Below, in pieces: positions 1-64,000 of a stretch of DNA of 64,000 nt. The notes under the pieces were generated by a model that did not search any database, was not told where the DNA came from, and worked only from the letters and a program-made list of their open reading frames with translations. The DNA comes from Serratia nematodiphila DZ0503SBS1 (lineage in GTDB: Bacteria; Pseudomonadota; Gammaproteobacteria; Enterobacterales; Enterobacteriaceae), in assembly GCF_000738675.1 (NCBI RefSeq), contig NZ_JPUX01000002.1, positions 248,001-312,000 of the forward strand, read 5' to 3'. The stretch's first letter is position 1. Each line of letters opens with the position of its first letter. Both the position numbers and the translations under genes were made by a program.

Positions 1-908
1 AGTTGGTAAGCGTTCACATAAGGCATCGGCTCGTGGTGCGGCAGGCCTTTGAGGAAGCCGACGTCGATCTCTTCCGCCACGTGTCCGACGTTGAGGATAA
101 ACACGCCGTCCTGCGCCTGCTGCAGATGCTGCGCCGAGAGCACGTTTTTCGCGCCGGTCGCGGTGGCGATCACGTCCGCCTGCGCGACCCCGCTCGCCAG
201 ATCCACCACCTGCCAGCCGTCATAACGCGCCTGCAGCGCACGCGCCGGATCGATTTCCGCCACCATCACCTGGCCGCCGTAGGCCCTGGCCGCGGCCGCC
301 GTTCCCTGCCCGACCAGACCGTAGCCAATCACCAGCACGCGCTTTTCATGCAGCGTCAAATGGGTGGTCTGGAAGAAGGTGTGCCAGGCGGTCAGCCCAA
401 CCATATGCCGATTGTGCAGCCCTTCTTTCACCGGCAGATCGTCCCAGTTGAAGATCGGGTAGCGCGGCGCCACGCCGTTTAACCGATTGATGCCCGATCC
501 GGTGGCCTCCAGCCCGGCGACGATCTGCGGGCCGTTCGGCGATTGGTGCAAACGGGTGGTCAAATCCGCTCCCATTTCACACAGGTGGGTCGGCTGCCAG
601 GCCAACGCGCGATCGAAAGATTCCGACCATTCGCCGGCGCTCATGTCACGCCAGGCATAGGCCTGCGCGCCCCGCCGTTCCAGCCAGGCCACCACGTCGT
701 CCTGCACCGTAGTGGGATTGCAGGTAGTCAGGAAGATCGCTGCGCCCTTGTCCAGCAGGCCGGCCACCAGCGGCGCCATTTTCAGATCCAGGTGCATATT
801 GCACGCCAGCCGCACCCCGTGCAGGTCCGGCAACGCCGCCACCGCCGCCCGGGTGCGCGGCATATGACGCGTCGCCCAGCTCAATTCGCTCTCAAAATCC
901 TGATACAT
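1..908 (-). CDS. Adenosylhomocysteinase-family protein, 3' end outside window
   Basis: Partial gene whose C-terminus lies beyond the window start. The start is ATG at 908 behind a GAGGAG ribosome site. The NAD-binding motif GYGLVGQG is clear, as are the segments TGAKNVL and NVGHVAEEIDV that match S-adenosylhomocysteine hydrolase. Members normally split SAH to adenosine and homocysteine in the cytosol using bound NAD. The N-terminal substrate half is divergent: the usual HMTxQ motif reads HLDLK, and the VTKxKxDN region reads PVKEGLHN, keeping Lys and Asn but with His at the Asp position. The gene begins 45 bases after a GlxA-type regulator on the same strand, so the two are probably one operon. 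Family membership is secure; true SAH hydrolase activity is less so, and another nucleoside thioether is possible. Confidence 0.8.
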   Translation of the reverse strand, partial: MYQDFESELSWATRHMPRTRAAVAALPDLHGVRLACNMHLDLKMAPLVAGLLDKGAAIFLTTCNPTTVQDDVVAWLERRGAQAYAWRDMSAGEWSESFDRALAWQPTHLCEMGADLTTRLHQSPNGPQIVAGLEATGSGINRLNGVAPRYPIFNWDDLPVKEGLHNRHMVGLTAWHTFFQTTHLTLHEKRVLVIGYGLVGQGTAAAARAYGGQVMVAEIDPARALQARYDGWQVVDLASGVAQADVIATATGAKNVLSAQHLQQAQDGVFILNVGHVAEEIDVGFLKGLPHHEPMPYVNAYQ

Positions 909-953
909 CCGTTGCTCCTCTGATGCGCCCCGCCGCCAGGCGTGGCAAAAAAG

Positions 954-1898
954 TTATCCCGCGCGGCCGAGCCGGCGGATCGCCTGCGGCGACAGGCCAA
1001 ATACGCGGATAAACGCCCGCCTCATGCGTTCCGGATCGCTGAACCCCACCGAACGGGCGATCGCTTCCAGCGGCTCGGCGCTCTCTTCGATGCGCACCCT
1101 GGCCGCCTCGACCCGCAATTGCTCGACCACCTTGGCCGGCGTCTGCCCGGTTTCAGCGCGGAACAGCCGACCGAACTGACGCTCGCTCAGGCAGGCGACG
1201 TCGGCCAGATCCGCCACCGACAGCGGCTGGTGCAAATGTTCGCGCGCGTACGACAGCGCGGCGCGCATGCGATCCGACGACGGGTTCAGCGCCAGCAACA
1301 GCGAATACTGCGACTGCCCGCCGGGGCGGCGGTGATAGACCACCAGCTGCCGCGCCACGGCCGCCGCCAGGGTGGCGCCCAGATCGTCCTCGATCAGCGC
1401 CAGCGCCAGATCGATGCCGGCGCTGATGCCCGCCGAGGTCCAGATATCGCCGTCGCGGATGAAAATGCGGTTGCTGTCGACGCGGATACGCGGATAACTC
1501 TGCTGCAGCCGCGCCGCATGATACCAGTGAGTGGTGGCGCGTTTGCCGTCCAGCAGCCCGCAGGCCGCCAGAATAAACGCCCCGGTGCACACGCTGGCGA
1601 TGCGCCGCGCTCGTCGGCGTTGGTTGGCCAGGAACGCCGCCAGCGCCGGTGACTGCGCCGCCATCACGTTGCCGCTGCCGCCGGACACCACCAACGTATC
1701 AAAACGCTCGTCGCCGCACGGCTGCGTGGCGATTTCCACCCCGGCCGAGCTGGCGACCATACCGCCCTGCGGCGAAATCGCCACGCAGCGGTAGGCCGAC
1801 GGGTCAGTGAACTGGTTGACGTTATCGAACGCCGCCAGCGGGCCGGCAAAGTCCAGCAGGTTGAAACCGGGAAAAACCACAAAACCGATCGTTTTCAT
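954..1898 (-). CDS. GlxA-type transcriptional regulator (DJ-1/PfpI + AraC)
   Basis: A 314-residue protein with an N-terminal DJ-1/PfpI domain (about residues 1-175) and a C-terminal AraC double helix-turn-helix (about 210-310, SVADLADVACLSERQFGRLF). Cys104 in VCTG sits at the nucleophile elbow of the PfpI fold, which in these regulators usually serves ligand sensing. It lies directly upstream of the adenosylhomocysteinase-like gene on the same strand and divergent from a second DJ-1/PfpI protein, so it may control both. The ligand is not deducible. Domain assignment is firm. Confidence 0.9.
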   Translation of the reverse strand: MKTIGFVVFPGFNLLDFAGPLAAFDNVNQFTDPSAYRCVAISPQGGMVASSAGVEIATQPCGDERFDTLVVSGGSGNVMAAQSPALAAFLANQRRRARRIASVCTGAFILAACGLLDGKRATTHWYHAARLQQSYPRIRVDSNRIFIRDGDIWTSAGISAGIDLALALIEDDLGATLAAAVARQLVVYHRRPGGQSQYSLLLALNPSSDRMRAALSYAREHLHQPLSVADLADVACLSERQFGRLFRAETGQTPAKVVEQLRVEAARVRIEESAEPLEAIARSVGFSDPERMRRAFIRVFGLSPQAIRRLGRAG

Positions 1899-1989
1899 GA
1901 TGGCGCTTTTTGAGGGTTATCTGTCATATCAGCCAAATGCAGGGCGGCTATTATGGCTCAGGTCCAACGATAAAAATGAGGCGAATGTC

Positions 1990-2667
1990 ATGTCTGAACC
2001 ACTCGTGATTGTATTTCCCATCTATCAAGGCGTCACCCAGCTCGACTTCACTGGCCCACTGCAGTTTCTGCGCCGCATGCCGGGCGCGGAAATCATCGTC
2101 GCTTCAGTAGACGGCGCGGATGTCGAGTCGGAAGGCTTGCACTTCACCCAGCTGCGCCCGCTGCCGGAGATCGCACGCTGCGATGTGCTGTGCGTGCCGG
2201 GCGGCAGCGGCTGCACCCAGGCGCTGCAGGATAAAGCATTCATGCAGCAAATCCGGCGGCTGGGCGCCGATGCCCGCTATCTGACTTCGGTATGCACCGG
2301 TTCGCTGATCCTGGCCGCCGCCGGCCTGCTGCCGGGCAAACGCGCCGCCTGCCACTGGTCGATGCGCGACAGCCTGAAGCTGTTCGGCGCCATACCCAGC
2401 GCTGCACGCGTAGAGCGTGACGGCAACGTGATCAGCGGCGGCGGCGTCACCGCCGGCATCGATTTCGCGCTGGCGCTGATCGCCGAACTGCACGGCGAAG
2501 ACACCGCCCAAATGATCCAGCTCTATCTGGAATACGCCCCGGCGCCGCCGTTCGAGGGCGGCACGCCGGAATTGGCCCCGCCGCACATTTACGCCAGGAT
2601 ACAGGCGCAGATGGCGGAGAGCCAGCAGCGGCGCAGAGCGTTGGTGGCCCAGATCGCCCAAGGTTAG
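1990..2667 (+). CDS. DJ-1/PfpI protein, isonitrile hydratase-like
   Basis: A 225-residue single-domain DJ-1/PfpI protein. The start is ATG 1990 with GAGG eight bases upstream; longer readings would run into the divergent gene. Asp19 (QLDFTGP), Cys102 and Thr103 (SVCTGS) match the Asp/Cys/Thr set needed by Pseudomonas isonitrile hydratase, which hydrates isonitriles to N-substituted formamides. That makes a related hydratase the best guess, but the family also holds chaperones and glyoxalases. It is transcribed away from the GlxA-type regulator, which shares the same fold in its sensor domain. Confidence 0.75.
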   Translation: MSEPLVIVFPIYQGVTQLDFTGPLQFLRRMPGAEIIVASVDGADVESEGLHFTQLRPLPEIARCDVLCVPGGSGCTQALQDKAFMQQIRRLGADARYLTSVCTGSLILAAAGLLPGKRAACHWSMRDSLKLFGAIPSAARVERDGNVISGGGVTAGIDFALALIAELHGEDTAQMIQLYLEYAPAPPFEGGTPELAPPHIYARIQAQMAESQQRRRALVAQIAQG

Positions 2668-2717
2668 CAATCGGGCGTATACTTGCCCTTATGCGTCAGC
2701 CACATAAGGAGTAAGGA

Positions 2718-3281
2718 ATGACCGATTTGGCCCACTACATTACGGACTATGGCTACTGGGCGTTGTTTATCGGCTGCCTGGCGGAAGGGGAAACCATCAC
2801 GCTGCTGGGCGGCATCGCCGCCCATGAAGGGCTGCTGCACTGGCCGTGGGTGATCGCAGTGGTGGCGCTGGGCGGCATGATGGGAGACCAACTGCTGTAC
2901 TTCGCCGGCCGCCGGTTTGAAGGCCGCGTCATCTCGCGGCTCAAGGGACAGGAAAAGCGCATCGCGCGCGCCAGAAGGCTGATCGCCCGCCACCCGATGC
3001 TGTTCGTTATCGGGGTGCGTTTCATGTACGGTTTCCGCATCATCGGCCCGGTGTTGATCGGCGCCAGCCGCCTGCCGCCGTCGCGCTTCGTGCCGCTCAA
3101 TATCCTCGGCGCCATTTTATGGGCGACGATCTTCGTCATGCTCGGTTATTTTGGCGGCCAGGCGATCGAACGCTTCGTTACCGGCTTCGACAAAAAGCTC
3201 TCCAGCCTGCTGTTTGTCGCGCTGGCGATCGCCGCCATTCTGCTGGTGCGCTTCTGGTGGCGCAAACGCCACGCGGAGTGA
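2718..3281 (+). CDS. DedA-family membrane protein
   Basis: A 187-residue inner-membrane protein with the DedA/SNARE-associated (VTT) fold: an N-terminal re-entrant segment with GCLAEGETITLLGG, then the conserved amphipathic stretch FMYGFRIIGPVLIGASRLPPSRF and C-terminal membrane helices. DedA proteins are linked to lipid-carrier flipping, membrane potential and resistance to cationic agents. AAGGAG lies just before the ATG. It sits 50 bases behind the DJ-1 gene on the same strand. The exact substrate is unknown. Confidence 0.88.
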   Translation: MTDLAHYITDYGYWALFIGCLAEGETITLLGGIAAHEGLLHWPWVIAVVALGGMMGDQLLYFAGRRFEGRVISRLKGQEKRIARARRLIARHPMLFVIGVRFMYGFRIIGPVLIGASRLPPSRFVPLNILGAILWATIFVMLGYFGGQAIERFVTGFDKKLSSLLFVALAIAAILLVRFWWRKRHAE

Positions 3282-3297
3282 GCAAACGCAGCGGGCG

Positions 3298-4191
3298 TCA
3301 GCTTTCCTGCGGCGCCGCGCGCATCAGCTCGACCAGCTCGCGCGCCGCTTTGTCCAACGGGCGGTTCTTCAGCCAGATCAAATGCATCGGCAAGCGCAGC
3401 TCGTTCTTGGTGTTTTTGAATTTCAGCCGCACCAGACGCCCCTGCGCCAGCAGCGGCTCGGCCAGCGACAGCGGGAAGTTGCCCCAGCCCAGGCCCGCCT
3501 CCACCATGTTCAGCGCCATCGGCAGGCTGTCGGTGCGCCAGTACGCCTCCGCCACCTGCGGACGCAGATCGCCGATCGGCAGATCGCGGCTGGCCACCAT
3601 GATCTGCCGCACGTTGACCAGATCCTCGAGAAACAGCTCGCCCGCCGCGCCGTCCAGCGCCGGGTGCTGCGGCGACAGCATCGCCACCAGCGACTCCGCG
3701 CCGACGAAGTGGAACTGCTCCGCGCTATTGATGTTCAGCCCGCCGAACGCCAGACAAACACCGATGCGCCCCTCGTGCAGCATGTGCAGCACGTCGTCCT
3801 GCGGCGCGCTGAGCACTTCAATGTTCAGCAGCGGATAACGCTGCGACAGCGTTTTCACTGCCGCCAGCAGGCCGGCGCCGTTGATATCCGACGCCACGCC
3901 GATCGAAAGCCGACTCTCCAGCCCCTGGGACAGTTCGATGGCGTGCACCTGCAGCTGCTTGAGCTGCCCGGCGATCAGGCGGGCATGCGGCGCCAGAGCC
4001 AGCGCCAGCGCGGTCGGCGTCGGTTCACGGTGAGAACGGTCGAACAAGGCGAAACCGAGCTCCGCCTCCATGTTGGCGATGGCCATGCTGACGGCGGAGG
4101 GCACGCGCCGCAGCGCGCGGGCGGCGGCGGAAAACGAGCCGCGATCGAGCACCGCCAAAAACAGTTCGATATTGTCGCTGGAGAAATTCAT
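3298..4191 (-). CDS. LysR-family regulator divergent from PACE pump
   Basis: A 297-residue LysR-type regulator with an N-terminal winged helix-turn-helix (residues 1-60, GSFSAAARALRRVPSAVSMAI) and a substrate-binding domain after it. The start chosen is the ATG at 4191 (MNFSSDN), where the family normally begins; an upstream in-frame start would run into a perfect palindrome at 4201-4217. Divergent placement beside a PACE-family efflux pump mirrors the Acinetobacter aceR-aceI pair, so it probably activates that pump in response to its substrate. This role is inferred from position. Confidence 0.88.
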   Translation of the reverse strand: MNFSSDNIELFLAVLDRGSFSAAARALRRVPSAVSMAIANMEAELGFALFDRSHREPTPTALALALAPHARLIAGQLKQLQVHAIELSQGLESRLSIGVASDINGAGLLAAVKTLSQRYPLLNIEVLSAPQDDVLHMLHEGRIGVCLAFGGLNINSAEQFHFVGAESLVAMLSPQHPALDGAAGELFLEDLVNVRQIMVASRDLPIGDLRPQVAEAYWRTDSLPMALNMVEAGLGWGNFPLSLAEPLLAQGRLVRLKFKNTKNELRLPMHLIWLKNRPLDKAARELVELMRAAPQES

Positions 4192-4200
4192 TGTTTTATC

Positions 4201-4217
4201 TGTCAGTAAAACTGACA
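4201..4217. promoter_or_regulatory. Palindromic operator between lysR gene and PACE pump
   Basis: TGTCAGT-AAA-ACTGACA is a perfect 7-base inverted repeat in the divergent intergenic region, ten bases from the LysR start. It is a likely autoregulatory binding site for the LysR protein; the protein-site link is inferred. Confidence 0.5.
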
Positions 4218-4303
4218 ACTCCTGACTTTTTCTATCAATGTGGTTGACGTTATCTTAGCCGCCGTCGCCACAGAGGCAACTAAAAACAGATCGGGAGAAA
4301 ACG

Positions 4304-4741
4304 ATGCAAGGCGTCAAACGCAAACTGGTGTATGTCACCGCTTATGAAATCATCGGCATGGCGATCTCGGCGCTGGGGTTGGCGCTGCTGTCGGGCCATG
4401 CGCCGAGCAGCACCGGGCCGCTGGCGGTGGTGATCACCACCATCGCGGTCAGCTGGAACTTTATTTACAACTATTTATTCGAGTGGTGGGAAAGCCGCCA
4501 GGCGTCGCGCACCCGCACGCTCAAACGCCGCATTTTGCACGCCGTCGGCTTTCAGCTAACGCTGGTGGTGTATCTGATCCCGCTGATCGCCTGGTGGATG
4601 GGCATCACGCTGTGGCAGGCGCTGCTGCTGGATATGGCGCTGATCGTCATCATTCCTTGCTACACCTTCCTGTTTAACTGGGCGTTCGACAAGCTGTTCG
4701 GTCTGCCCGCATCGGCCCTGCCGGCCGGTGAATCGGCCTAA
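4304..4741 (+). CDS. PACE-family efflux transporter (AceI-like)
   Basis: A 145-residue protein with four membrane helices in two tandem bacterial transmembrane pair domains (about residues 5-70 and 75-140). Glu15 in VTAYEIIG sits at the position of the essential Glu15 of AceI, and the second-domain segment PCYTFLFNWAFDKLF is typical. PACE pumps are proton-driven exporters of chlorhexidine, other biocides and, natively, short-chain diamines. The divergent LysR gene probably controls it. Family assignment is firm; substrate is inferred. Confidence 0.9.
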   Translation: MQGVKRKLVYVTAYEIIGMAISALGLALLSGHAPSSTGPLAVVITTIAVSWNFIYNYLFEWWESRQASRTRTLKRRILHAVGFQLTLVVYLIPLIAWWMGITLWQALLLDMALIVIIPCYTFLFNWAFDKLFGLPASALPAGESA

Positions 4742-4871
4742 GATTCGTTACGCGCCAACCGACCCGCTGCTTTATCCCATTTTCTGCGCGGGTCGCCATT
4801 TCCTTCCCCCCTTATTTCTCACCGCGAAATATAAGAACAACACCCTGTAATTTGCACGGTAATTATTATTT

Positions 4872-4887
4872 TGTGATTTTAATCACT
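4872..4887. promoter_or_regulatory. CRP-like site upstream of ansP
   Basis: TGTGA-TTTTAA-TCACT matches the CRP consensus TGTGA-N6-TCACA with one mismatch. At roughly 290 bases before the ansP start it would act on a promoter with a long leader. Binding is inferred from sequence only. Confidence 0.45.
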
Positions 4888-5103
4888 TTTTATTCCTCGA
4901 TATTTCCGTCTTGATAAAACATCACATCTTTTTGAATAATATATCCTTTTATATTTGGATTAAAAAATAAACACACTTGTTCACGTTTTATGCGCAGTAT
5001 TTTTTGCCACCATTACGGAGAAAAGGTAGCATGCTTCGCCGTTATTTTAATGATGGCTGTATACACAATAAACAGCGGAATGATGCCACGACCTCATTCT
5101 CAT

Positions 5104-5143
5104 AACGATTGGTCATAGCAATCGTTTGCTCTCATTAAGAGCA
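5104..5143 (+). promoter_or_regulatory. Tandem inverted repeats in ansP leader
   Basis: Two inverted repeats lie side by side: AACGATTG-N7-CAATCGTT (5104-5126) and TGCTCT-CATTA-AGAGCA (5127-5143). They end about 30 bases before the ansP start and could form two hairpins in the mRNA or a protein operator. No known leader family was recognised. Confidence 0.4.
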
Positions 5144-5175
5144 GGGTTAACATAGACAGGTAAACAGGACGGATA

Positions 5176-6642
5176 ATGCACTCACAAAAAAAGTCGGCGG
5201 ATGACAAACACGCCGCCAGAAGACGCTGGCTAGACTCTCATGAATCCGGTTATCACAAAAGCATGGGCAACCGGCAAATCCAAATGATCGCCATCGGCGG
5301 CTCCATCGGCACCGGCTTGTTCCTCGGGACCGGCGGCCGTCTCGAACTGGCCGGGCCGGCGCTGGCGCTGGTCTATCTGGTGTGCGGGATCTTCTCTTTC
5401 TTCATCCTGCGCGCGCTGGGCGAACTGGTGCTGCATCGCCCTTCCAGCGGCAGCTTCGTTTCTTACGCCCGCGAATTCCTCGGCGAAAAAGCCTCTTACG
5501 TCGCCGGTTGGATGTATTTCCTCAACTGGGCGATGACCGGCATCGTCGACATCACCGCCGTGGCGCTGTACATGCACTACTGGGGCACCTTCGCCGACGT
5601 GCCGCAATGGCTGTTCGCCCTCGGCGCGCTCGGTATCGTCGCCACCATGAACATGATCGGCGTGAAATGGTTCGCCGAGATGGAGTTCTGGTTCGCGCTG
5701 ATCAAGGTCGCCGCCATCGCGCTGTTCCTGATTGTCGGCGTCGTCTTCCTCGGCACCGGCACCCCGGTCGCCGGCCACACCACCGGCATGCACCTGATCA
5801 CCGAAAACGGCGGCATGTTCCCGCACGGCCTGCTGCCGGCGCTGGTGCTGGTGCAAGGGGTGATCTTCGCCTTCGCCGGCATCGAGCTTATCGGCACCGC
5901 CGCCGGCGAGTGTAAAGATCCGGCCAAAATGATGCCCAAAGCGATCAACAGCGTGATCTGGCGTATCGGCCTGTTCTACGTCGGCTCCGTGGTGCTGCTG
6001 GTGCTGCTGCTGCCGTGGAACGCCTATCAGGCCGGCCAAAGCCCGTTCGTCACCTTCTTCAGCAAGCTGGGCGTGCCTTACATCGGCACCATCATGAACA
6101 TCGTGGTGTTGACCGCCGCGCTGTCCAGTCTCAACTCCGGCCTCTACTCCACCGGCCGCATCCTGCGTTCGCTGGCAATGGGCGGCTCCGCGCCGAAGCT
6201 GATGGCCAAAATGAGCAGCCAGCAGGTGCCTTACGCCGGCATCCTGGTCACCTGCGGCATCTATGTGATCGGCGTGGTGCTCAACTACCTGGTGCCGGCG
6301 CAGGTGTTCGAGATCGTGCTGAACATCGCCTCGCTGGGCATCATCGCCTCCTGGGCGTTTATCATCGTTTGCCAGATGCGCCTGCGTAAAGCCGTGCGCG
6401 AAGGCCGCGCGCAGCCGGTCTCGTTCAGAATGCCGGGCGCGCCGTTCACCTCCTGGCTGACGCTGGCGTTCCTGCTGGTCGTGGTGGTGATGATGGCCTT
6501 CGACTACCCGAACGGCACCTGGACCATCGCCACCATTCCGGTGTTGGCGGTGCTGCTGACGCTGGGCTGGTTCGGCCTGCGCAAACGCGCGCAGGAAGTG
6601 AAGCTGGAACAGCAGGCTCACGAAGAACAGAGCCAACGCTGA
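5176..6642 (+). CDS. ansP: L-asparagine permease AnsP
   Basis: A 488-residue inner-membrane amino-acid permease of the APC superfamily with about twelve helices. It aligns along its whole length with E. coli AnsP as I know it, including the N-terminal HAARRRWLDSHESGYHKSMG, the helix-1 IGGSIGTGLFLGTG and the segment FAFAGIELIGTAAGECKDP. The function is proton-coupled asparagine uptake. An AT-rich leader with a CRP-like site precedes it and a strong terminator follows. CycA-type transporters are the nearest alternative but fit less well. Confidence 0.92.
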   Translation: MHSQKKSADDKHAARRRWLDSHESGYHKSMGNRQIQMIAIGGSIGTGLFLGTGGRLELAGPALALVYLVCGIFSFFILRALGELVLHRPSSGSFVSYAREFLGEKASYVAGWMYFLNWAMTGIVDITAVALYMHYWGTFADVPQWLFALGALGIVATMNMIGVKWFAEMEFWFALIKVAAIALFLIVGVVFLGTGTPVAGHTTGMHLITENGGMFPHGLLPALVLVQGVIFAFAGIELIGTAAGECKDPAKMMPKAINSVIWRIGLFYVGSVVLLVLLLPWNAYQAGQSPFVTFFSKLGVPYIGTIMNIVVLTAALSSLNSGLYSTGRILRSLAMGGSAPKLMAKMSSQQVPYAGILVTCGIYVIGVVLNYLVPAQVFEIVLNIASLGIIASWAFIIVCQMRLRKAVREGRAQPVSFRMPGAPFTSWLTLAFLLVVVVMMAFDYPNGTWTIATIPVLAVLLTLGWFGLRKRAQEVKLEQQAHEEQSQR

Positions 6643-6649
6643 ATCGACA

Positions 6650-6674
6650 AACCGCCCTCCGGGGCGGTTTTTTT
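6650..6674 (+). terminator. Rho-independent terminator after ansP
   Basis: AACCGCCC-TCC-GGGGCGGTT followed by a run of T, seven bases after the ansP stop. Confidence 0.9.
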
Positions 6675-6679
6675 ATCCG

Positions 6680-7459
6680 CTATAACCGGCCGTAGAACGT
6701 CATTCTGGCGCTTTCCGACAGCATCACGTCCGGCTGCGCATTGTAGGCCAACACCACCAGCATGCGCGTGGTGTCGCCTTCGGTCGGCGTCACCCGGTGC
6801 ATGGCGTTGCGCCCGCGAAACAGCACCAAATCCCCCTCCTCCATCGCCAGCCGTTTGACCGCCCGCTCGCCGTCCAGCACCTGCGTGACCCCGGCATAGT
6901 TCATCTCGCCGCGATCGGCGTCGCGCAGGTTCTCCACGTATTCGAAGCGCCCGCCCGCCTGCGGTTTCTGGATCAAGAGCGTGATGGCGAACGAGGAGTT
7001 GTCAAAATGCCAGCCCAGCTCCTGACCGGTATGGGCGTAATGCAGATTGATCGACGACAGCCGATCGGCGTAGGGGTAGAGCTGCGCCTCGCCCAGCACC
7101 GCACACAGGAACGCGCGAAACGCCGGGGCATCGTACAGCGCGCGCAGCGGCGACTGCGGCGGAATATCCTCGTCGGTAATGCAGCCCTTGGACGACACCA
7201 CCAGCCGGTTGCGCGCATGGTCGGCCGGCAGCGCGTCGTCCTGCGGCCGTAGATACACGTTGTGTTTGCTGGTGGCGTAAAACGCCGCATGGTGCTGTTC
7301 AGCGCCCTCCAGCCGCACCGTCGCCAGCGCGGCTTCACGCAGAAATCCCGGCAGCACCAGCGCGCCGGCGCGCGCCAGCGTTTGCTGGCAGCGGGCGCGG
7401 AACGCGGCGTCATCGATGGGATGGGCGGACAGATCGATAATATCGGCAAGTGGCGGCAT
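6680..7459 (-). CDS. Fe(II)/2-oxoglutarate enzyme of the BesD/HalD class
   Basis: A 259-residue cytosolic oxygenase-like protein. The start is ATG 7459 with GAGGGG upstream. The jelly-roll shows His151-Phe-Asp153 (GWHFDN) as the first iron ligands, His221 (NAMHRVTP) as the distal one and Arg232 as the 2-oxoglutarate anchor. The fold-level resemblance is to the BesD/HalD amino-acid halogenase family, in which the Asp is replaced by Gly to make room for chloride. Here the carboxylate is present, so a hydroxylase is expected instead. The substrate is probably a free amino acid or small amide, by family inference. A LysR gene is divergent. Confidence 0.75.
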   Translation of the reverse strand: MPPLADIIDLSAHPIDDAAFRARCQQTLARAGALVLPGFLREAALATVRLEGAEQHHAAFYATSKHNVYLRPQDDALPADHARNRLVVSSKGCITDEDIPPQSPLRALYDAPAFRAFLCAVLGEAQLYPYADRLSSINLHYAHTGQELGWHFDNSSFAITLLIQKPQAGGRFEYVENLRDADRGEMNYAGVTQVLDGERAVKRLAMEEGDLVLFRGRNAMHRVTPTEGDTTRMLVVLAYNAQPDVMLSESARMTFYGRL

Positions 7460-7519
7460 GACGTTCCCCTCGTGTGCGAAAGCCGGATGCCTCTCACTGT
7501 AGCGAATGCCGCATTGCCG

Positions 7520-7562
7520 CCATAACAAAAATACGTTATGGATAAGCTAACGAATTCTTAGC
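7520..7562. promoter_or_regulatory. LysR-type operator region
   Basis: Two inverted repeats lie in the divergent promoter: CCATAAC-N8-GTTATGG (7520-7541) and GCTAA-N7-TTAGC (7546-7562), the second fitting the T-N11-A form of LysR sites. They are likely binding sites for the regulator starting at 7577. Confidence 0.5.
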
Positions 7563-7576
7563 GATAAGCCCTGCTC

Positions 7577-8473
7577 ATGCACTCACCGTCCCGTGCGCGC
7601 TTGCCCAAGCTGAGCGCCATTCTGGCGTTCGAAACCGCCGCTCGCACCGGCAGCCTGGCCCGTGCGGCGGATGCGCTGGCGCTGACCGCCGCCGCCGTCA
7701 GCCAGCAGATCCGCCAGCTCGAACAACATCTGGGCATCACGCTGTTCATTCGTGCCAAAAGCGGCGTCACGCTGACCGAACAGGGCGCGGACTACCTGGC
7801 CTACGTGCAGGAGGCGTTTGAAACGCTGCGCGTGGCGCAGCAACACGTCGAACGCCAGCGCGGCAAACAGGCGCTGACGGTGTTCGCCCTGCCGGCGTTG
7901 GCCTCCAAGTGGCTGAACCCGGCGCTGGGCGACTGGCTGGCGCAGTGCCCCGACGGCGATCTGCGGCTGCACGCGACCCATGCGGCGGTCGATTTCGCCC
8001 ATTCGGCGGCGGATTTCGCCCTGTGCTTCGGCGATCAGGATTACCCGCTGCTGGAAAAGGTGCAGCTGTTTCAGGATCGGGTGCAGCCGGTATGCAGCCC
8101 GGCGCTGCGCGATCGCGGCGACTGGACGCAGCTGCCGCTGATCCACGTCGACTGGGGCAAGGAGAGCCAGTTTCTGCCGGGCTGGCACGAGTGGTTCACC
8201 GCCGCCGATCGGTCGCCGCCGCCGCGGCGCGGGCTGACCTATAACCTGACCTCGCTGGCCATCGACGCCGCCGTACAAGGGCGCGGGGTGCTGCTCGGCC
8301 AGCGGCGGCTGATCGCCCGTGAACTGGCGGAGGGCCGGCTGGTCACCCTGGCCGAACCGGCGCTGCCGCTCAGCAAACCCTACTACGTGGTTTACCCGCC
8401 GCGCACGCTGGAAAAACCCGGCGCAGCGGCGTTTCTGAGCTGGTTGCAGGCGCTGGCTCAGCACGCGGTATAA
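7577..8473 (+). CDS. LysR-family regulator (GcvA-like)
   Basis: A 298-residue LysR-type regulator: winged helix-turn-helix at residues 10-70 (GSLARAADALALTAAAVSQQ) and a periplasmic-binding-protein-like effector domain after residue 90. The N-terminal PKLSAILAFETAARTGSL is typical of the GcvA/AmpR branch. Divergent from the 2-oxoglutarate oxygenase, which is its probable target. Its 3' end overlaps the convergent SDR gene by 16 bases. Confidence 0.9.
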   Translation: MHSPSRARLPKLSAILAFETAARTGSLARAADALALTAAAVSQQIRQLEQHLGITLFIRAKSGVTLTEQGADYLAYVQEAFETLRVAQQHVERQRGKQALTVFALPALASKWLNPALGDWLAQCPDGDLRLHATHAAVDFAHSAADFALCFGDQDYPLLEKVQLFQDRVQPVCSPALRDRGDWTQLPLIHVDWGKESQFLPGWHEWFTAADRSPPPRRGLTYNLTSLAIDAAVQGRGVLLGQRRLIARELAEGRLVTLAEPALPLSKPYYVVYPPRTLEKPGAAAFLSWLQALAQHAV

Positions 8474-9209
8474 CCGCCGTCGATGCTGTAAAACGCGCCG
8501 GTGGTGAAACTGCTGTCGTCCGAAAGCAGGAAGGCCACCGTTTTCGCCACCTCTTCCCGCGTCGCCATCCTCCCCATCGGGTGCGAAGCGGCCATCTGCG
8601 CCCGCGCCGACGCCGGCAGTTCCCCCATCGCCGGCGTATCTACATAACCCGGCCCGACGGCGTTGACGCGCACGCCGCGCGTAGCGAATTCCAGCGCCGC
8701 CGAGCGCGTCAGGCCCAGCACGCCATGCTTGGCGGCGGTATAGGGCGCAATCCCGGCAATGCCCACCACGCCGTTGGCGGAAGAGAGGTTCACCACCGCC
8801 CCCCGCCGCCGGCGACGATCGCCGGCAGGCCGTACTTCATGCCGAAAAACGTGCCGCCCAGGCAGGTGGCGATCACCTCATGCCAATCTTCGACCGCGTA
8901 CCGATCGATATCCACCTCGTGCGGGCCGGTGATCCCGGCGTTGTTGACCAGCAGATGCAGCGCGCCGCAGCGCCGCACGATCTCTTCAATACCCTGCTGC
9001 ACCGACTGCGCGTCGCGCACGTCCATCCGCAACATCATCACCCGCCGGCCGTCGGGATCGAGCCGCGCGGCGGCGGCGGCGAGAGGCGCAGCATGGCGGC
9101 CGGTCATCACCACCGTGGCTCCGCGCCGAAACAGCTCGGCGGCGATCGCTTCGCCAATGCCGGTGGACGCGCCGGTCACCAGCGCCACCCGATGTTTGAA
9201 ATCTTGCAT
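8458..9209 (-). pseudogene. SDR-family oxidoreductase, frameshifted
   Basis: Two overlapping reading frames together make one short-chain dehydrogenase of about 250 residues. The first (start 9209) carries the Rossmann motif TGASTGIG and NNAG; the second carries the catalytic Ser (NLSSANG) and Tyr-x-x-x-Lys (YTAAK) and ends in a normal SDR tail. The frames switch at the six-C run 8799-8804 (G on the coding strand), where one extra base restores GGGGAVVNLSS. The enzyme would be an NAD(P)-dependent alcohol dehydrogenase or ketoreductase. Either the gene is broken or the run was miscounted in sequencing. Confidence 0.85.
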
Positions 9210-9514
9210 AGCCGTTCTCCTGCAAAGTTGAGTTCAAGGGGAACAGGCTAGCGCCGGCAAGTGACAGTTTGCGGCAGCAGTGATGCCCAACGCGGCGAGG
9301 AATAAAAGGAGTAATGCTTATCAATATTTTATCTATACGATGGAAGTAAATTGTATAACCATTTTATTTTCATCATTAAATGTGTAAGGCGCACCCACTC
9401 TGACGCCAAAACTCATTATAACTTTTTATATATTAGTTAGATTAAACCCCTATTTTCCCCGCTGTCACAAAACTGTCATAGATAAACGCATCTTAACTTT
9501 TCGGAGCATTTATC
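9210..9514. other. AT-rich intergenic region, Pho-box promoter
   Basis: A 305-base gap between the divergent SDR gene and the pyruvate-kinase-like gene. Apart from the Pho box at 9462-9479 it is AT-rich and holds no convincing gene. Confidence 0.6.
9462..9479 (+). promoter_or_regulatory. Pho box (PhoB site)
   Basis: CTGTCAC-AAAA-CTGTCAT is two 7-base direct repeats with a 4-base spacer, the exact architecture of the enterobacterial Pho box (CTGTCAT-N4-CTGTCAT/C). It ends 35 bases before the start of the pyruvate-kinase-like gene, so PhoB would act as activator. The site is plain in the sequence; regulation is inferred. Confidence 0.8.
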
Positions 9515-10948
9515 ATGGCAAAGACTCGCATTATCGCTACCATCGGCCCCGCCTCTCGCCACATCAACACGTTGGCAGCGCTGGAAAAAGCCGGCATGTC
9601 CGTCGCCCGATTGAACGGTTCGCACAACACGCTCGACTGGCATGCGGAAACCATCGCCCTGCTGCGTAAAACGTTGCCGGATACGCCGGTGCTGTTGGAC
9701 ATTCCCGGTAGAAAAATCCGCACATTGCAACTGAAACACGAACCCTCATTCACTAAAGGGCAAACGCTGATCCTCACGACCGATACCTCGCATAACGGGG
9801 AGGAAAAAGTCCCGGTGGGGTACGGCCGGTTGCATGAACGGCTGACGGTGGGCGATAAGGTTTTCGCCGATGATGGCACCCTCTCGTTTCAGGTCGTTAA
9901 CATCGTCGATCGGGACATCCACCTGCGGGCCGACATGGACGGCCAACTGAAAAGCCGCAAAGGCATCAATGTGCCTGGCATCGATCTCGGGCAGGCGCTG
10001 ATAACGGAGAAAGATCGCGACATGATCGCCTTCGCCAAAGCGCATCAAGTGGACTACATCGGCATAAGCTTCGTCGAAAGCGCGGCACACATCAACGCGA
10101 TCAGAACGCTGATCGGAGGCGATACGCCCCGCATCGTGGCGAAAGTGGAAAACAGCGGCGGCATAGAGCATCTGGAGGAAGTCATCGCCGCCGCCGACGT
10201 TATCATGATCGATCGCGGCGATCTGGCGGTGGAAACCTCGATCGACCGCGTTTCTCTCTACCAAAAACAGATCCTCCGAGCCGCCTCCCATGCGGGCAAA
10301 CCCACCATCGTGGCGACGGAATTGCTGCACAGCATGATAGAGAACCCGCTGCCAACCAAAGCGGAGGTCAGCGACATCACCAACGCGGTGCTGGATGGCG
10401 CCGCGGCGGTGATGCTCTCCGGTGAAACCGCCGTAGGCCGCTATCCTCTGGAGGCCGTTGCCCGTATCGCCAGCGTAGCCCATCAGGCGGAACAGCATTT
10501 AGCGCATGCGCCCCACTCATCCCCCCCTGCGCAGGTTGACGATATTCGACAGGCTGTCGGCGCCCTTATCCGCGCCTTGCCGATCTCCCGGGTGGTGGTG
10601 TTTTCTCGCACAGGTTACAGCGTGCGCATCGCCGCCATGGCCAACATCGGCCTCCCGATCGTCGCATTCGGCAACGATGCGGCGACGGTGCGCAGCTGGA
10701 ATATGCTGCCAGGCATCACCGGCCTGACATTGCCTCGGATCGATCTGACACAGCCGGAAACCGAACGTTTGGCTCTGAATGTCCTGTCAGACAATGGATT
10801 GATAAATCGGCACGATGTTTTGCTGCTGGTCAGCGCCCAGCAAGACAATCAGCATATCAGCGGGAATATTTTGCGCACGCTCAGCGCCGATGCCTACCTG
10901 CAATCTGACGCGGCGCGGGAACCTCACCGGAAAGAAGAGGTGGCCTGA
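9515..10948 (+). CDS. Divergent pyruvate kinase paralogue
   Basis: A 477-residue protein of full pyruvate-kinase length, expected to convert PEP and ADP to pyruvate and ATP. Most catalytic residues are present: Arg32, Asn34, Ser36, Asp62, Arg69, Lys210, Glu212, Asp236 and Thr268. The usual LDTKGPEIRT motif reads LDIPGRKIRT, so the potassium-binding Thr is Ile63 and the Glu that marks potassium-dependent enzymes (Glu117 in rabbit muscle) is Lys67. Lys here is characteristic of potassium-independent pyruvate kinases. MVARGDLG reads MIDRGDLA. GGAG precedes the ATG. Its stop overlaps the next start (TGATG), tying it to a TSUP and an AEC transporter. It is unlikely to be the housekeeping enzyme given the Pho box and divergence. 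Confidence 0.82.
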   Translation: MAKTRIIATIGPASRHINTLAALEKAGMSVARLNGSHNTLDWHAETIALLRKTLPDTPVLLDIPGRKIRTLQLKHEPSFTKGQTLILTTDTSHNGEEKVPVGYGRLHERLTVGDKVFADDGTLSFQVVNIVDRDIHLRADMDGQLKSRKGINVPGIDLGQALITEKDRDMIAFAKAHQVDYIGISFVESAAHINAIRTLIGGDTPRIVAKVENSGGIEHLEEVIAAADVIMIDRGDLAVETSIDRVSLYQKQILRAASHAGKPTIVATELLHSMIENPLPTKAEVSDITNAVLDGAAAVMLSGETAVGRYPLEAVARIASVAHQAEQHLAHAPHSSPPAQVDDIRQAVGALIRALPISRVVVFSRTGYSVRIAAMANIGLPIVAFGNDAATVRSWNMLPGITGLTLPRIDLTQPETERLALNVLSDNGLINRHDVLLLVSAQQDNQHISGNILRTLSADAYLQSDAAREPHRKEEVA

Positions 10949-11682
10949 TGGATAATCATGCGTTGTTCTATCTGGTGATTGCGCTATTTGCCGTGATCCA
11001 ATCGGTTTTCGGCATGGGCATCTTGGTGTTCGGTACACCGACGCTATTAATGCTGGGCGTTGATTTCTCCTCCGTACTTGGGCTACTGCTGCCGTCGTCG
11101 GTGCTGATCTCTCTGACGCAGACGCTTGGCGCCCGACGAATTGCTTTTCCCGCTCGCGAAAAGGTCAATATGCTGATTTGCGCCATTTTCGTCATTCTGG
11201 CGCTGAGCCTGGTCTTGCATTCGACGCTGAAGATGAATGTCGATCTGCTGGTGGGCGCCATCCTGCTGTTTTCCGCCTTGATGCGCTTTCGTCTGTCACT
11301 GCAGGAAACCGTGAAGCATTATCTCGGCAAACATCAGCGCGCTTATATCGCAGTCATGGGCCTGATACATGGCGTCACCAACATGGGTGGCGCCTTGCTG
11401 GCACTCTACGCTACCGCCAGCCATCGCGAGAAACTGGAGATAAGAACCACCGTCTCCCGTTATTACCTGATGTTCGGTTTAATCCAATTGGCCACGCTGG
11501 CCTGCATTAAATGGCAAGCCCTGAACCTCGACGGTTTCGCCGCGGCACCGCTGGCTCTGCTGGTGTATCTGGTCGTCGGCAATCTGCTGTTCAAGAGAAC
11601 CAGCGCTCCCGTTTATGAAAAAATGGTAACCGGCTTTATTGCCTTCTATGGCGTGGCCGTTCTCACTAAAGGCTATTTATAG
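10948..11682 (+). CDS. TSUP-family (TauE/SafE) membrane exporter
   Basis: A 244-residue integral membrane protein with about seven to eight helices in two repeats. The opening VFGMGILVFGTPTLLMLG and mid-protein GLIHGVTNMGGALLALYA are the paired glycine-rich motifs of the TauE/SafE (TSUP) family, which moves sulfonates, sulfite and other organic anions. The start codon overlaps the stop of the pyruvate-kinase-like gene by one base, implying translational coupling. The substrate is unknown; an organic anion linked to PEP/pyruvate is a contextual guess. Confidence 0.85.
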   Translation: MDNHALFYLVIALFAVIQSVFGMGILVFGTPTLLMLGVDFSSVLGLLLPSSVLISLTQTLGARRIAFPAREKVNMLICAIFVILALSLVLHSTLKMNVDLLVGAILLFSALMRFRLSLQETVKHYLGKHQRAYIAVMGLIHGVTNMGGALLALYATASHREKLEIRTTVSRYYLMFGLIQLATLACIKWQALNLDGFAAAPLALLVYLVVGNLLFKRTSAPVYEKMVTGFIAFYGVAVLTKGYL

Positions 11683-11689
11683 GCTCCCC

Positions 11690-12622
11690 ATGACGACGAC
11701 TCTCTTTTCTCTGATCCCGGTGATATTTTTAATCGCCATGGGATTCACTCTGCGGCACAAAAACCTGATCGATCGGGCTTTCTGGCTGCCCTGCGAGAAG
11801 CTGAACTACTTTTATCTCTTCCCGGCGCTGATGTTTATTCAGGTCGGCAAAGCCGACCTGAGCCAGTTTCCGGTACGGCCGATCGCCCTGTCGGTCCTGG
11901 GCGCCGTGTTGATCGGCGCCTTGTCGTTGTACCTCTGGCGAATCTGGCTAAAACAGCCCGGGCCGGTTTTCTCTTCCGTCATACAGGGCGCTCTGCGCCC
12001 CAATACCTACATCGGGGTTGCCGCAGCAGCGGCGACTTTCGGCCACACCGGCCTGACGGTGACCTCAATCAGCATCGCCGTCGCCATCCCGCTGTTGAAC
12101 GTGGCCTCGATTGTCATACTGATGCATTACGGCCAGGGCTCCCGCCCCGGCGGCAGACAGATCGCCAAAGCGCTGGGGAAAAACCCAGTGATCCTTTCGG
12201 TCTTGGCCGGTCTGGCCTTCAATGCCAGCGGCTGGTCGCTCGGCACGGCGCTGGAGAACATTCTCACCATTCTCGGCGGCGCCTCTCTGCCGTTGGGGTT
12301 GCTGGCGGTCGGCGCGGGGCTGGATATCAAGGCGGCGCGTACGGCACAGGGCCCCGTACTGCAATCGACCTTCGTCAAGTTACTGCTGGTACCGCTGTTG
12401 ACGCTGGGAATCGGCATCACCCTGGGCATCTCCGGCCCGGTGCTGGCGACTATCGTCCTGTTTAACGCCTTACCCTGTACACCTTCCGCCTACATCATGG
12501 CGAAACTGCTGGGCGGCGATCATCGCTTGTCGGCCGGTATCATCACGATCCAAACGTTGCTGGCGGCGGTCACCATTCCTGTTATTTTGCTGTTGACCCA
12601 GTTTTCAGCTCATCCAGCTTAA
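11690..12622 (+). CDS. AEC-family transporter (auxin efflux carrier-like)
   Basis: A 310-residue membrane protein with ten predicted helices and the two-repeat AEC layout; residues such as RPNTYIGVAAAAATFG and LPCTPSAYIMAKLLGGD are typical. Bacterial relatives include malonate and malate permeases. The ATG at 11690 is seven bases after the TSUP stop; an earlier in-frame start would overlap that gene. It closes the Pho-box operon and overlaps the convergent hydrolase gene by 41 bases. Organic-acid transport is the family-based expectation. Confidence 0.85.
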   Translation: MTTTLFSLIPVIFLIAMGFTLRHKNLIDRAFWLPCEKLNYFYLFPALMFIQVGKADLSQFPVRPIALSVLGAVLIGALSLYLWRIWLKQPGPVFSSVIQGALRPNTYIGVAAAAATFGHTGLTVTSISIAVAIPLLNVASIVILMHYGQGSRPGGRQIAKALGKNPVILSVLAGLAFNASGWSLGTALENILTILGGASLPLGLLAVGAGLDIKAARTAQGPVLQSTFVKLLLVPLLTLGIGITLGISGPVLATIVLFNALPCTPSAYIMAKLLGGDHRLSAGIITIQTLLAAVTIPVILLLTQFSAHPA

Positions 12623-13202
12623 GATGGGCCTCATACTTCCGCCACAACGCGTCGAACCAGCCGTCGTCTCCATGACGATCGTTGATGCGCTCGACCGCTT
12701 CCGCACACTGTCGGCGGGCCAAGGCCAACAGGCCGGCCTCGCCCGCCGATAAAACAGCCAATAAGCGCGCCATTTCCACCAGATAGTGACGGGCAAAGGA
12801 GACATCGTAATCGGTAATGTTTTTGCTGTTGTCAATCAAGTCGCACAGTTTGATGGTCTGCGCTTCCGCACAGGCCTGCGCGCTGTGCCGCAGATTGGCA
12901 TTTTTACGGTGCAGACGCTCACCGCCGTAGCTGCGAGGCTGCACGTCGGTCAACATTTCCACATAACGCTCGACCGTCGGACCGAATTCTCGCCGGATAT
13001 CCGCCAGGGTCACCGCCGTATCTTCTACCGTATCATGCAGCCAGGCAGCGGCGACCATTTCTGGCGTCGGCTTAGCCCGCCGCAGCAAATCCACCACCGC
13101 CGCTGGGTGCACGATATACGGCTCCCCGGTGAACTTGCGCCGCTGATTGCAGGCATGGTGAGCGTCATTGGCAAATCGCTGCGCTTTCAAGGTTAAATCC
13201 AT
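12582..13202 (-). CDS. HD-domain small alarmone hydrolase-like protein
   Basis: A 206-residue stand-alone HD phosphohydrolase resembling the hydrolase half of RelA/SpoT and metazoan MESH1. Metal-binding residues are visible: His32 (YIVHPAAVV), His56-Asp57, and the (p)ppGpp-hydrolase signature HDTVEDT at 56-62, with a later Asp in LCDLIDN. No synthetase, TGS or ACT domain is present. It would remove the 3'-pyrophosphate of (p)ppGpp, or act on NADPH as MESH1 also can. The C-terminus overlaps the convergent AEC gene. Confidence 0.8.
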   Translation of the reverse strand: MDLTLKAQRFANDAHHACNQRRKFTGEPYIVHPAAVVDLLRRAKPTPEMVAAAWLHDTVEDTAVTLADIRREFGPTVERYVEMLTDVQPRSYGGERLHRKNANLRHSAQACAEAQTIKLCDLIDNSKNITDYDVSFARHYLVEMARLLAVLSAGEAGLLALARRQCAEAVERINDRHGDDGWFDALWRKYEAHLKLDELKTGSTAK

Positions 13203-13330
13203 ACTTTCTCCTTATCCATATCGATTCAGTCTAACGGCAGCCATGCTGACATCTGAGTCGATTTGGTTATGAGTTATGCCGACAACGCAGCACGTAATGC
13301 GCTCACAAACGCCGCAAAGCCCGCTATTTT

Positions 13331-14125
13331 ATGCCTACTTTTTCTCATGCGAGACACCCTGTGGATACCCAACGCTACCTGCAGCATATCGGCTTTGCCG
13401 GCACCGCCCGCCCTGACCTCCCCACGTTGCAACAGCTGCACCATCGCCACATGCTGAGCGTCCCGTTCGAGAACCTGAGCATTATTTATCATCAGGGTAT
13501 TCAGCTGGCGCCCGAAGCGCTGTTCAGCAAGGTGGTCGAGCGTAACCGCGGCGGTTTCTGTTATGAGCTGAACACGCTGTTCGCCCTGCTGCTGCGAGAG
13601 ATCGGTTTCAAGGTGAGCTTCATCTCCGGCGAGATCCGCGCGCGCGACGGCCATTTCGGCCCACCCTACGATCATCTGGCGCTGCGGGTGGATCTGGCGG
13701 GGCAGGCCTGGCTGGTGGATGTCGGTTTCGGCGATTCCTTCCTGACGCCGCTGAAGATCGTCGTCGCCGAGCCGCAACCGCAGGCCAGCGGCACTTTCCA
13801 CCTGGAACGGGAAGGCGACTATTACCTGCTGGAGCGCCGCAACGGCGACCAACGCTCACATGCCAAAACGCTGTATCGCTTTACCGTTCAGCCGCGCGAG
13901 TTGCCTGAGTTCGACGAGATGTGCCGATTCCACAGCACCTCGCCGCAGTCGCACTTCACCCAGCGCCTGGTGTGTTCACGGCCGACGGAGCACGGCCGGG
14001 TGACCCTCAGCGACATGAAGCTGATCGTGACCGAAGATCACCAGCGCCACGAAACGACGTTGCATTCGGAAGAGGAACGGCGCGCCGCGCTGTGGCAGCA
14101 TTTCGCCATCGATTTGGAGCGTTGA
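13331..14125 (+). CDS. Arylamine N-acetyltransferase
   Basis: A 264-residue NAT-family enzyme that transfers acetyl from acetyl-CoA to arylamines, hydrazines or hydroxylamines. The cysteine-protease-like triad is complete: Cys77 in RGGFCYEL, His115 in YDHLALRV and Asp130 in LVDVGFGDS. The start is uncertain: ATG 13331 has no clear ribosome site, and GTG 13361 gives a length closer to the family. In NAT families close relatives sometimes release polyketide amides, but no such cluster is present. Confidence 0.88.
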   Translation: MPTFSHARHPVDTQRYLQHIGFAGTARPDLPTLQQLHHRHMLSVPFENLSIIYHQGIQLAPEALFSKVVERNRGGFCYELNTLFALLLREIGFKVSFISGEIRARDGHFGPPYDHLALRVDLAGQAWLVDVGFGDSFLTPLKIVVAEPQPQASGTFHLEREGDYYLLERRNGDQRSHAKTLYRFTVQPRELPEFDEMCRFHSTSPQSHFTQRLVCSRPTEHGRVTLSDMKLIVTEDHQRHETTLHSEEERRAALWQHFAIDLER

Positions 14126-14126
14126 C

Positions 14127-14146
14127 GGCGCCGGCGGCGCCCTTTT
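14127..14146 (+). terminator. Terminator after the N-acetyltransferase gene
   Basis: GGCGCC-GGC-GGCGCC followed by CTTTT, starting one base after the stop codon. Confidence 0.75.
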
Positions 14147-14248
14147 ATTGCGATTCTGTTACACCGATTGCATAACCGCGCTTGGCTGATTGCCAGCACC
14201 GCGACGGCAGGCATCATAGGATCATGATTCGGCAACAGAGTGCGAAAA

Positions 14249-14878
14249 ATGATCCGTGTGATACTGGTGGATGACCATGTGGTGGTGCGCTCCGGCTTTG
14301 CGCAATTGCTCAGCCTCGAGGACGATCTCGACGTGGTGGGGCAATACAGCAGCGCGGCGGCGGCCTGGCCGGCATTGCTGCGCGACGACGTCAGCGTCGC
14401 GGTGATGGACATCGCCATGCCGGATGAAAACGGCCTGAGCCTGTTGAAACGCCTGCGGGCGCAAAAGCCGCAGTTTCGCGCGATCATCCTCAGTATCTAT
14501 GATACCCCGACCTTCGTACAGAGCGCACTGGATGCCGGCGCCAGCGGCTATCTGACCAAACGCTGCGGGCCGGAAGAACTGGTGCAGGCGGTGCGCTCCG
14601 TCGATATGGGCGGCCATTACCTGTGCGCCGACGCGCTGCGGGCGCTGCGCGGCGGCGAGCAGCCGGCCACGGCGCTGGAGGCGTTGACCCCGCGCGAGCG
14701 CGAGATCTTCGATCTGCTGGTCAAAGGCGACAGCGTAAAGGAGATCGCTTTCAAGCTCGATCTCAGCCATAAAACGGTGCACGTGCATCGCGCCAACGTC
14801 CTGGGCAAACTGCAGTGCAGCAGCACCATTGAACTGGTGCATTTCGCCCTCGACCATCAGCTGCTGGCGGGGCATTGA
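14249..14878 (+). CDS. uhpA: Response regulator UhpA
   Basis: A 209-residue NarL/FixJ-type regulator. The receiver domain (1-120) has phospho-acceptor Asp54 (VMDIAMPDE) and the conserved Lys in LTKRCG; the LuxR-type helix-turn-helix follows (LTPREREIF to KTVHVHRANV). The N-terminus VDDHVVVRSGFAQLLSLE matches UhpA closely. It activates sugar-phosphate uptake genes on phosphorylation by UhpB. The stop overlaps the uhpB start by one base. GTG at 14240 is an alternative start. Confidence 0.9.
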   Translation: MIRVILVDDHVVVRSGFAQLLSLEDDLDVVGQYSSAAAAWPALLRDDVSVAVMDIAMPDENGLSLLKRLRAQKPQFRAIILSIYDTPTFVQSALDAGASGYLTKRCGPEELVQAVRSVDMGGHYLCADALRALRGGEQPATALEALTPREREIFDLLVKGDSVKEIAFKLDLSHKTVHVHRANVLGKLQCSSTIELVHFALDHQLLAGH

Positions 14879-16419
14879 TGTCGCCCCGCTTCCGGCCCTG
14901 GGTTATCTCGCTGTTTATCCTGTTGGCCTGGGGGAGCGGCTGGCTGATGCTGTGGACGCTCGGTTTCTACCTGACCCACAACGGCAATCAGGCGGCGCTG
15001 TTTCTGCCTCACGGCGTCTATCTCGCGCTGCTGATCCTGCTGGCGCGCCGCTATTGGCCCGCCCTGATAATACCGCCGGTGCTGCTGCTGTTCTGGCTGC
15101 ACGGCGAACGCCTGCTGAGCGGCTACAGCCTGCTGGCCGCGCCGTTCATCACCCTGCTCCCGGCCGCGCTCGCACAGCGATTCTGGCGCCGTTTTCCACT
15201 CTACTGGCAGCGGCTGACGCTGCTGCTGGCCGCAGTGACCGCCGCCTCGCTGCTCAATACCGCCCTGCTTGCGCCTTTCGCGCACAGCCCGGCGATGCTG
15301 CTCGGCCTGGCGTCATTTACCGGCGGCGTCTTGCTGACCCCGTTCGTCTACCTGATTTTTGAATTTCTGCGCCAGCAACACCGCTACCATCTGCTGGGGC
15401 TGGACACCAGCAACCCGCCGCTGCGCGCGTCCTTAATCATCTGGTGCAGCCTGTTTTTCGTTATCGGCATCGGCACCCAGATGGTGCTGTCGCCGGAAAT
15501 CGAACGCCTGCTGCTGATCGTGGTGTTTTTGCCGAACGTGGTGATGGCGTGGAAGTTCGGCTGGCAGGGCGGCGTGCTGTCCGGCCTGCTCGGCAGCATG
15601 ATGATCACCATCGCGCGGCAGGTCGGCGTGGGGTTCGGCAATCTGATCGAGCTGGAAATCTTTCTGGCGACGCAGGCGCTGCTCGGCATCGGTCTGGGCA
15701 TCGCCATCAGCCGTCAGCAGCACCTGGCGCAAAACCTGCACCACTATCGCCGACGCCTGGAAGAAGAGTTGGCGGCGCGGCGGGCGTTGACCGAAAAACT
15801 GATCCACACCGAAGAAGACACGCGAAAGAACCTGGCGCGCGAGCTGCACGATGAAATCGGCCAGAACATCACCGCGATTCAAATTCAGTCGCAGCTGGTC
15901 AAACGGGCGCGCGATCCGGCGCAAACCCAGGCCGCCGCGAACCAGATAGCCGATCTCGCCCGGCGCATACATCACTCCACGCGCCAGCTGCTGCGCCAGC
16001 TGCGCCCGCCCGCGCTGGACGAGCTGGCGTTCAAAGACGCGCTTCACCACCTGCTGAATGAATTCGCCTTCAGCGAACGGGGCATCCGTTGCCGTTTCGA
16101 CTACCGGCTCATCAACACGCCCGCCGGCGAGACGGTGCGTTTTACCCTCTACCGACTGCTGCAAGAGCTGCTCAACAACGTGTGCAAACACGCCGAAGCC
16201 AGCGAAGTCGCCATCGTTTTGTATCAACAGGGGGCACTTTTGCACCTCGAGGTGCGGGACAACGGCATCGGCATCCGGGCGGACAAGGTACCCGGCCTCG
16301 GCATTCAGGGGATGCGCGAACGGGTCAGCGCGCTCGGCGGCGAACTGACGCTGGACACACAGCGCGGCACGCGGGTAATTGTTAACCTGCCCACAAATTT
16401 GCAACAAACCGCCGACTAA
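14878..16419 (+). CDS. uhpB: Sensor histidine kinase UhpB
   Basis: A 513-residue inner-membrane kinase. An N-terminal MASE1-type block of about eight helices (1-285) leads into a HisKA_3 dimerisation helix with phospho-acceptor His324 (ARELHDEIGQ) and a HATPase domain (DNGIGIRAD, GLGIQGMRER). UhpB works with the membrane receptor UhpC to sense external glucose-6-phosphate and to phosphorylate UhpA. Start ATG 14878 is coupled to the uhpA stop. Confidence 0.9.
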   Translation: MSPRFRPWVISLFILLAWGSGWLMLWTLGFYLTHNGNQAALFLPHGVYLALLILLARRYWPALIIPPVLLLFWLHGERLLSGYSLLAAPFITLLPAALAQRFWRRFPLYWQRLTLLLAAVTAASLLNTALLAPFAHSPAMLLGLASFTGGVLLTPFVYLIFEFLRQQHRYHLLGLDTSNPPLRASLIIWCSLFFVIGIGTQMVLSPEIERLLLIVVFLPNVVMAWKFGWQGGVLSGLLGSMMITIARQVGVGFGNLIELEIFLATQALLGIGLGIAISRQQHLAQNLHHYRRRLEEELAARRALTEKLIHTEEDTRKNLARELHDEIGQNITAIQIQSQLVKRARDPAQTQAAANQIADLARRIHHSTRQLLRQLRPPALDELAFKDALHHLLNEFAFSERGIRCRFDYRLINTPAGETVRFTLYRLLQELLNNVCKHAEASEVAIVLYQQGALLHLEVRDNGIGIRADKVPGLGIQGMRERVSALGGELTLDTQRGTRVIVNLPTNLQQTAD

Positions 16420-16426
16420 CTAGGAA

Positions 16427-16450
16427 AAAGTCTTAGCCAGTCCGGACTTT
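16427..16450. promoter_or_regulatory. Inverted repeat before uhpC-afuABC
   Basis: AAAGTC-N12-GACTTT encloses a second palindrome AGTCCGGACT (16439-16448) in the 84-base gap between uhpB and uhpC. It could be a UhpA target controlling uhpC-afuABC separately from uhpAB; this is inference from position. Confidence 0.35.
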
Positions 16451-16503
16451 CTCTCATCCCCTTTCCCTTTCACCTTCTTATAGTCATCACCAGGGAGACG
16501 GCT

Positions 16504-17808
16504 ATGCAGACACGCTCGGCATCTGAAATCGATCATCGTTACCGCGCGCTGCGCCCGCGACTGCTGCTGTACATGGTCATCGGCTACGCCGCCTTTTACC
16601 TGACGCGCAAAAGCGTGAATTACGTGCTGCCGGCGCTGCAAACGGATTTGGGGCTGGATAAAGGGGACATCGGCCTGCTCGGCTCGCTGTTTTACCTGAG
16701 CTACGGCCTGTCGAAATTCAGCGCCGGATTGTGGCACGACGGCCACGGGCAGCGCAGGTTTATGGGGATCGGCCTGTTCGCCACCGGCGTGCTGAACGTG
16801 GCGTTCGCCTTCGGCGAATCGCTGACGCTGCTGTTGGCGGTCTGGGCGCTGAACGGCTTCTTTCAGGGCTGGGGCTGGCCGCCCTGCGCGCGGCTGCTGA
16901 CCCACTGGTATTCGCGCAACGAGCGCGGCTTCTGGTGGGGCTGCTGGAATATGTCGATCAACCTCGGCGGCGCGATCGTGCCGCTGATCAGCGCCTTCGC
17001 CGCCCAGCGCTGGGGCTGGCAGGCGGCGATGTTGATCCCGGGGGCCGTCAGCATGGCGTTGGGCCTCTGGCTCACGCGGCGGCTGACAGGCACGCCGCAG
17101 GAAGAAGGCCTGCCGTCGGTCGGCCGGTGGCGCCACGATCCGCTGGAGCTGCGCCAGGAACAGCAAAGCCCGCCAATGGGGCTGTGGCGGATGTTGCGCA
17201 CCACGATGCTGAAGAACCCGATGATCTGGCTGCTGGGCGTCTCTTACGTGCTGGTCTACCTGATCCGCATTGCGTTGAACGACTGGGGCAATCTGTGGCT
17301 GACGGAAAGCCACGGCGTCAACCTGCTCAGCGCCAACGCGACGGTGATGCTGTTCGAGATAGGCGGCCTGCTCGGCGCGCTGTTCGCCGGCTGGGGCTCG
17401 GATGTGCTGTTCGGCGGGCAGCGCGCGCCGATGATTTTGCTGTTCACGCTCGGGCTGATGGTTTCCGTCGCCGCGCTGTGGCTGGCGCCGGTGCATCACT
17501 ACGCGCTGCTGGCGGGCTGTTTCTTTACGGTGGGCTTTTTTGTCTTCGGCCCACAGATGTTGATTGGCCTCGCCGCCGTGGAGTGCGGGCACAAAGGCGC
17601 CGCGGGCTCCATCACCGGCTTTCTCGGCCTGTTCGCCTACCTGGGGGCGGCGCTGGCGGGCTGGCCGCTGTCGCGGGTCATCGAAGGCTACGGCTGGTCG
17701 GGCATGTTCAGTTTGCTGTCCATCGCCGCCGTTCTTATGGGTTTATTGCTGATGCCGCTGCTGATGGCGAGCGTTACCACCTCTACCGAGAGAAGGATAA
17801 AACAATGA
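16504..17808 (+). CDS. uhpC: MFS sugar-phosphate receptor UhpC
   Basis: A 434-residue major-facilitator protein with twelve helices from the organophosphate:phosphate antiporter family. Motifs include FYLTRKSVNYVLPALQ in helix 1 and WYSRNERGFWWG after helix 4. In the Uhp system this protein is the glucose-6-phosphate sensor partner of UhpB; UhpT-like transport is the alternative, but the place after uhpAB favours UhpC. Its stop overlaps the afuA start by four bases (ATGA), linking sensing directly to the ABC importer. Confidence 0.85.
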   Translation: MQTRSASEIDHRYRALRPRLLLYMVIGYAAFYLTRKSVNYVLPALQTDLGLDKGDIGLLGSLFYLSYGLSKFSAGLWHDGHGQRRFMGIGLFATGVLNVAFAFGESLTLLLAVWALNGFFQGWGWPPCARLLTHWYSRNERGFWWGCWNMSINLGGAIVPLISAFAAQRWGWQAAMLIPGAVSMALGLWLTRRLTGTPQEEGLPSVGRWRHDPLELRQEQQSPPMGLWRMLRTTMLKNPMIWLLGVSYVLVYLIRIALNDWGNLWLTESHGVNLLSANATVMLFEIGGLLGALFAGWGSDVLFGGQRAPMILLFTLGLMVSVAALWLAPVHHYALLAGCFFTVGFFVFGPQMLIGLAAVECGHKGAAGSITGFLGLFAYLGAALAGWPLSRVIEGYGWSGMFSLLSIAAVLMGLLLMPLLMASVTTSTERRIKQ

Positions 17809-18836
17809 AAAAAACGTGGGTCACTACCCTGATAGCGTCCGGCATCGCGCTGGCGACTCTGAGCGGCGGCGCGCACGCCAAGGGCCGCCTGGTGGTCTAC
17901 TGCAGCGCCACCAATGAAATGTGCGAAGCGGAAACCAAAGCCTTCGGCGAGAAATATGACGTGAAAACCTCGTTCATCCGCAACGGATCCGGCAGCACGC
18001 TGGCGAAAGTGGATGCCGAGAAGAAGAACCCGCAGGCGGACGTCTGGTACGGCGGCACCCTCGATCCGCAATCCCAGGCCGGTGAAATGGGGCTGCTGCA
18101 GCCGTACAAATCGCCGAACCTCGAACAGGTGATGACGCAATTCCGCGATCCGGCCAAGCTGAAAGGCAACTACTCCTCGGCGGTCTACGTCGGCATTCTC
18201 GGCTTTGGCGTCAACACCCAGCGCCTGAAAGAGAAAAACCTGCCGGTGCCAAAATGCTGGAAAGACCTGACCAAGCCGGAATACAAGGGCGAGATTCAAA
18301 TCGCCGATCCGCAAAGCTCCGGCACCGCCTACACCGCGCTGGCGACCTTTGCCCAGCTGTGGGGAGACGATCAGGCGTTCGATTACCTCAAGCAGCTGAA
18401 CGCCAACGTCTCGCAGTACACCAAGTCCGGCATTGCCCCGGCGCGCAACGCCGCCCGCGGTGAAACGGCGATCGGCATCGGTTTCCTGCATGACTACTCG
18501 CTCGAAAAGGAACAGGGCGCGCCGCTGGAGCTGATCTCGCCTTGCGAAGGCACCGGCTATGAAATCGGCGGCGTCAGCATCCTCAAAGGCGCGCGCAACC
18601 TCGACAACGCCAAGCTGTTCGTGGATTGGGTGCTGTCGAAAGAGGCGCAGGAGCTGGCGTGGAAGCAAGGCAAATCCTATCAGATCCTGACCAACACCAC
18701 CGCCGATACCTCGCCGAACTCGCTGAAGCTCGACGACCTGAAGCTGATCAACTACGACATGGACAAGTACGGTTCGACCGAGGTCCGCAAGGCGCTGATC
18801 AACAAATGGGTCAGCGAAGTCAAGATGGGTAAATAA
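17805..18836 (+). CDS. afuA: Periplasmic sugar-phosphate-binding protein AfuA
   Basis: A 343-residue periplasmic binding protein with a clear signal peptide cut after GGAHA (about residue 25). It is of the ferric-binding-protein fold (VVYCSATNEMCEAETKAF, IRNGSGSTLAKV), historically called iron-binding, but AfuA homologues bind glucose-6- and fructose-6-phosphate. Adjacency and start/stop overlap with uhpC support sugar phosphate rather than iron. The start was set by the ATGA overlap; the upstream in-frame reading is a shadow of uhpC. Confidence 0.9.
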   Translation: MKKTWVTTLIASGIALATLSGGAHAKGRLVVYCSATNEMCEAETKAFGEKYDVKTSFIRNGSGSTLAKVDAEKKNPQADVWYGGTLDPQSQAGEMGLLQPYKSPNLEQVMTQFRDPAKLKGNYSSAVYVGILGFGVNTQRLKEKNLPVPKCWKDLTKPEYKGEIQIADPQSSGTAYTALATFAQLWGDDQAFDYLKQLNANVSQYTKSGIAPARNAARGETAIGIGFLHDYSLEKEQGAPLELISPCEGTGYEIGGVSILKGARNLDNAKLFVDWVLSKEAQELAWKQGKSYQILTNTTADTSPNSLKLDDLKLINYDMDKYGSTEVRKALINKWVSEVKMGK

Positions 18837-18903
18837 GCCCACATTCTGCGCCTGTTGCCGGGTAAGCCTCACGGTTTGCCCGGCCTGAACATCCGGGAAA
18901 CTT

Positions 18904-20982
18904 ATGTCACATACACATGCACTCCATCTCGTGAAAAAACGAGATGCGATATTCCTTTGGGTTTTGCTCGGCTGGCTGGCGTTCGCCCTGCTGCCGAGCT
19001 GGAGCCTGGATTACGGCCTGCTGGAGTCCACCGGCGAAGAGATCCTCGCGGCCTACGGCTGGTCAAATCGCAATATCAGCTGGCTTTGGTGCCTGCTGCC
19101 GAGCCTGCTGCTGCTGCGCCCTTACGCTGCGGCGGGCGGTGAACGGCGGCGGCGCCACGCGTTCGACGCCGGCTGGGCGCTGCTGTGCATGGCCTTTATC
19201 GTCGTCAGCGCCACGCTGGCGGGACGCGGTTTAGGCTACGCCACCCTGGTGCAGTTGACCGCGCTGGGCGCCATCATGACGTTGGCGCTGACCCGCCTCG
19301 ACTGGCTGGGCGGCGACCGCTTCGTTATCGGCGCGCTGGTCACCATCGTGGCGCTGATCGGCGTCTTCATCGTCTGGCCGAGCATCGCGATTTTCATTCC
19401 GATGTTCACCGACCAGACGGGCGCCTTCGCGCCGCTGGCGTTTATGAACGTGCTGTCGCAGGCGCACATCGTCCAGGTGATCCTCAACTCCATCGCCCTG
19501 TCGATCGCGGTAGGCGCCGGCTGCACCTTCTTCGGCCTGGTGCTGGCGATTTACACCACCCGCATCGCCAGGCGCAGCGCCATTATCGGCCGCATCTTCT
19601 CCATCCTGCCCATCGTCACGCCGCCGTTCGTCGTCGGCCTGGGCGTCACGCTGATGATGGGGCGCTCCGGCTACGTGACCGAGTGGATGGTGGCCTGGTT
19701 CGGCCTGACCAACACCAACTGGCTGTACGGCTTTACCGGCATCTGGCTGGCGCAGGTGCTGGCGTTCACCCCGATGGCGTTCATGATCCTCGACGGCGCG
19801 ATCAAGACCATTCATCCTTCGCTGGAAGAGGCCTCCTACACCCTGCGCGCCAGCCGTTGGCAAACCTTTAACGGCGTGTTCGTGCCGCTGCTGAAACCGG
19901 CGCTGGCCAACGCGTTTCTGATCGTGGTGGTGCAATCGCTGGCCGACTTCAGCAACCCGCTGGTGCTCGGCGGCAACTTCGACGTGCTGGCGACGCAAAT
20001 CTATTTTTACATCACCGGTTCGCAGCTCGATTATCAGGCCGCCAGCACCCTCGGCGCCTTCTTGCTGCTGTTCTCGCTGCTGGTGTTCTGCATCCAGTAT
20101 ATGTGGATCGGCAAGCGTTCCTACGTCACCGTGTCCGGCAAATCCTATCGCGGCGACGTACAGCCGCTGCCGGTCACGCTGGTGTGGAGCGTGATCGCGC
20201 TGCTGGCGGTGTGGGTAGCCTTTAACGCCCTGCTTTACGGCAGCATTTTCTACGGCAGTTTCACCGTCAACTGGGGGGTGGATTACACGCTGACGCTGGA
20301 TAACTTCATCAAGCTGTTCGGCCAGGGCATGAGCGACGGCGCGTGGCCTTCGCTGCTCGACACGCTGCTGTACGCCGGGATCGCCGCGCCGATCACCGCC
20401 GCGTTCGGCCTGTTGATCGCCTGGATCGTGGTGCGCCAGCAGTTCAAGGGCAAAAAGACCATCGAGTTCACCACCATGCTGTGCTTTGCGGTGCCGGGCA
20501 CCGTGGCGGGCGTCTCTTACATTCTCGCCTTTAACGGCGCGCCGGTGTACCTCACCGGCACGGCCGCCATCGTGATTATCTCGATGGTGATGCGCAACGT
20601 GCCGGTGGGCATTCGCGCCGGGATCGCCGGGCTGGGCCAGATAGACAAATCGCTGGACGAAGCCTCGCTCAGCCTGCGCGCCGGCTCGCTGCGCACCATC
20701 ACGCACATCCTGCTGCCGCTGCTGCGCCCGGCGATCCTGTCGGCGCTGATCTACAGCTTCGTGCGCGCCATCACCACCGTCAGCGCCATCGTCTTCCTGG
20801 TCACCCCCGATACCCGCGTGGCCACCGCCTACATCCTCAACCGCGTGGAAGACGGCGAATACGGCGTGGCGATCGCCTACGGTTCAATTCTGATCGTGGT
20901 GATGCTGGCGATTATTTTCCTCTTTGACTGGCTGATCGGCGAGGCACGCATCTCCCGTTCAAAAGCCAAAAACCAGGCGTAA
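18904..20982 (+). CDS. afuB: Fused ABC permease AfuB
   Basis: A 692-residue inner-membrane protein containing two complete binding-protein-dependent permease modules. The coupling-loop motifs appear twice: [15 protein letters not shown] in the first half and [15 protein letters not shown] in the second. It forms the translocation path for sugar phosphates delivered by AfuA. The gene follows afuA by 67 bases and its stop overlaps an ATG ahead of afuC. Confidence 0.92.
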
Positions 20983-20993
20983 TGGAGCCCATG

Positions 20994-22040
20994 ATGAGCC
21001 AGAAAAATTTCGTTGAACTGCGCAACGTCTCCAAACGGTTCGGCAACAACACGGTAATCGATAACATCACGCTCACCATCCCGCGGGGGCAAATGGTGAC
21101 GCTGCTCGGCCCTTCCGGCTGCGGCAAGACCACCATTTTGCGCCTGGTCGCCGGGCTGGAAAAGCCGAGCGACGGGCAGATATTCATTGATGGTGAAGAC
21201 GTCACTCATCGTTCCATACAGCAGCGTGATATCTGCATGGTGTTCCAGTCTTATGCCCTGTTCCCGCACATGTCGCTGGGGGAGAACGTCGGCTATGGCC
21301 TGAAGATGCTCGGCATTCCGCGCGCCGAAGTGAAAGCGCGCGTGCAGGAAGCGCTGGCGATGGTGGACTTGGCGGGGTTCGACGATCGCTATGTCGATCA
21401 GATCTCCGGCGGCCAACAGCAGCGCGTGGCCCTGGCGCGCGCGCTGATCCTCAAGCCGAAAGTGCTGCTATTCGACGAGCCGTTGAGCAACCTCGACGCC
21501 AACCTGCGCCGCAGCATGCGTGAAAAGATCCGCGAGCTGCAAAAGCAGTTTGATATCACGTCGCTGTACGTCACCCACGATCAGAGCGAGGCTTTTGCGG
21601 TCTCCGACACCGTGCTGGTGATGAACAAGGGGCATATCATGCAGATGGGCTCGCCACAGGATCTCTATCGGCAGCCCGCCTCGCGCTTTATGGCGAGCTT
21701 TATGGGGGACGCCAACCTGTTCCCGGCCAGCTTCAGCGCCGACCATGTCGATATCAGCGGCTATCGCCTGCCGCGCCCCACGCACTTTGCCGCCCAGGGC
21801 GCCGGCACGGTGGGCGTGCGCCCGGAGGCGATCACGCTGAGCGAGCATGGCGATGAAAGCCAGCGCTGCGTGATCGAACATGTCGCCTACATGGGGCCGC
21901 AGTATGAGGTGACGGTGGCGTGGCACGGGCAGCAGATTTTGCTGCAGGTCAACGCCACCCGCCTGCAGCCGAACGTCGGCGAGCGCTATTATCTGGAAAT
22001 TCACCCCTACGGCATGTTTATGCTGGCGGACGCGGCATAA
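20994..22040 (+). CDS. afuC: ABC ATPase AfuC
   Basis: A 348-residue ABC ATPase powering AfuAB. Walker [11 protein letters not shown]-loop VFQSYALF, signature [14 protein letters not shown] and Walker [12 protein letters not shown] are intact, with a C-terminal TOBE-like regulatory region (from about 270, [10 protein letters not shown]). ATG 20994 is preferred because GGAG lies six bases upstream; in-frame ATGs at 20982 and 20991 are alternatives. Last gene of the uhp-afu cluster. Confidence 0.92.
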
Positions 22041-22286
22041 TAAGCATCACTCTTAAGCGTTAGAATAACGGTCATCCCGTATGGGATGGCCGGAAATAAT
22101 CGCCAAAAATACCGTATTTATCTATTTTTACAATTCCACCCAAGTCCTTGTTCAGCCGAATAATAAATATAGCCGCATTCATTGAAAAATAACCAACAAG
22201 GCCACCGAGGGTGATATTTTTATTTGGATAGGGTAAGCTTAGTCCCGCAGTCGAAATTATTTAACGGCCAACTCAAGGAGAAATTC

Positions 22287-22553
22287 ATGAGCAACAATGC
22301 AAACGCACAGGCGCAGCTGGATAATTTACGCAACGTCGCTTCCCAGCTGAAGGAAATGCGCCACTATGCACAGGCGAATACCGAGACGCTCTCCGCACAC
22401 TGGCTGGCCTTCGATCAGGGGGAATGCAAAAATAAGGCATTCGCCGAAGCCATTAACGACCTGTTGAATAAACAGGGCGCCTGTCTGGAAGGGCTGGAAA
22501 AAACCATTCAGGATATCGAGATAGAATTGAACCGTCTCGACAAAGCCGCCTGA
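22287..22553 (+). CDS. Small helical protein of unknown function
   Basis: An 88-residue protein with a good ribosome site (AAGGAG) before ATG 22287. The sequence is almost all predicted helix: two long amphipathic segments (about 7-36 and 48-86) joined by SAHWLAFDQGECKN. There is no signal peptide or membrane segment. The size, the central Trp and the helix-turn-helix-hairpin layout recall WXG100 proteins, but a proper WXG is missing. Its own upstream region separates it from afuC, and a bidirectional terminator follows. Confidence 0.75.
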   Translation: MSNNANAQAQLDNLRNVASQLKEMRHYAQANTETLSAHWLAFDQGECKNKAFAEAINDLLNKQGACLEGLEKTIQDIEIELNRLDKAA

Positions 22554-22565
22554 TAATACCAATTT

Positions 22566-22594
22566 AAATAAACCCGCCGCGCGCGGGTTTATTT
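22566..22594. terminator. Bidirectional terminator
   Basis: AAATAAACCCGC-N5-GCGGGTTTATTT, A/T-flanked on both sides, shared by the small protein gene and convergent dusC. Confidence 0.9.
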
Positions 22595-23527
22595 TTAGCT
22601 GCGGCAGATGACGCGCGCAATATCCCCGGATGTCGTCAACGCGCGTATTTCGCTGAACAGTTCGGTGGCTTCATCATATTCTTTACGCAAATAACCCAAC
22701 CACTGTTTGATGCGCGCCACGTGATACAGGCCGGTGTCGCCCTGCTTTTCCAGATGAACATATTTCTGCAGCAGCTCAACCACCTGCGGCCAGGGCATGC
22801 GCGGTTCGTTGTACTTCACCACCCGGCTCAGATTCGGCACGTTGAGCGCGCCGCGCCCCAGCATGATGGCGTCGCAGCCGGTCGCCTGCAGGCAATCCTG
22901 CGCGCTCTGGTGATCCCAGATCTCGCCGTTGGCGACAACCGGGATGCTGAGCCGCTGACGGATCTCGCCGATCGCCGCCCAGTTGATGCGATCCGCCTTG
23001 TAGCCGTCCTCTTTGGTGCGGCCGTGCACCGTCAGCTCACTGGCGCCCGCCTGCTGCACCGCATCGGCGATTTCAAAGCTGCGATTGGAGGAGTCCCAGC
23101 CCAGGCGCACCTTCACCGTGACCGGCAGATGGGCCGGCACCGCCGCGCGCATCGCTTTGGCGCCCTGGTAGATCAATTCCGGATCTTTGAGCAGCGTCGC
23201 CCCGCCGCCGCTGCCGTTCACCAGTTTGGACGGGCAGCCGCAGTTGAGATCGACGCCGTAAGAGCCCAATTCCACCGCACGCGCGGCGTTTTCCGCCAGC
23301 CACTGCGGATACTGCCCCAGCAGCTGTACCCGCACCAGCGTGCCCGACGGCGTGCGGCTGGCGCGACGCAGCTCCGGGCACAGCCGGTAGAACGACTTGG
23401 CCGGCAGCAGCTGATCGACCACGCGCAAAAATTCGGTGATGCACAGATCGTAGTCGTTCACTTCGGTGAGTAACTCACGCACCAAAGAATCGAGAACGCC
23501 CTCCATCGGAGCCAATAATACGCGCAT
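22595..23527 (-). CDS. dusC: tRNA-dihydrouridine(16) synthase DusC
   Basis: A 310-residue FMN enzyme that reduces U16 of tRNA to dihydrouridine. The N-terminal [17 protein letters not shown], the catalytic-Cys segment NCGCPSK and FMN-contacting stretches GRTKEDG and GRGALNVPN are characteristic of DusC rather than DusA/B. The start is ATG 23527 ([10 protein letters not shown]); the longer reading has no family support. Confidence 0.93.
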
Positions 23528-23567
23528 GACCAATCCCAGCAAAAAAAGACCCGCAATGATACGGGTG

Positions 23568-23600
23568 AATGCCCGCGCCAGACAAGCCTCTGCGGGCATT
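23568..23600. terminator. Hairpin between 2-hydroxyacid dehydrogenase gene and dusC
   Basis: AATGCCCGC-N15-GCGGGCATT, a 9-base perfect stem between the dehydrogenase stop and dusC. No U tract follows on the minus strand, so it may be a weak terminator or a processing hairpin. Confidence 0.45.
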
Positions 23601-23610
23601 AAAAATGCCG

Positions 23611-24570
23611 TCAGCCCAGCCGGCGGATCGGTTGGCCGGCAAGGAACGCCGCAATGTCCTCGACCGCCTCGGTGAAGTAGGCGCGGTAATTGTCGTCCGC
23701 CACGTAACCCACATGCGGCGTCGCCAGCACGTTGGGCAACTGGCGAAACACGTCGTCGGCCGGCAGCGGCTCCGTCTCGAACACGTCCAGCCCGGCGCCG
23801 GCGATCTTCCGCTGTTGCAGGACGTCCACCAACGCCGCCCGATCGACGATGCCTGCGCGCGAGGTATTGATCAGGTACGCGGTGGGCTTCATCGCCGCCA
23901 ATTCATCACGCCCCACCAACCCGCGGCTGCGATCGCTCAGCACCAGGTGAATGGAGACAAAATCGCTCTGCTCAAACAGCGCCCGCTTGGACGGCGTCAG
24001 CTCAGCGCCCTCCTGCGCCGCCCGTTCCGCCGTCAGGTTCTGGCTCCAGGCCAGCACCCGCATGCCGAACGCCTGCGCCACCCGGGCCATCTGGCCACCG
24101 ATCTTGCCCAGCCCCAGCAGCCCCAGCGTTTTTCCTTGCAGCGTGACGCCCAAGCCCAGCTGCCACGGGCCGTTGTTCCGCAGCCCGACGTTTTCCGGCA
24201 CGATATGCTTCGCCAGCCCGAGCAGCAGCGCCCAGCTCAGTTCCATCGGCGCAGCCGAGCCGCTGGCGGTGCCGCACACCACCACGCCGCGCTCGGCGGC
24301 GGCGGCCAGATCGATAGCGGCGTTGCGCATGCCGGAGGTGATCAGCAGCTTCAGCTTCGGCAGCCGCGCCAGCAGCGAGGCGGTCATCGGCGTGCGCTCG
24401 CGCATGATGACCAAAATGTCGCATTCCTGCAGATGCACCGCCAGCTCCGCTTCATCGGTAAAGTGCGCGCTGATGGCCGACACCTCCACCCGATCGGCCA
24501 GCGCCGACCAGTCCGCCATCTTGAGCGCCACCTGCTGGTAATCATCGAGAATTGCGCACTTCAATTTCAT
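23611..24570 (-). CDS. D-2-hydroxyacid dehydrogenase family protein
   Basis: A 319-residue NAD-dependent dehydrogenase of the D-isomer class. The Rossmann motif is [20 protein letters not shown] (about 145-165); the catalytic Arg lies in [10 protein letters not shown], the Glu in [10 protein letters not shown] and the His in ATPHVGYV. It reduces a 2-keto acid to the D-2-hydroxy acid, or the reverse. The ATG at 24570 is the family start. The substrate cannot be named; context is not informative. Confidence 0.88.
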
Positions 24571-24636
24571 CTCCGTCTCCTGGAATCTAGGGGTAGCCAC
24601 CGTCCAGCCTAGTACGAAAATGCCGTTCCGCCAGGC

Positions 24637-24663
24637 AAAAAAAAAGCCGCCCGTATCGGCGGC
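24637..24663 (-). terminator. rhlE terminator
   Basis: Read on the minus strand, GCCGCC-GATACG-GGCGGC is followed by nine U, just beyond the rhlE stop. Confidence 0.9.
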
Positions 24664-24684
24664 TTACTCTTTGAGCAATCAGGC

Positions 24685-26064
24685 TTATTCGGCCGGTTTG
24701 CGGTTGCGCGGGCGGCGCGAAGACGGCGCGCCGGAACGACGCTGGCCATCACCCTGCGGGCGGGCGTTACCGTTGCCGTTGCCGCGGTTTTCACGCTGGC
24801 CGCCGTTCGCGTTACCGCTGCGCTGACCGCCGCCGTTACCGGAACGCTGGCCGCCGCCGTTGCCGCGCGGCGCGCCGCGTCCGCCGCCCTGACGGCCGTT
24901 GATGATCGGCTCGGCCTTGATGGTCGGATCCGGCTCGTAGCCCGGCAGCGCAATGCGCGGAATTTCACGCTTCAGCAGACGTTCGATGTCGCGCAGCAGC
25001 TTGTGCTCATCCACGCACACCAGCGAGATAGCTTCGCCGGTGCGCTCCGCACGGCCGGTACGGCCGATACGGTGCACATAGTCTTCCGGCACGTTAGGCA
25101 GCTCGTAGTTCACCACGTGCGGCAGCTGGTCGATATCCAGACCGCGCGCCGCGATGTCGGTCGCCACCAGCACGCGGATGCGGCCGTCTTTGAAATCGGC
25201 CAGCGCGCGGGTACGGGCGCCCTGGCTCTTGTTGCCGTGGATCGCCGCGGCGGTGATGCCGTCTTTGTTCAGCTGTTCCGCCAGATGGTTGGCGCCGTGC
25301 TTGGTGCGGGTAAACACCAGCACCTGTTTCCAGTCGCCTTCGCCGATCATCTGCGACAGCAGTTCCCGCTTACGCTTCTTGTCGACGAAGTGCACGCTCT
25401 GCTCAATCTGCTCGGACGCGGTGTTGCGGCGCGCCACTTCCACCGAGGCCGGGTTATGCAGCAGCTTGTTGGCCAGCGCCTTGATGTCGTCGGAGAAGGT
25501 CGCGGAGAACAGCAGGTTCTGGCGCTTGGCCGGCAGCTTGGCCAGCACGCGGCGGATGTCGTGGATAAAGCCCATGTCCAGCATGCGGTCCGCTTCATCC
25601 AGCACCAGAATTTCGATTTTGGACAGGTCAACCGCGTTCTGATGCTCCAGATCCAGCAGACGGCCCGGCGTCGCCACCAGGATATCGACGCCGCCGCGCA
25701 GCTTCATCATCTGCGGGTTGATGCTCACGCCGCCAAACACCACCAGCGAACGCAGGCGCAGGTGTTTGCTGTAGGCATCGACGTTTTCGCCGATCTGCGC
25801 CGCCAGCTCACGGGTTGGCGTCAGGATCAGCGCGCGCACCGGGCGACGGCCCTTGACCGGATGGTCATGCTTGCTCAGCAGCTGCAACAGCGGCAGGGTA
25901 AAACCGGCGGTTTTACCGGTGCCGGTCTGGGCGCTGGCCATCAGGTCACGACCTTCAAGCACGACAGGGATAGCCTGACGCTGGATTGGCGTCGGTTCGC
26001 GATAGCCCTGTTCTTCAACAGCGCGCACAATTTCAGCACTTAAGCCGAGGGTTTCAAATGACAT
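24685..26064 (-). CDS. rhlE: DEAD-box RNA helicase RhlE
   Basis: A 459-residue ATP-dependent RNA helicase linked to ribosome assembly and RNA turnover. Motifs in order: Q motif ([10 protein letters not shown]), [45 protein letters not shown] and [11 protein letters not shown]. The C-terminal 75 residues are a low-complexity basic Gly/Arg/Asn/Gln tail with repeated GGGQRSGN units, likely an RNA-binding extension. Divergent from cecR, as in E. coli. Confidence 0.95.
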
Positions 26065-26324
26065 AAAGAGAAAAACTCCAGATCCCCCCTAACCTAACGG
26101 TGTTCGGTGCAGTTTCCTGGGAGGATGATCAGACGGGGCATTAAGCATGACCACGAGGGATTGGCACAAACTGCAGTGCACCAGGCGGCGATTGTAACAG
26201 AAGTCGCGCAATAAAAAGCACTTTTACGCACCCAGAGCACAATCTGCCGTAAATTCAGCATTGTCTGAAGCCGATCACATAACTCATTGTGGTTAGCGGT
26301 TGCGTTTTAGACAATCTGGCATAA

Positions 26325-26348
26325 AGTTAATCATATGATTGATTAACT
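26325..26348. promoter_or_regulatory. Palindromic operator of CecR
   Basis: AGTTAATCA-TATGAT-TGATTAACT is a perfect 9-base inverted repeat 13 bases before the cecR start. It is the probable autoregulatory site of this TetR-family repressor, controlling cecR-ybhGFSR and possibly rhlE. Confidence 0.75.
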
Positions 26349-26361
26349 TCGAGCGTGACCC

Positions 26362-27060
26362 ATGCCAGCTTCCGTACCTCATCAGGCCGCCGGCCGGGCG
26401 CGCGGCGAGCAAACGCGCCGGCAACTGCTCGCCGCGGCGACCGAACTGTTCGGCGAACTCGGCCTGCAGGGCGCCACCACGCGCGATATCGCCCAGCGCG
26501 CCGGCCAGAACATCGCCGCCATCACCTACTACTTCAGCTCCAAAGAGGGGCTGTATCTGGCCGTGGCGCAGTCGCTCGCCGATTTCATCCAGCAGGCGTT
26601 CGCCCCGTTGGCCGAAGAGGTCGATCGCTTTGGGCAAGAAGCGCCCGAACAACGCTCACCCGACGCGGCGCTGCGCTTGCTGCAGCGCGGCCTGCTGGCC
26701 TTCAGTGAGCTGATGACCCAGCCGCACACGCTGAACCTGAGCAAAATCATGTCGCGCGAACAGCTCGCCCCGACCGAGGCCTATCCGCTGATCCACCGCC
26801 AGGTGATCGCGCCGATGCACGAGCGGCTGTGCCGCCTGCTGTCTGCCGCCACCGGCATTGACGAGCACGCCACTCGCCTGGTGCTGCATACCCACGCGCT
26901 GATCGGCGAGGTGCTGTCGTTCCGCGTAGCGCGAGAGACCATCCGCCGCCAGGCCGGCTGGCAAGAGATTGGTGAAAGTGAAGCTGCGCAGATCGCGGCG
27001 GTGCTGAGCGAGCATATCGAGATTTTGGTTATTGGGCTGCGCCAACGTCACGGCGCGTAA
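26362..27060 (+). CDS. cecR: TetR-family repressor CecR
   Basis: A 232-residue TetR regulator (YbiH in E. coli). The N-terminal helix-turn-helix (20-65, GATTRDIAQRAGQNIAAITYYF) is followed by a C-terminal ligand/dimer domain of the CerR type. The gene heads the ybhGFSR exporter operon, exactly the E. coli arrangement, where CecR affects sensitivity to cefoperazone and chloramphenicol and also controls rhlE. Confidence 0.9.
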   Translation: MPASVPHQAAGRARGEQTRRQLLAAATELFGELGLQGATTRDIAQRAGQNIAAITYYFSSKEGLYLAVAQSLADFIQQAFAPLAEEVDRFGQEAPEQRSPDAALRLLQRGLLAFSELMTQPHTLNLSKIMSREQLAPTEAYPLIHRQVIAPMHERLCRLLSAATGIDEHATRLVLHTHALIGEVLSFRVARETIRRQAGWQEIGESEAAQIAAVLSEHIEILVIGLRQRHGA

Positions 27061-27078
27061 ATTCAGGCAGGGAGTGTT

Positions 27079-28065
27079 ATGAACAAAAAACGCAGTGCCT
27101 TGATCGTGTTGTTAATTCTGCTGATCGCGGCCGCCGCTTACGCGGTCTGGCATTACCAACAGCAGCAGGATAAGCCGCTGACGCTGTACGGCAACGTCGA
27201 TATCCGCACGGTCAACCTCGGCTTCCGCGTCGACGGCCGCCTGGCGTCGCTGACGGTGGATGAAGGCGATGCCGTTCAGCCGGGCCAGCTGCTCGGCAAA
27301 CTGGACGATGCCCCCTATCGCAACGCACTGCAGCAGGCCGAGGCCAACGTCGGCAGCGCGCGTGCCAAACTGTCGCTGCTGCAGGCCGGCTATCGCAGCG
27401 AAGAGATCGCCCAGGTGCAGTCAGAAATGGCGCAGCGCCAGTCCGCCTTCGCCTACGCCGACAGCTTCCTGAAGCGCCAGCAAGGGCTGTGGGCGAAAAA
27501 CGCCACGTCCGCCGACGCGCTGGAAGATGCGCGCACCGCCCGCAATCAGGCGCTGGCCAATCTGCAGGCGGCGAAGGACAAGCTGTCGCAATACCGCAGC
27601 GGCAATCGCCCGCAAGAGATTGAACAGGCCAAGGCCGAGGTGGCACAAAGCGAAGCGGCGCTGGCGCAGGCGCAATTGAATCTGCAAGACGCCACGCTGG
27701 TCTCCCCGTCCGCCGGCACGGTGCTGACCCGCGCGGTGGAGCCGGGCACCATGCTCGGCGCCGGCGGCACAGTATTCACCCTGTCGCTGACCCGGCCGGT
27801 GTGGGTGCGCGCCTACGTCAACGAGACCAGCCTGAACCAGGCGGTGCCCGGCACCGAGCTGGAAATTTACACCGACGGCCGCCCCGACAAGCCTTACCAC
27901 GGCAAGATCGGTTTCGTCTCGCCGACCGCGGAGTTCACGCCGAAAAGCGTTGAAACGCCGGATCTGCGCACCGATCTGGTGTACCGCCTGCGGGTGATCG
28001 TCACCGACGCCGACGACGCGCTGCGCCAGGGCATGCCGGTCACCCTGCGCTTCGCCAAACCCTGA
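27079..28065 (+). CDS. ybhG: HlyD-family membrane fusion protein YbhG
   Basis: A 328-residue periplasmic adaptor: one N-terminal membrane anchor (7-27), a lipoyl half-motif, a long coiled-coil hairpin rich in Ala/Gln/Glu (about 95-205), the second lipoyl half and a beta-barrel. It links the YbhFSR inner-membrane ABC exporter to an outer-membrane channel. Follows cecR by 18 bases. Confidence 0.92.
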
Positions 28066-28073
28066 GGCCGGCC

Positions 28074-29810
28074 ATGGAACAGGCGCACACCATCGAGCTG
28101 GAAGGGCTGGAAAAACGCTTCCCGTCGCTTGAGAAACCGGCGGTCGCCAGCCTGACCACCACCCTGCGCAGCGGCGCGGTGATCGGGCTGGTCGGCCCGG
28201 ACGGCGCCGGCAAAACCACCCTGCTGCGCATGCTGGCCGGGCTGCTGCAGCCCAGCAGCGGCAAGCTGCGGGTCGCCGGGCTGGATCCGATCGCGCAGGA
28301 TCGTCAACTGCATGCGATCCTCGGCTACATGCCGCAGAAGTTCGGGCTGTATGAGGATCTGACGGTGATGGAGAACCTGACGCTGTACGCCGATCTGCGC
28401 GGCGTCACCGGCGATCTGCGGCGCCAAACCTTCGAACGGCTATTGAAATTCACCGATCTGACCCGCTTCACCGAGCGCCTGGCGGGCAAGCTGTCCGGTG
28501 GCATGAAGCAAAAACTGGGACTGGCCTGCACGCTGGTGGGCGAACCCCAGGTGCTGCTGCTGGATGAGCCGGGCGTCGGCGTCGATCCTATCTCGCGCCG
28601 CGAGCTGTGGCGCATGGTGCACGAGCTGGCCAACGACGGCATGTTGATCCTGTGGAGCACCTCTTATCTCGACGAGGCCGAGCAGTGCCGCGAAGTGCTG
28701 TTGCTCAACGAGGGTGAGCTGCTGTTCAGCGGCGCGCCGCAGGATCTGACCCAGCGCATGGCCGGACGCACGGTGTTGATCGCCGCGCCGCCCGGCAGCC
28801 ATCGATCGTTGCTGCAGCGGGCGATCTGCCTGCCGGCGGTCACCGACGGCGTGATCCAGGGCAAATACCTGCGCCTGATCCTGAAAGAAGGCGAAGATCA
28901 CCGGCAGCTGCTGCAGGCGCTGGATCTGCCGGACGCCGAACTGGACGAAGCGGATCCGCGCTTCGAGGATGCGTTTATCGATCTGCTCGGCGGCGGCCCC
29001 AACCATCGCTCGGCGCTGGCGGAGATCATGCCGACCGTCAACGGTGAAAGCGGCGAAACGGTGATCGAAGCGGTGCAGCTGACCAAAAAATTCGGCGACT
29101 TCGCCGCCACCGATCACGTCGACTTTCAGGTGCGGCGCGGAGAAATCTTCGGCCTGCTCGGCCCGAACGGCGCCGGCAAGTCCACCACCTTCAAAATGAT
29201 GTGCGGCCTGCTGGTGCCGTCCGGCGGCAAGGCGCTGGTGCTGGGGATGGATCTGAAGACCAGCTCCGGCAAGGCGCGCCAACGCCTCGGCTACATGGCG
29301 CAAAAATTCTCGCTGTACGGCAACCTGACGGTGGCGCAGAACCTGAAGTTCTTCTCCGGCGTCTACGGCCTGGGCGGCAAGGCGCAGCGCGACAAAATCG
29401 ACGAGATGTCGCGCGCCTTCAACTTCGCGCCGATCCTCGATCAGACGCCGGACGCGCTGCCCCTCGGCTTCAAACAGCGCCTGGCGCTGGCCTGCGCGCT
29501 GATGCACGAACCGGATATTCTGTTCCTCGACGAACCGACTTCCGGCGTCGATCCGCTGACGCGGCGCGAGTTCTGGCTGCACATCAACGGCATGGTCGAC
29601 AAGGGCGTCACGGTGATGGTGACCACCCACTTTATGGACGAGGCGGAATACTGCGACCGCATCGGCCTGGTGTATCGCGGCAAGATCATCGCCGCCGGCA
29701 CGCCGGACGATCTCAAACAACAGGTGGCGCGCGACGACAATCCCAGCCCTTCGATGGAGCAGGCGTTTATCGAGCTGGTGCAGGGCTACGACGAGGAGGA
29801 AACGCGGTGA
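28074..29810 (+). CDS. ybhF: Double ABC ATPase YbhF
   Basis: A 578-residue ATPase with two nucleotide-binding domains. Half 1 has Walker [10 protein letters not shown], signature [12 protein letters not shown] and Walker [12 protein letters not shown]. Half 2 has [10 protein letters not shown], a degenerate signature [12 protein letters not shown] where LSGG is expected, and [11 protein letters not shown]. It drives the YbhSR exporter of drugs and cations. It starts nine bases after ybhG and overlaps ybhS by four. Confidence 0.92.
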
Positions 29811-30961
29811 GCGATAACCGACCCCCAATCGACGACGGCGGCTTCTCCTGGCGCCGGCTGCGCGCGCTGTGCCTGAAGGAGACGCGGCAGATACTGCGCG
29901 ATCCCAGCAGCGGCCTGATCGCCTTCGTCATCCCGCTGATGCTGCTGTTTATCTTCGGCTACGGCATCAACCTGGACTCCAGCAAGCTGCATCTGGGCAT
30001 TCTGATGGAGCAACAGAGCGAAGACGCGCGCGATCTGGCCCACGCCTTCGCCGGCTCGCCCTATATCGAACCGACCATCAGCGACAACCGCCAGCAGCTG
30101 ATCCAGCAGATGCAGGCCGGCACGATCCGCGGCCTGGTGGTGATCCCGGTGGATTTCGACCAGCGCATGGCGCGCCCGCACGACAGCGCCCCTATCCAGG
30201 TGATCACCGACGGCAGCGAGCCGAACACCGCCAACTTCGTGCAGGGCTATGCCCAGGGCGTATGGCAAGTTTGGCAGCAGCAACGCGCCGCCGATCGGGG
30301 AAGCAGCGACAAGCCGCTGATTGACGTGCAGATGCGCTACTGGTTCAACCCGGCGGCCATCAGCCGGCACTACATCATTCCCGGCGCCATCACCATCATC
30401 ATGACGGTGATCGGCGCCATTCTCACCTCGCTGGTGATCGCCCGCGAATGGGAGCGCGGCACCATGGAGGCCCTGCTGTCCACCCAGGTGACGCGCAGCG
30501 AGCTGCTGCTCTCCAAGCTGATCCCCTATTACTTCCTCGGCATGATCGCCATGGCGCTGTGCATGGCGGTGGCGGTGTGGGTGCTCGGCGTGCCCTATCG
30601 CGGTTCGCTGCCGATCCTGCTGCTGATCAGCAGCCTGTTCCTCGCCAGCACCCTCGGCATGGGCCTGCTGATCTCCACCCTCACCCGCAACCAGTTCAAC
30701 GCGGCGATGGTGGCGCTGAACGCCGCCTTTCTGCCGTCGATCATGCTGTCCGGCTTCATTTTCCAAATCGACAGCATGCCGGCCATCGTGCGCGCGGTGA
30801 CCTACATCATTCCGGCGCGTTACTTCGTCAGCACGCTGCAAACGCTGTTCCTGGCGGGCAACGTCGGCACCGTGCTGGCGATCAATCTGCTGTTCCTGAT
30901 CGCTTCCGCCGTGGTGTTCATCGGCCTGACGGCCTGGAAAACCCAGCGCCGGCTGGATTAA
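29807..30961 (+). CDS. ybhS: ABC-2 permease YbhS
   Basis: A 384-residue ABC-2-type permease: one helix near residue 35, a large periplasmic domain (50-180) and five C-terminal helices, with the segment [18 protein letters not shown] typical of the family. The start is GTG 29807, overlapping the ybhF stop (GTGA). Pairs with YbhR. Confidence 0.9.
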
Positions 30962-30973
30962 GGAGAAAGAGCG

Positions 30974-32080
30974 ATGTTTCACCGTCTGTTGACGCTTATC
31001 ATCAAGGAAATGCAGGCGCTGCTGCGCGATCCGCAAACCCGCGCCATCCTGATCATGCCGGTGATCCTGCAGGTGCTGCTGTTCCCGTTCGCCGCGACGC
31101 TGGAAGTCACCAACGCCACCATCGCGGTCTACAGTGAGGACAGCGGCCAGGCCTCGGTGGAGCTGACCCAACGCTTCGCCAAGGCCAAAGCCTTCTCCCA
31201 TGTGCTGCTGCTGCGCAATCCGCAGGAGATAAAGACCACCATCGACAACCAGCGGGCGCTGCTGCTGATCCGCTTCCCGGCGCAGTTCTCGCGCGATATC
31301 GCCGCCGGCCACACCGCGCCGCTGCAGCTGCTGCTCGACGGGCGCAACTCCAACAGCGCGCAGATCGCCGCCAACTACGTGCAGCAGATCGTGCAGGAAT
31401 ATCAGAACGAGCTGCTCGGCAACCGCGCCAAACCCAACAACAGCGAACTGGTGGTGCGCAACTGGTATAACCCGAATCTGGACTACAAATGGTTTGTGGT
31501 ACCGTCGCTGATCGCCATGATCACCACCATCGGCGTGCTGATCGTCACCTCGCTGTCGGTGGCGCGCGAACGCGAACAGGGCACGCTGGAACAGCTGCTG
31601 GTCTCGCCGCTCACCACCTGGCAGATCTTTATCGGCAAGGCGGTGCCGGCGCTGATCGTCGCCAGCTTCCAGTCCAGCATCGTGCTGTTGATCGGCATCT
31701 TCCTGTACCAGATCCCGTTCGCCGGATCGCTGTTGCTGTTCTATGCCACCATGCTGCTCTACGGGCTGTCGCTGGTCGGTTTCGGCCTGCTGATCTCGTC
31801 GCTGTGCGCCACTCAGCAGCAGGCGTTTATCGGCGTGTTCGTGTTCATGATGCCGGCGATCCTGCTCTCGGGGTATGTCTCGCCGGTGGAGAATATGCCG
31901 ATGTGGCTGCAGGATCTGACCTGGGTGAACCCGATACGCCACTTCACCGACATCACCAAGCAGATCTACCTGAAGGACGCCAGCTTCAGCATTATCTGGC
32001 GCAGCCTGTGGCCGCTGCTGGTGATCACCGCCACCACCGGCAGCGCCGCCTACGCGCTGTTCCGCCGCAAGATCGCATAA
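30974..32080 (+). CDS. ybhR: ABC-2 permease YbhR
   Basis: A 368-residue ABC-2-type permease with the same layout as YbhS (single N-terminal helix, periplasmic domain, five C-terminal helices; [17 protein letters not shown] motif). The two permeases form the membrane core of the YbhGFSR exporter. GGAG precedes the ATG. Confidence 0.92.
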
Positions 32081-32113
32081 AAAAAGCTCTGCATATCACA
32101 TGCAGAGCTTTTT
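32081..32113. terminator. Bidirectional terminator after ybhR and ybhL
   Basis: AAAAAGCTCTGCAT-ATCAC-ATGCAGAGCTTTTT, a 14-base perfect stem including A/U tracts on both sides. Confidence 0.92.
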
Positions 32114-32150
32114 GATCGCCAGATACCCTAAGGCTTGAAAGACGACGGAT

Positions 32151-32861
32151 TTAGCGGCGGTTGCCGAAGATGCGCAGCAACATCAGGAACAGGTTGATGA
32201 AGTCGAGATACAGCGTCAGCGCGCCGACGATGGCGTACTTGCGGAAGCCGTCTTTATCATCGGCGTTCAGCTGCTCGCCCATCGCTTTGAGTTTTTGCGT
32301 GTCGTACGCGGTCAGACCGACGAACACCACCACCCCGATGTAGGTAATCGCCCACATCAGCGCGGTGCTTTTCAGCCAGATGTTCACCAACGAGGCCAGC
32401 ACGATGCCGATCAGCGCCATGAACAGCATGCTGCCAAAGCCGCTCAGATCGCGCTTGGTGGTGTAGCCGTACAGGCTCATGGCGCCGAACATGCCGGCGG
32501 TGACCACGAAGGTGCTGGCGATCGAGCTGTAGGTATAAGCGATGAAGATGCTCGACAGCGTCAGCCCGGTCAGCGCCGAGTAGAGCATGAACAGCGAGGT
32601 GGCCACCGCGCCGCTCAGGCGGTTGACCATGCCGGAAATCACGAACACCAGCGCCAACTGGGCGATGATCAGACCGAAGAAGGTGATCTGACTGGAGAAG
32701 ATGAAGTTAAGGATCTCGGGCGTATTGGCCGCATACCAGGAAACGAACGCCGTCAGCAGCAGACCGCAGGTCATCCAGCCGTAAACCTGCGCCATGTAGG
32801 CCTGAATGCCGCTGTTGGCACGTTCGACGATTGAACCATTAGAGCGTGGATATCGGTCCAT
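32151..32861 (-). CDS. ybhL: BAX inhibitor-1-like membrane protein YbhL
   Basis: A 236-residue inner-membrane protein with seven helices of the BI-1/YccA family (ALTGLTLSSIFIAYTYSSIASTF; AYDTQKLKAMGEQ near the C-terminus). Relatives act as calcium leak channels or interact with FtsH. The start ATG 32861 (MDRYPRS) matches E. coli YbhL; the upstream start lacks support. Confidence 0.93.
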   Translation of the reverse strand: MDRYPRSNGSIVERANSGIQAYMAQVYGWMTCGLLLTAFVSWYAANTPEILNFIFSSQITFFGLIIAQLALVFVISGMVNRLSGAVATSLFMLYSALTGLTLSSIFIAYTYSSIASTFVVTAGMFGAMSLYGYTTKRDLSGFGSMLFMALIGIVLASLVNIWLKSTALMWAITYIGVVVFVGLTAYDTQKLKAMGEQLNADDKDGFRKYAIVGALTLYLDFINLFLMLLRIFGNRR

Positions 32862-32894
32862 GACGGTTACCTTTTGCGTTGTAAACAAGATTCC

Positions 32895-32916
32895 GAAGCC
32901 CCGCGAACGGGGCTTC
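32895..32916 (-). terminator. UUCG-capped hairpin between moaE and ybhL
   Basis: On the minus strand GAAGCCCCG-UUCG-CGGGGCUUC, a 9-base stem closed by a stable UUCG tetraloop, 33 bases before the ybhL start. There is no immediate U tract. It could partly terminate the moa operon or protect the ybhL leader. Confidence 0.5.
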
Positions 32917-32991
32917 GCCTGCTATAAGCGTACCACAGAATAGGCCGCGCGAAAGCGGCAAAGGTCTTGATTTGTTTCCGCTGTTGACGCG

Positions 32992-33459
32992 TTATTTAGC
33001 CGCGTCGTGCCAGCGCTGCGCGGCCTCGCGATCGCTGTCGCGAGCGTCCACCCAACGATCGCCCTGGCCGGTCGCTTCGCGCTTCCAGAACGGCGCGCGG
33101 GTCTTCAGGTAGTCCATGATGAACTCGCTGGCGGCGAACGCCATGCCGCGGTGCGCGCCGGTCACGCCAACGAACACGATCTCGTCGCCGGGATACAACG
33201 CGCCGACGCGGTGGATCACCGTCACGCGCTGCAGCGGCCAGCGGCTGCGCGCCTCGGCCACGATCTCCGCCAGCGCCTTCTCGGTCATGCCGGGGTAGTG
33301 TTCCAGCGTCAGCGCGCTGACGTCGTCACCAAGGTTATGGTTGCGCACCTTGCCGGTGAAGGTCACCACCGCGCCGTCGGCGTCGCACTGCGCCAGCCAC
33401 TGATACTCGTCGCCGACGTTGAACGGCGCTTCGCCCACGCGAATGCGGGTGTTTTCCAT
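32992..33459 (-). CDS. moaE: Molybdopterin synthase large subunit MoaE
   Basis: A 155-residue catalytic subunit that with MoaD inserts two sulfurs into cyclic pyranopterin monophosphate. The motifs HRVGALYPGDEIVFVGVTGAHR and the lysine segment FWKREATG are typical. It lies two bases after moaD. Confidence 0.95.
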   Translation of the reverse strand: MENTRIRVGEAPFNVGDEYQWLAQCDADGAVVTFTGKVRNHNLGDDVSALTLEHYPGMTEKALAEIVAEARSRWPLQRVTVIHRVGALYPGDEIVFVGVTGAHRGMAFAASEFIMDYLKTRAPFWKREATGQGDRWVDARDSDREAAQRWHDAAK

Positions 33460-33461
33460 GC

Positions 33462-33707
33462 TTACCCCCCGGTGACCGGCGGGAAGAAGGCCACTTCATC
33501 GCCGGCGCGCAGCGGGTGATCCGCCGCCACCAGCGACTGATTGACCGCCGCCAGCAGCTTGCCGGACTCCAGCGCCAGCGCCCAGCGATCGCCGCGCGCG
33601 CACAGCGCCTGACGCAACGCCTCAACGGTGGGATAATCCGCCGGCATCGACAGCGCGCCGGTGCCCACCAGTTCGCGCACCTGCGCGAAGAAAAGAATAT
33701 CGATCAT
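33462..33707 (-). CDS. moaD: Molybdopterin synthase sulfur carrier MoaD
   Basis: An 81-residue ubiquitin-fold protein ending in the required Gly-Gly (PPVTGG), which MoeB adenylates and which is then thiocarboxylated. The start overlaps the moaC stop by four bases. Confidence 0.95.
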
Positions 33708-34183
33708 GCGTTCACCTTAAAATCGCCGGATTTGCCGCCGCTTTTCGCCAGCAGGCGCACCGGGCCGATCACCATGTCTTTCTGTACCGCTTTGCACATG
33801 TCATAGATGGTCAATGCCGCCACCGAGGCGGCGGTCAGCGCCTCCATCTCGACGCCGGTTTTGCCGGTCAGCCGGCAGCAGGTTTCGATGCGCACCCGGC
33901 TGTGCTCCGTCTGCGCCTCCAGCTGCACTTCGACTTTGCTCAACATCAGCGGGTGGCACAGCGGGATCAGTTCCCAGGTGCGTTTGGCCGCCTGAATGCC
34001 GGCGATGCGCGCCGTGGCGAACACGTCGCCCTTGTGATGGCTGCCGTCGACGATCATCGCCAACGTGGCGGGCAGCATCTCGACGAAGGCTTCGGCGCGC
34101 GCCTCGCGCACCGTTTCGGCCTTGGCGGAAACGTCGACCATATGGGCTTCGCCGGCGGCGTTAATATGGGTTAGCTGTGTCAT
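33704..34183 (-). CDS. moaC: Cyclic pyranopterin monophosphate synthase MoaC
   Basis: A 159-residue enzyme that converts the MoaA product to cyclic pyranopterin monophosphate. Conserved stretches [24 protein letters not shown] and [12 protein letters not shown] are intact. Third gene of the moa operon, three bases after moaB. Confidence 0.95.
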
Positions 34184-34186
34184 GAC

Positions 34187-34702
34187 TCAGGGCTTCTTCA
34201 AATGGGGTTGGAAGTTGCACGGGCGATGGCGCGCGTCCAACTGCTCTTCGATAATCCGCTCCCAGGCGGTGCGGCAGGCGCGGGTGGAGCCCGGCATGGC
34301 GAAAATCACCGTGCGGTTGGCCAGGCCGGCCAGCGCGCGCGACTGGATCGTCGCGGTGCCGATCTCTTCGTACGACACCATGCGGAACAGTTCGCCAAAC
34401 CCTTCCACCTCTCTGTCAAACAGCGGCAACAGCGCTTCCGGCGTGTTGTCGCGCGCGGTAAAACCGGTGCCGCCGGTGATCAGCACCGCCTGCACGTTGT
34501 CATCGGCAATCCACGCGGAAACCCGCGCGCGGATCTGGTAAATGTCATCTTTGACGATGGCGCGATCCACCACCTGATGGCCGGCTTCCCGCGCCGCGTC
34601 CTGCAGATATTGGCCGGAGGTGTCTTCCGCCTCGCCGCGGCTGTCGGACACGGTCAGGATGGCGATATGCGCCGGAATAAACTCGCTGCTCGCATGGCTC
34701 AT
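34187..34702 (-). CDS. moaB: MoaB
   Basis: A 171-residue MogA/MoaB-fold protein that binds molybdopterin; its exact role in enterobacteria is not settled. ILTVSDSRGEAEDTSG and TGGTGFTARDNTPEAL are the family motifs. Second gene of the operon. Confidence 0.93.
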   Translation of the reverse strand: MSHASSEFIPAHIAILTVSDSRGEAEDTSGQYLQDAAREAGHQVVDRAIVKDDIYQIRARVSAWIADDNVQAVLITGGTGFTARDNTPEALLPLFDREVEGFGELFRMVSYEEIGTATIQSRALAGLANRTVIFAMPGSTRACRTAWERIIEEQLDARHRPCNFQPHLKKP

Positions 34703-34726
34703 GGTTCAATAAGCTCCTATTGGCTG

Positions 34727-35713
34727 TCAGCCGCCGATAAACGACAGGTTCTGGGTGATCCCGCTGTTGCCCTGATGCAGGAAATGGGTCTGCTTCTTGC
34801 TCAGCAGCCCGCTCTGGATGCGCGCCTTCAGCGCGTCGAGCTGGCCGTCGTCCGCCAGCAGATCGCGCAGGGGCACCCCCTGCTCGCCGAACAGGCACAG
34901 GTGCAGATTGCCGATGGAAGAAACGCGCAGCCGGTTGCAGCTGGCGCAGAAGTCTTTTTCATACGGCATGATAAGACCCACCTCACCCTGGTAGTCCGGG
35001 TGGCTGAACACCTGCGCCGGGCCGTCGCTGCGGCCGCGCGCCTGGCGCTGCCAGCCCTGCTGTTCCAGCTGCCGGCGAATCACTTCGCCGGAAACGTGGT
35101 GTTTGCGAAACAGCTCGCCGCCCTCGCCGGTTTCCATCAGTTCGATAAAACGCAGCTGGATCGGCCGATCCTTGATCCAGGCGAGAAAGGCGCCGAGCTG
35201 CTGGTGATTGACGTCGCGCATCAGCACGGCGTTGACCTTGACCTTGCTGAAACCGGCGCTGAAGGCGGCGTCGATGCCGTCCATCACCTGGCGGAACTTG
35301 TCCTGGCCGGTGATGGCGTGAAACTGACGGGGATCCAGGCTGTCGATGCTGACGTTGATCGCCGTCAGACCGGCCTCACGCCAGGCGGCGACGTCGCGCG
35401 CCAGACGGTAACCGTTGGTGGTGACCGCCAGCGTGCGGATGGCCGGGTTTTCCCGCACGGCGGCGATGATCTCGGTAAAATCACGGCGCAGCGAAGGCTC
35501 GCCGCCGGTCAGGCGCACCTTTTCGGTGCCCAGTTCGGCGAACGCGCGGCTGACGCGGCGGATTTCATCCAGCGACAGGAAGCTTTTCGGGCTGCCGCTC
35601 GGCTTGTAGCCATCGGGCAGACAATAGGTGCAACGAAAGTTGCACACGTCGGTGATCGACAAGCGCAGGTAATAGAACTTGCGCTCATAAGCATCAATGA
35701 GTTGCGGTACCAT
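34727..35713 (-). CDS. moaA: GTP 3',8-cyclase MoaA
   Basis: A 328-residue radical-SAM enzyme starting molybdenum cofactor synthesis from GTP. The N-terminal cluster is CNFRCTYC and the C-terminal one lies in CASCNRLR...LHLCLF; the chain ends in Gly-Gly (SFIGG), needed for activity. Start ATG 35713 with AAGGTG upstream; the longer reading would run into the leader RNA. Confidence 0.95.
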
Positions 35714-35725
35714 AACACCTTTCCA

Positions 35726-35835
35726 AAGTCGGGAGATGCGAGCGTTTCCCCTCTGCACCCTGGTGGCTGACTTCGCCACGGCCCAGGCGCCATATCGTTC
35801 CGGATGAACAACGTAGGCGCAGGGGCTAGGAGTTT
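35726..35835 (-). ncRNA. Probable molybdenum cofactor (Moco) riboswitch
   Basis: The moaA leader on the minus strand contains the hairpin GUGGC-N7-GCCAC (35763-35779) followed by GGGUGCAGAGGGGAAAC and GCUCGCAUCUCCCGAC, ending just before the moaA ribosome site. This agrees in order and sequence with the E. coli moaA Moco RNA element as I remember it, which shuts off moa expression when cofactor is present. Secondary structure was not computed. Confidence 0.75.
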
Positions 35836-35930
35836 GATTTCTCTTCCCGCTACCTTGAGTAGCCGGAATGAAACCGTGGTTTTCAGCAGAATTCTAGCGC
35901 TAATCGGCAACGATAGCCAACGCGTTAATT

Positions 35931-35954
35931 CGCTATATAATTGTCTATACAGCG
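35931..35954. promoter_or_regulatory. ModE site upstream of moaA
   Basis: CGCTATAT-AATTGTCT-ATACAGCG is a 24-base palindrome with the ModE architecture (CGnTAT at each end, AT-rich core). In E. coli ModE-molybdate activates the moa operon. The spacing equals that of the modA site at 55733-55756. Confidence 0.75.
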
Positions 35955-36104
35955 TTTTTAGACGCCGTCTATTCGGGTAAACCATGATAAACATCGCTTG
36001 CGTGGACGAATTGACCAGAATCACGCAAATGACACTCTTTATCGCGTTTTTATGCCGGATCCGCTACCTTATGCCGGCAGTTCAGCCCCTTTGTAAGGAA
36101 ATTT

Positions 36105-37022
36105 ATGCGTAATCGTACCCTGGCCGATCTCGACCGCGTGGTGGCGTTGGGCGGCGGACACGGTCTGGGCCGTGTGATGTCGGCCCTGTCGTCCTTAGGC
36201 TCCCGCCTGACCGGCATCGTCACCACCACCGACAACGGCGGTTCCACCGGCCGCATCCGCCGTTCGGAAGGCGGCATTGCCTGGGGCGATACCCGCAACT
36301 GCCTCAACCAGCTGATCACCGAACCGAGCGTCGCCTCGGCGATGTTCGAATACCGTTTCAGCGGCAACGGTGAGCTGGCCGGCCATAACCTGGGCAACCT
36401 GATGCTGAAAGCGCTGGATCACCTGAGCGTGCGCCCGCTGGAAGCGATCAACCTGGTGCGCAGCTTGCTGAAGGTGGACGCGGCGCTGATCCCGATGTCG
36501 GAGCAGCCGGTGGATTTGATGGCGCACGATCACGAAGGCAATCACGTTTACGGTGAAGTGAATGTCGATCAACTGACTCTTATGCCGCAGGAGCTGATGC
36601 TGTCGCCCCCGGTCAACGCCACGCGCGAAGCGCTGGACGCCATCGCGCAAGCCGACGTGATCCTGATCGGGCCGGGCAGCTTCCTCACCAGCCTGATGCC
36701 GCTGCTGCTGCTGGACGATCTCACCCAGGCGCTGCGCCGCAGCAGCGCCAGCATGATCTATATCGGCAACCTCGGCCGCGAACTGAGCGTGGCCGCCGCG
36801 GCGCTGTCGTTAAAGGATAAGCTGACGCTGATGGAAGAGAAGATCGGCCGCCGGATGATCGATGCGCTGATTGTCGGCCCGGCGGTGGACACCAGTGAAG
36901 TGCAGGATCGGGTGGTGATTCAACAGCCGCTGGAAGCGAGCGACATCCCCTACCGCCACGATCGCCAGCTGCTGCGCCAGGCGCTGGATCACGCGCTGGT
37001 GGAGCTGGCCGCCCGCCGCTGA
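36105..37022 (+). CDS. yvcK: YvcK/YbhK-family protein
   Basis: A 305-residue member of the CofD-like/gluconeogenesis-factor family (E. coli YbhK), cytosolic, binding UDP-sugars in Gram-positive relatives and affecting cell-wall and carbon metabolism. [13 protein letters not shown] and [13 protein letters not shown] are the nucleotide-binding signatures. The place between moaA and uvrB matches E. coli. Confidence 0.92.
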
Positions 37023-37028
37023 CCGAAT

Positions 37029-37295
37029 TTAGCCGTCGCGCTCGCGCAGCCAGGGATTATCGCTGGTCGGGGCGGGATGGCTGACCATATCGATATACAG
37101 CTCTTCCACCTCTTTGCGCGCCCAGGGCGTGCGACGCAAAAACTTCAGGCTGGACTTGATGCTCGGATCGCTGCGGAAGCAGTTAATGCGAATGCGCGCG
37201 CCCAGTTCGGACCAACCGTAGTGATCCACCAGTTTATTCAGCAGTTGCTCCAGCGTCACGCCGTGCAGCGGGTCTTTAGACTGGTGTTGGCTCAT
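37029..37295 (-). CDS. VF530-family (DUF2132) small protein
   Basis: An 88-residue protein with the family core [19 protein letters not shown] and [24 protein letters not shown]. The solved VF530 fold suggests DNA binding, but no role is established. Convergent with yvcK, seven bases apart. Confidence 0.88.
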
Positions 37296-37395
37296 GTTCG
37301 GTACTCTTCGTGGTCAAATCGGGCCGCACACCATAACAGCTTTGACGCGGCCGACAAGGAATTTTGACGCCCACAGCGCGGGCGCCGTCCAACGG

Positions 37396-39408
37396 TCAGG
37401 AAATCGCGATGAACTGCTCGCGCAGCTGGTGGATTTCGTCGCGCAGCGCAGCCGCCTGCTCGAACTCCAGGTTTTGCGCATGGGTGTACATCTGCGCTTC
37501 CAGATCGCGGATTTTCTGATCCAGCGCTTTCGGCGTAAGGTTCTGCAGCTGAGCGCCGCTGTCCGCCGCCTTGCCCTTGCCTTTAGCCTTGGCGCGGTTG
37601 ACCGGCTGGCCGATCTGCAGAATATCGCCGATCTTCTTGTTCAGCCCCTGCGGCACGATGCCGTTGGCTTCGTTATAGGCCTGCTGCTTGGCGCGGCGCC
37701 GCTCGGTTTCACCGATCGCCTTGGCCATCGAATCGGTGATGCGATCGCCATACAGGATCGCCTTGCCGTTCAGGTTACGCGCCGCGCGGCCGATGGTCTG
37801 GATCAGTGAACGCTCGGAACGCAGGAAACCTTCCTTGTCGGCGTCCAGAATCGCCACCAGCGACACCTCAGGCATGTCGAGGCCCTCACGCAGCAGGTTG
37901 ATGCCCACCAGCACGTCAAACTCGCCCAGACGCAGGTCACGGATGATTTCGACCCGTTCCACGGTATCGATGTCCGAGTGCAGGTAGCGCACGCGCTCGC
38001 CATGCTCTTCCAGGTATTCGGTCAGGTCTTCCGCCATGCGTTTGGTCAGGGTGGTCACCAGCACGCGTTCGTTGATCGCCGCGCGCTTGCGGATCTCGGA
38101 GAGCAGATCGTCCACCTGAGTGGCGACCGGCCGCACTTCCACGATCGGATCCAGCAGTCCGGTCGGGCGCACCACCTGATCGATCAGATCGCCGCCGGAT
38201 TTCTCCAGCTCATATTTGCCCGGCGTGGCGGAAACATAGATGGTCTGCGGCGCCAGCGCCTCGAACTCCTCGAAGCGCAGCGGGCGGTTGTCCAGCGCCG
38301 ACGGCAGACGGAAGCCGTACTCCACCAGCGTTTCCTTGCGCGCGCGGTCGCCCTTGAACATCGCGCCGATCTGCGGAATGGTGACGTGGGATTCGTCGAC
38401 CACCAGCAGGCCGTCCGCCGGCAGGTAGTCGAACAGCGTCGGCGGCGGCTCACCCTCGGCGCGCCCGGAAAGGTAGCGCGAGTAGTTTTCAATGCCCGAG
38501 CAGTAGCCCAGCTCGTTCATCATCTCCAGATCGAACTGGGTGCGCTGCGTCAGGCGTTGCTCTTCCAGCAGCTTGTTGTTGGCCAACAGCACCTTGCGGC
38601 GGTCCGCCAGATCGACCTTGATCTCTTCCATCGCCTGCATGATCCGCTCGCGCGGCGTCACGTAGTGCGACTTCGGGTAAATGGTAAAACGCGGCACCAC
38701 CTGCTCAATCTGCCCGGTCAGCGGATCGAACAGCGACAGCCGTTCCACTTCTTCGTCGAACAGCTCGACGCGCAGCGCCAGCTCGTCCGATTCCGCCGGG
38801 AAGATGTCGATCACCTCGCCGCGCACGCGGAAGGTGGCGCGCTGGAAAGCCTGATCGTTACGGGAATACTGCAGCTCCGCCAGGCGGCGCAAAATGGAGC
38901 GCTGATCGATAATCATCCCCTGGGTCAGGTGCAGCATCATCTTCAGGTAAAGATCCGGATCGCCCAGACCGTAGATCGCCGACACCGACGCCACCACCAC
39001 CACATCGCGCCGCTCCAGCAACGCCTTGGTGGCGGAAAGACGCATCTGTTCGATGTGCTCGTTCACCGAAGCGTCTTTTTCAATGAAGGTGTCGGAGCTG
39101 GGCACGTAGGCTTCCGGCTGGTAGTAGTCGTAGTAGGAGACGAAGTATTCCACCGCATTCTCAGGGAAAAACGCTTTCATCTCGCCGTACAGCTGCGCCG
39201 CCAGCGTCTTGTTCGGCGCCAGCACCATGGTCGGCCGATTCAGATCGGCTATCACGTTGGCGATGGTGAACGTTTTGCCCGAACCGGTGACCCCCAGCAG
39301 CGTCTGGTGCGCCAGGCCGTCTTCCAGCCCCTCTTCCAGCTTGCGGATGGCTTCCGGCTGATCGCCGGCCGGTTTGAACTCGGAATGCAGTTTGAAAAGT
39401 TTACTCAT
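37396..39408 (-). CDS. uvrB: UvrABC subunit B (UvrB)
   Basis: A 670-residue damage-verifying helicase of nucleotide excision repair. Walker [11 protein letters not shown], the DNA-clamping beta-hairpin [21 protein letters not shown] region, DESH box (VVDESHVTI), helicase motif VI (QTIGRAARN) and the C-terminal UVR domain that recruits UvrC are all present. A LexA box lies 111 bases upstream. Confidence 0.97.
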
Positions 39409-39518
39409 TGCTCGGCTACCCTGTGGAGATGCGCGCGCTCAGGCGGCCAGCCGGCTCTGCGCCGGATATGGCCCCTAATTATGGAAAGTGTCGGCGATTT
39501 GCGCCAGTGCCCATGATA

Positions 39519-39534
39519 CTGGATATAAAACCAG
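39519..39534. promoter_or_regulatory. LexA (SOS) box of uvrB
   Basis: CTG-GATATAAAAC-CAG fits CTG-N10-CAG and resembles the E. coli uvrB SOS box. It places uvrB under LexA control. Confidence 0.85.
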
Positions 39535-39836
39535 CTTCAAGCGGATTCGTCGCTGCGCCCGGCACGGCGGCGATGCCGTTGCACCGTGAGGTTACAGCCG
39601 GGTGACATTTTTATTGTCAATAACAGATTTATCCCCAGAACTTGCCGCGAATTAACTTATTGATAGCACCGCGTCGAAAAATCATACATAGAGACCTGAT
39701 CAATACCCTTGTGTCTTGATTTTAATTAATCTATTGATATATAAGATATTTAATAAAAAGACGAGAATGCGGGCAAAGCGAACAGAACCCGCGTCGGCTC
39801 TCGCTTTACAGCGTTTTTCTAAATCTAATGCACAAG

Positions 39837-39861
39837 GTTATCCACAGGAATAGTGGATAAC
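39837..39861. promoter_or_regulatory. Inverted pair of DnaA boxes
   Basis: GTTATCCAC-N7-GTGGATAAC gives one perfect DnaA box (TTATCCACA) and one near-perfect box on the other strand (TTATCCACT). A weaker box TTATCCCCA lies at 39629-39637. A DnaA box has been described upstream of E. coli uvrB; here the pair is about 430 bases from the gene. Confidence 0.6.
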
Positions 39862-40075
39862 TCTCACCGCCCCGCCCGGGGCGGGAGTTACAGAAAGAAA
39901 GCTTTTCGCCCTTTACACTCGCCAAAATGGCTTTTTTAGTTATTTTTTCATAAAAATATCGCTTTGTTTATGCCGATTAATACTAAAAATCCCCATTGCT
40001 AAAATCGCATTGCCCCCTTTCTCGCGGATCGCGCTTGACGGCGGCGCAATGCCTTGCACCATGCCCTCACCGCAG

Positions 40076-40092
40076 AGCACCACAAGAGTGCA
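40076..40092. promoter_or_regulatory. NtrC box
   Basis: The sequence contains GCAC-N7-GTGC (40077-40091), the NtrC consensus form. A half-matching copy (TGCAC at 40055-40059) lies just upstream. The distance of about 150 bases to the sigma-54 promoter start is normal for an NtrC enhancer. Confidence 0.65.
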
Positions 40093-40209
40093 AAAAACGT
40101 CCGGGTTAACTTCCCGGCGTATTTTCAGGCCGCCGCGGCAGAGCGCGTCAGGCCTGATTAGCGGTTAACAAGACGATAACAACCTCCCGTTTTCACCCGG
40201 CGACAAAAT

Positions 40210-40225
40210 TGGCCTGGGAGTTGCT
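40210..40225 (+). promoter_or_regulatory. Sigma-54 promoter
   Basis: TGGCCTGGGAGTTGCT has GG and GC exactly ten bases apart, matching TGGCAC-N5-TTGCW. With the NtrC box upstream it forms a nitrogen-starvation promoter reading toward the urtE-like gene. Confidence 0.7.
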
Positions 40226-40516
40226 TTATCTTCCTGCGTATCAATGCGGTGCGGCGGCGTGATGCGCTGCCAGCCGCAGCGTGTACGCCTCGCGGTGCTA
40301 TCGCCTGTAAAAGCGCAAGAACGACACCAAGTCGTCACAAGCGTCGTTTTTAACGACATATTGACTGTCATTCCGTCCACCGCAGACCTTGCTCTGGCTC
40401 ATCGGACGGACGGCATCTTGTTCCAGACATTGCCACACTCGGGAAATTCGCCGCGCATGCGGCCTTTGCTGTCCCCCGCCAACGAGTGAAACGAGCGTCT
40501 ATGAGGAGAATGCCAA

Positions 40517-41239
40517 ATGCTGAGCCTGAGATCGGTCAATCAATTCTACGGTCAAAACCACACCCTGTGGGACATCAACCTGGAGCTGCCGCGCGGCCAG
40601 TGCACCGTGCTGCTCGGGCGCAACGGCGTGGGCAAGACCACGCTGGTCAACTGCATCATGGGGCATTTGCCGGTAGTGAGCGGCAGCATGACCTGGCAGC
40701 CGGCAGATCAGCCGCCGCAAAACCTGCTGCTGCAACCGATGGAGCGCCGCGCCGCACTCGGCATCAGCCACGTCCCGCAAGGGCGGCAACTCTTCTCGCA
40801 GCTGAGCGTGGAAGAGAATCTGCAGGTGGCGCAGATGGCCGTGCGCGGCGCCCCTCGCCGCATTCCGCCGCTGATCTACAGCCTGTTTCCCAATTTGCGC
40901 CAGATGCGTACCCGCCGCGCCGGCGATCTGTGCGAAGGCGCCCAACGCCAGTTGGCGATCGGCCGTGCGCTGGCGCAGGAACCGGCACTGCTGATCCTCG
41001 ACGAACCGACGGCGGGCATGCCACCTTCGATCGCCGCCGACATCGGCAACGTGATCCGCAGGCTCAACTTTGAGTTGGGCATGACCATTTTGCTGGTAGA
41101 GCATCAGCTGCCGTTCGTGCGCCGGGTGGCGGACCGCTTTTGTCTGCTCGATAGCGGGCGCACCGTGGCGCACGGCGCGCTGACGCAGCTGGATGAGGCG
41201 CTGATCGGCGCCGGGCTGGCGGAACAGAACGGAGGATGA
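40517..41239 (+). CDS. urtE: Orphan urea ABC transporter ATPase, UrtE-like
   Basis: A 240-residue ABC ATPase of the LivF/UrtE branch: Walker A GRNGVGKTT, GISHVPQGRQLFSQLSVEENL, Walker B LLILDEPTAGM and VEHQLPFVRRVADRF. The signature motif is odd: where LSGGQQQQ is expected it reads LCEGAQRQLA. UrtE normally serves the five-gene urea importer, but urtA-D are absent here. It follows a sigma-54/NtrC promoter and fills the gap between uvrB and bioD. Function without partners is doubtful unless they lie elsewhere. Confidence 0.8.
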   Translation: MLSLRSVNQFYGQNHTLWDINLELPRGQCTVLLGRNGVGKTTLVNCIMGHLPVVSGSMTWQPADQPPQNLLLQPMERRAALGISHVPQGRQLFSQLSVEENLQVAQMAVRGAPRRIPPLIYSLFPNLRQMRTRRAGDLCEGAQRQLAIGRALAQEPALLILDEPTAGMPPSIAADIGNVIRRLNFELGMTILLVEHQLPFVRRVADRFCLLDSGRTVAHGALTQLDEALIGAGLAEQNGG

Positions 41240-41265
41240 GGGAGCGAGGCTCCCTCATTGAGAGT

Positions 41266-41940
41266 TTATAACAGGCTGATATCCAGATACTGCCCCAACG
41301 GCGCTCGTTCGGCCTGCGGCAGGTGCGGGATTTCGCCTAGCAGCGGCGCCGGCAGCATGCGGCGCAGCGTGGCCAGGTATTCCTGATGCCGCCGCCCCGG
41401 CGGCGCCACGTCGTTGGCGATCCAACCGGCCAACGTCAGCCCCGCCTGTTGCACCGCCTGCGCCGTCAACACCGCATGGTTGATACAGCCCAGTTTGATG
41501 CCCACCACCAGGATCACCGGCAGTTGCTCCTGCTGCACCCAGTCGGCGAAGGTGTACTGCGCCGACAGCGGAGTAAACCACCCGCCGGCGCCCTCGACCA
41601 ATACCCAGTCGGCGCGCTGTTCCAGCCGGCGCAGGCCGTCGGACAGCCGCGCCGCGTCGATCGGCCGGCCTTCATCGGCGCTGACGATATGCGGCGAGGT
41701 CGGTTCGGCAAACACGTAAGGGTTCACTTCGTCGTACCCCAGCGCCACGCCGCTGTTGGCCTGCAGCGCCAGCGCGTCGCCGTTGCGCAGCCCCTCGGCG
41801 GTCATCTCGCTGCCCGAGGCCACCGGCTTATAGCCGGCGCTGCGGTAGCCCGCCAGATTGGCGGCCTGCAGCAAGGCGCTGCTGGCGACGGTTTTCCCCA
41901 CTTCGGTGTCGGTGCCGGTCACGAACCAACGTTTAATCAC
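41266..41940 (-). CDS. bioD: Dethiobiotin synthetase BioD
   Basis: A 224-residue ATP-dependent carboxylase that closes the ureido ring of dethiobiotin. The P-loop-like GTDTEVGKTVASSAL and VEGAGGWFTPL are intact. Last gene of bioBFCD, overlapping bioC by eight bases. Confidence 0.95.
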   Translation of the reverse strand: MIKRWFVTGTDTEVGKTVASSALLQAANLAGYRSAGYKPVASGSEMTAEGLRNGDALALQANSGVALGYDEVNPYVFAEPTSPHIVSADEGRPIDAARLSDGLRRLEQRADWVLVEGAGGWFTPLSAQYTFADWVQQEQLPVILVVGIKLGCINHAVLTAQAVQQAGLTLAGWIANDVAPPGRRHQEYLATLRRMLPAPLLGEIPHLPQAERAPLGQYLDISLL

Positions 41941-42700
41941 GATAAATCACTCCATAAGCCAGATGATAGCTGAGCGGGAACTGCCCCTGCCGGCACGGGT
42001 AAGCCGCCTGCAGCGCGGCGAGGCGGCCGCGCGACATCAGGCCGCCCTCGCGTCCCTGGTGCAGATGCGTCGCCCCGATGCCCTTGAGCGAACGCATCAG
42101 CGTCATCACGTCCGGGTAATTCAGGGTGCGCAGCTCCGTCACCAGCTCGTGTCGATAGTCGGCGCAGGCGGCGCGGATCTGCGCCAGCGGCAGGAAGGCG
42201 TTCACATGACGTTCGCCGTCCACCTGTTGCCAGGCGTCCCCCAATTCCTGCAGCGAGCCCGCCGCCAGCGTGGAGAACAGGATCACACCGCCGGGCCGGG
42301 TGACGCGATACAGCTCCGCCAACGCGGCGGGCAGATCGCTGCACCACTGCACCACCAGGCTGCTGAAACAGATGTCCATCGCCGCGTCGGGCAACGGCAC
42401 CTGCTCGATATCGCCCAGCAGATAATGGTGCGCCGCCTGTTGCTGGCGGGCGAATGCCAACATCCCCGGCGCCAGATCGAGCGCCGTCACCTGCTTGCCG
42501 CGCTCGCGCCACAGACGGCTGAAATAGCCGGTGCCGCAGCCGGCATCCAGCAGCCGTTCGCCCGGGTGGGAACTCCCCATCCCCAGTAAGCGCTCGCCAA
42601 CATCACGCTGCAGCGCGGCGGCGGCGTCGTAGCTGCCGGCCGCGCGGCTGAAGGCCGAGGCGACCGCCTGTTTGTTCACTGTGTCATTGGCTGACGTCAT
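41933..42700 (-). CDS. bioC: Malonyl-ACP O-methyltransferase BioC
   Basis: A 255-residue SAM methyltransferase that masks malonyl-ACP so fatty-acid synthase can build the pimelate chain. Motif I is [15 protein letters not shown]. It overlaps bioF by 17 bases and bioD by eight, indicating tight coupling. Confidence 0.95.
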
Positions 42701-43835
42701 GCAATACCTCCAGCAGGCGATCGATATCCTGCGGCTGGTGCGCCGCCGTCAGGGTAATGCGCAGCCGCGCGCCGCCCGGCGGTACCGTCGGCGGACGGAT
42801 GGCGCTCACCCACAGGCCGCGATCGCGCAGACGGGTCGCCAGATCGAGCGCACGCTGATTGTCCCCCACCAGCAGCGGCTGGATGGCGGTGTCGGAATCC
42901 GTCAGGGTCAGCGCCAGCGGCGCCGCGCCCTGGCGGAAACGCCGGATGTTGTCCTGCAGCCGGGCGCGCAGTTCATCGCCCTCTCGAATGCAGGCCAGCG
43001 CCGCCTGCAGCGCGCAGGCCTGCGCCGGCGGCATCGCGGTGCTGTAGATCAGATGGCGAGCGAACTGCAGCAGATATTCGGCGGTCGCCTCATCGCACAG
43101 CACCGCCGCGCCACTGACGCCGAACGCCTTGCCGAAGGTCGCCACCAGCAGTTCAGGACGCACGCCCTGCTGCCAGCAGCTGCCGCGGCCTTGCTCGCCG
43201 CGCACGCCGACGCCGTGGGCATCGTCCACCATCAGCCAGGCGCCCGCCGCGCGGGTTAAGCGATGCAGCTCCGCCAACGGTGCGCCGTCGCCGTCCATGC
43301 TGAACACCCCTTCGGTCACCGCCAGCCGCTGCCCGTCGCAGGGTTTGGCCAGCAGATCCGCCAGCGCCTGCGGCTGGTTGTGCTGGAAGCGACGCAGCTC
43401 GGCCGGCGACTGAGCCGCCGCCTCCAGCAGCGAGGCATGGCTGAGGCGATCGGCCAAAATGCGATCGCCCTTTTGCATCAACGCCGCCAGCACCGCCTGG
43501 TTGGCGGCGTAGCCGGAGATGAACAGCAGCGCGCGCGGATAGCCGAGCCACGCCGCCAGTTGCTCCTCCAGCGCCTGATGCGCCGCGCTAAAGCCGGTGA
43601 CGTGGCCCGAACCGCCGCTGCCGACGCCGTAACGCTGCGCGCCCTGCTGCCAGGCGGCGATCACCCGCGCATCCTGGCTCAGCCCCAGGTAGTCGTTACC
43701 GGAGAAGTTCAGGTAGAGACGATCGCCGAGCCGGATCTGGCGGCCGTTGCCGCCCTCGGTGGTCTGTCGCCGGCGGTAGGCGGCGTTCAAACGCCGCTCC
43801 GCCAGCGCCTGCTCGATGCGTTGTGGCCAGCTCAT
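42684..43835 (-). CDS. bioF: 8-amino-7-oxononanoate synthase BioF
   Basis: A 383-residue PLP enzyme condensing pimeloyl-ACP with alanine. [15 protein letters not shown] and the PLP-lysine segment [13 protein letters not shown] are diagnostic. Start ATG 43835 overlaps the bioB stop by one base; the longer reading is a bioB shadow. Confidence 0.95.
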
Positions 43836-44872
43836 CACGGCGCCGCGTTGTAAAACTCGGCGGTATCGGCGTTCAGCAGTTGCTTGGCCAGCACCTGCTG
43901 TTGCTGGTTGTCGCCGTGTTCGGTTGCGGTCTGCTGCGGGTTGAGCCCCAGCTTGCGGAACAGCTGCAGGTCTTTGTCTTCTTCCGGATTCGGCGTGGTC
44001 AGCAGCTTGCAGCCGTAGAAGATGGAGTTGGCGCCGGCCATGAAGCACATCGCCTGCGTCTGTTCGTTCATCTGTTCGCGGCCGGCGGAGAGACGGACAT
44101 AAGAGGCCGGCATCATGATGCGCGCCACCGCGATAGTGCGGATGAAATCAAACGGATCGACGTCATCGTTATCCGCCAGCGGCGTGCCTTTCACCTTCAC
44201 CAACATGTTGATCGGCACGCTCTCCGGCGGTTTCGGCAGGTTGGCCAGCTGCACCAGCAGCCCCGCGCGGTCGCGCACCGTTTCACCCAGCCCGACGATG
44301 CCGCCGGAGCACACTTTGATGCCAGCGTCGCGCACCTTGTCGAGCGTATCCAGGCGTTCCTGGTAGCTGCGGGTAGTGATGATGCTGCCGTAGAACTCCG
44401 GCGAGGTGTCGAGGTTATGGTTGTAGTAATCCAGCCCGGCCTCCGCCAACCGCTCGGCCTGAGTACCGTCAAGCGTGCCCAGCGTCATGCAGGTTTCCAT
44501 GCCCATCGCTTTCACGCCCTGCACCATCTGCTGCAGATAAGGCATATCGCGCTCGTGCGGGTTCTTCCACGCCGCGCCCATGCAAAAACGGGTCGAGCCG
44601 TTCGCTTTAGCTTTGCGCGCCGATTCCAGTACCTGCTCGACCTGCATCAACCGCTCCGACTCCAGGCCGGTCTTGTAGCGTGAGCTCTGCGGGCAGTATT
44701 TACAGTCTTCCGGGCAAGCGCCGGTTTTGATCGACAGCAGTGTGCTGACCTGCACCTGACGCGGGTCGAAGTGCTGACGGTGTACGGTTTGCGCTTCGAA
44801 CAGCAGTTCCAGCAGCGGTTTATCAAACAGGGCCTGGGCTTGCCCTACTGTCCAGTGAATGCGGTCGGCCAT
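43835..44872 (-). CDS. bioB: Biotin synthase BioB
   Basis: A 345-residue radical-SAM enzyme inserting sulfur into dethiobiotin. The radical-SAM cluster motif is CPEDCKYC, and the auxiliary [2Fe-2S] ligands, including the Arg in [11 protein letters not shown], are present. ATG 44872 aligns with the E. coli start; 44875 is an in-frame alternative one codon earlier with GGAG five bases upstream. Confidence 0.96.
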
Positions 44873-44924
44873 CATGGCGTCTCCAAAACGAAAAAGTGTC
44901 GCCAGTTTAAATATTGCGGATATA

Positions 44925-44958
44925 CTGTCAACCAATCTTAATTCAATTTGGTTTACAA
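44925..44958. promoter_or_regulatory. BirA operator (bioO)
   Basis: CTGTCAACC-N16-GGTTTACAA in the bioA/bioB divergent region matches the BirA operator (TTGTAAACC-N16-GGTTTACAA). BirA-biotinoyl-AMP binding would repress both directions. It ends two bases before the bioA start, so the bioA leader is very short. Confidence 0.85.
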
Positions 44959-44960
44959 GC

Positions 44961-46235
44961 ATGTCTGTCACCGCTTCCGACCTGGCGTTTGACCAACGTC
45001 ATATCTGGCACCCCTACACCTCCATGAGCCGCCCGTTGCCCTGTTACCCGATCGAGTCGGCCAGCGGCGTCGAGCTGCAGCTGGCGGATGGCCGGCGCCT
45101 GGTGGACGGCATGTCCTCCTGGTGGGCGGCGATCCACGGTTACAACCATCCGAGTCTGAATCAGGCCGCCAGCCAGCAGTTGGAGAAGATGTCGCACGTG
45201 ATGTTCGGCGGCATCACCCATCCGGCCGCCATCTCGCTGTGCCGTCGGCTGGTGGAAATGACGCCGGAAGCGCTGCAGTGCGTGTTCCTGGCAGATTCCG
45301 GTTCGGTGGCGGTGGAAGTGTCACTGAAGATGGCGCTGCAGTACTGGCAGGCGCGCGGCGAGCGCCGGCAGCGCATCCTCACTCTGCGCCACGGCTATCA
45401 CGGCGATACCTTCGGCGCGATGTCGGTCTGCGATCCGGACAACTCGATGCACAGCCTCTATCAGGGCTATCTGGCGCCGCACCTGTTCGCCACCGCGCCG
45501 CAGTGCCGCTTCGACGAGGAATGGCGCGAAGAAGACATTGCGCCGTTCGCCGCGCTGCTGGAGCAGCACGCCGGTGAAGTAGCGGCGGTGATCCTGGAGC
45601 CGGTGGTGCAAGGCGCCGGCGGCATGCGCATCTACCACCCAACCTACCTCAAGCGGGTGCGCGAGCTGTGCGACCGCCATCAGGTGCTGCTGATCGCCGA
45701 CGAGATCGCCACCGGCTTCGGCCGCACCGGCAAGCTGTTCGCCTGCGAACACGCGCAGGTGGTGCCGGACATTCTCTGTCTGGGCAAGGCGCTGACCGGC
45801 GGTTACATGACCCTTTCCGCCACCCTGACCACCCGCCACGTGGCGGAGACCATCAGCAACGGCGCGGCCGGCTGCTTTATGCACGGGCCGACCTTTATGG
45901 GCAACCCGCTGGCCTGCGCCGTGGCGGACGCCAGCCTGGCGCTGCTGGCGGAAAATCGCTGGCAGGCGCAGGTGAGCGCCATCGAGGCCCAGCTGAAGCA
46001 AGAACTGCTGCCGTTGGCGGCGCTGCCGAAGGTGGCGGACGTGCGGGTGCTGGGGGCGATTGGGGTGGTGGAGATGCGCGAACCGGTGGATGTCGCCGAG
46101 CTGCAGCGCGGGTTCGTCGAGCGCGGGGTATGGATCCGGCCGTTCGGCAAGCTGATTTACCTGATGCCGCCTTACATCATCGAAGCGGACCAGCTCAGCC
46201 GCCTGACCGCCGCCGTGGCTGCCGCCGCGCGTTAA
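44961..46235 (+). CDS. bioA: DAPA aminotransferase BioA
   Basis: A 424-residue PLP enzyme making 7,8-diaminopelargonate using SAM as amino donor. [22 protein letters not shown] and the PLP-lysine [12 protein letters not shown] match the family. Divergent from bioBFCD around the BirA operator. Confidence 0.95.
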
Positions 46236-46239
46236 TGCC

Positions 46240-46641
46240 TTACCAATGCTGGTCGAGATAGCGGGCCAGCAATCCCAGGCACAGCAGCCAGAGTAAAATG
46301 ATCATCGCCGCCGCCATGCGGCCGGTGGGGTTGTCGACGCGCTGTTGCGCCTTCTCGCGCAGCTCGGCCATCAGCGGCTTGGGGATCAGGCGCACCGCCA
46401 GCATGATGCCCAACGGTACGATAATCACGTCGTCTAGATAGCCCAATACCGGAATGAAGTCCGGGATCAGATCGATCGGCGAGATCGCATAGCCGGCCAC
46501 CAGCAGTGCGATCAGCTTGGCATACCACGGGGTGCGCTTATCACGGGCGGCCAGCCACAGCGCGTAAATATCGCGCTTGATGCCTTTGGCCCAACGGCGC
46601 AGCCAGCCGAACCACGGCGTGCGTTTTTTCAGTGAAATCAT
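46240..46641 (-). CDS. YkvA-family (DUF1232) membrane protein
   Basis: A 133-residue protein with the DUF1232 core PWYAKLIALLVAGYAISPIDLIPDFIPVLGYLDDVII (segments seen within about 40-80) and a second hydrophobic helix near the C-terminus. Function unknown. It ends four bases from the bioA stop and begins two bases after dmeR on the same strand, so it may be co-expressed with dmeR. Confidence 0.85.
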   Translation of the reverse strand: MISLKKRTPWFGWLRRWAKGIKRDIYALWLAARDKRTPWYAKLIALLVAGYAISPIDLIPDFIPVLGYLDDVIIVPLGIMLAVRLIPKPLMAELREKAQQRVDNPTGRMAAAMIILLWLLCLGLLARYLDQHW

Positions 46642-46643
46642 GA

Positions 46644-46919
46644 TTACTTCATATAAGAACGTAAAACGGTCATCAATTGCTCGATGTCCTGCTCGCGCTG
46701 CTGCGGCGTCGCGTCCGCGGCAGCCAGATGTTCGCGCACATGCCCTTCCAGCACCTGCGCCATTAAACCGTTGACCGCGCCGCGCACCGCCGCGATCTGC
46801 TGCAGCACAGCAGAACATTCGCCGCCGCTCTCCAGCGCGCGCTCCAGCGCTTCGGCCTGCCCTTTAATGCGGCGCACCCGCGCCAACAGCTTCTTTTGAT
46901 CTCTGAGGGTATGGCTCAT
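46644..46919 (-). CDS. dmeR: RcnR/FrmR-family metal repressor DmeR
   Basis: A 91-residue all-helical repressor. His3, Cys35, His60 and His64 form the nickel/cobalt-binding set known from RcnR; FrmR-type formaldehyde sensors lack His3 and His64. It faces dmeF across a perfect palindrome, so it most likely releases that operator on binding Ni(II) or Co(II). Confidence 0.85.
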   Translation of the reverse strand: MSHTLRDQKKLLARVRRIKGQAEALERALESGGECSAVLQQIAAVRGAVNGLMAQVLEGHVREHLAAADATPQQREQDIEQLMTVLRSYMK

Positions 46920-46940
46920 TATTTCCGCCTGATTGTTATT

Positions 46941-46960
46941 TACTATACTGGAGTATAGTA
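46941..46960. promoter_or_regulatory. DmeR operator
   Basis: TACTATACT-GG-AGTATAGTA is a perfect 20-base palindrome between dmeR and dmeF, with the GC-poor arms and central G tract typical of RcnR/DmeR-type sites. Confidence 0.75.
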
Positions 46961-46997
46961 TATTTCAGCACGCTACCTTTTGCTGAGGAACTTCACC

Positions 46998-47966
46998 ATG
47001 ACGTCTCACGCGCCCGCTTTGCACCGCGAGCACAGCCACGTTTTTGACGATGGTAACCCATTGGCCGAAAGAAACACCAGATGGGCGGTGATACTCACCG
47101 CCAGTATGATGGTCATCGAGATAGCCGGGGGCTGGCTGTTTAACTCGATGGCATTGCTGGCCGACGGCTGGCACATGAGCTCGCATGCGCTGGCTCTGGG
47201 CCTGTCGCTGCTGGCTTACGGCGCCGCACGCCGGTTGGCCAAGGATCGCCGCTTCAGCCTCGGCACCTGGAAGATAGAAGTGCTGGCCGGTTACACCAGC
47301 GCGGTGTTGTTGGTGCTGGTGGCGGCGCTGATGCTGTTTCAGTCAGCGCAGCGGCTGCTGAATCCCAGCCCGATTCATTATAACGAAGCCATCGCCATCG
47401 GTACGATCGGGCTGGCCGTCAACCTGCTCTGCGCCTGGCTGTTGCGCGGCGGCGGCCACCATCACCACCACGGGGATCACCACGATGACCATCATCATGA
47501 CCTCAACCTGCGCTCCGCCTATATCCACGTCATCGCCGACGCCGCCACCTCGGTGTTGGCCCTCGTCGCGCTGTTCGGCGGCAAGCTTTGGGGCGCCGCC
47601 TGGCTCGATCCGTTGATGGGCATCGTCGGCGCGATGATGGTGGCCGCCTGGGCCTATAGCCTGATGCGCGATAGCGGGAAGATTTTGCTGGATGCCGAAA
47701 TGGACGCCCCCGTGGCGCAAGAGATGCGTCAGACCCTGGCCACCTCCGGCCACTCGCTCACGCTGACAGATTTGCATTTAGGCCGCATCGGCAAAGGAAA
47801 ATATCATTGCGTCATCGCCCTGAGCAGCGCCGATCGCGCCCTCACCGCCGACCGGGTGCGCCAACTGTTGGCCGTTCATCCCGAACTGGTGCATGTTACC
47901 GTCGAGATCAACCGCCCGCCGCTGGCGCAAGGGGTTGTATTGTTCCACCAAAAAGATCTAGCTTAA
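46998..47966 (+). CDS. dmeF: CDF Co(II)/Ni(II) efflux pump DmeF
   Basis: A 322-residue cation-diffusion facilitator with six helices, metal-site residues HMSSH in helix 2 and HVIADAATS in helix 5, and a cytosolic C-terminal domain. The loop between helices 4 and 5 is very His-rich (HHHHHGDHHDDHHHD), and HREHSH near the N-terminus is typical of DmeF. Exports cobalt and nickel from the cytosol. Confidence 0.9.
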   Translation: MTSHAPALHREHSHVFDDGNPLAERNTRWAVILTASMMVIEIAGGWLFNSMALLADGWHMSSHALALGLSLLAYGAARRLAKDRRFSLGTWKIEVLAGYTSAVLLVLVAALMLFQSAQRLLNPSPIHYNEAIAIGTIGLAVNLLCAWLLRGGGHHHHHGDHHDDHHHDLNLRSAYIHVIADAATSVLALVALFGGKLWGAAWLDPLMGIVGAMMVAAWAYSLMRDSGKILLDAEMDAPVAQEMRQTLATSGHSLTLTDLHLGRIGKGKYHCVIALSSADRALTADRVRQLLAVHPELVHVTVEINRPPLAQGVVLFHQKDLA

Positions 47967-47998
47967 GGGCTCTGCTTTTATCGCAACTGGGAGTCATT

Positions 47999-48481
47999 AT
48001 GGCTTTTCGTTTGTACAGCAACGATCTGCAGGACGGCGGCACAATGCCGCAGACGCAGGTTTTCAACGGCATGGGCTACCACGGCGATAACCTGTCGCCC
48101 CACCTGGCCTGGGACGGCGTGCCCGAGGGCACCAAGAGCTTCGTCGTCACCCTGTACGATCCTGATGCCCCAACCGGCTCCGGCTGGTGGCACTGGGTGG
48201 TGGCCAATATCCCGGCCGACGTGCGTGAGCTGCCGCAGGGCGCAGGCTCCGGCAAAGCGCCGCTGCCGAGCGCCGCGCTGCAAACCCGTACCGACTTCGG
48301 CTCGGCCGGTTACGGCGGCGCCGCGCCGCCGAATGGCGAAAGCCACCGCTATCAGTTCACCGTGCACGCACTGGACGTGGAAAGCATCGAGGTGGATGAA
48401 GAGTCCAGCGGCGCTCTGGTGGGCTTTAACGTCCATTTCCACAGTCTCGGCAGCGCCACGCTGACGGTGATGTTCAACTGA
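47999..48481 (+). CDS. ybhB: YbhB/YbcL-family (PEBP) protein
   Basis: A 160-residue phosphatidylethanolamine-binding-protein fold. LYDPDAPTGSGWWHWV and YGGAAPPNGESHRY are the two conserved ligand-site motifs. No signal peptide, so cytosolic like E. coli YbhB. In E. coli it sits beside bioA; here dmeRF and a DUF1232 gene intervene. Confidence 0.92.
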   Translation: MAFRLYSNDLQDGGTMPQTQVFNGMGYHGDNLSPHLAWDGVPEGTKSFVVTLYDPDAPTGSGWWHWVVANIPADVRELPQGAGSGKAPLPSAALQTRTDFGSAGYGGAAPPNGESHRYQFTVHALDVESIEVDEESSGALVGFNVHFHSLGSATLTVMFN

Positions 48482-48493
48482 TCCCCCGCCAAT

Positions 48494-48522
48494 AAAAAAG
48501 CGCGGTCAACCGCACCGCGCTT
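48494..48522. terminator. Terminator between ybhB and pgl
   Basis: AAAAAAGCGCGGT-N7-ACCGCGCTTT, a strong stem placed between convergent ybhB and pgl. Confidence 0.85.
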
Positions 48523-48545
48523 TCCACTCGAGTCTGGCTGACTAA

Positions 48546-49541
48546 TTACTTCGCCAGCACGCTTACCCACATCGGGCCTTTGCCCACCGGATAACGCGCC
48601 AGCGTAGTCAGCTTACCGCTGGCCTGATCAATTTCATGCACCGCGATGTGATCGGACTTCTGGCCGGACGAAATCACGAAGCGGCCGCTGTGATCGATAT
48701 TGAAACCGCGCGGCTGCGTTTCGGTCGGATAATAGCCGGCCACGCTCAGCGTGCCGCCGTCTTCGGAAACGCTGAAGAGGGTCAGAATGCTGGCGGTGCG
48801 ATCGCTGGTATACAGGAAGCGGCCGTTCGGCGTGATATGAATGTCCGCCGCCCAGCGGGTGCCGTCGAAATCGCTCGGCATGATGTCCAGCGTCTGCGTC
48901 ACGCTGTATTTGCCGCCGTTTTCCGAAATGGCCAGCACGTCTACCGTGCCGTTCAGCTCATTGACGCAGTAGGCGAACTTGTCGTTGTGGTGGAACGCCA
49001 TATGGCGCGGGCCGGCGCCGGCGGCGATATCCACCGCGTCCTGCGCGTGCGGCGTCAGCTGGCCCGCCAGGCTCAGGTTAAACAGACGGATGCGGTCTTC
49101 TTTCAGGCACGGCACCAGCACCAGCTGATTGGTCGGATCGATGTTCGCCGAGTGCGGCGCGCTCAGGCCGTCGATCTGCTGGATCGGCGCCGTTACTACG
49201 CCGTCGTGGCCGATCGGGCTGATGCTGGCGCAGTTGCCGCTGTAGGAAGCGGAGAACAGGTAACGCCCCTGCAAATCGGTCGAGATATGGGTCGGGCTGC
49301 CCGGCAGCGGCGCCATGCCCGCCTGCTGCAACGTGCCATCCGCCTCGATGCGGTAGCTGACGATACCGAACGCCGGACGCACGCCGACGTACAGGTGAGT
49401 CTTGTCCGGATGAAGGGTCATCGGCTGCACCTGGCCCGGCACGTCAACGGTTTGCAACAGCGCCAGCGCGCCGGCGTCGTCCAACTGCCAGACGTGGATC
49501 TGCTGGCTCTCCGGGCTGGCGACATAAACGATTTGCTTCAT
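48546..49541 (-). CDS. pgl: 6-phosphogluconolactonase Pgl
   Basis: A 331-residue seven-bladed beta-propeller lactonase of the YbhE type, hydrolysing 6-phosphogluconolactone in the oxidative pentose-phosphate pathway. [26 protein letters not shown] and [10 protein letters not shown] match. The start ATG 49541 is the family start. Confidence 0.94.
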
Positions 49542-50252
49542 GTGTTCTCCTTGCAAAGGGTAAAAGAGGAACCGGTTTCAGGCCGTTCGCTTGCCCCTAG
49601 CTTACCGCACATCCGTCGCATGGCACTACCGCATTACGCTTAAATCCCCAAGCCACATTCTTTCCCCCCAGACAACATCTACGTTCAAAATGCCAAAAGC
49701 CATCATCCTAGCGTCTGCTGCGATTTTCTTAGCGGAAACGAGCAGTCATAGAGAATGGAAGACAGACTCACGAATTATTGATAAATTAAAAGGCCTGCTC
49801 AAAATTTAAAATAGAATTTGCCGCCGAACGGTTAATCCTCTTTACATTAGCAATACATATAACCACCTGGCGTCACTAAAAACATAATTAATATAAATAA
49901 CAAGAAACAAATCATAATAGATATAGATATAGATATAGATATATTAATAATATAAAAAATATCAATTAATCTATACATAACATATTGCCGCCCAAGGTCG
50001 ACACAGACACGCCCATGACTCGCTGGACATAGCAGTTATGTCGAGTTTGGCATGCCTCCTATGCCAGTGGCGTGCCCCTTTAATAATTCACCTAATGAAT
50101 TAATTTGAATGATTACATAAATACAAATGAAAAATAATTAAGAGGAATGAATAAAAACTTCAATCGCGATTGCAATAACACCATGGGAAAGCGTGCCCGC
50201 ACTCCTTATGGATGACTATAAAAACCCAAAATACATTTACTGAGTAATAGAT
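49542..50252. other. AT-rich spacer upstream of acyltransferase
   Basis: A 711-base stretch, far more AT-rich than the neighbours, with no convincing gene (one 72-codon frame lacks a ribosome site and family features). It contains a short tandem repeat (49918-49942). Its composition fits horizontally acquired DNA together with the acyltransferase. Confidence 0.6.
49918..49942. repeat. Short tandem repeat ATAGAT
   Basis: About four consecutive copies of the 6-base unit ATAGAT. Possibly a slippage-prone tract; 300 bases upstream of the acyltransferase start. Confidence 0.8.
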
Positions 50253-52223
50253 ATGCTTTCTTCTTCACAGAATTTCAGACATGACATCAACGGGCTTAGA
50301 GCCTGGGCAGTGATCGCTGTCGTACTTTTTCATTTCGGCATCCCGGGTTTTGCCGGCGGCTTTGTCGGCGTAGATGTATTCTTCGTCATATCCGGTTTCC
50401 TGATGATGCAGATCATCATTACCGGCCTGGAACAAGATCGTTTTTCACTTTGGCGCTTTTACCTGGCTCGAGCCCGTCGCATCATTCCCGCCCTACTTGC
50501 GCTCTGTTCGACCTTACTGTGCCTGGGATGGTTCTGGTTACCAACGCTGGATTACAGTCAACTGGCAAAACATGCCTTTACCGCCATACTCTTCCTGTCT
50601 AACGTGAAGTTTTGGAAAGAAGCCGGCTATTTTGACAGCGTATCCCATGAAAAATGGCTGCTGCATACTTGGTCGTTATCCGTAGAATGGCAGTTCTATA
50701 TTATCCTGCCGCTGGCCCTTATGTTGATATGGCGATTGGGGGGCAAAAATGGCTTCATGCGCTTCATCATTTTAGCCGGCGCGGTCTCCTTTGGCTTATC
50801 AATCATCATGTCTTCCCTCGCGCCCTCCGCCGGGTTTTTTCTTATCCCATCCCGAGCCTGGGAAATGCTTGCCGGAGGAATCGTCTGGCGGTTAACGCAA
50901 AACCGAACGCTCAGCGGAAAAAGACGTATTTATACGGAATGGCTTGGGATGCTATGCATCGCGATAGCCATCGTGGGATGTGATGCCAGTAAACCCTGGC
51001 CCGGTTACAACGCCCTGTTGCCGGTTATCGGCGCCATGTTGGTGCTTGCCGCCGGCCGCCAGGATTCCCCCTTGACCTCAAACCCCGTCGCTGCACGTCT
51101 GGGTGTTTCATCCTACTCTATTTACCTTTGGCATTGGCCGATTGTGGTGCTGCTTGTCTACACCAATGCTCAATCCGAGATGAAATGGGTAGTTGCGGGA
51201 TTACTGGCCAGCGTGTTGCTTGGCGAGTTGTCGCTTCGTCTTATAGAAACCCCTGTCCGCAAGTGGCTTTCAAGGCAAACAACGCGTCAATCAGTGTGTA
51301 CAATCGGAATCGCTACCATGCTGGTTGCTGCGCTGTGTGTCACACTGTTTACCGTTAATTTCTCCGGCAGGTTACCGCAGCAAATCGATCTGATCGCCAA
51401 CGAAAGTACCAACATGCTCGCCAACAGAGATGAATGCTTCGCCAAGTCCGGCTTCAGCTCGCCATCCTGTATCTATGGAGGCGAAAATATTCGGGTTATC
51501 ATCGTTGGCGATAGCCACGGCGATGCGATGATCTCTGCAGTCGAGTCCGCCCTGCCAAATCAAACTGATGGGCTTCTCAATCTCACTTATGCAGGCTGCC
51601 CAACGCTCTTCGGAGCCAACGTTGTTCCCGGCGCGCTTGACGATAATATTCAGTGCAGCGCATTCAATCAGTGGATAAAAGAAAAACTATCCACGCTGGA
51701 CAACAATATCCCCGCAGTCGTGATTAACCGAACCAGTGCTTACGCCTTCGGCCAGCAAATTGCGGGCGCGAAGCAGAACCAACCATCGGTGTATTTTTCG
51801 AAGGTATATCGTACCCCTGAGCCGGGATTTTTGTCCGAGTTCAAAACTTCACTCGTCGACACTCTGTGTGAAATGGCTACAGAACGGCAAATTTATGTTG
51901 TGCGTCCGGTGCCGGAAATGCTCGTCAATGTGCCAAAAACACTGTCGCGCCTGCTGAGTTTTGGCGGTTCAGAGCCCGACATATCCATCTCCGAAACAGA
52001 TTACCGACAACGTCATGCTTTTGTCTGGCAAGCTCAAGATGAAGCGGCGAAAAAATGTGGCGTAAAAATTTTGGATCCGCTTCCTTACCTGTGCGAAGAC
52101 GGCAAGTGCGCGGGAACTCACAATGGGCGGCCCATCTATTTTGACGATAACCATCTTAGCGAATATGGCAACAAACTTCTGGTACCGATGTTCAAAACTC
52201 TGTTCTCATCAGCGTCCAAATAA
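50253..52223 (+). CDS. OafA/YrhL-type acyltransferase with SGNH domain
   Basis: A 656-residue membrane enzyme. Residues 1-370 form the acyltransferase-3 domain (FRHDINGLRAWAV, RRIIPALLAL, WSLSVEWQFY) with about ten helices. The C-terminal part is a periplasmic SGNH hydrolase-like domain with GDSH near residue 422 and catalytic DDNHLS near the end. Such fusions O-acetylate lipopolysaccharide O-antigen, peptidoglycan or secreted glycans. Base composition is lower in GC than its neighbours and it breaks the pgl-ybhA order, suggesting insertion. The glycan target is unknown. Confidence 0.88.
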   Translation: MLSSSQNFRHDINGLRAWAVIAVVLFHFGIPGFAGGFVGVDVFFVISGFLMMQIIITGLEQDRFSLWRFYLARARRIIPALLALCSTLLCLGWFWLPTLDYSQLAKHAFTAILFLSNVKFWKEAGYFDSVSHEKWLLHTWSLSVEWQFYIILPLALMLIWRLGGKNGFMRFIILAGAVSFGLSIIMSSLAPSAGFFLIPSRAWEMLAGGIVWRLTQNRTLSGKRRIYTEWLGMLCIAIAIVGCDASKPWPGYNALLPVIGAMLVLAAGRQDSPLTSNPVAARLGVSSYSIYLWHWPIVVLLVYTNAQSEMKWVVAGLLASVLLGELSLRLIETPVRKWLSRQTTRQSVCTIGIATMLVAALCVTLFTVNFSGRLPQQIDLIANESTNMLANRDECFAKSGFSSPSCIYGGENIRVIIVGDSHGDAMISAVESALPNQTDGLLNLTYAGCPTLFGANVVPGALDDNIQCSAFNQWIKEKLSTLDNNIPAVVINRTSAYAFGQQIAGAKQNQPSVYFSKVYRTPEPGFLSEFKTSLVDTLCEMATERQIYVVRPVPEMLVNVPKTLSRLLSFGGSEPDISISETDYRQRHAFVWQAQDEAAKKCGVKILDPLPYLCEDGKCAGTHNGRPIYFDDNHLSEYGNKLLVPMFKTLFSSASK

Positions 52224-52319
52224 GTCATCGGTCGGCGATAGCAGGCAGACCGAATTGTTTGCATCAGAGCGAAGAGGTACCATCGGATTAATTTTATGGC
52301 TAACGATAACGAGAACCCT

Positions 52320-53138
52320 ATGAGCTACCGCGTCATCGCCCTCGATCTTGACGGCACCCTGTTGGACAACCAAAAACGCATCTTACCGCAGTCGCTGGAA
52401 GCGCTGGCGCAGGCGCGCGCCGCCGGCGTCCAGGTGGTGGTGGTCACCGGCCGCCACCACGTCGCCATCCATCCGTTTTACCAGGCGCTGCAGATAGATA
52501 CCCCGGCCATCTGCTGCAACGGCACCTACCTGTATGATTTTCAGCAGAAAAAGGTGCTGGCCGCCGATCCGCTGGCGAAAGATCAGGCCAAGCAGGTGCT
52601 GCAGATGCTCAAGCAGACCGACATTCACGGGCTGATGTACGTTGACGACGCCATGCTGTATCAGGAACCGAGCGGCCACGTGATTCGCTCGCTGGCCTGG
52701 GCCGAAACCCTGCCGGCGGCGCAGCGCCCGACGCTGCTGCAGGTCGGCAGCCTGACGCAGGCGGCCGACGACGCGCAGGCGATCTGGAAATTCGCCACCT
52801 CGCACGCCGATATTCCGGCGCTGCGCGAGTTTGCCGACACGGTGGAAAAAGAGCTGGGGCTGGCGTGCGAATGGTCCTGGCACGATCAGGTGGATATCGC
52901 CAAAGGCGGCAACAGCAAAGGCAAGCGCCTGCGCCAATGGGTGGAGTCGCAGGGGTTGAGCATGGATCAGGTGGTGGCGTTCGGCGACAACTACAACGAC
53001 ATCAGCATGCTGGAAGCGGTCGGTTTGGGCGTGGCGATGGGCAACGCCGATGACGCCATCAAGGAACGCGCCGATCTGGTGATCGCCGATAACCTGCAGC
53101 CGGGCATCGCCGAGGTGATCCGCACCCGCGTGCTGTAA
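52320..53138 (+). CDS. ybhA: Cof-type HAD phosphatase YbhA
   Basis: A 272-residue HAD-IIB phosphatase acting on pyridoxal phosphate and other small phosphates in E. coli. DLDGTLLDNQKR (nucleophile Asp), VTGRHH and FGDNYNDISML (motif IV) are intact. ATG 52320 matches the E. coli start. Confidence 0.92.
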   Translation: MSYRVIALDLDGTLLDNQKRILPQSLEALAQARAAGVQVVVVTGRHHVAIHPFYQALQIDTPAICCNGTYLYDFQQKKVLAADPLAKDQAKQVLQMLKQTDIHGLMYVDDAMLYQEPSGHVIRSLAWAETLPAAQRPTLLQVGSLTQAADDAQAIWKFATSHADIPALREFADTVEKELGLACEWSWHDQVDIAKGGNSKGKRLRQWVESQGLSMDQVVAFGDNYNDISMLEAVGLGVAMGNADDAIKERADLVIADNLQPGIAEVIRTRVL

Positions 53139-53145
53139 TCTTTTC

Positions 53146-53164
53146 GCCCTCCCGCCGGGAGGGC
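53146..53164. terminator. Hairpin between ybhA and modC
   Basis: GCCCTCCC-GCC-GGGAGGGC between convergent genes. U tracts are poor, so termination strength is uncertain. Confidence 0.55.
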
Positions 53165-53169
53165 CTGCC

Positions 53170-54237
53170 TCAGCGGCTCTCGCGGCTGATAGACACGCTC
53201 TTCACCTGCGCATACAGCCACTGCCCAGGGCGGATCGCCAGTTCATCGCGCGCCCACGGCGTAATGCGCGCCCACAGCACGTGTTCGCCGACCGCCAGTT
53301 TCACTTCCACCTGCCCGTCCACGTCCAGACACTCGCTCACCTTGGCCGGCAAGACGTTGCGAATACTGCTGTTGACCGGCGGCTGCAGCACCAGCGAGAC
53401 GTCGGCGGCGTTGATGCGGATGCGCAGTTGGGTGCCCAATTCAGCGTCGATGCCGCTGACCCACAGCCTTTGATCGCCAAGCGCCAGCGCCGTCATGGCA
53501 TAACGTTGATGATGCTCAATCACGCTGACGCGCAGCACGCTGCTCTGATCTTCACGCTGCAGCCACGGCCGCAGCGCGCTGCTGGCCCAGACTTCTTCCA
53601 GCCCGCCGAACGCAAGCACCTCGCCGCGATCCAGTACCATCACCTGCTCGGCCAGGCGCAGGATCTCGTCCAGGCTGTGGCTGACGTAAAGGATGGGGAT
53701 GTTCACGTCCTGCGCCAACCGCTCCAGATACGGCAGCAGCTCGCGTTTGCGCGGCAGATCGAGCGAGGCCAGCGGTTCATCCATCAGCAGCAGTTCCGGC
53801 GCGGTCAGCAGCGCGCGGCCGATCGCCACCCGCTGTTTTTCACCGCCGGAGAGCGTCAGCGGCAGCCGGTGCAACAGCGGCCCGATGCCCAGCAGCTCGA
53901 CGATGGTATTGAACTGCGCGCGCATGCCGGCCGCCATGCCGTACTGCAGGTTGCCGCGCACCCGGTAGTGCGGGAACAGCCGCGCATCCTGAAACACATA
54001 GCCGATACGGCGCTTTTCCGGCGGCAGGCAGAGGCCGGAGGCAGTATCCACCAGCGTACGGCCATTGAGCGCGATACGCCCCTGCTGCAAACGGGTCAGG
54101 CCGCCGATGGCGTTGATCAGGGAGGTTTTGCCCGCGCCGGACAGGCCGAAAATCGCGGTGATGCCCTGCGCCGGCAAATCGGCGCGGACGTTGAGATTGA
54201 GGTCGCCCAGCTGCTGCGAGAAATCCAGCTCCAGCAT
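53170..54237 (-). CDS. modC: Molybdate ABC ATPase ModC
   Basis: A 355-residue ATPase of the molybdate importer. Walker [10 protein letters not shown], signature [15 protein letters not shown] and Walker [12 protein letters not shown] precede a C-terminal MOP/TOBE domain (from about 290) that binds oxyanion. It starts right after the modB stop. Confidence 0.95.
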
Positions 54238-54927
54238 TTACACCCCCATCCGTTTGCGGCCCCAGCGGGCCAGCCATTCGGACACCATCAGCGAAGCCAG
54301 CGACAGCACGATGGCGATCACGCACAGACGCGCGGCGGCGGCCTCCGCCCCCGGCGTTTCAATCAGCGTATACATCGCCAGCGGAATGGTGCGGGTTTCA
54401 CCGGGAATGTTGGAAACGAAGGTGATGGTGGCGCCAAACTCCCCCAGCGAACGGGCGAAGGCCAGCACCACGCCGACAATGACGCCGGGCAGCGACAGCG
54501 GCAGCGTGATGGTGAAAAACACCCGCCACGGGTTGGCGCCCAGCGTGCGCGCCGCCTGCTCCAGCCGGGTATCCACCGCCTCCAGCGCCAGCCGAATGGC
54601 GCGCACCATCAGCGGAAACGCCACCACCGCCGATGCCAGCGCGGCGCCGCGCCAGCTGAAACTGAAGCTGAAACCGAACCAGTCATACAGCCACTCGCCG
54701 ATAACGCCGCGCCGCCCCATGGCGATCAGCAGCAAATAGCCGACCACCACCGGCGGCAGCACCAGCGGCAGGTGAATGACGCCGTCCAGCAGCGCCTTGC
54801 CGGGGAAGCGGCAACGCACCAGCACCCAGGCCATCAGAATGCCGAACGGCAGGCTGCAGACCACCGCCAAACCGGAGACTTTCAGGCTCAGCTCAACCGC
54901 CTGCCACTCGTACTCACTCAGAATCAT
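54238..54927 (-). CDS. modB: Molybdate ABC permease ModB
   Basis: A 229-residue inner-membrane permease with five helices and the coupling motif EQAARTLGANPWRVFFTI. Overlaps the modA stop by four bases. Confidence 0.95.
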   Translation of the reverse strand: MILSEYEWQAVELSLKVSGLAVVCSLPFGILMAWVLVRCRFPGKALLDGVIHLPLVLPPVVVGYLLLIAMGRRGVIGEWLYDWFGFSFSFSWRGAALASAVVAFPLMVRAIRLALEAVDTRLEQAARTLGANPWRVFFTITLPLSLPGVIVGVVLAFARSLGEFGATITFVSNIPGETRTIPLAMYTLIETPGAEAAAARLCVIAIVLSLASLMVSEWLARWGRKRMGV

Positions 54928-55697
54928 TTACGCGGGGTGAATCCATAATGTTCGAAAATAGCGGCCGCTTCCGGGCTCTTCAGATAGGTATAGAAAGCGC
55001 TGACCGTCGGATTTTGACGATCTTTCACCATCGCCATCGGATATTCAACCGGTTTGTGGCTGTCTTCCGGGAACACGCCCACCACTTTCACCTTGTCGCT
55101 GGCGACCGCGTCGGAGCCGTAGACGATGCCGAGCGGCGCTTCACCGCGCTCCACCAGCGCCATGGCGCTACGCACATTGTTGGCGCGCGCCAGTTTCGGC
55201 TCCAATGCGCTCCAGGCGCCCAGGTGTTCCAGCGCTTCCTTAGCGTAGATGCCGGCCGGCACATGATCCGGATCGCCCACCGCCAGGCGGCCGCCGTTGA
55301 GCAGCTTGGCCCAGTCGGTCTGCTTGTCGATGGCGATCTTGTCTTGCTTATCGCTCTTGGCGGCGATCAGCACCAGTTCGTTGCCCAGCAGCGTGTAACG
55401 GGTGTCTTTTACCATCTGCTGCTTGTCGATGGCGTAATCCATCCACTGCTGATCGGCGGAGATAAACAGATCGGCCGGAGCGCCCTGCTCAATTTGGCGC
55501 GCCAGCGTCGAGGACGACGCAAAGGAGGAAACCACCTGCACGTCCTTGCCTTTTTGATACTGGGTGGCGATGTCCTGCAGCGCGTTGGTCAGCGACGCGG
55601 CGGCGAACACGGTGATCTTTTCCGCCGCAGAAGCCTGAGCCACCAGGCCCGATGCCAGAACGATCCCGCCAACCCATTTGGTCCATTGCTGTTTCAT
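54924..55697 (-). CDS. modA: Molybdate-binding protein ModA
   Basis: A 257-residue periplasmic binding protein with signal peptide ending near VAQASA (about 25). FAAASLTNALQDIA and FASSSTLARQIEQGAPADLF are the oxyanion-binding segments. The start ATG 55697 gives a normal signal peptide. Confidence 0.95.
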   Translation of the reverse strand: MKQQWTKWVGGIVLASGLVAQASAAEKITVFAAASLTNALQDIATQYQKGKDVQVVSSFASSSTLARQIEQGAPADLFISADQQWMDYAIDKQQMVKDTRYTLLGNELVLIAAKSDKQDKIAIDKQTDWAKLLNGGRLAVGDPDHVPAGIYAKEALEHLGAWSALEPKLARANNVRSAMALVERGEAPLGIVYGSDAVASDKVKVVGVFPEDSHKPVEYPMAMVKDRQNPTVSAFYTYLKSPEAAAIFEHYGFTPRK

Positions 55698-55732
55698 TGT
55701 TTTTCTCCGCAAGTTAACGTGCATTATCACTC

Positions 55733-55756
55733 TTCGTTATATAAAAAATAATATAA
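55733..55756. promoter_or_regulatory. ModE operator of modABC
   Basis: CGTTATAT-AAAAAATA-ATATAACG is a 24-base perfect palindrome 35 bases before the modA start, the typical ModE-molybdate repressor site. Confidence 0.88.
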
Positions 55757-55815
55757 CGTTGCGCGAAAGCTTGTCATGCGGTTTATCGGCAAAGCGTGAG
55801 ATAACTTGAGGAATG

Positions 55816-55837
55816 CCCGCCGGGGAATGCCGGCGGG
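55816..55837 (-). terminator. Hairpin downstream of acrZ
   Basis: CCCGCCGG-N6-CCGGCGGG, a strong stem 18 bases beyond the acrZ stop, without an obvious U tract. Confidence 0.6.
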
Positions 55838-55855
55838 TATCGGGATGGGGAACGG

Positions 55856-56005
55856 TCAGTGCTGGGCGCGGTTTTCTTTCGAACGGCCCACTTTGGAGAA
55901 GACGTTGAACACTTCGCCAAAACCGTAGATCAGGCCGAGAATGAGCGCCATGACCACCGGCACCATCACCACGGCGAACAACAGACTTTTCAATAATTCC
56001 AACAT
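55856..56005 (-). CDS. acrZ: AcrB-associated small membrane protein AcrZ
   Basis: A 49-residue single-helix protein ([20 protein letters not shown], then [15 protein letters not shown]) matching AcrZ, which binds AcrB in the inner membrane and widens its drug range. In E. coli it lies between modABC and modE; here the metal-uptake island separates it from modE. Confidence 0.93.
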
Positions 56006-56150
56006 GATAGCCTCGCTTAACTGCCCATTGAGCGGCAAATGCCTTTCACCGCATATCCGGTTATTCTAACCCAAAAAAATCGGTAAAACGGAGTTATTTT
56101 AGCCAGCGAGGCGAAATTGTGATCGGCCAAACGTGCCCTTTCAGCCGCCC

Positions 56151-56939
56151 TCATCCCGGCGCGGGATAATAGATCAACGGCGGCGCATAGCCGGCGGGCG
56201 CCGCCAGCCTGGCCTCCACACCGTATACCGCGTGAATGTTCTCCGGCGTCAGCGCCTGCCGCGGCGCGCCTGCCGCACAGATCCCGCCCCGCTGCAGCAG
56301 CGCGACCCGATCGCAATAACAGGCCGCCAGATTAAGGTCGTGCAGCGTCACCACCACGCTGAGTTTCAGCCGCCGCAGCAAGGCCATAAACTGCTGTTGA
56401 TGGGCGATATCCAGATGATTGGCGGGCTCGTCCAGCAGCAGCCACGGCGTTTGCTGCGCCAGCGCGCGCGCCAGATGCACCCGCTGCCGTTCGCCGCCGG
56501 ACAGCCGCTGCCAATCGCGGTCGGCCAGGTGGCTGATGCCCACTTGCTCCATCGCCTGCCCGGCGAGGCGGCGATCCTCGGCGCCGAAACCGCGCCAGCG
56601 GCCGGTATGGGCCAGGCGCCCCAGCAGCACCGCCTCCTTCACCGGCAGCGCGAAGGCGCCGGGGGCGGATTGCTCGAGAAAGGCGATGCGCCTGGCGCGC
56701 TCCCGCCCGGAAAACGCGGTAATTTCGCGCCCTTCCAGCCAAACGCGGCCCCCGGCGGCGGTCTGCAGCCCGGCCAGCAGCTTAAGCAGCGTCGATTTAC
56801 CGCTGCCGTTGACGCCGAGCACGCCGGTGACCTCACCGGGCAAGGCGCAGAAACTGAGATTTTCCAGCACCGTACGCGCCCCCGCTCGCCAGCTCACCGC
56901 CTCGGCGCACAGGCCGGATCGCGCTTTTTCAATCGTCAT
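56151..56939 (-). CDS. FecE/BtuD-type ABC ATPase of metal-chelate importer
   Basis: A 262-residue ATPase: Walker A GVNGSGKST, signature LSGGERQRVHLARAL, Walker B LLLDEPANHLD, switch His in TLHDLN. The layout is that of siderophore, haem or cobalamin importers. Start ATG 56939 overlaps the permease stop by four bases. Last gene of the island operon. Confidence 0.9.
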   Translation of the reverse strand: MTIEKARSGLCAEAVSWRAGARTVLENLSFCALPGEVTGVLGVNGSGKSTLLKLLAGLQTAAGGRVWLEGREITAFSGRERARRIAFLEQSAPGAFALPVKEAVLLGRLAHTGRWRGFGAEDRRLAGQAMEQVGISHLADRDWQRLSGGERQRVHLARALAQQTPWLLLDEPANHLDIAHQQQFMALLRRLKLSVVVTLHDLNLAACYCDRVALLQRGGICAAGAPRQALTPENIHAVYGVEARLAAPAGYAPPLIYYPAPG

Positions 56940-57960
56940 GCATTGACCTTTCGATACAGCAACAGCAGGAATATCGGCACCCCCAGCAGCGCCGTCAGCA
57001 CGCCGACCGGCAGCTCGCGCGGGGCAAACAGCGTTCTGGCCAGCGTGTCCGCCGCCACGGCGAACAGGGCGCCGCACAGCGCGCTGGCCGGCAACAGCAG
57101 CCGATGCCGCGAGCCCACCAGCCGCCGGGCGACATGCGGCACCGTCAGCCCGATAAACCCCACCGCGCCGCTGAACGCGACGATCGCCGCCGTCAGCGCG
57201 GTGGCCGCCACATACAGCAGCAGCTTCAGCGGGGCCACCGTCACCCCCAGCGAAGCGGCGGTCACGCCGCCAAACGCCAGCGCGTCCAGTTCGCCCGCCC
57301 GCAGCCAGCAAAGCAGCAGCGTCGCCGCCAGCGCCAGCCCGCACAGCCCGACCTGCGGCCAGCGCGCGTCGCTGAACGATCCCAGCAGCCAGAACATCAC
57401 GCCGCGCGTGGCGTTGGCGTCCGCCTGCCAAAGGGTGATCAGCGAAGTCAGCGCGGAGAGCAGCTGCGTCACCGCCACCCCGGCCAGAATAAACAGCGTG
57501 GACTCCCCCTGCAGCGAACGCCCGGCCAGCAACATCACCAACGCAAACGCTCCCAGCGCGCCGATAAACGCCCCGCCGGACACCGACAGCAGGCCGCCCC
57601 CAGCCCCAACACCAACACCGTCACCGCCCCCACGCCGGCGCCGGAGGAGATCCCCAGCCCCCAGGGATCGGCCAGCGGGTTGCGGGTCAGCGACTGCAGC
57701 ACGGTGCCCGCCAACGCCAGCCCCGCGCCGGCCAGCGCCGCCAACAGCGCGCGCGGCATCCGCAGCGACCAGATGATGCGCTGATACACCTCGGCATCGG
57801 ACGCTGCGCCGCCGCTGACGCCGAGTACAATGCGCCAGGCGTCGCGCCACGCGATCGGCGCGGGCCCCGACAAGGTGGCGCCCAGCAGGGCCAGCGGCAG
57901 CGCCGCCGCCAGCAGCAACAACCAGCCGCTCTCACGGCCGGGCAGTAACCGCCGGCTCAT
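56936..57960 (-). pseudogene. FecCD/BtuC-type permease, frameshifted
   Basis: Two reading frames make one 341-residue permease of ten helices. The N-terminal part (start 57960) runs through RNPLADPWGLGISSGAG; the C-terminal part resumes at GLLSVSGGAFIGALGAF and ends FLLLLYRKVNA. They switch at the five-C run 57597-57601 (G on the coding strand), where one extra base restores a continuous frame. It would move a metal chelate across the inner membrane. If the shift is real the importer is dead in this strain; a miscounted homopolymer is equally likely. Confidence 0.88.
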
Positions 57961-57961
57961 G

Positions 57962-58717
57962 CTATTTCCAGCCTGCAATCACATAGTCGTCCAACAGCTG
58001 CCATACCGTCCCCACCTCGCTGAAACCGGCCTGTCTGAGGGCCGCAAGCTGGAAACCCACCGGCGTCGGCGGCGGTACCGGGCGGCCGGCGAACAGCGCT
58101 TCGCGCTCGGCCTGATAAGCGGCCAAGGCCAGCGATTGCAGTGCGCCGGCGAACCAACGATCCCAATCCTCAACGCCGCTGTCCCAGGCGCATTGTTGGG
58201 TCTGCTCATCATGCCGCTCCGCCAACGCTTTCAGCCGCGGATGGCGATGGTCATAGCGCTGATGATCGGCATTGAGGAATACGCCGCCGGCGGCCAGCAG
58301 CCCGGCGACGTTGCGGAACAGCGCCAGCTGCTGCTCCGGCATCAGCCAGTGCAGCGCCGTGCTGGACACCGCCGCCTGCGGCGCGGGGCCGGACAGCACG
58401 GAAAAACAGGCCGGATCCGCCAGATCGGCCTGCAGGATACGGATCCGATCGCCATACTCCGCCAGTGCGCCGCGCGCCACCGCCAGCAGCAGCGGATCGA
58501 GATCGATGGCGGTCACCCTGGCCTGCGGAAAGCGCTGCAAAATACGCAGGCTCAGCGATCCCGGGCCACAGGCCAGATCCAGCACGTGAAAATCCTGGCC
58601 GACGGCCAGCGCCAGCACGTCCAGCTGGGCGTTAAAACGCGCTTCGCGTTCGGCGATGTAGGCCGCCTGCTGGCGATCCCAGGAGTCCAGCAGCGAAGAG
58701 AATGAAACGGCAGTCAT
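57962..58717 (-). CDS. Class I SAM-dependent methyltransferase in uptake operon
   Basis: A 251-residue methyltransferase with motif I LDLACGPGSLSL and acidic motif II AIDLDP. The substrate is unknown. It sits one base from both the binding-protein gene and the permease gene, so it is plainly part of the importer operon. It might modify the imported ligand or a chelator; that is speculation. Confidence 0.85.
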   Translation of the reverse strand: MTAVSFSSLLDSWDRQQAAYIAEREARFNAQLDVLALAVGQDFHVLDLACGPGSLSLRILQRFPQARVTAIDLDPLLLAVARGALAEYGDRIRILQADLADPACFSVLSGPAPQAAVSSTALHWLMPEQQLALFRNVAGLLAAGGVFLNADHQRYDHRHPRLKALAERHDEQTQQCAWDSGVEDWDRWFAGALQSLALAAYQAEREALFAGRPVPPPTPVGFQLAALRQAGFSEVGTVWQLLDDYVIAGWK

Positions 58718-58718
58718 A

Positions 58719-59714
58719 TCAAGGTTCCTTGTTGGAAAGCGTCGGAGCCTGCGGCGGCAAGGCCGCCAGGCCCCGAATCAAACGGCCCAGCGCCGCCACG
58801 GTGCGGGCGGAAGGGTCCATGTCGTAACCGGGGAGGATCACGTAGCGCCGCTGACGCACGGCGCGCAGCGTCGCGGTCAGCGGATGATGCTCCAGAAAGG
58901 CGATCTTGTCGGCCGCGCTGTCCCCGAAGCCGCCGCGCGGCAGATCGCCAAGCACGATCGCATCCGGATCGCGGGCGGCGATAACCTCCCAGGACGCCGT
59001 CGGCCACAGCTCGGGCAGATCGCCGAACAGGTTCTCGCTGCCGACGCTGCGGCTCAGCAAGCCTGGCGCGCCGCAGCAGCCGGCCACATAGGGCGTCTGC
59101 GCGCCGGCATACCACCACAGCAGCCGCCAATGCGGCAGCTGTGCGCGCTGCGGCTCAAGCGCCCTCAACTGCCCGCGCAGCCGTTCGATCAGCGCTTCAC
59201 CGGCGCGGCTGACGTTGAAGATACGCGCCAGCTCCCGCAGCTCGGTGAAAATGTCTTCGAACGTCAGCGCGGCGGCGATCGCGCTTTGCTGGCCGCTGCA
59301 GGCGCCGGGAGAGAGATAAGTGCCGATGCCCCATTCCGCCAGCCGCGCCCGATCGGGCGTTTCCGGGCTGTGCAGCCAGTAATAGCTGGCCGAATAGACA
59401 AAATCCGGCCGCATCAGCAGCAACGCTTCCGCCGTGGGCGGCGCCGGGCTGGCTGGCACCCGCAGCGCCTCGGCCGGCGCCGTCGGCGCGAGATCGCGCG
59501 CGCGGTCATACCCGACCACGCCGATCGCACGGCCGGCCAGCCCCAGCGCCAGCAGGTTTTCCAGCGCCGGGTTGGCGTAAACCAGCACCCGCTGCGGCGG
59601 CTGCGGGTAATCACGCGTTACCCCGCAATTGTGCAGGCTGACGGCATCGGCACGCAGCGGCGCGCCCCAGCCCAATCCCAGGGCGCACAACAACAGGTAA
59701 AGCGAACGTTTCAC
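58719..59714 (-). CDS. Periplasmic metal-chelate-binding protein (FecB/BtuF class)
   Basis: A 331-residue type III binding protein with a signal peptide (KRSLYLLLCALGLGWGAPLRADA) and the two-lobe layout joined by a long helix. The start is GTG 59714, as no ATG fits and the reading further upstream lies within the receptor gene. ASYYWLHSPE and WWYAGAQTPYVAGCCGAPGL lie in the likely ligand cleft. It is not His-rich, unlike ZnuA. Confidence 0.87.
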   Translation of the reverse strand: MKRSLYLLLCALGLGWGAPLRADAVSLHNCGVTRDYPQPPQRVLVYANPALENLLALGLAGRAIGVVGYDRARDLAPTAPAEALRVPASPAPPTAEALLLMRPDFVYSASYYWLHSPETPDRARLAEWGIGTYLSPGACSGQQSAIAAALTFEDIFTELRELARIFNVSRAGEALIERLRGQLRALEPQRAQLPHWRLLWWYAGAQTPYVAGCCGAPGLLSRSVGSENLFGDLPELWPTASWEVIAARDPDAIVLGDLPRGGFGDSAADKIAFLEHHPLTATLRAVRQRRYVILPGYDMDPSARTVAALGRLIRGLAALPPQAPTLSNKEP

Positions 59715-59718
59715 GCCG

Positions 59719-61881
59719 TCAGAACCTGACCGACACGAAGGTTTCATAGCTGCGCGGCGGCGCGATCAGCGCCTGATCCGGGTAGGTGCGCTGATAGGCG
59801 TACAGCTGGTTGGTGGCGTTGCGAATGCGGAAACCGACATCGACGATCGGCGTCAGCTGATAGTCCGCCGCCAGATCAAGCGTGGTGTACGCGCGCATCT
59901 TGCGCCGGTTGGCATCGTCGTTGTAACTGCTGCCGACGTAGCGCAGCGAAGAAGCCAGCTCCAAACGTTCCGTCGCCTGATAATGCACGCTGAGGTTGGC
60001 GGTCCAGTCCGGGATATAGGCCGGGCGATTGCCGTTGTAGCTGCGCAGCGGGCTACCGCCGCGATAGTCGTCGTAGCGGGCGTGCGTGTAGGCGGCGTTG
60101 CCGGCCAGCTCCCAGCGATCGTCGGGACGCAGCACCACGCCAAGTTCGATGCCACGTGACGTCTGCCTGCCTACCGCGTTCAACGCATCCGGCCGCTGCG
60201 CGTCGGGCACAAACAGGTTGTCCTTGCGCAGTTCGTACAGCGCCAGCGTCGCCTCGCCCTTGTTACCCCAAAACTGCCCTTTGGCACCGGCCTCCCACTG
60301 GCGCGCTCGCGTCAGCGGCAGATCGGTCTGCGTCGGGCTGAGGAAGAACAGATCGTTGCCCGGCTCCTGGCCGGTGGTGTAGTTGGCGTAGAGCGTGAGG
60401 TTATCGGTCAATGCATAGCTGGGGCCCAGGCTCCAGGTGCTGAAAACGTAGGTGCGCGCGCGGCTCTCTTCCTGCGGCCCCTGGAAGCGCCAGTCCATGT
60501 CCATATGGTTGTAGCGCAACTGGCCCAGCAACGCTAAACGCTCGGTCAGGCTGAAGCGATCTTCAAGAAAGGCGGCGTACTGATTCTGGGTGACGTGGCG
60601 CACCGGCGCGCGTTGGCGATCGGTACCCTGCGCGAACGGCTCTCTGGGCGGCGCGCCGAGCGGCACGTCTTCGGAACCGGGGAAACCGTTGGAGTAGTAC
60701 TGAAAATGCCGCTTGCTCAGATCGAAGCCGACCAGCAACCGGTTATCGAAACCGGCAATGGCGCGATCGAACACCAGCGAACTGCGGTTGCCAATCAGAT
60801 CGTCGTCGTGTGCCAGGGCGCCGAAAGAGTCGCGGTTGACGTCGCCGGGCCGGGCCGCCGCCGCGACGCGGAAACGCTCGACGTTGCGCCATTCGCGAAA
60901 GCCGCTGTAGTAATAGAATTGGTTATGCCACTCCACTTCAGGCGTCATAAACCAGTCCAGACTGGCCTGAAATGCGGTGGCGTTGCTCTGGATGCGGCTG
61001 TCGGTCAGGTTGTTGTAATTGATGTCGCGCAGCTCGCCGGCAATGCGCCCATCCAGCAGCGGCGTGCCGTAGTAAGGGTTATTGGTGCGGTTGAGCATGC
61101 GGTCCAGGCTCAGCGTCAACAGCGCATCGTCGGTCAGCTTAAACAGCAGCGAGCCGGAAACCCGCTTCTGCCGATCGCGCTCGTCCTGCACGTTGCTACC
61201 GCTGTCGTTGCCGCTGACGTCCAACCGGTACGCCACCGCATCGTCCACCAGCGCGCCGCCGGCTCCCAGATGCAAACGCTGGCTGCGGTAGCTGCCGAAG
61301 CCATAGTCGAGTTCAACCGGCTGGCGGCTGAAGGTCGGCCGCCGCGAGATCAGGTTGACGCTGCCGCCTGCGGCGCTCAGGCCGTTCAGCGCCGATCCCG
61401 GCCCGCGCAGCACCTCAATGCTGTCGTAATGCGCCGGATCGCCCAGCTGCAGCGTGCTGCCGGGCATTTCTACGCCGTTATACAGCCAGGCGATCGGCCG
61501 GAAACCGCGCGCGGAAAAGTTGTTGGACAACGTTGGCGAAGCGACGCCGGACAGGCCGGTGGCGTGCTCGACGGCGGCGGCCAGCGAGCGATCGCCCCGC
61601 TGTTGGATCGCCCGCGCGCTGATGATGTCGACGCTGCGCGGCGTCTCCCGAGCGGTCAGCCCGAGCTGTGACGCGCTGCGGCTCACGGCGTTCAACGCAT
61701 CGTAGCGCCCGGCGGAGGCCGCCGCCTCCACGGTGAGATGTTCTTCGCATCCCGTGGCATTGCGGGCTTTATCGCAGTCGGCGGCGAAAGCCAGCGGCGC
61801 CGCCAGTGCACCGCCGACCCAGGCGGCGGCGAGGCATAAAGATTTCCTGGGCGCGCGAAGGCGCCGGCGTGTCGTACTCAT
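59719..61881 (-). CDS. TonB-dependent outer-membrane receptor of the island
   Basis: A 720-residue receptor: signal peptide to about LAFA, plug domain (50-180; RETPRSVDIISARAIQQRGD, EVLRGPGSALNGLSAAGGSVNLISRRP) and a 22-strand barrel ending in aromatic VSVRF. It resembles siderophore receptors in sequence. ATG 61881 is preferred, with AGGGA eight bases upstream; ATG 61890 is too close to it. The promoter overlaps a Zur-type palindrome rather than a Fur box, pointing to a zinc chelate as cargo. Confidence 0.92.
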   Translation of the reverse strand: MSTTRRRLRAPRKSLCLAAAWVGGALAAPLAFAADCDKARNATGCEEHLTVEAAASAGRYDALNAVSRSASQLGLTARETPRSVDIISARAIQQRGDRSLAAAVEHATGLSGVASPTLSNNFSARGFRPIAWLYNGVEMPGSTLQLGDPAHYDSIEVLRGPGSALNGLSAAGGSVNLISRRPTFSRQPVELDYGFGSYRSQRLHLGAGGALVDDAVAYRLDVSGNDSGSNVQDERDRQKRVSGSLLFKLTDDALLTLSLDRMLNRTNNPYYGTPLLDGRIAGELRDINYNNLTDSRIQSNATAFQASLDWFMTPEVEWHNQFYYYSGFREWRNVERFRVAAAARPGDVNRDSFGALAHDDDLIGNRSSLVFDRAIAGFDNRLLVGFDLSKRHFQYYSNGFPGSEDVPLGAPPREPFAQGTDRQRAPVRHVTQNQYAAFLEDRFSLTERLALLGQLRYNHMDMDWRFQGPQEESRARTYVFSTWSLGPSYALTDNLTLYANYTTGQEPGNDLFFLSPTQTDLPLTRARQWEAGAKGQFWGNKGEATLALYELRKDNLFVPDAQRPDALNAVGRQTSRGIELGVVLRPDDRWELAGNAAYTHARYDDYRGGSPLRSYNGNRPAYIPDWTANLSVHYQATERLELASSLRYVGSSYNDDANRRKMRAYTTLDLAADYQLTPIVDVGFRIRNATNQLYAYQRTYPDQALIAPPRSYETFVSVRF

Positions 61882-61949
61882 GTGGAGCATCCCTGTGGTG
61901 AAATAAAAACCGGCCGTAGCCGGCGTAAAGCCTTATCGTTTTTCTGTTA

Positions 61950-61964
61950 TGTTATATTATAACA
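61950..61964. promoter_or_regulatory. Zur-type operator
   Basis: TGTTATA-T-TATAACA is a perfect 7-1-7 palindrome identical to the core of the gammaproteobacterial Zur box (GAAA-TGTTATANTATAACA-TTTC). A perfect minus-strand -10 hexamer TATAAT (61956-61961) lies inside it, so the repressor would block the receptor operon promoter. Flanks match only partly. Confidence 0.72.
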
Positions 61965-62069
61965 ATAAGGCAATGCCAGTCTTTATTACCCCGCTCTCCA
62001 GCGCACTGCGTTTGGCGCTTTGCCGCCAAATCGGCGACAATAAGATTTTTGCCGCCGACAGGATGCGCT

Positions 62070-62861
62070 ATGCAGGCCGAAATTCTTCTGACTCTCAAAC
62101 TCCAGCAAAAGCTGTTCGCCGATCCGCGCCGCATCGCGCTGCTGAAACAGGTGCAGTACACCGGCTCCATCAGCCAGGGCGCCAAACTGGCGGGCATCAG
62201 CTACAAAAGCGCCTGGGATGCCATCAATGAGATGAACCAGTTGGCGGAACAAACGGTGGTGGACCGCGCCACCGGCGGGAAAGGCGGCGGCGGCGCACAG
62301 CTGACGCACTATGGCCAGCGGCTGATCCAGCTGTATGACCTGCTGGGCCAGGTGCAGCAAAAGGCCTTCGACGTGTTGCAGCAGGACGATCTGCCGCTCG
62401 ACAGCCTGCTGGCGGCCATCTCGCGCTTCTCGCTGCAAACCAGCGCGCGCAATCAGTTCTTCGGTACCGTCATCGAACGCGATCATCAGCAGGTGCAGCA
62501 GCACCTGGCGATTTTGTTGAACGACGGCAGCACTCGTCTGACGGCGGCCATTACCCAGCAAAGCGCCGACCGGCTGCAGCTGACGCCGGGCAAAGAGGTG
62601 CTGGCGCTGATCAAGGCGCCCTGGGTGCGGTTAAGCGTCGAGACGGCGGAACATGCCGGCGCGGATAACGCGCTGGCGGGCGTGGTGGCCGGCATTCAGC
62701 CAGGCACCGAACACAGTGAGGTGCTGGTGACGCTGGCGGGCGGCGAAACCCTGTGCGCCACGCTGACGACGGCGGAGCTGCAGCGTCTGCAGCTGAGCGT
62801 CGGCGCCACCGTACACGCCCTGTTCAACGCCGACCACGTGATTGTCGCCACGTTGTGTTAA
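62070..62861 (+). CDS. modE: Molybdate-responsive regulator ModE
   Basis: A 263-residue regulator with an N-terminal winged helix-turn-helix (20-80, GSISQGAKLAGISYKSAWDAI) and two C-terminal MOP domains (about 125-260) that bind molybdate. It represses modABC and activates moa through the palindromes found at 55733 and 35931. Start ATG 62070 is the family start. Confidence 0.95.
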   Translation: MQAEILLTLKLQQKLFADPRRIALLKQVQYTGSISQGAKLAGISYKSAWDAINEMNQLAEQTVVDRATGGKGGGGAQLTHYGQRLIQLYDLLGQVQQKAFDVLQQDDLPLDSLLAAISRFSLQTSARNQFFGTVIERDHQQVQQHLAILLNDGSTRLTAAITQQSADRLQLTPGKEVLALIKAPWVRLSVETAEHAGADNALAGVVAGIQPGTEHSEVLVTLAGGETLCATLTTAELQRLQLSVGATVHALFNADHVIVATLC

Positions 62862-62951
62862 GCGCAACGTAACGTTGCATTTTTGTTGATTGACATCCCC
62901 CTGCAATGCGCCTATTTCTAAGGCAAATAATTGCAAAAAAAGGAACAGGTG

Positions 62952-64000
62952 ATGTCGTCGTTGCACATTTCGCAAGGTTCATTCCGCTTAAGCGATACCC
63001 GCACCCTGACGCTGGACGCGCTGGAAATCCAGGCCGGCGACAGCTGGGCCTTCGTCGGCGCCAACGGCAGCGGCAAATCTGCCCTGGCGCGGGCGCTGGC
63101 CGACGAACTGGTTCTGCTCGGCGGCGAGCGTTGCAGCGACTTTCAGCACGCGGTGCGCATCTCCTTCGAACAGCTGCAAAAAATGGTCAGCGACGAGTGG
63201 CAACGCAACAACACCGATCTGCTCAGCGCGGACGAGGACGACACCGGCCGCACCGCGGCTGAGATCATTCAGGAAGAGGTGAAAGACGCCGCGCGCTGTG
63301 AGCGGCTGGCCGCACAGTTCGGCATCACCGCCCTGCTGACGCGCCGCTTCAAATACCTCTCCACCGGCGAAACGCGCAAGACCCTGCTGTGCCGGGCGCT
63401 GATGCCCGAGCCCGACCTGCTGATCCTCGACGAACCCTTCGACGGGCTGGACGTGCACTCGCGCGCGCAGCTCGCCACGCTGCTGAGCGAGCTTTCCGCC
63501 CAGGGCCAGACCCTGGTGCTGGTGCTCAACCGGTTCGACGAAATCCCGGATTTTGTCCGGCGGGTGGGCGTGCTGGCGGACTGCACCCTGACCAGCCGCG
63601 GGCCGCGCAGCCAGGTGATGGCGGACGCGCTGGTGGCGCAGCTGGCGCACAGCGAAAATCTCAGCGGGCTGGCGCTGCCGGAAACCGAGGATCCGACGCA
63701 AAAAGTAGCCCTGCAGGCGGATCAGCCGCTGATCGTCCTGCGTGACGGCGTGGTCAGTTATGACGATCGGCCGATCCTCAATCACCTCGACTGGCAGGTA
63801 AATCCCGGCGAACACTGGCAGATCGTCGGCCCGAACGGCGCCGGCAAATCCACATTGCTCAGCTTGATCACCGGCGATCATCCACAGGGCTACAGCAACG
63901 ATCTGACGCTATTCGGCCGCCGCCGCGGCAGCGGGGAAACCATCTGGGAAATCAAACGCCATATCGGCTACGTCAGCAGCAGCCTGCATCTGGATTATCG
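62952..64000 (+). CDS. modF: ABC ATPase ModF, 3' end outside window
   Basis: First 349 codons of a double-ATPase protein. NBD1 has GANGSGKSA and LSTGETRKTLLCRAL with LILDEPFDGLD; NBD2 begins with [11 protein letters not shown] near the window end. ModF follows modE in E. coli too; its function in molybdenum metabolism is unclear. Confidence 0.93.
   Translation, partial: MSSLHISQGSFRLSDTRTLTLDALEIQAGDSWAFVGANGSGKSALARALADELVLLGGERCSDFQHAVRISFEQLQKMVSDEWQRNNTDLLSADEDDTGRTAAEIIQEEVKDAARCERLAAQFGITALLTRRFKYLSTGETRKTLLCRALMPEPDLLILDEPFDGLDVHSRAQLATLLSELSAQGQTLVLVLNRFDEIPDFVRRVGVLADCTLTSRGPRSQVMADALVAQLAHSENLSGLALPETEDPTQKVALQADQPLIVLRDGVVSYDDRPILNHLDWQVNPGEHWQIVGPNGAGKSTLLSLITGDHPQGYSNDLTLFGRRRGSGETIWEIKRHIGYVSSSLHLDY

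Follow-up and report, generated by a model that had tools for sequence, protein, structure and literature searches.

The operon and its predicted Pho box

The window, a stretch of 64,000 nucleotides from Serratia nematodiphila DZ0503SBS1, carries three adjacent forward-strand genes encoding a 477-aa pyruvate kinase (9515..10948), a 244-aa carrier of the TSUP family (TauE/SafE, PF01925; 10948..11682) and a 310-aa AEC-type carrier (PF03547; 11690..12622). The kinase stop codon and the TSUP ATG at 10948 have one base in common (TGATG), and the AEC ATG at 11690 follows seven bases after the end of the TSUP stop codon at 11682. All Pfam scores exceed the curated cut-offs, with 306.4 bits for PK and 35.9 for PK_C in the kinase, 43.8 for TauE (cut-off 32.6) and 71 for Mem_trans (cut-off 25.7), although the AEC protein fails the narrower TIGR00946 model (52.2 against 246). 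Both carrier families are broad, and the substrate is not readable from sequence; the kinase, with its catalytic segments kept, is the sole enzyme of the operon.

A predicted Pho box, CTGTCACAAAACTGTCAT (CTGTCAC-AAAA-CTGTCAT), lies at 9462-9479 on the forward strand with no mismatches to CTGTCAYNNNNCTGTCAY, and 35 bases separate it from the kinase ATG at 9515, just as a preliminary description of this DNA had proposed. It is the only perfect CTGTCAYNNNNCTGTCAY site in the 5.22-Mb genome. Eight sites, this one included, are found when up to one mismatch is allowed, compared to none for the reversed control pattern, and near-matching boxes elsewhere in the genome precede PstS-like and UgpB-like genes. 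Shuffling the 150 bases upstream of the kinase 2000 times with dinucleotides preserved never gave a site as good as the box. In its tandem 7-bp repeats, 4-bp spacer and location upstream of the first gene the site resembles those of the PhoB regulon operons pstSCAB-phoU and ugp, although the products here are a glycolytic enzyme and a pair of carboxylate-type carriers. No sigma-70-like site was found on the forward strand behind the box. The main text of a paper mapping PhoB binding in E. coli contains neither 'pyk' nor 'pyruvate' (PMC10294691).

The preliminary description had named conservation of the box and gene order in other genomes as a check, and both are conserved. Each of the ten loci at which this kinase clade was found has the order pyruvate kinase-TSUP-AEC. 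Of the nine with upstream sequence, eight have a Pho box 48-53 bases ahead of the kinase ATG, within DNA that is otherwise unlike between loci. The exception is Jeongeupia, where upstream sequence is present and no Pho box was found. A comparison of 134 upstream regions, for which ORFs came from a crude caller and include antisense ORFs, lists six box sites; Kosakonia and GM50 are not among them because the Kosakonia start was called longer and the GM50 box has three mismatches. Footprint identities were derived from seven loci (G009 and Jeongeupia were dropped); these were aligned by their best match, a choice biased towards the box. Since the two copies in the genus are 99% alike and two Pseudomonas kinases share 93%, the eight boxes amount to about six independent cases. 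Phosphate control of the kinase and its co-expression with the two carriers are nonetheless likely, because both the gene order (10/10) and the box (8/9) are conserved.

A separate kinase subfamily with two genomic contexts

The kinase had been described as divergent, and it indeed falls in a clade of its own (100/100 tree support), being neither PykA nor PykF but a third pyruvate kinase. Like those enzymes it passes the TIGR01064 equivalog for general pyruvate kinases (398, cut-off 306.4) and keeps the catalytic segments, but it falls below both the PykF equivalog PRK09206 (288 against 686) and the PykA-type subfamily PRK05826 (400 against 432), and has subfamily signatures DRGDL, PGxK(I/V)R and NGSH. 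The catalytic segments are intact in all 32 subfamily rows of the alignment, in which rows canL036 and canL052 are wrong ORFs; the tree was built from re-extracted kinases. Substrate preference could differ as a result of two replacements, A to D ahead of RGDL and F to G within NFSH. Pyruvate kinase effectors given in PMC11834443 are FBP, AMP, R5P, G6P and G3P. The C-terminal effector region of the window's kinase is poorly conserved, and the enzyme is therefore probably independent of phosphorylated activators. Kinases of operon loci outside the genus share 64-66% identity with that of the window, and within the unit conservation is highest for the AEC carrier, at 73-80% to bacteria outside the genus that have it.

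The nearest relatives of the kinase are alphaproteobacterial (43-56% kinase identity, with one long-branch row left out) and are encoded directly after the APS kinase (cysC) and ATP sulfurylase (sat) genes. Both genes lie immediately 5' of the kinase in 14 of the 15 alphaproteobacterial genomes with this kinase, the fifteenth having sat alone, and ahead of it in five of five loci of a second set. Sulfotransferase genes adjoin the kinase at loci L124 and L015 and on two Komagataeibacter plasmids. At L124 the kinase is also followed by a TSUP gene of the same subfamily as the window's, the one instance of kinase-TSUP adjacency among 18 alphaproteobacterial loci. The TSUP comparison took in 30 loci of 58 matches in eleven genomes, the other 28 matches, some low-scoring, being compared only if inside another locus; L014 and L188 probably belong to a single contig, L005 is the same as L123, and L119 the same as L124.

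The unit in the window thus has its kinase subfamily, and in the case of L124 its TSUP subfamily, in common with these cysC-sat-kinase operons, but it has no cysC or sat and instead possesses a Pho box and an AEC gene. The AEC gene occurs at operon loci only, and eight alphaproteobacterial leaders (300 bases each) contain no Pho box, the best sites having 4-6 mismatches. Conversely, no cysC, sat or tested sulfotransferase genes were found in the compared DNA of the ten operon loci, albeit with a few single-protein queries that could miss distant ones. Judged from gene neighbourhoods, the kinase subfamily has two distinct contexts, one of sulfate activation and one of a Pho box and carriers.

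The inserted segment and its distribution

The kinase-TSUP-AEC layout is as the preliminary description claimed, although a fourth, convergent gene was overlooked. Pho box, operon and this gene together make up a clean 4.0-kb insert of lower GC (9284..13279), which is absent from four close congeners, where the flanks are joined directly; a search for terminal repeats of the insert gave a 7-mer in common and nothing more. The fourth gene (12582..13202, reverse strand) overlaps the 3' end of the AEC gene by 41 bases at its own 3' end, and encodes a 206-aa HD_4 protein (57.8, cut-off 27.2), a putative SpoT/MESH1-like hydrolase. With its HD_4 domain, HDxxED motif and matches to PDB sequences of SpoT/RelA hydrolases and MESH1 it resembles the small alarmone hydrolases (MESH1/XccSAH), from which it differs in that it accompanies a Pho operon, and this only among the Enterobacterales that have the unit. 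It is convergent to the AEC gene in all seven of these, and was not found beside the operon in Pseudomonas or Jeongeupia. Four congeners have copies (76-77%) without the operon, next to the same NAT gene. That the HD gene is an unrelated neighbour was considered and rejected, as the empty site of four other congeners misses exactly the operon and the HD gene; because of these exact empty sites and the 7/7 convergence, we count the gene in the unit in Enterobacterales.

The unit is rare: two genomes out of 30 in the genus have it, and one out of 298 in Pseudomonas. Its hosts are scattered soil and plant bacteria, among them the plant isolates Pseudomonas sp. GM50 and Kosakonia sacchari SP1. The kinase tree conflicts with species kinship. 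A scan of 72,556 plasmid records at 1e-60 for AEC and 1e-12 for TSUP found neither carrier, and the kinase matched only Komagataeibacter relatives and ordinary kinases. E. coli has no DNA match to the unit, near or distant, and no description of this operon was found in open-licence papers. The patchy spread, conflicting tree, clean empty sites and lower GC suggest that the unit is mobile and apparently spread horizontally.

Possible roles in phosphate starvation

The reading that we favour, albeit as slightly short of an even chance, is that the unit spread horizontally, is controlled by PhoB and, when phosphate runs short, sustains flux from PEP to pyruvate and ATP formation without free Pi, while a carboxylate is exported. 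PhoB would bind the box and drive all three genes, and the kinase, whose catalytic segments are present, would convert PEP and ADP to pyruvate and ATP, probably without phosphorylated activators, the levels of which should fall in starvation. Unlike the reactions of GAPDH and ATP synthase, this would need no free Pi, and glycolysis could keep turning. Overflow from PEP and export of an acid are plausible; the surplus would leave through one or both carriers, most simply as pyruvate or a derived carboxylate, and more speculatively the secreted acid could release mineral phosphate. The hydrolase that accompanies the unit in enterics may adjust alarmone or NADPH levels. The kinase-TSUP pairing repeated at alphaproteobacterial L124 speaks for this reading, albeit as one locus of 18. 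Observations that sit awkwardly with it include the sulfate-activation genes beside relatives of the kinase, the altered kinase residues and the Jeongeupia operon with no box. A bolder version, which we put forward more tentatively, has PhoB taking over a kinase from a sulfate-activation setting as part of a mobile phosphate-starvation module. The kinase would form ATP from PEP with no need of free Pi or phosphorylated activators, and TSUP and AEC would be its dedicated pair of carboxylate carriers, TSUP exporting pyruvate and AEC either exporting as well or bringing in phospho-carboxylates for phosphate stripping by the kinase.

Alternatively, the box could be a chance or inert match before an operon that has no phosphate regulation, as the Jeongeupia operon might suggest, and in E. 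coli 36 of 65 PhoB-bound regions lie inside genes, most of those being inert according to PMC10294691. We regard this as highly improbable. The genome-wide rank, the shuffles and the relatives speak against chance, and the box keeps its position at eight of nine loci despite kinase identities of only 64-66% outside the genus and unlike upstream DNA. Scarcely more probable is direct phosphate scavenging, in which the AEC carrier imports PEP or a similar compound, the kinase passes its phosphate straight to ADP and TSUP exports pyruvate. This would account for a PhoB-controlled kinase in place of a phosphatase, for the presence of two carriers and for AEC being the most conserved protein; against it, PEP is scarce outside cells, and we know of no AEC family member that carries phosphorylated acids.

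A rather unlikely, but more serious, contender links the unit to sulfur, the kinase regenerating ATP for sulfate activation (APS/PAPS), presumably the role of its relatives in the cysC-sat-kinase operons, while TSUP, and perhaps AEC, carries sulfate, sulfite or a sulfonate, so that sulfated or sulfonated compounds stand in for phosphorylated ones during phosphate starvation. The cysC-sat contexts, the adjoining sulfotransferase genes and the TSUP gene at L124 all favour it, whereas the ten operon loci, within the reach of the queries used, have none of the sulfur genes, and the AEC gene is confined to those loci.

Pho regulons are mostly regarded as phosphate-acquisition programmes. If the favoured reading is true, the final step of glycolysis would have a mobile, conserved PhoB target, through which phosphate starvation is coupled directly to the flux of central carbon and to the release of carboxylates by bacteria of plants and soil. 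With its two contexts, the kinase subfamily allows a test of whether a single enzyme was re-used in sulfur and in phosphorus physiology, and it points to possible substrates for some carriers of two families that are so far poorly mapped.

The Pho box and the three-gene unit

The window (G000:C2:248001-312000) belongs to a 5.22-Mb genome of two contigs. Behind a Pho box, CTGTCACAAAACTGTCAT, at 9462–9479 stand genes for a pyruvate kinase (PK, 9515–10948), a TSUP carrier (10948–11682) and an AEC carrier (starting at 11690); besides the operon PK, the genome has two further full-length pyruvate kinases. Coordinates and Pfam matches confirm the layout given in the preliminary description, with the box 35 bases before the PK ATG at 9515, PK and TSUP having one base in common (TGATG), and all three families supported.

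In a whole-genome pattern scan the operon box is the sole perfect match to CTGTCAYNNNNCTGTCAY. Eight sites, the operon box included, have at most one mismatch, and a reversed control pattern has none at this threshold. Of the remaining seven, two stand before a PstS-like ORF and a third before a UgpB-like one, as judged by eye. A divergent ORF that looks FosA-like (glyoxalase-type) by eye starts about 100 bases away from a one-mismatch Pho box at L159:3868-3885 (G000:C1:3152867).

Both the box and the gene order recur in relatives, a check that the preliminary description had called for. PK-TSUP-AEC is found in identical order and strand in all ten loci of the operon PK clade, and eight of the nine with upstream DNA have the box, 48 to 53 bases ahead of the PK ATG and with 0 to 3 mismatches; the upstream DNA of Jeongeupia naejangsanensis has none, its best match having 7 mismatches. 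Dinucleotide shuffles equalled the box in 0 of 2000 cases in five loci, in 1 and 2 of 2000 in two, and in 28 of 2000 in Pseudomonas sp. GM50. The eight boxes amount to about six independent cases, because the window and genome G009 (kinases 99% alike) and the two Pseudomonas (93%) are near copies. When seven loci are aligned at their best match, a choice that favours the box, the box itself reaches a mean pairwise identity of 0.85, against 0.42 for the 40 preceding bases and 0.37 for the 28 that follow. Among 134 upstream regions of nine loci, six sites have two mismatches or fewer, and all of them stand before the operon PK. A simple scan of 9200–13350 returned no + strand sigma-70-like promoter, and the −10 element is therefore probably weak or atypical.

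Distribution and insertion site

The carriers are the window genome, G009, G235, G190, two Pseudomonas, Kosakonia sacchari, Enterobacter sichuanensis, Pantoea deserta and J. naejangsanensis; outside the genus, identity to the window proteins is 61–66% for PK, 55–63% for TSUP and 73–80% for AEC. The unit is rare, being present in 2 of 30 congeneric genomes, 3 of 392 in a draw from the family (the window's own counted) and 1 of 298 in a Pseudomonas draw. No E. coli DNA match to the operon was found, and plasmid records gave no AEC match (1e-60) and no TSUP match (1e-12). The PK tree places both Pseudomonas kinases in one group with those of the window, G009 and G235 (97/87), nested in a set of nine that is otherwise enteric (100/100), a placement indicative of horizontal transfer.

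Four congeners (G012, G021, G001 and G024; 94–96% identity) have a direct junction between window positions 9283 and 13280/13281, and thus the 4.0-kb segment that separates these positions in the window, with the Pho box, PK, TSUP, AEC and a convergent HD gene, represents either an insertion or a clean loss. Among three further congeners, G003 is also without the segment, with some 60 bases between its flanks, and the slot is filled by other DNA in G010 and G029. The four insert genes have a GC content of 0.53–0.59 and a GC3 of 0.66–0.76; GC3 is 0.86–0.87 in three of four native neighbours measured and 0.77 in the NAT gene, which flanks the insert. No terminal repeats of the insert were found beyond a 7-mer. 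The slot between a LysR gene and the NAT gene (window 7577–14125; compared loci L151–L154 and L221–L227) varies in the genus, and is empty, holds the PK-TSUP-AEC insert or holds other genes (flippase-like and FAD oxidoreductase-like by eye). Adjoining the insert, at 14240–20982, a native cluster resembles organophosphate sensing/uptake, with UhpA-like and UhpB-like proteins (both below cut-off), a UhpC-family receptor (590 against a cut-off of 564), a periplasmic binding protein (17805–18836, by eye) and an ABC permease closest to PhnU2 (below cut-off).

The HD gene (12582–13202, − strand) encodes an HD_4 protein with HDxxED. Among PDB sequences it matches SpoT/RelA hydrolases best, and MESH1 is matched as well. 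A bacterial enzyme of this SpoT/MESH1-like kind is described as hydrolysing (p)ppGpp, pppApp and NADPH (PMC9765508). In all seven Enterobacterales carriers the HD gene faces AEC, with 3' ends overlapping by 14–77 bases, and no Pho box precedes it (best match 5–6 mismatches). Its link to the operon is strong but not absolute, because four other congeners carry an HD copy (76–77% alike) beside the same NAT gene and without the operon. In the window AEC and the HD gene overlap tail to tail across 12582–12622, with no + strand terminator listed between them by the scan, so that transcription driven from the Pho box could continue into the hydrolase gene as antisense RNA.

The kinase subfamily and its sulfate-activation neighbourhood

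The preliminary description had called the kinase divergent, and it falls in a separate subfamily: the tree splits 32 subfamily kinases from 18 canonical ones with support of 100/100. The catalytic segments checked are kept in all 32 rows, as are the signatures DRGDL (ARGDL in the canonical enzymes shown) and PGxK(I/V)R; NGSH (canonical NFSH) is present in 29. The window PK matches the C-terminal domain weakly, at 35.9 bits (cut-off 28), the tail is unlike that of canonical enzymes, and the domain is missing from two Komagataeibacter copies. On two Komagataeibacter plasmids (L161:805-2644 and L162:5148-6990) an annotated sulfotransferase gene directly precedes a barrel-only subfamily PK. The nearest relatives of the window PK are mainly alphaproteobacterial, and we found no earlier description of the subfamily.

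Subfamily PKs occur in 15 of 385 genomes searched. Genes for APS kinase (cysC) and ATP sulfurylase (sat) stand directly before PK in 14 of them, and ATP sulfurylase only in the 15th; five loci from a separate search show the same pair, leaving 18 distinct loci with both genes once one probable duplicate is removed. These neighbours have no match in 68 control loci with canonical PKs, as searched with a few single-protein queries that could miss distant homologues. Pfam confirms the cysC/sat families in L124 and L012, sulfotransferase domains adjoin PK in L124 and the planctomycete locus L015, and the L124 sulfotransferase has relatives in L186 and, weakly, L180. All of these neighbours are absent from L125, a gammaproteobacterial relative. 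Another protein family, its members 37–45% alike, recurs a short way after PK in four alphaproteobacterial loci (L016, 6418–7272; L182, L187 and L189); having no Pfam match, it is not counted among the sulfotransferases.

Locus L124 has the order sulfotransferase-cysC-sat-PK-TSUP. Its TSUP scores 128 bits against the window TSUP; among 30 other TSUP loci, taken from 58 matches in eleven genomes, the highest score is 43. No other TSUP was found among the 18 cysC-sat-PK loci, two of them having only a short stretch of DNA beyond PK. In the tree the operon kinases branch from inside the cysC-sat group, all ten being united as one clade with support of only 91/67, and this position suggests that the Pho/carrier unit arose from a sulfate-activation context.

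Proposed role of the unit

The operon is of Pho type and has an unusual make-up. Neither 'pyk' nor 'pyruvate' occurs in the main text of an E. coli PhoB mapping study (PMC10294691), and 'pyruvate' is absent from the available text of a Serratia PhoBR study (PMC2695467). The available text of a Pantoea phosphate-solubilisation study has pyruvate kinase once, in a gene list in a legend (PMC12889132), and TSUP-type carriers of unknown substrate are described among sigma-54-dependent transport operons of Desulfovibrio (PMC4641369). In the open-licence literature we found no description of a PK-TSUP-AEC operon or of cysC-sat-PK operons.

The box and its conservation, the operon, the insertion, the kept catalytic segments and the subfamily context are read directly from the compared genomes, and on them we base the following proposal. 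PhoB would activate the operon via its box. Pyruvate kinase makes ATP without free Pi, and the operon enzyme may work with low effector dependence, because the effectors reported to regulate pyruvate kinases in vitro (FBP, AMP, R5P, G6P and G3P; PMC11834443) are all phosphorylated. The carriers would handle pyruvate or a close carboxylate, since PK is the operon's only enzyme. The main rival is a sulfur reading of the unit. A carrier for the product or substrate of PK fits better than a sulfate carrier because the PK-TSUP pair recurs with different partners, this recurrence being in one alphaproteobacterial locus only. Two papers on phosphate solubilisation by soil bacteria stress gluconic acid (PMC5082522, PMC3831634); for a PhoB-activated kinase with carboxylate carriers, mineral solubilisation would be no more than a possible consequence.
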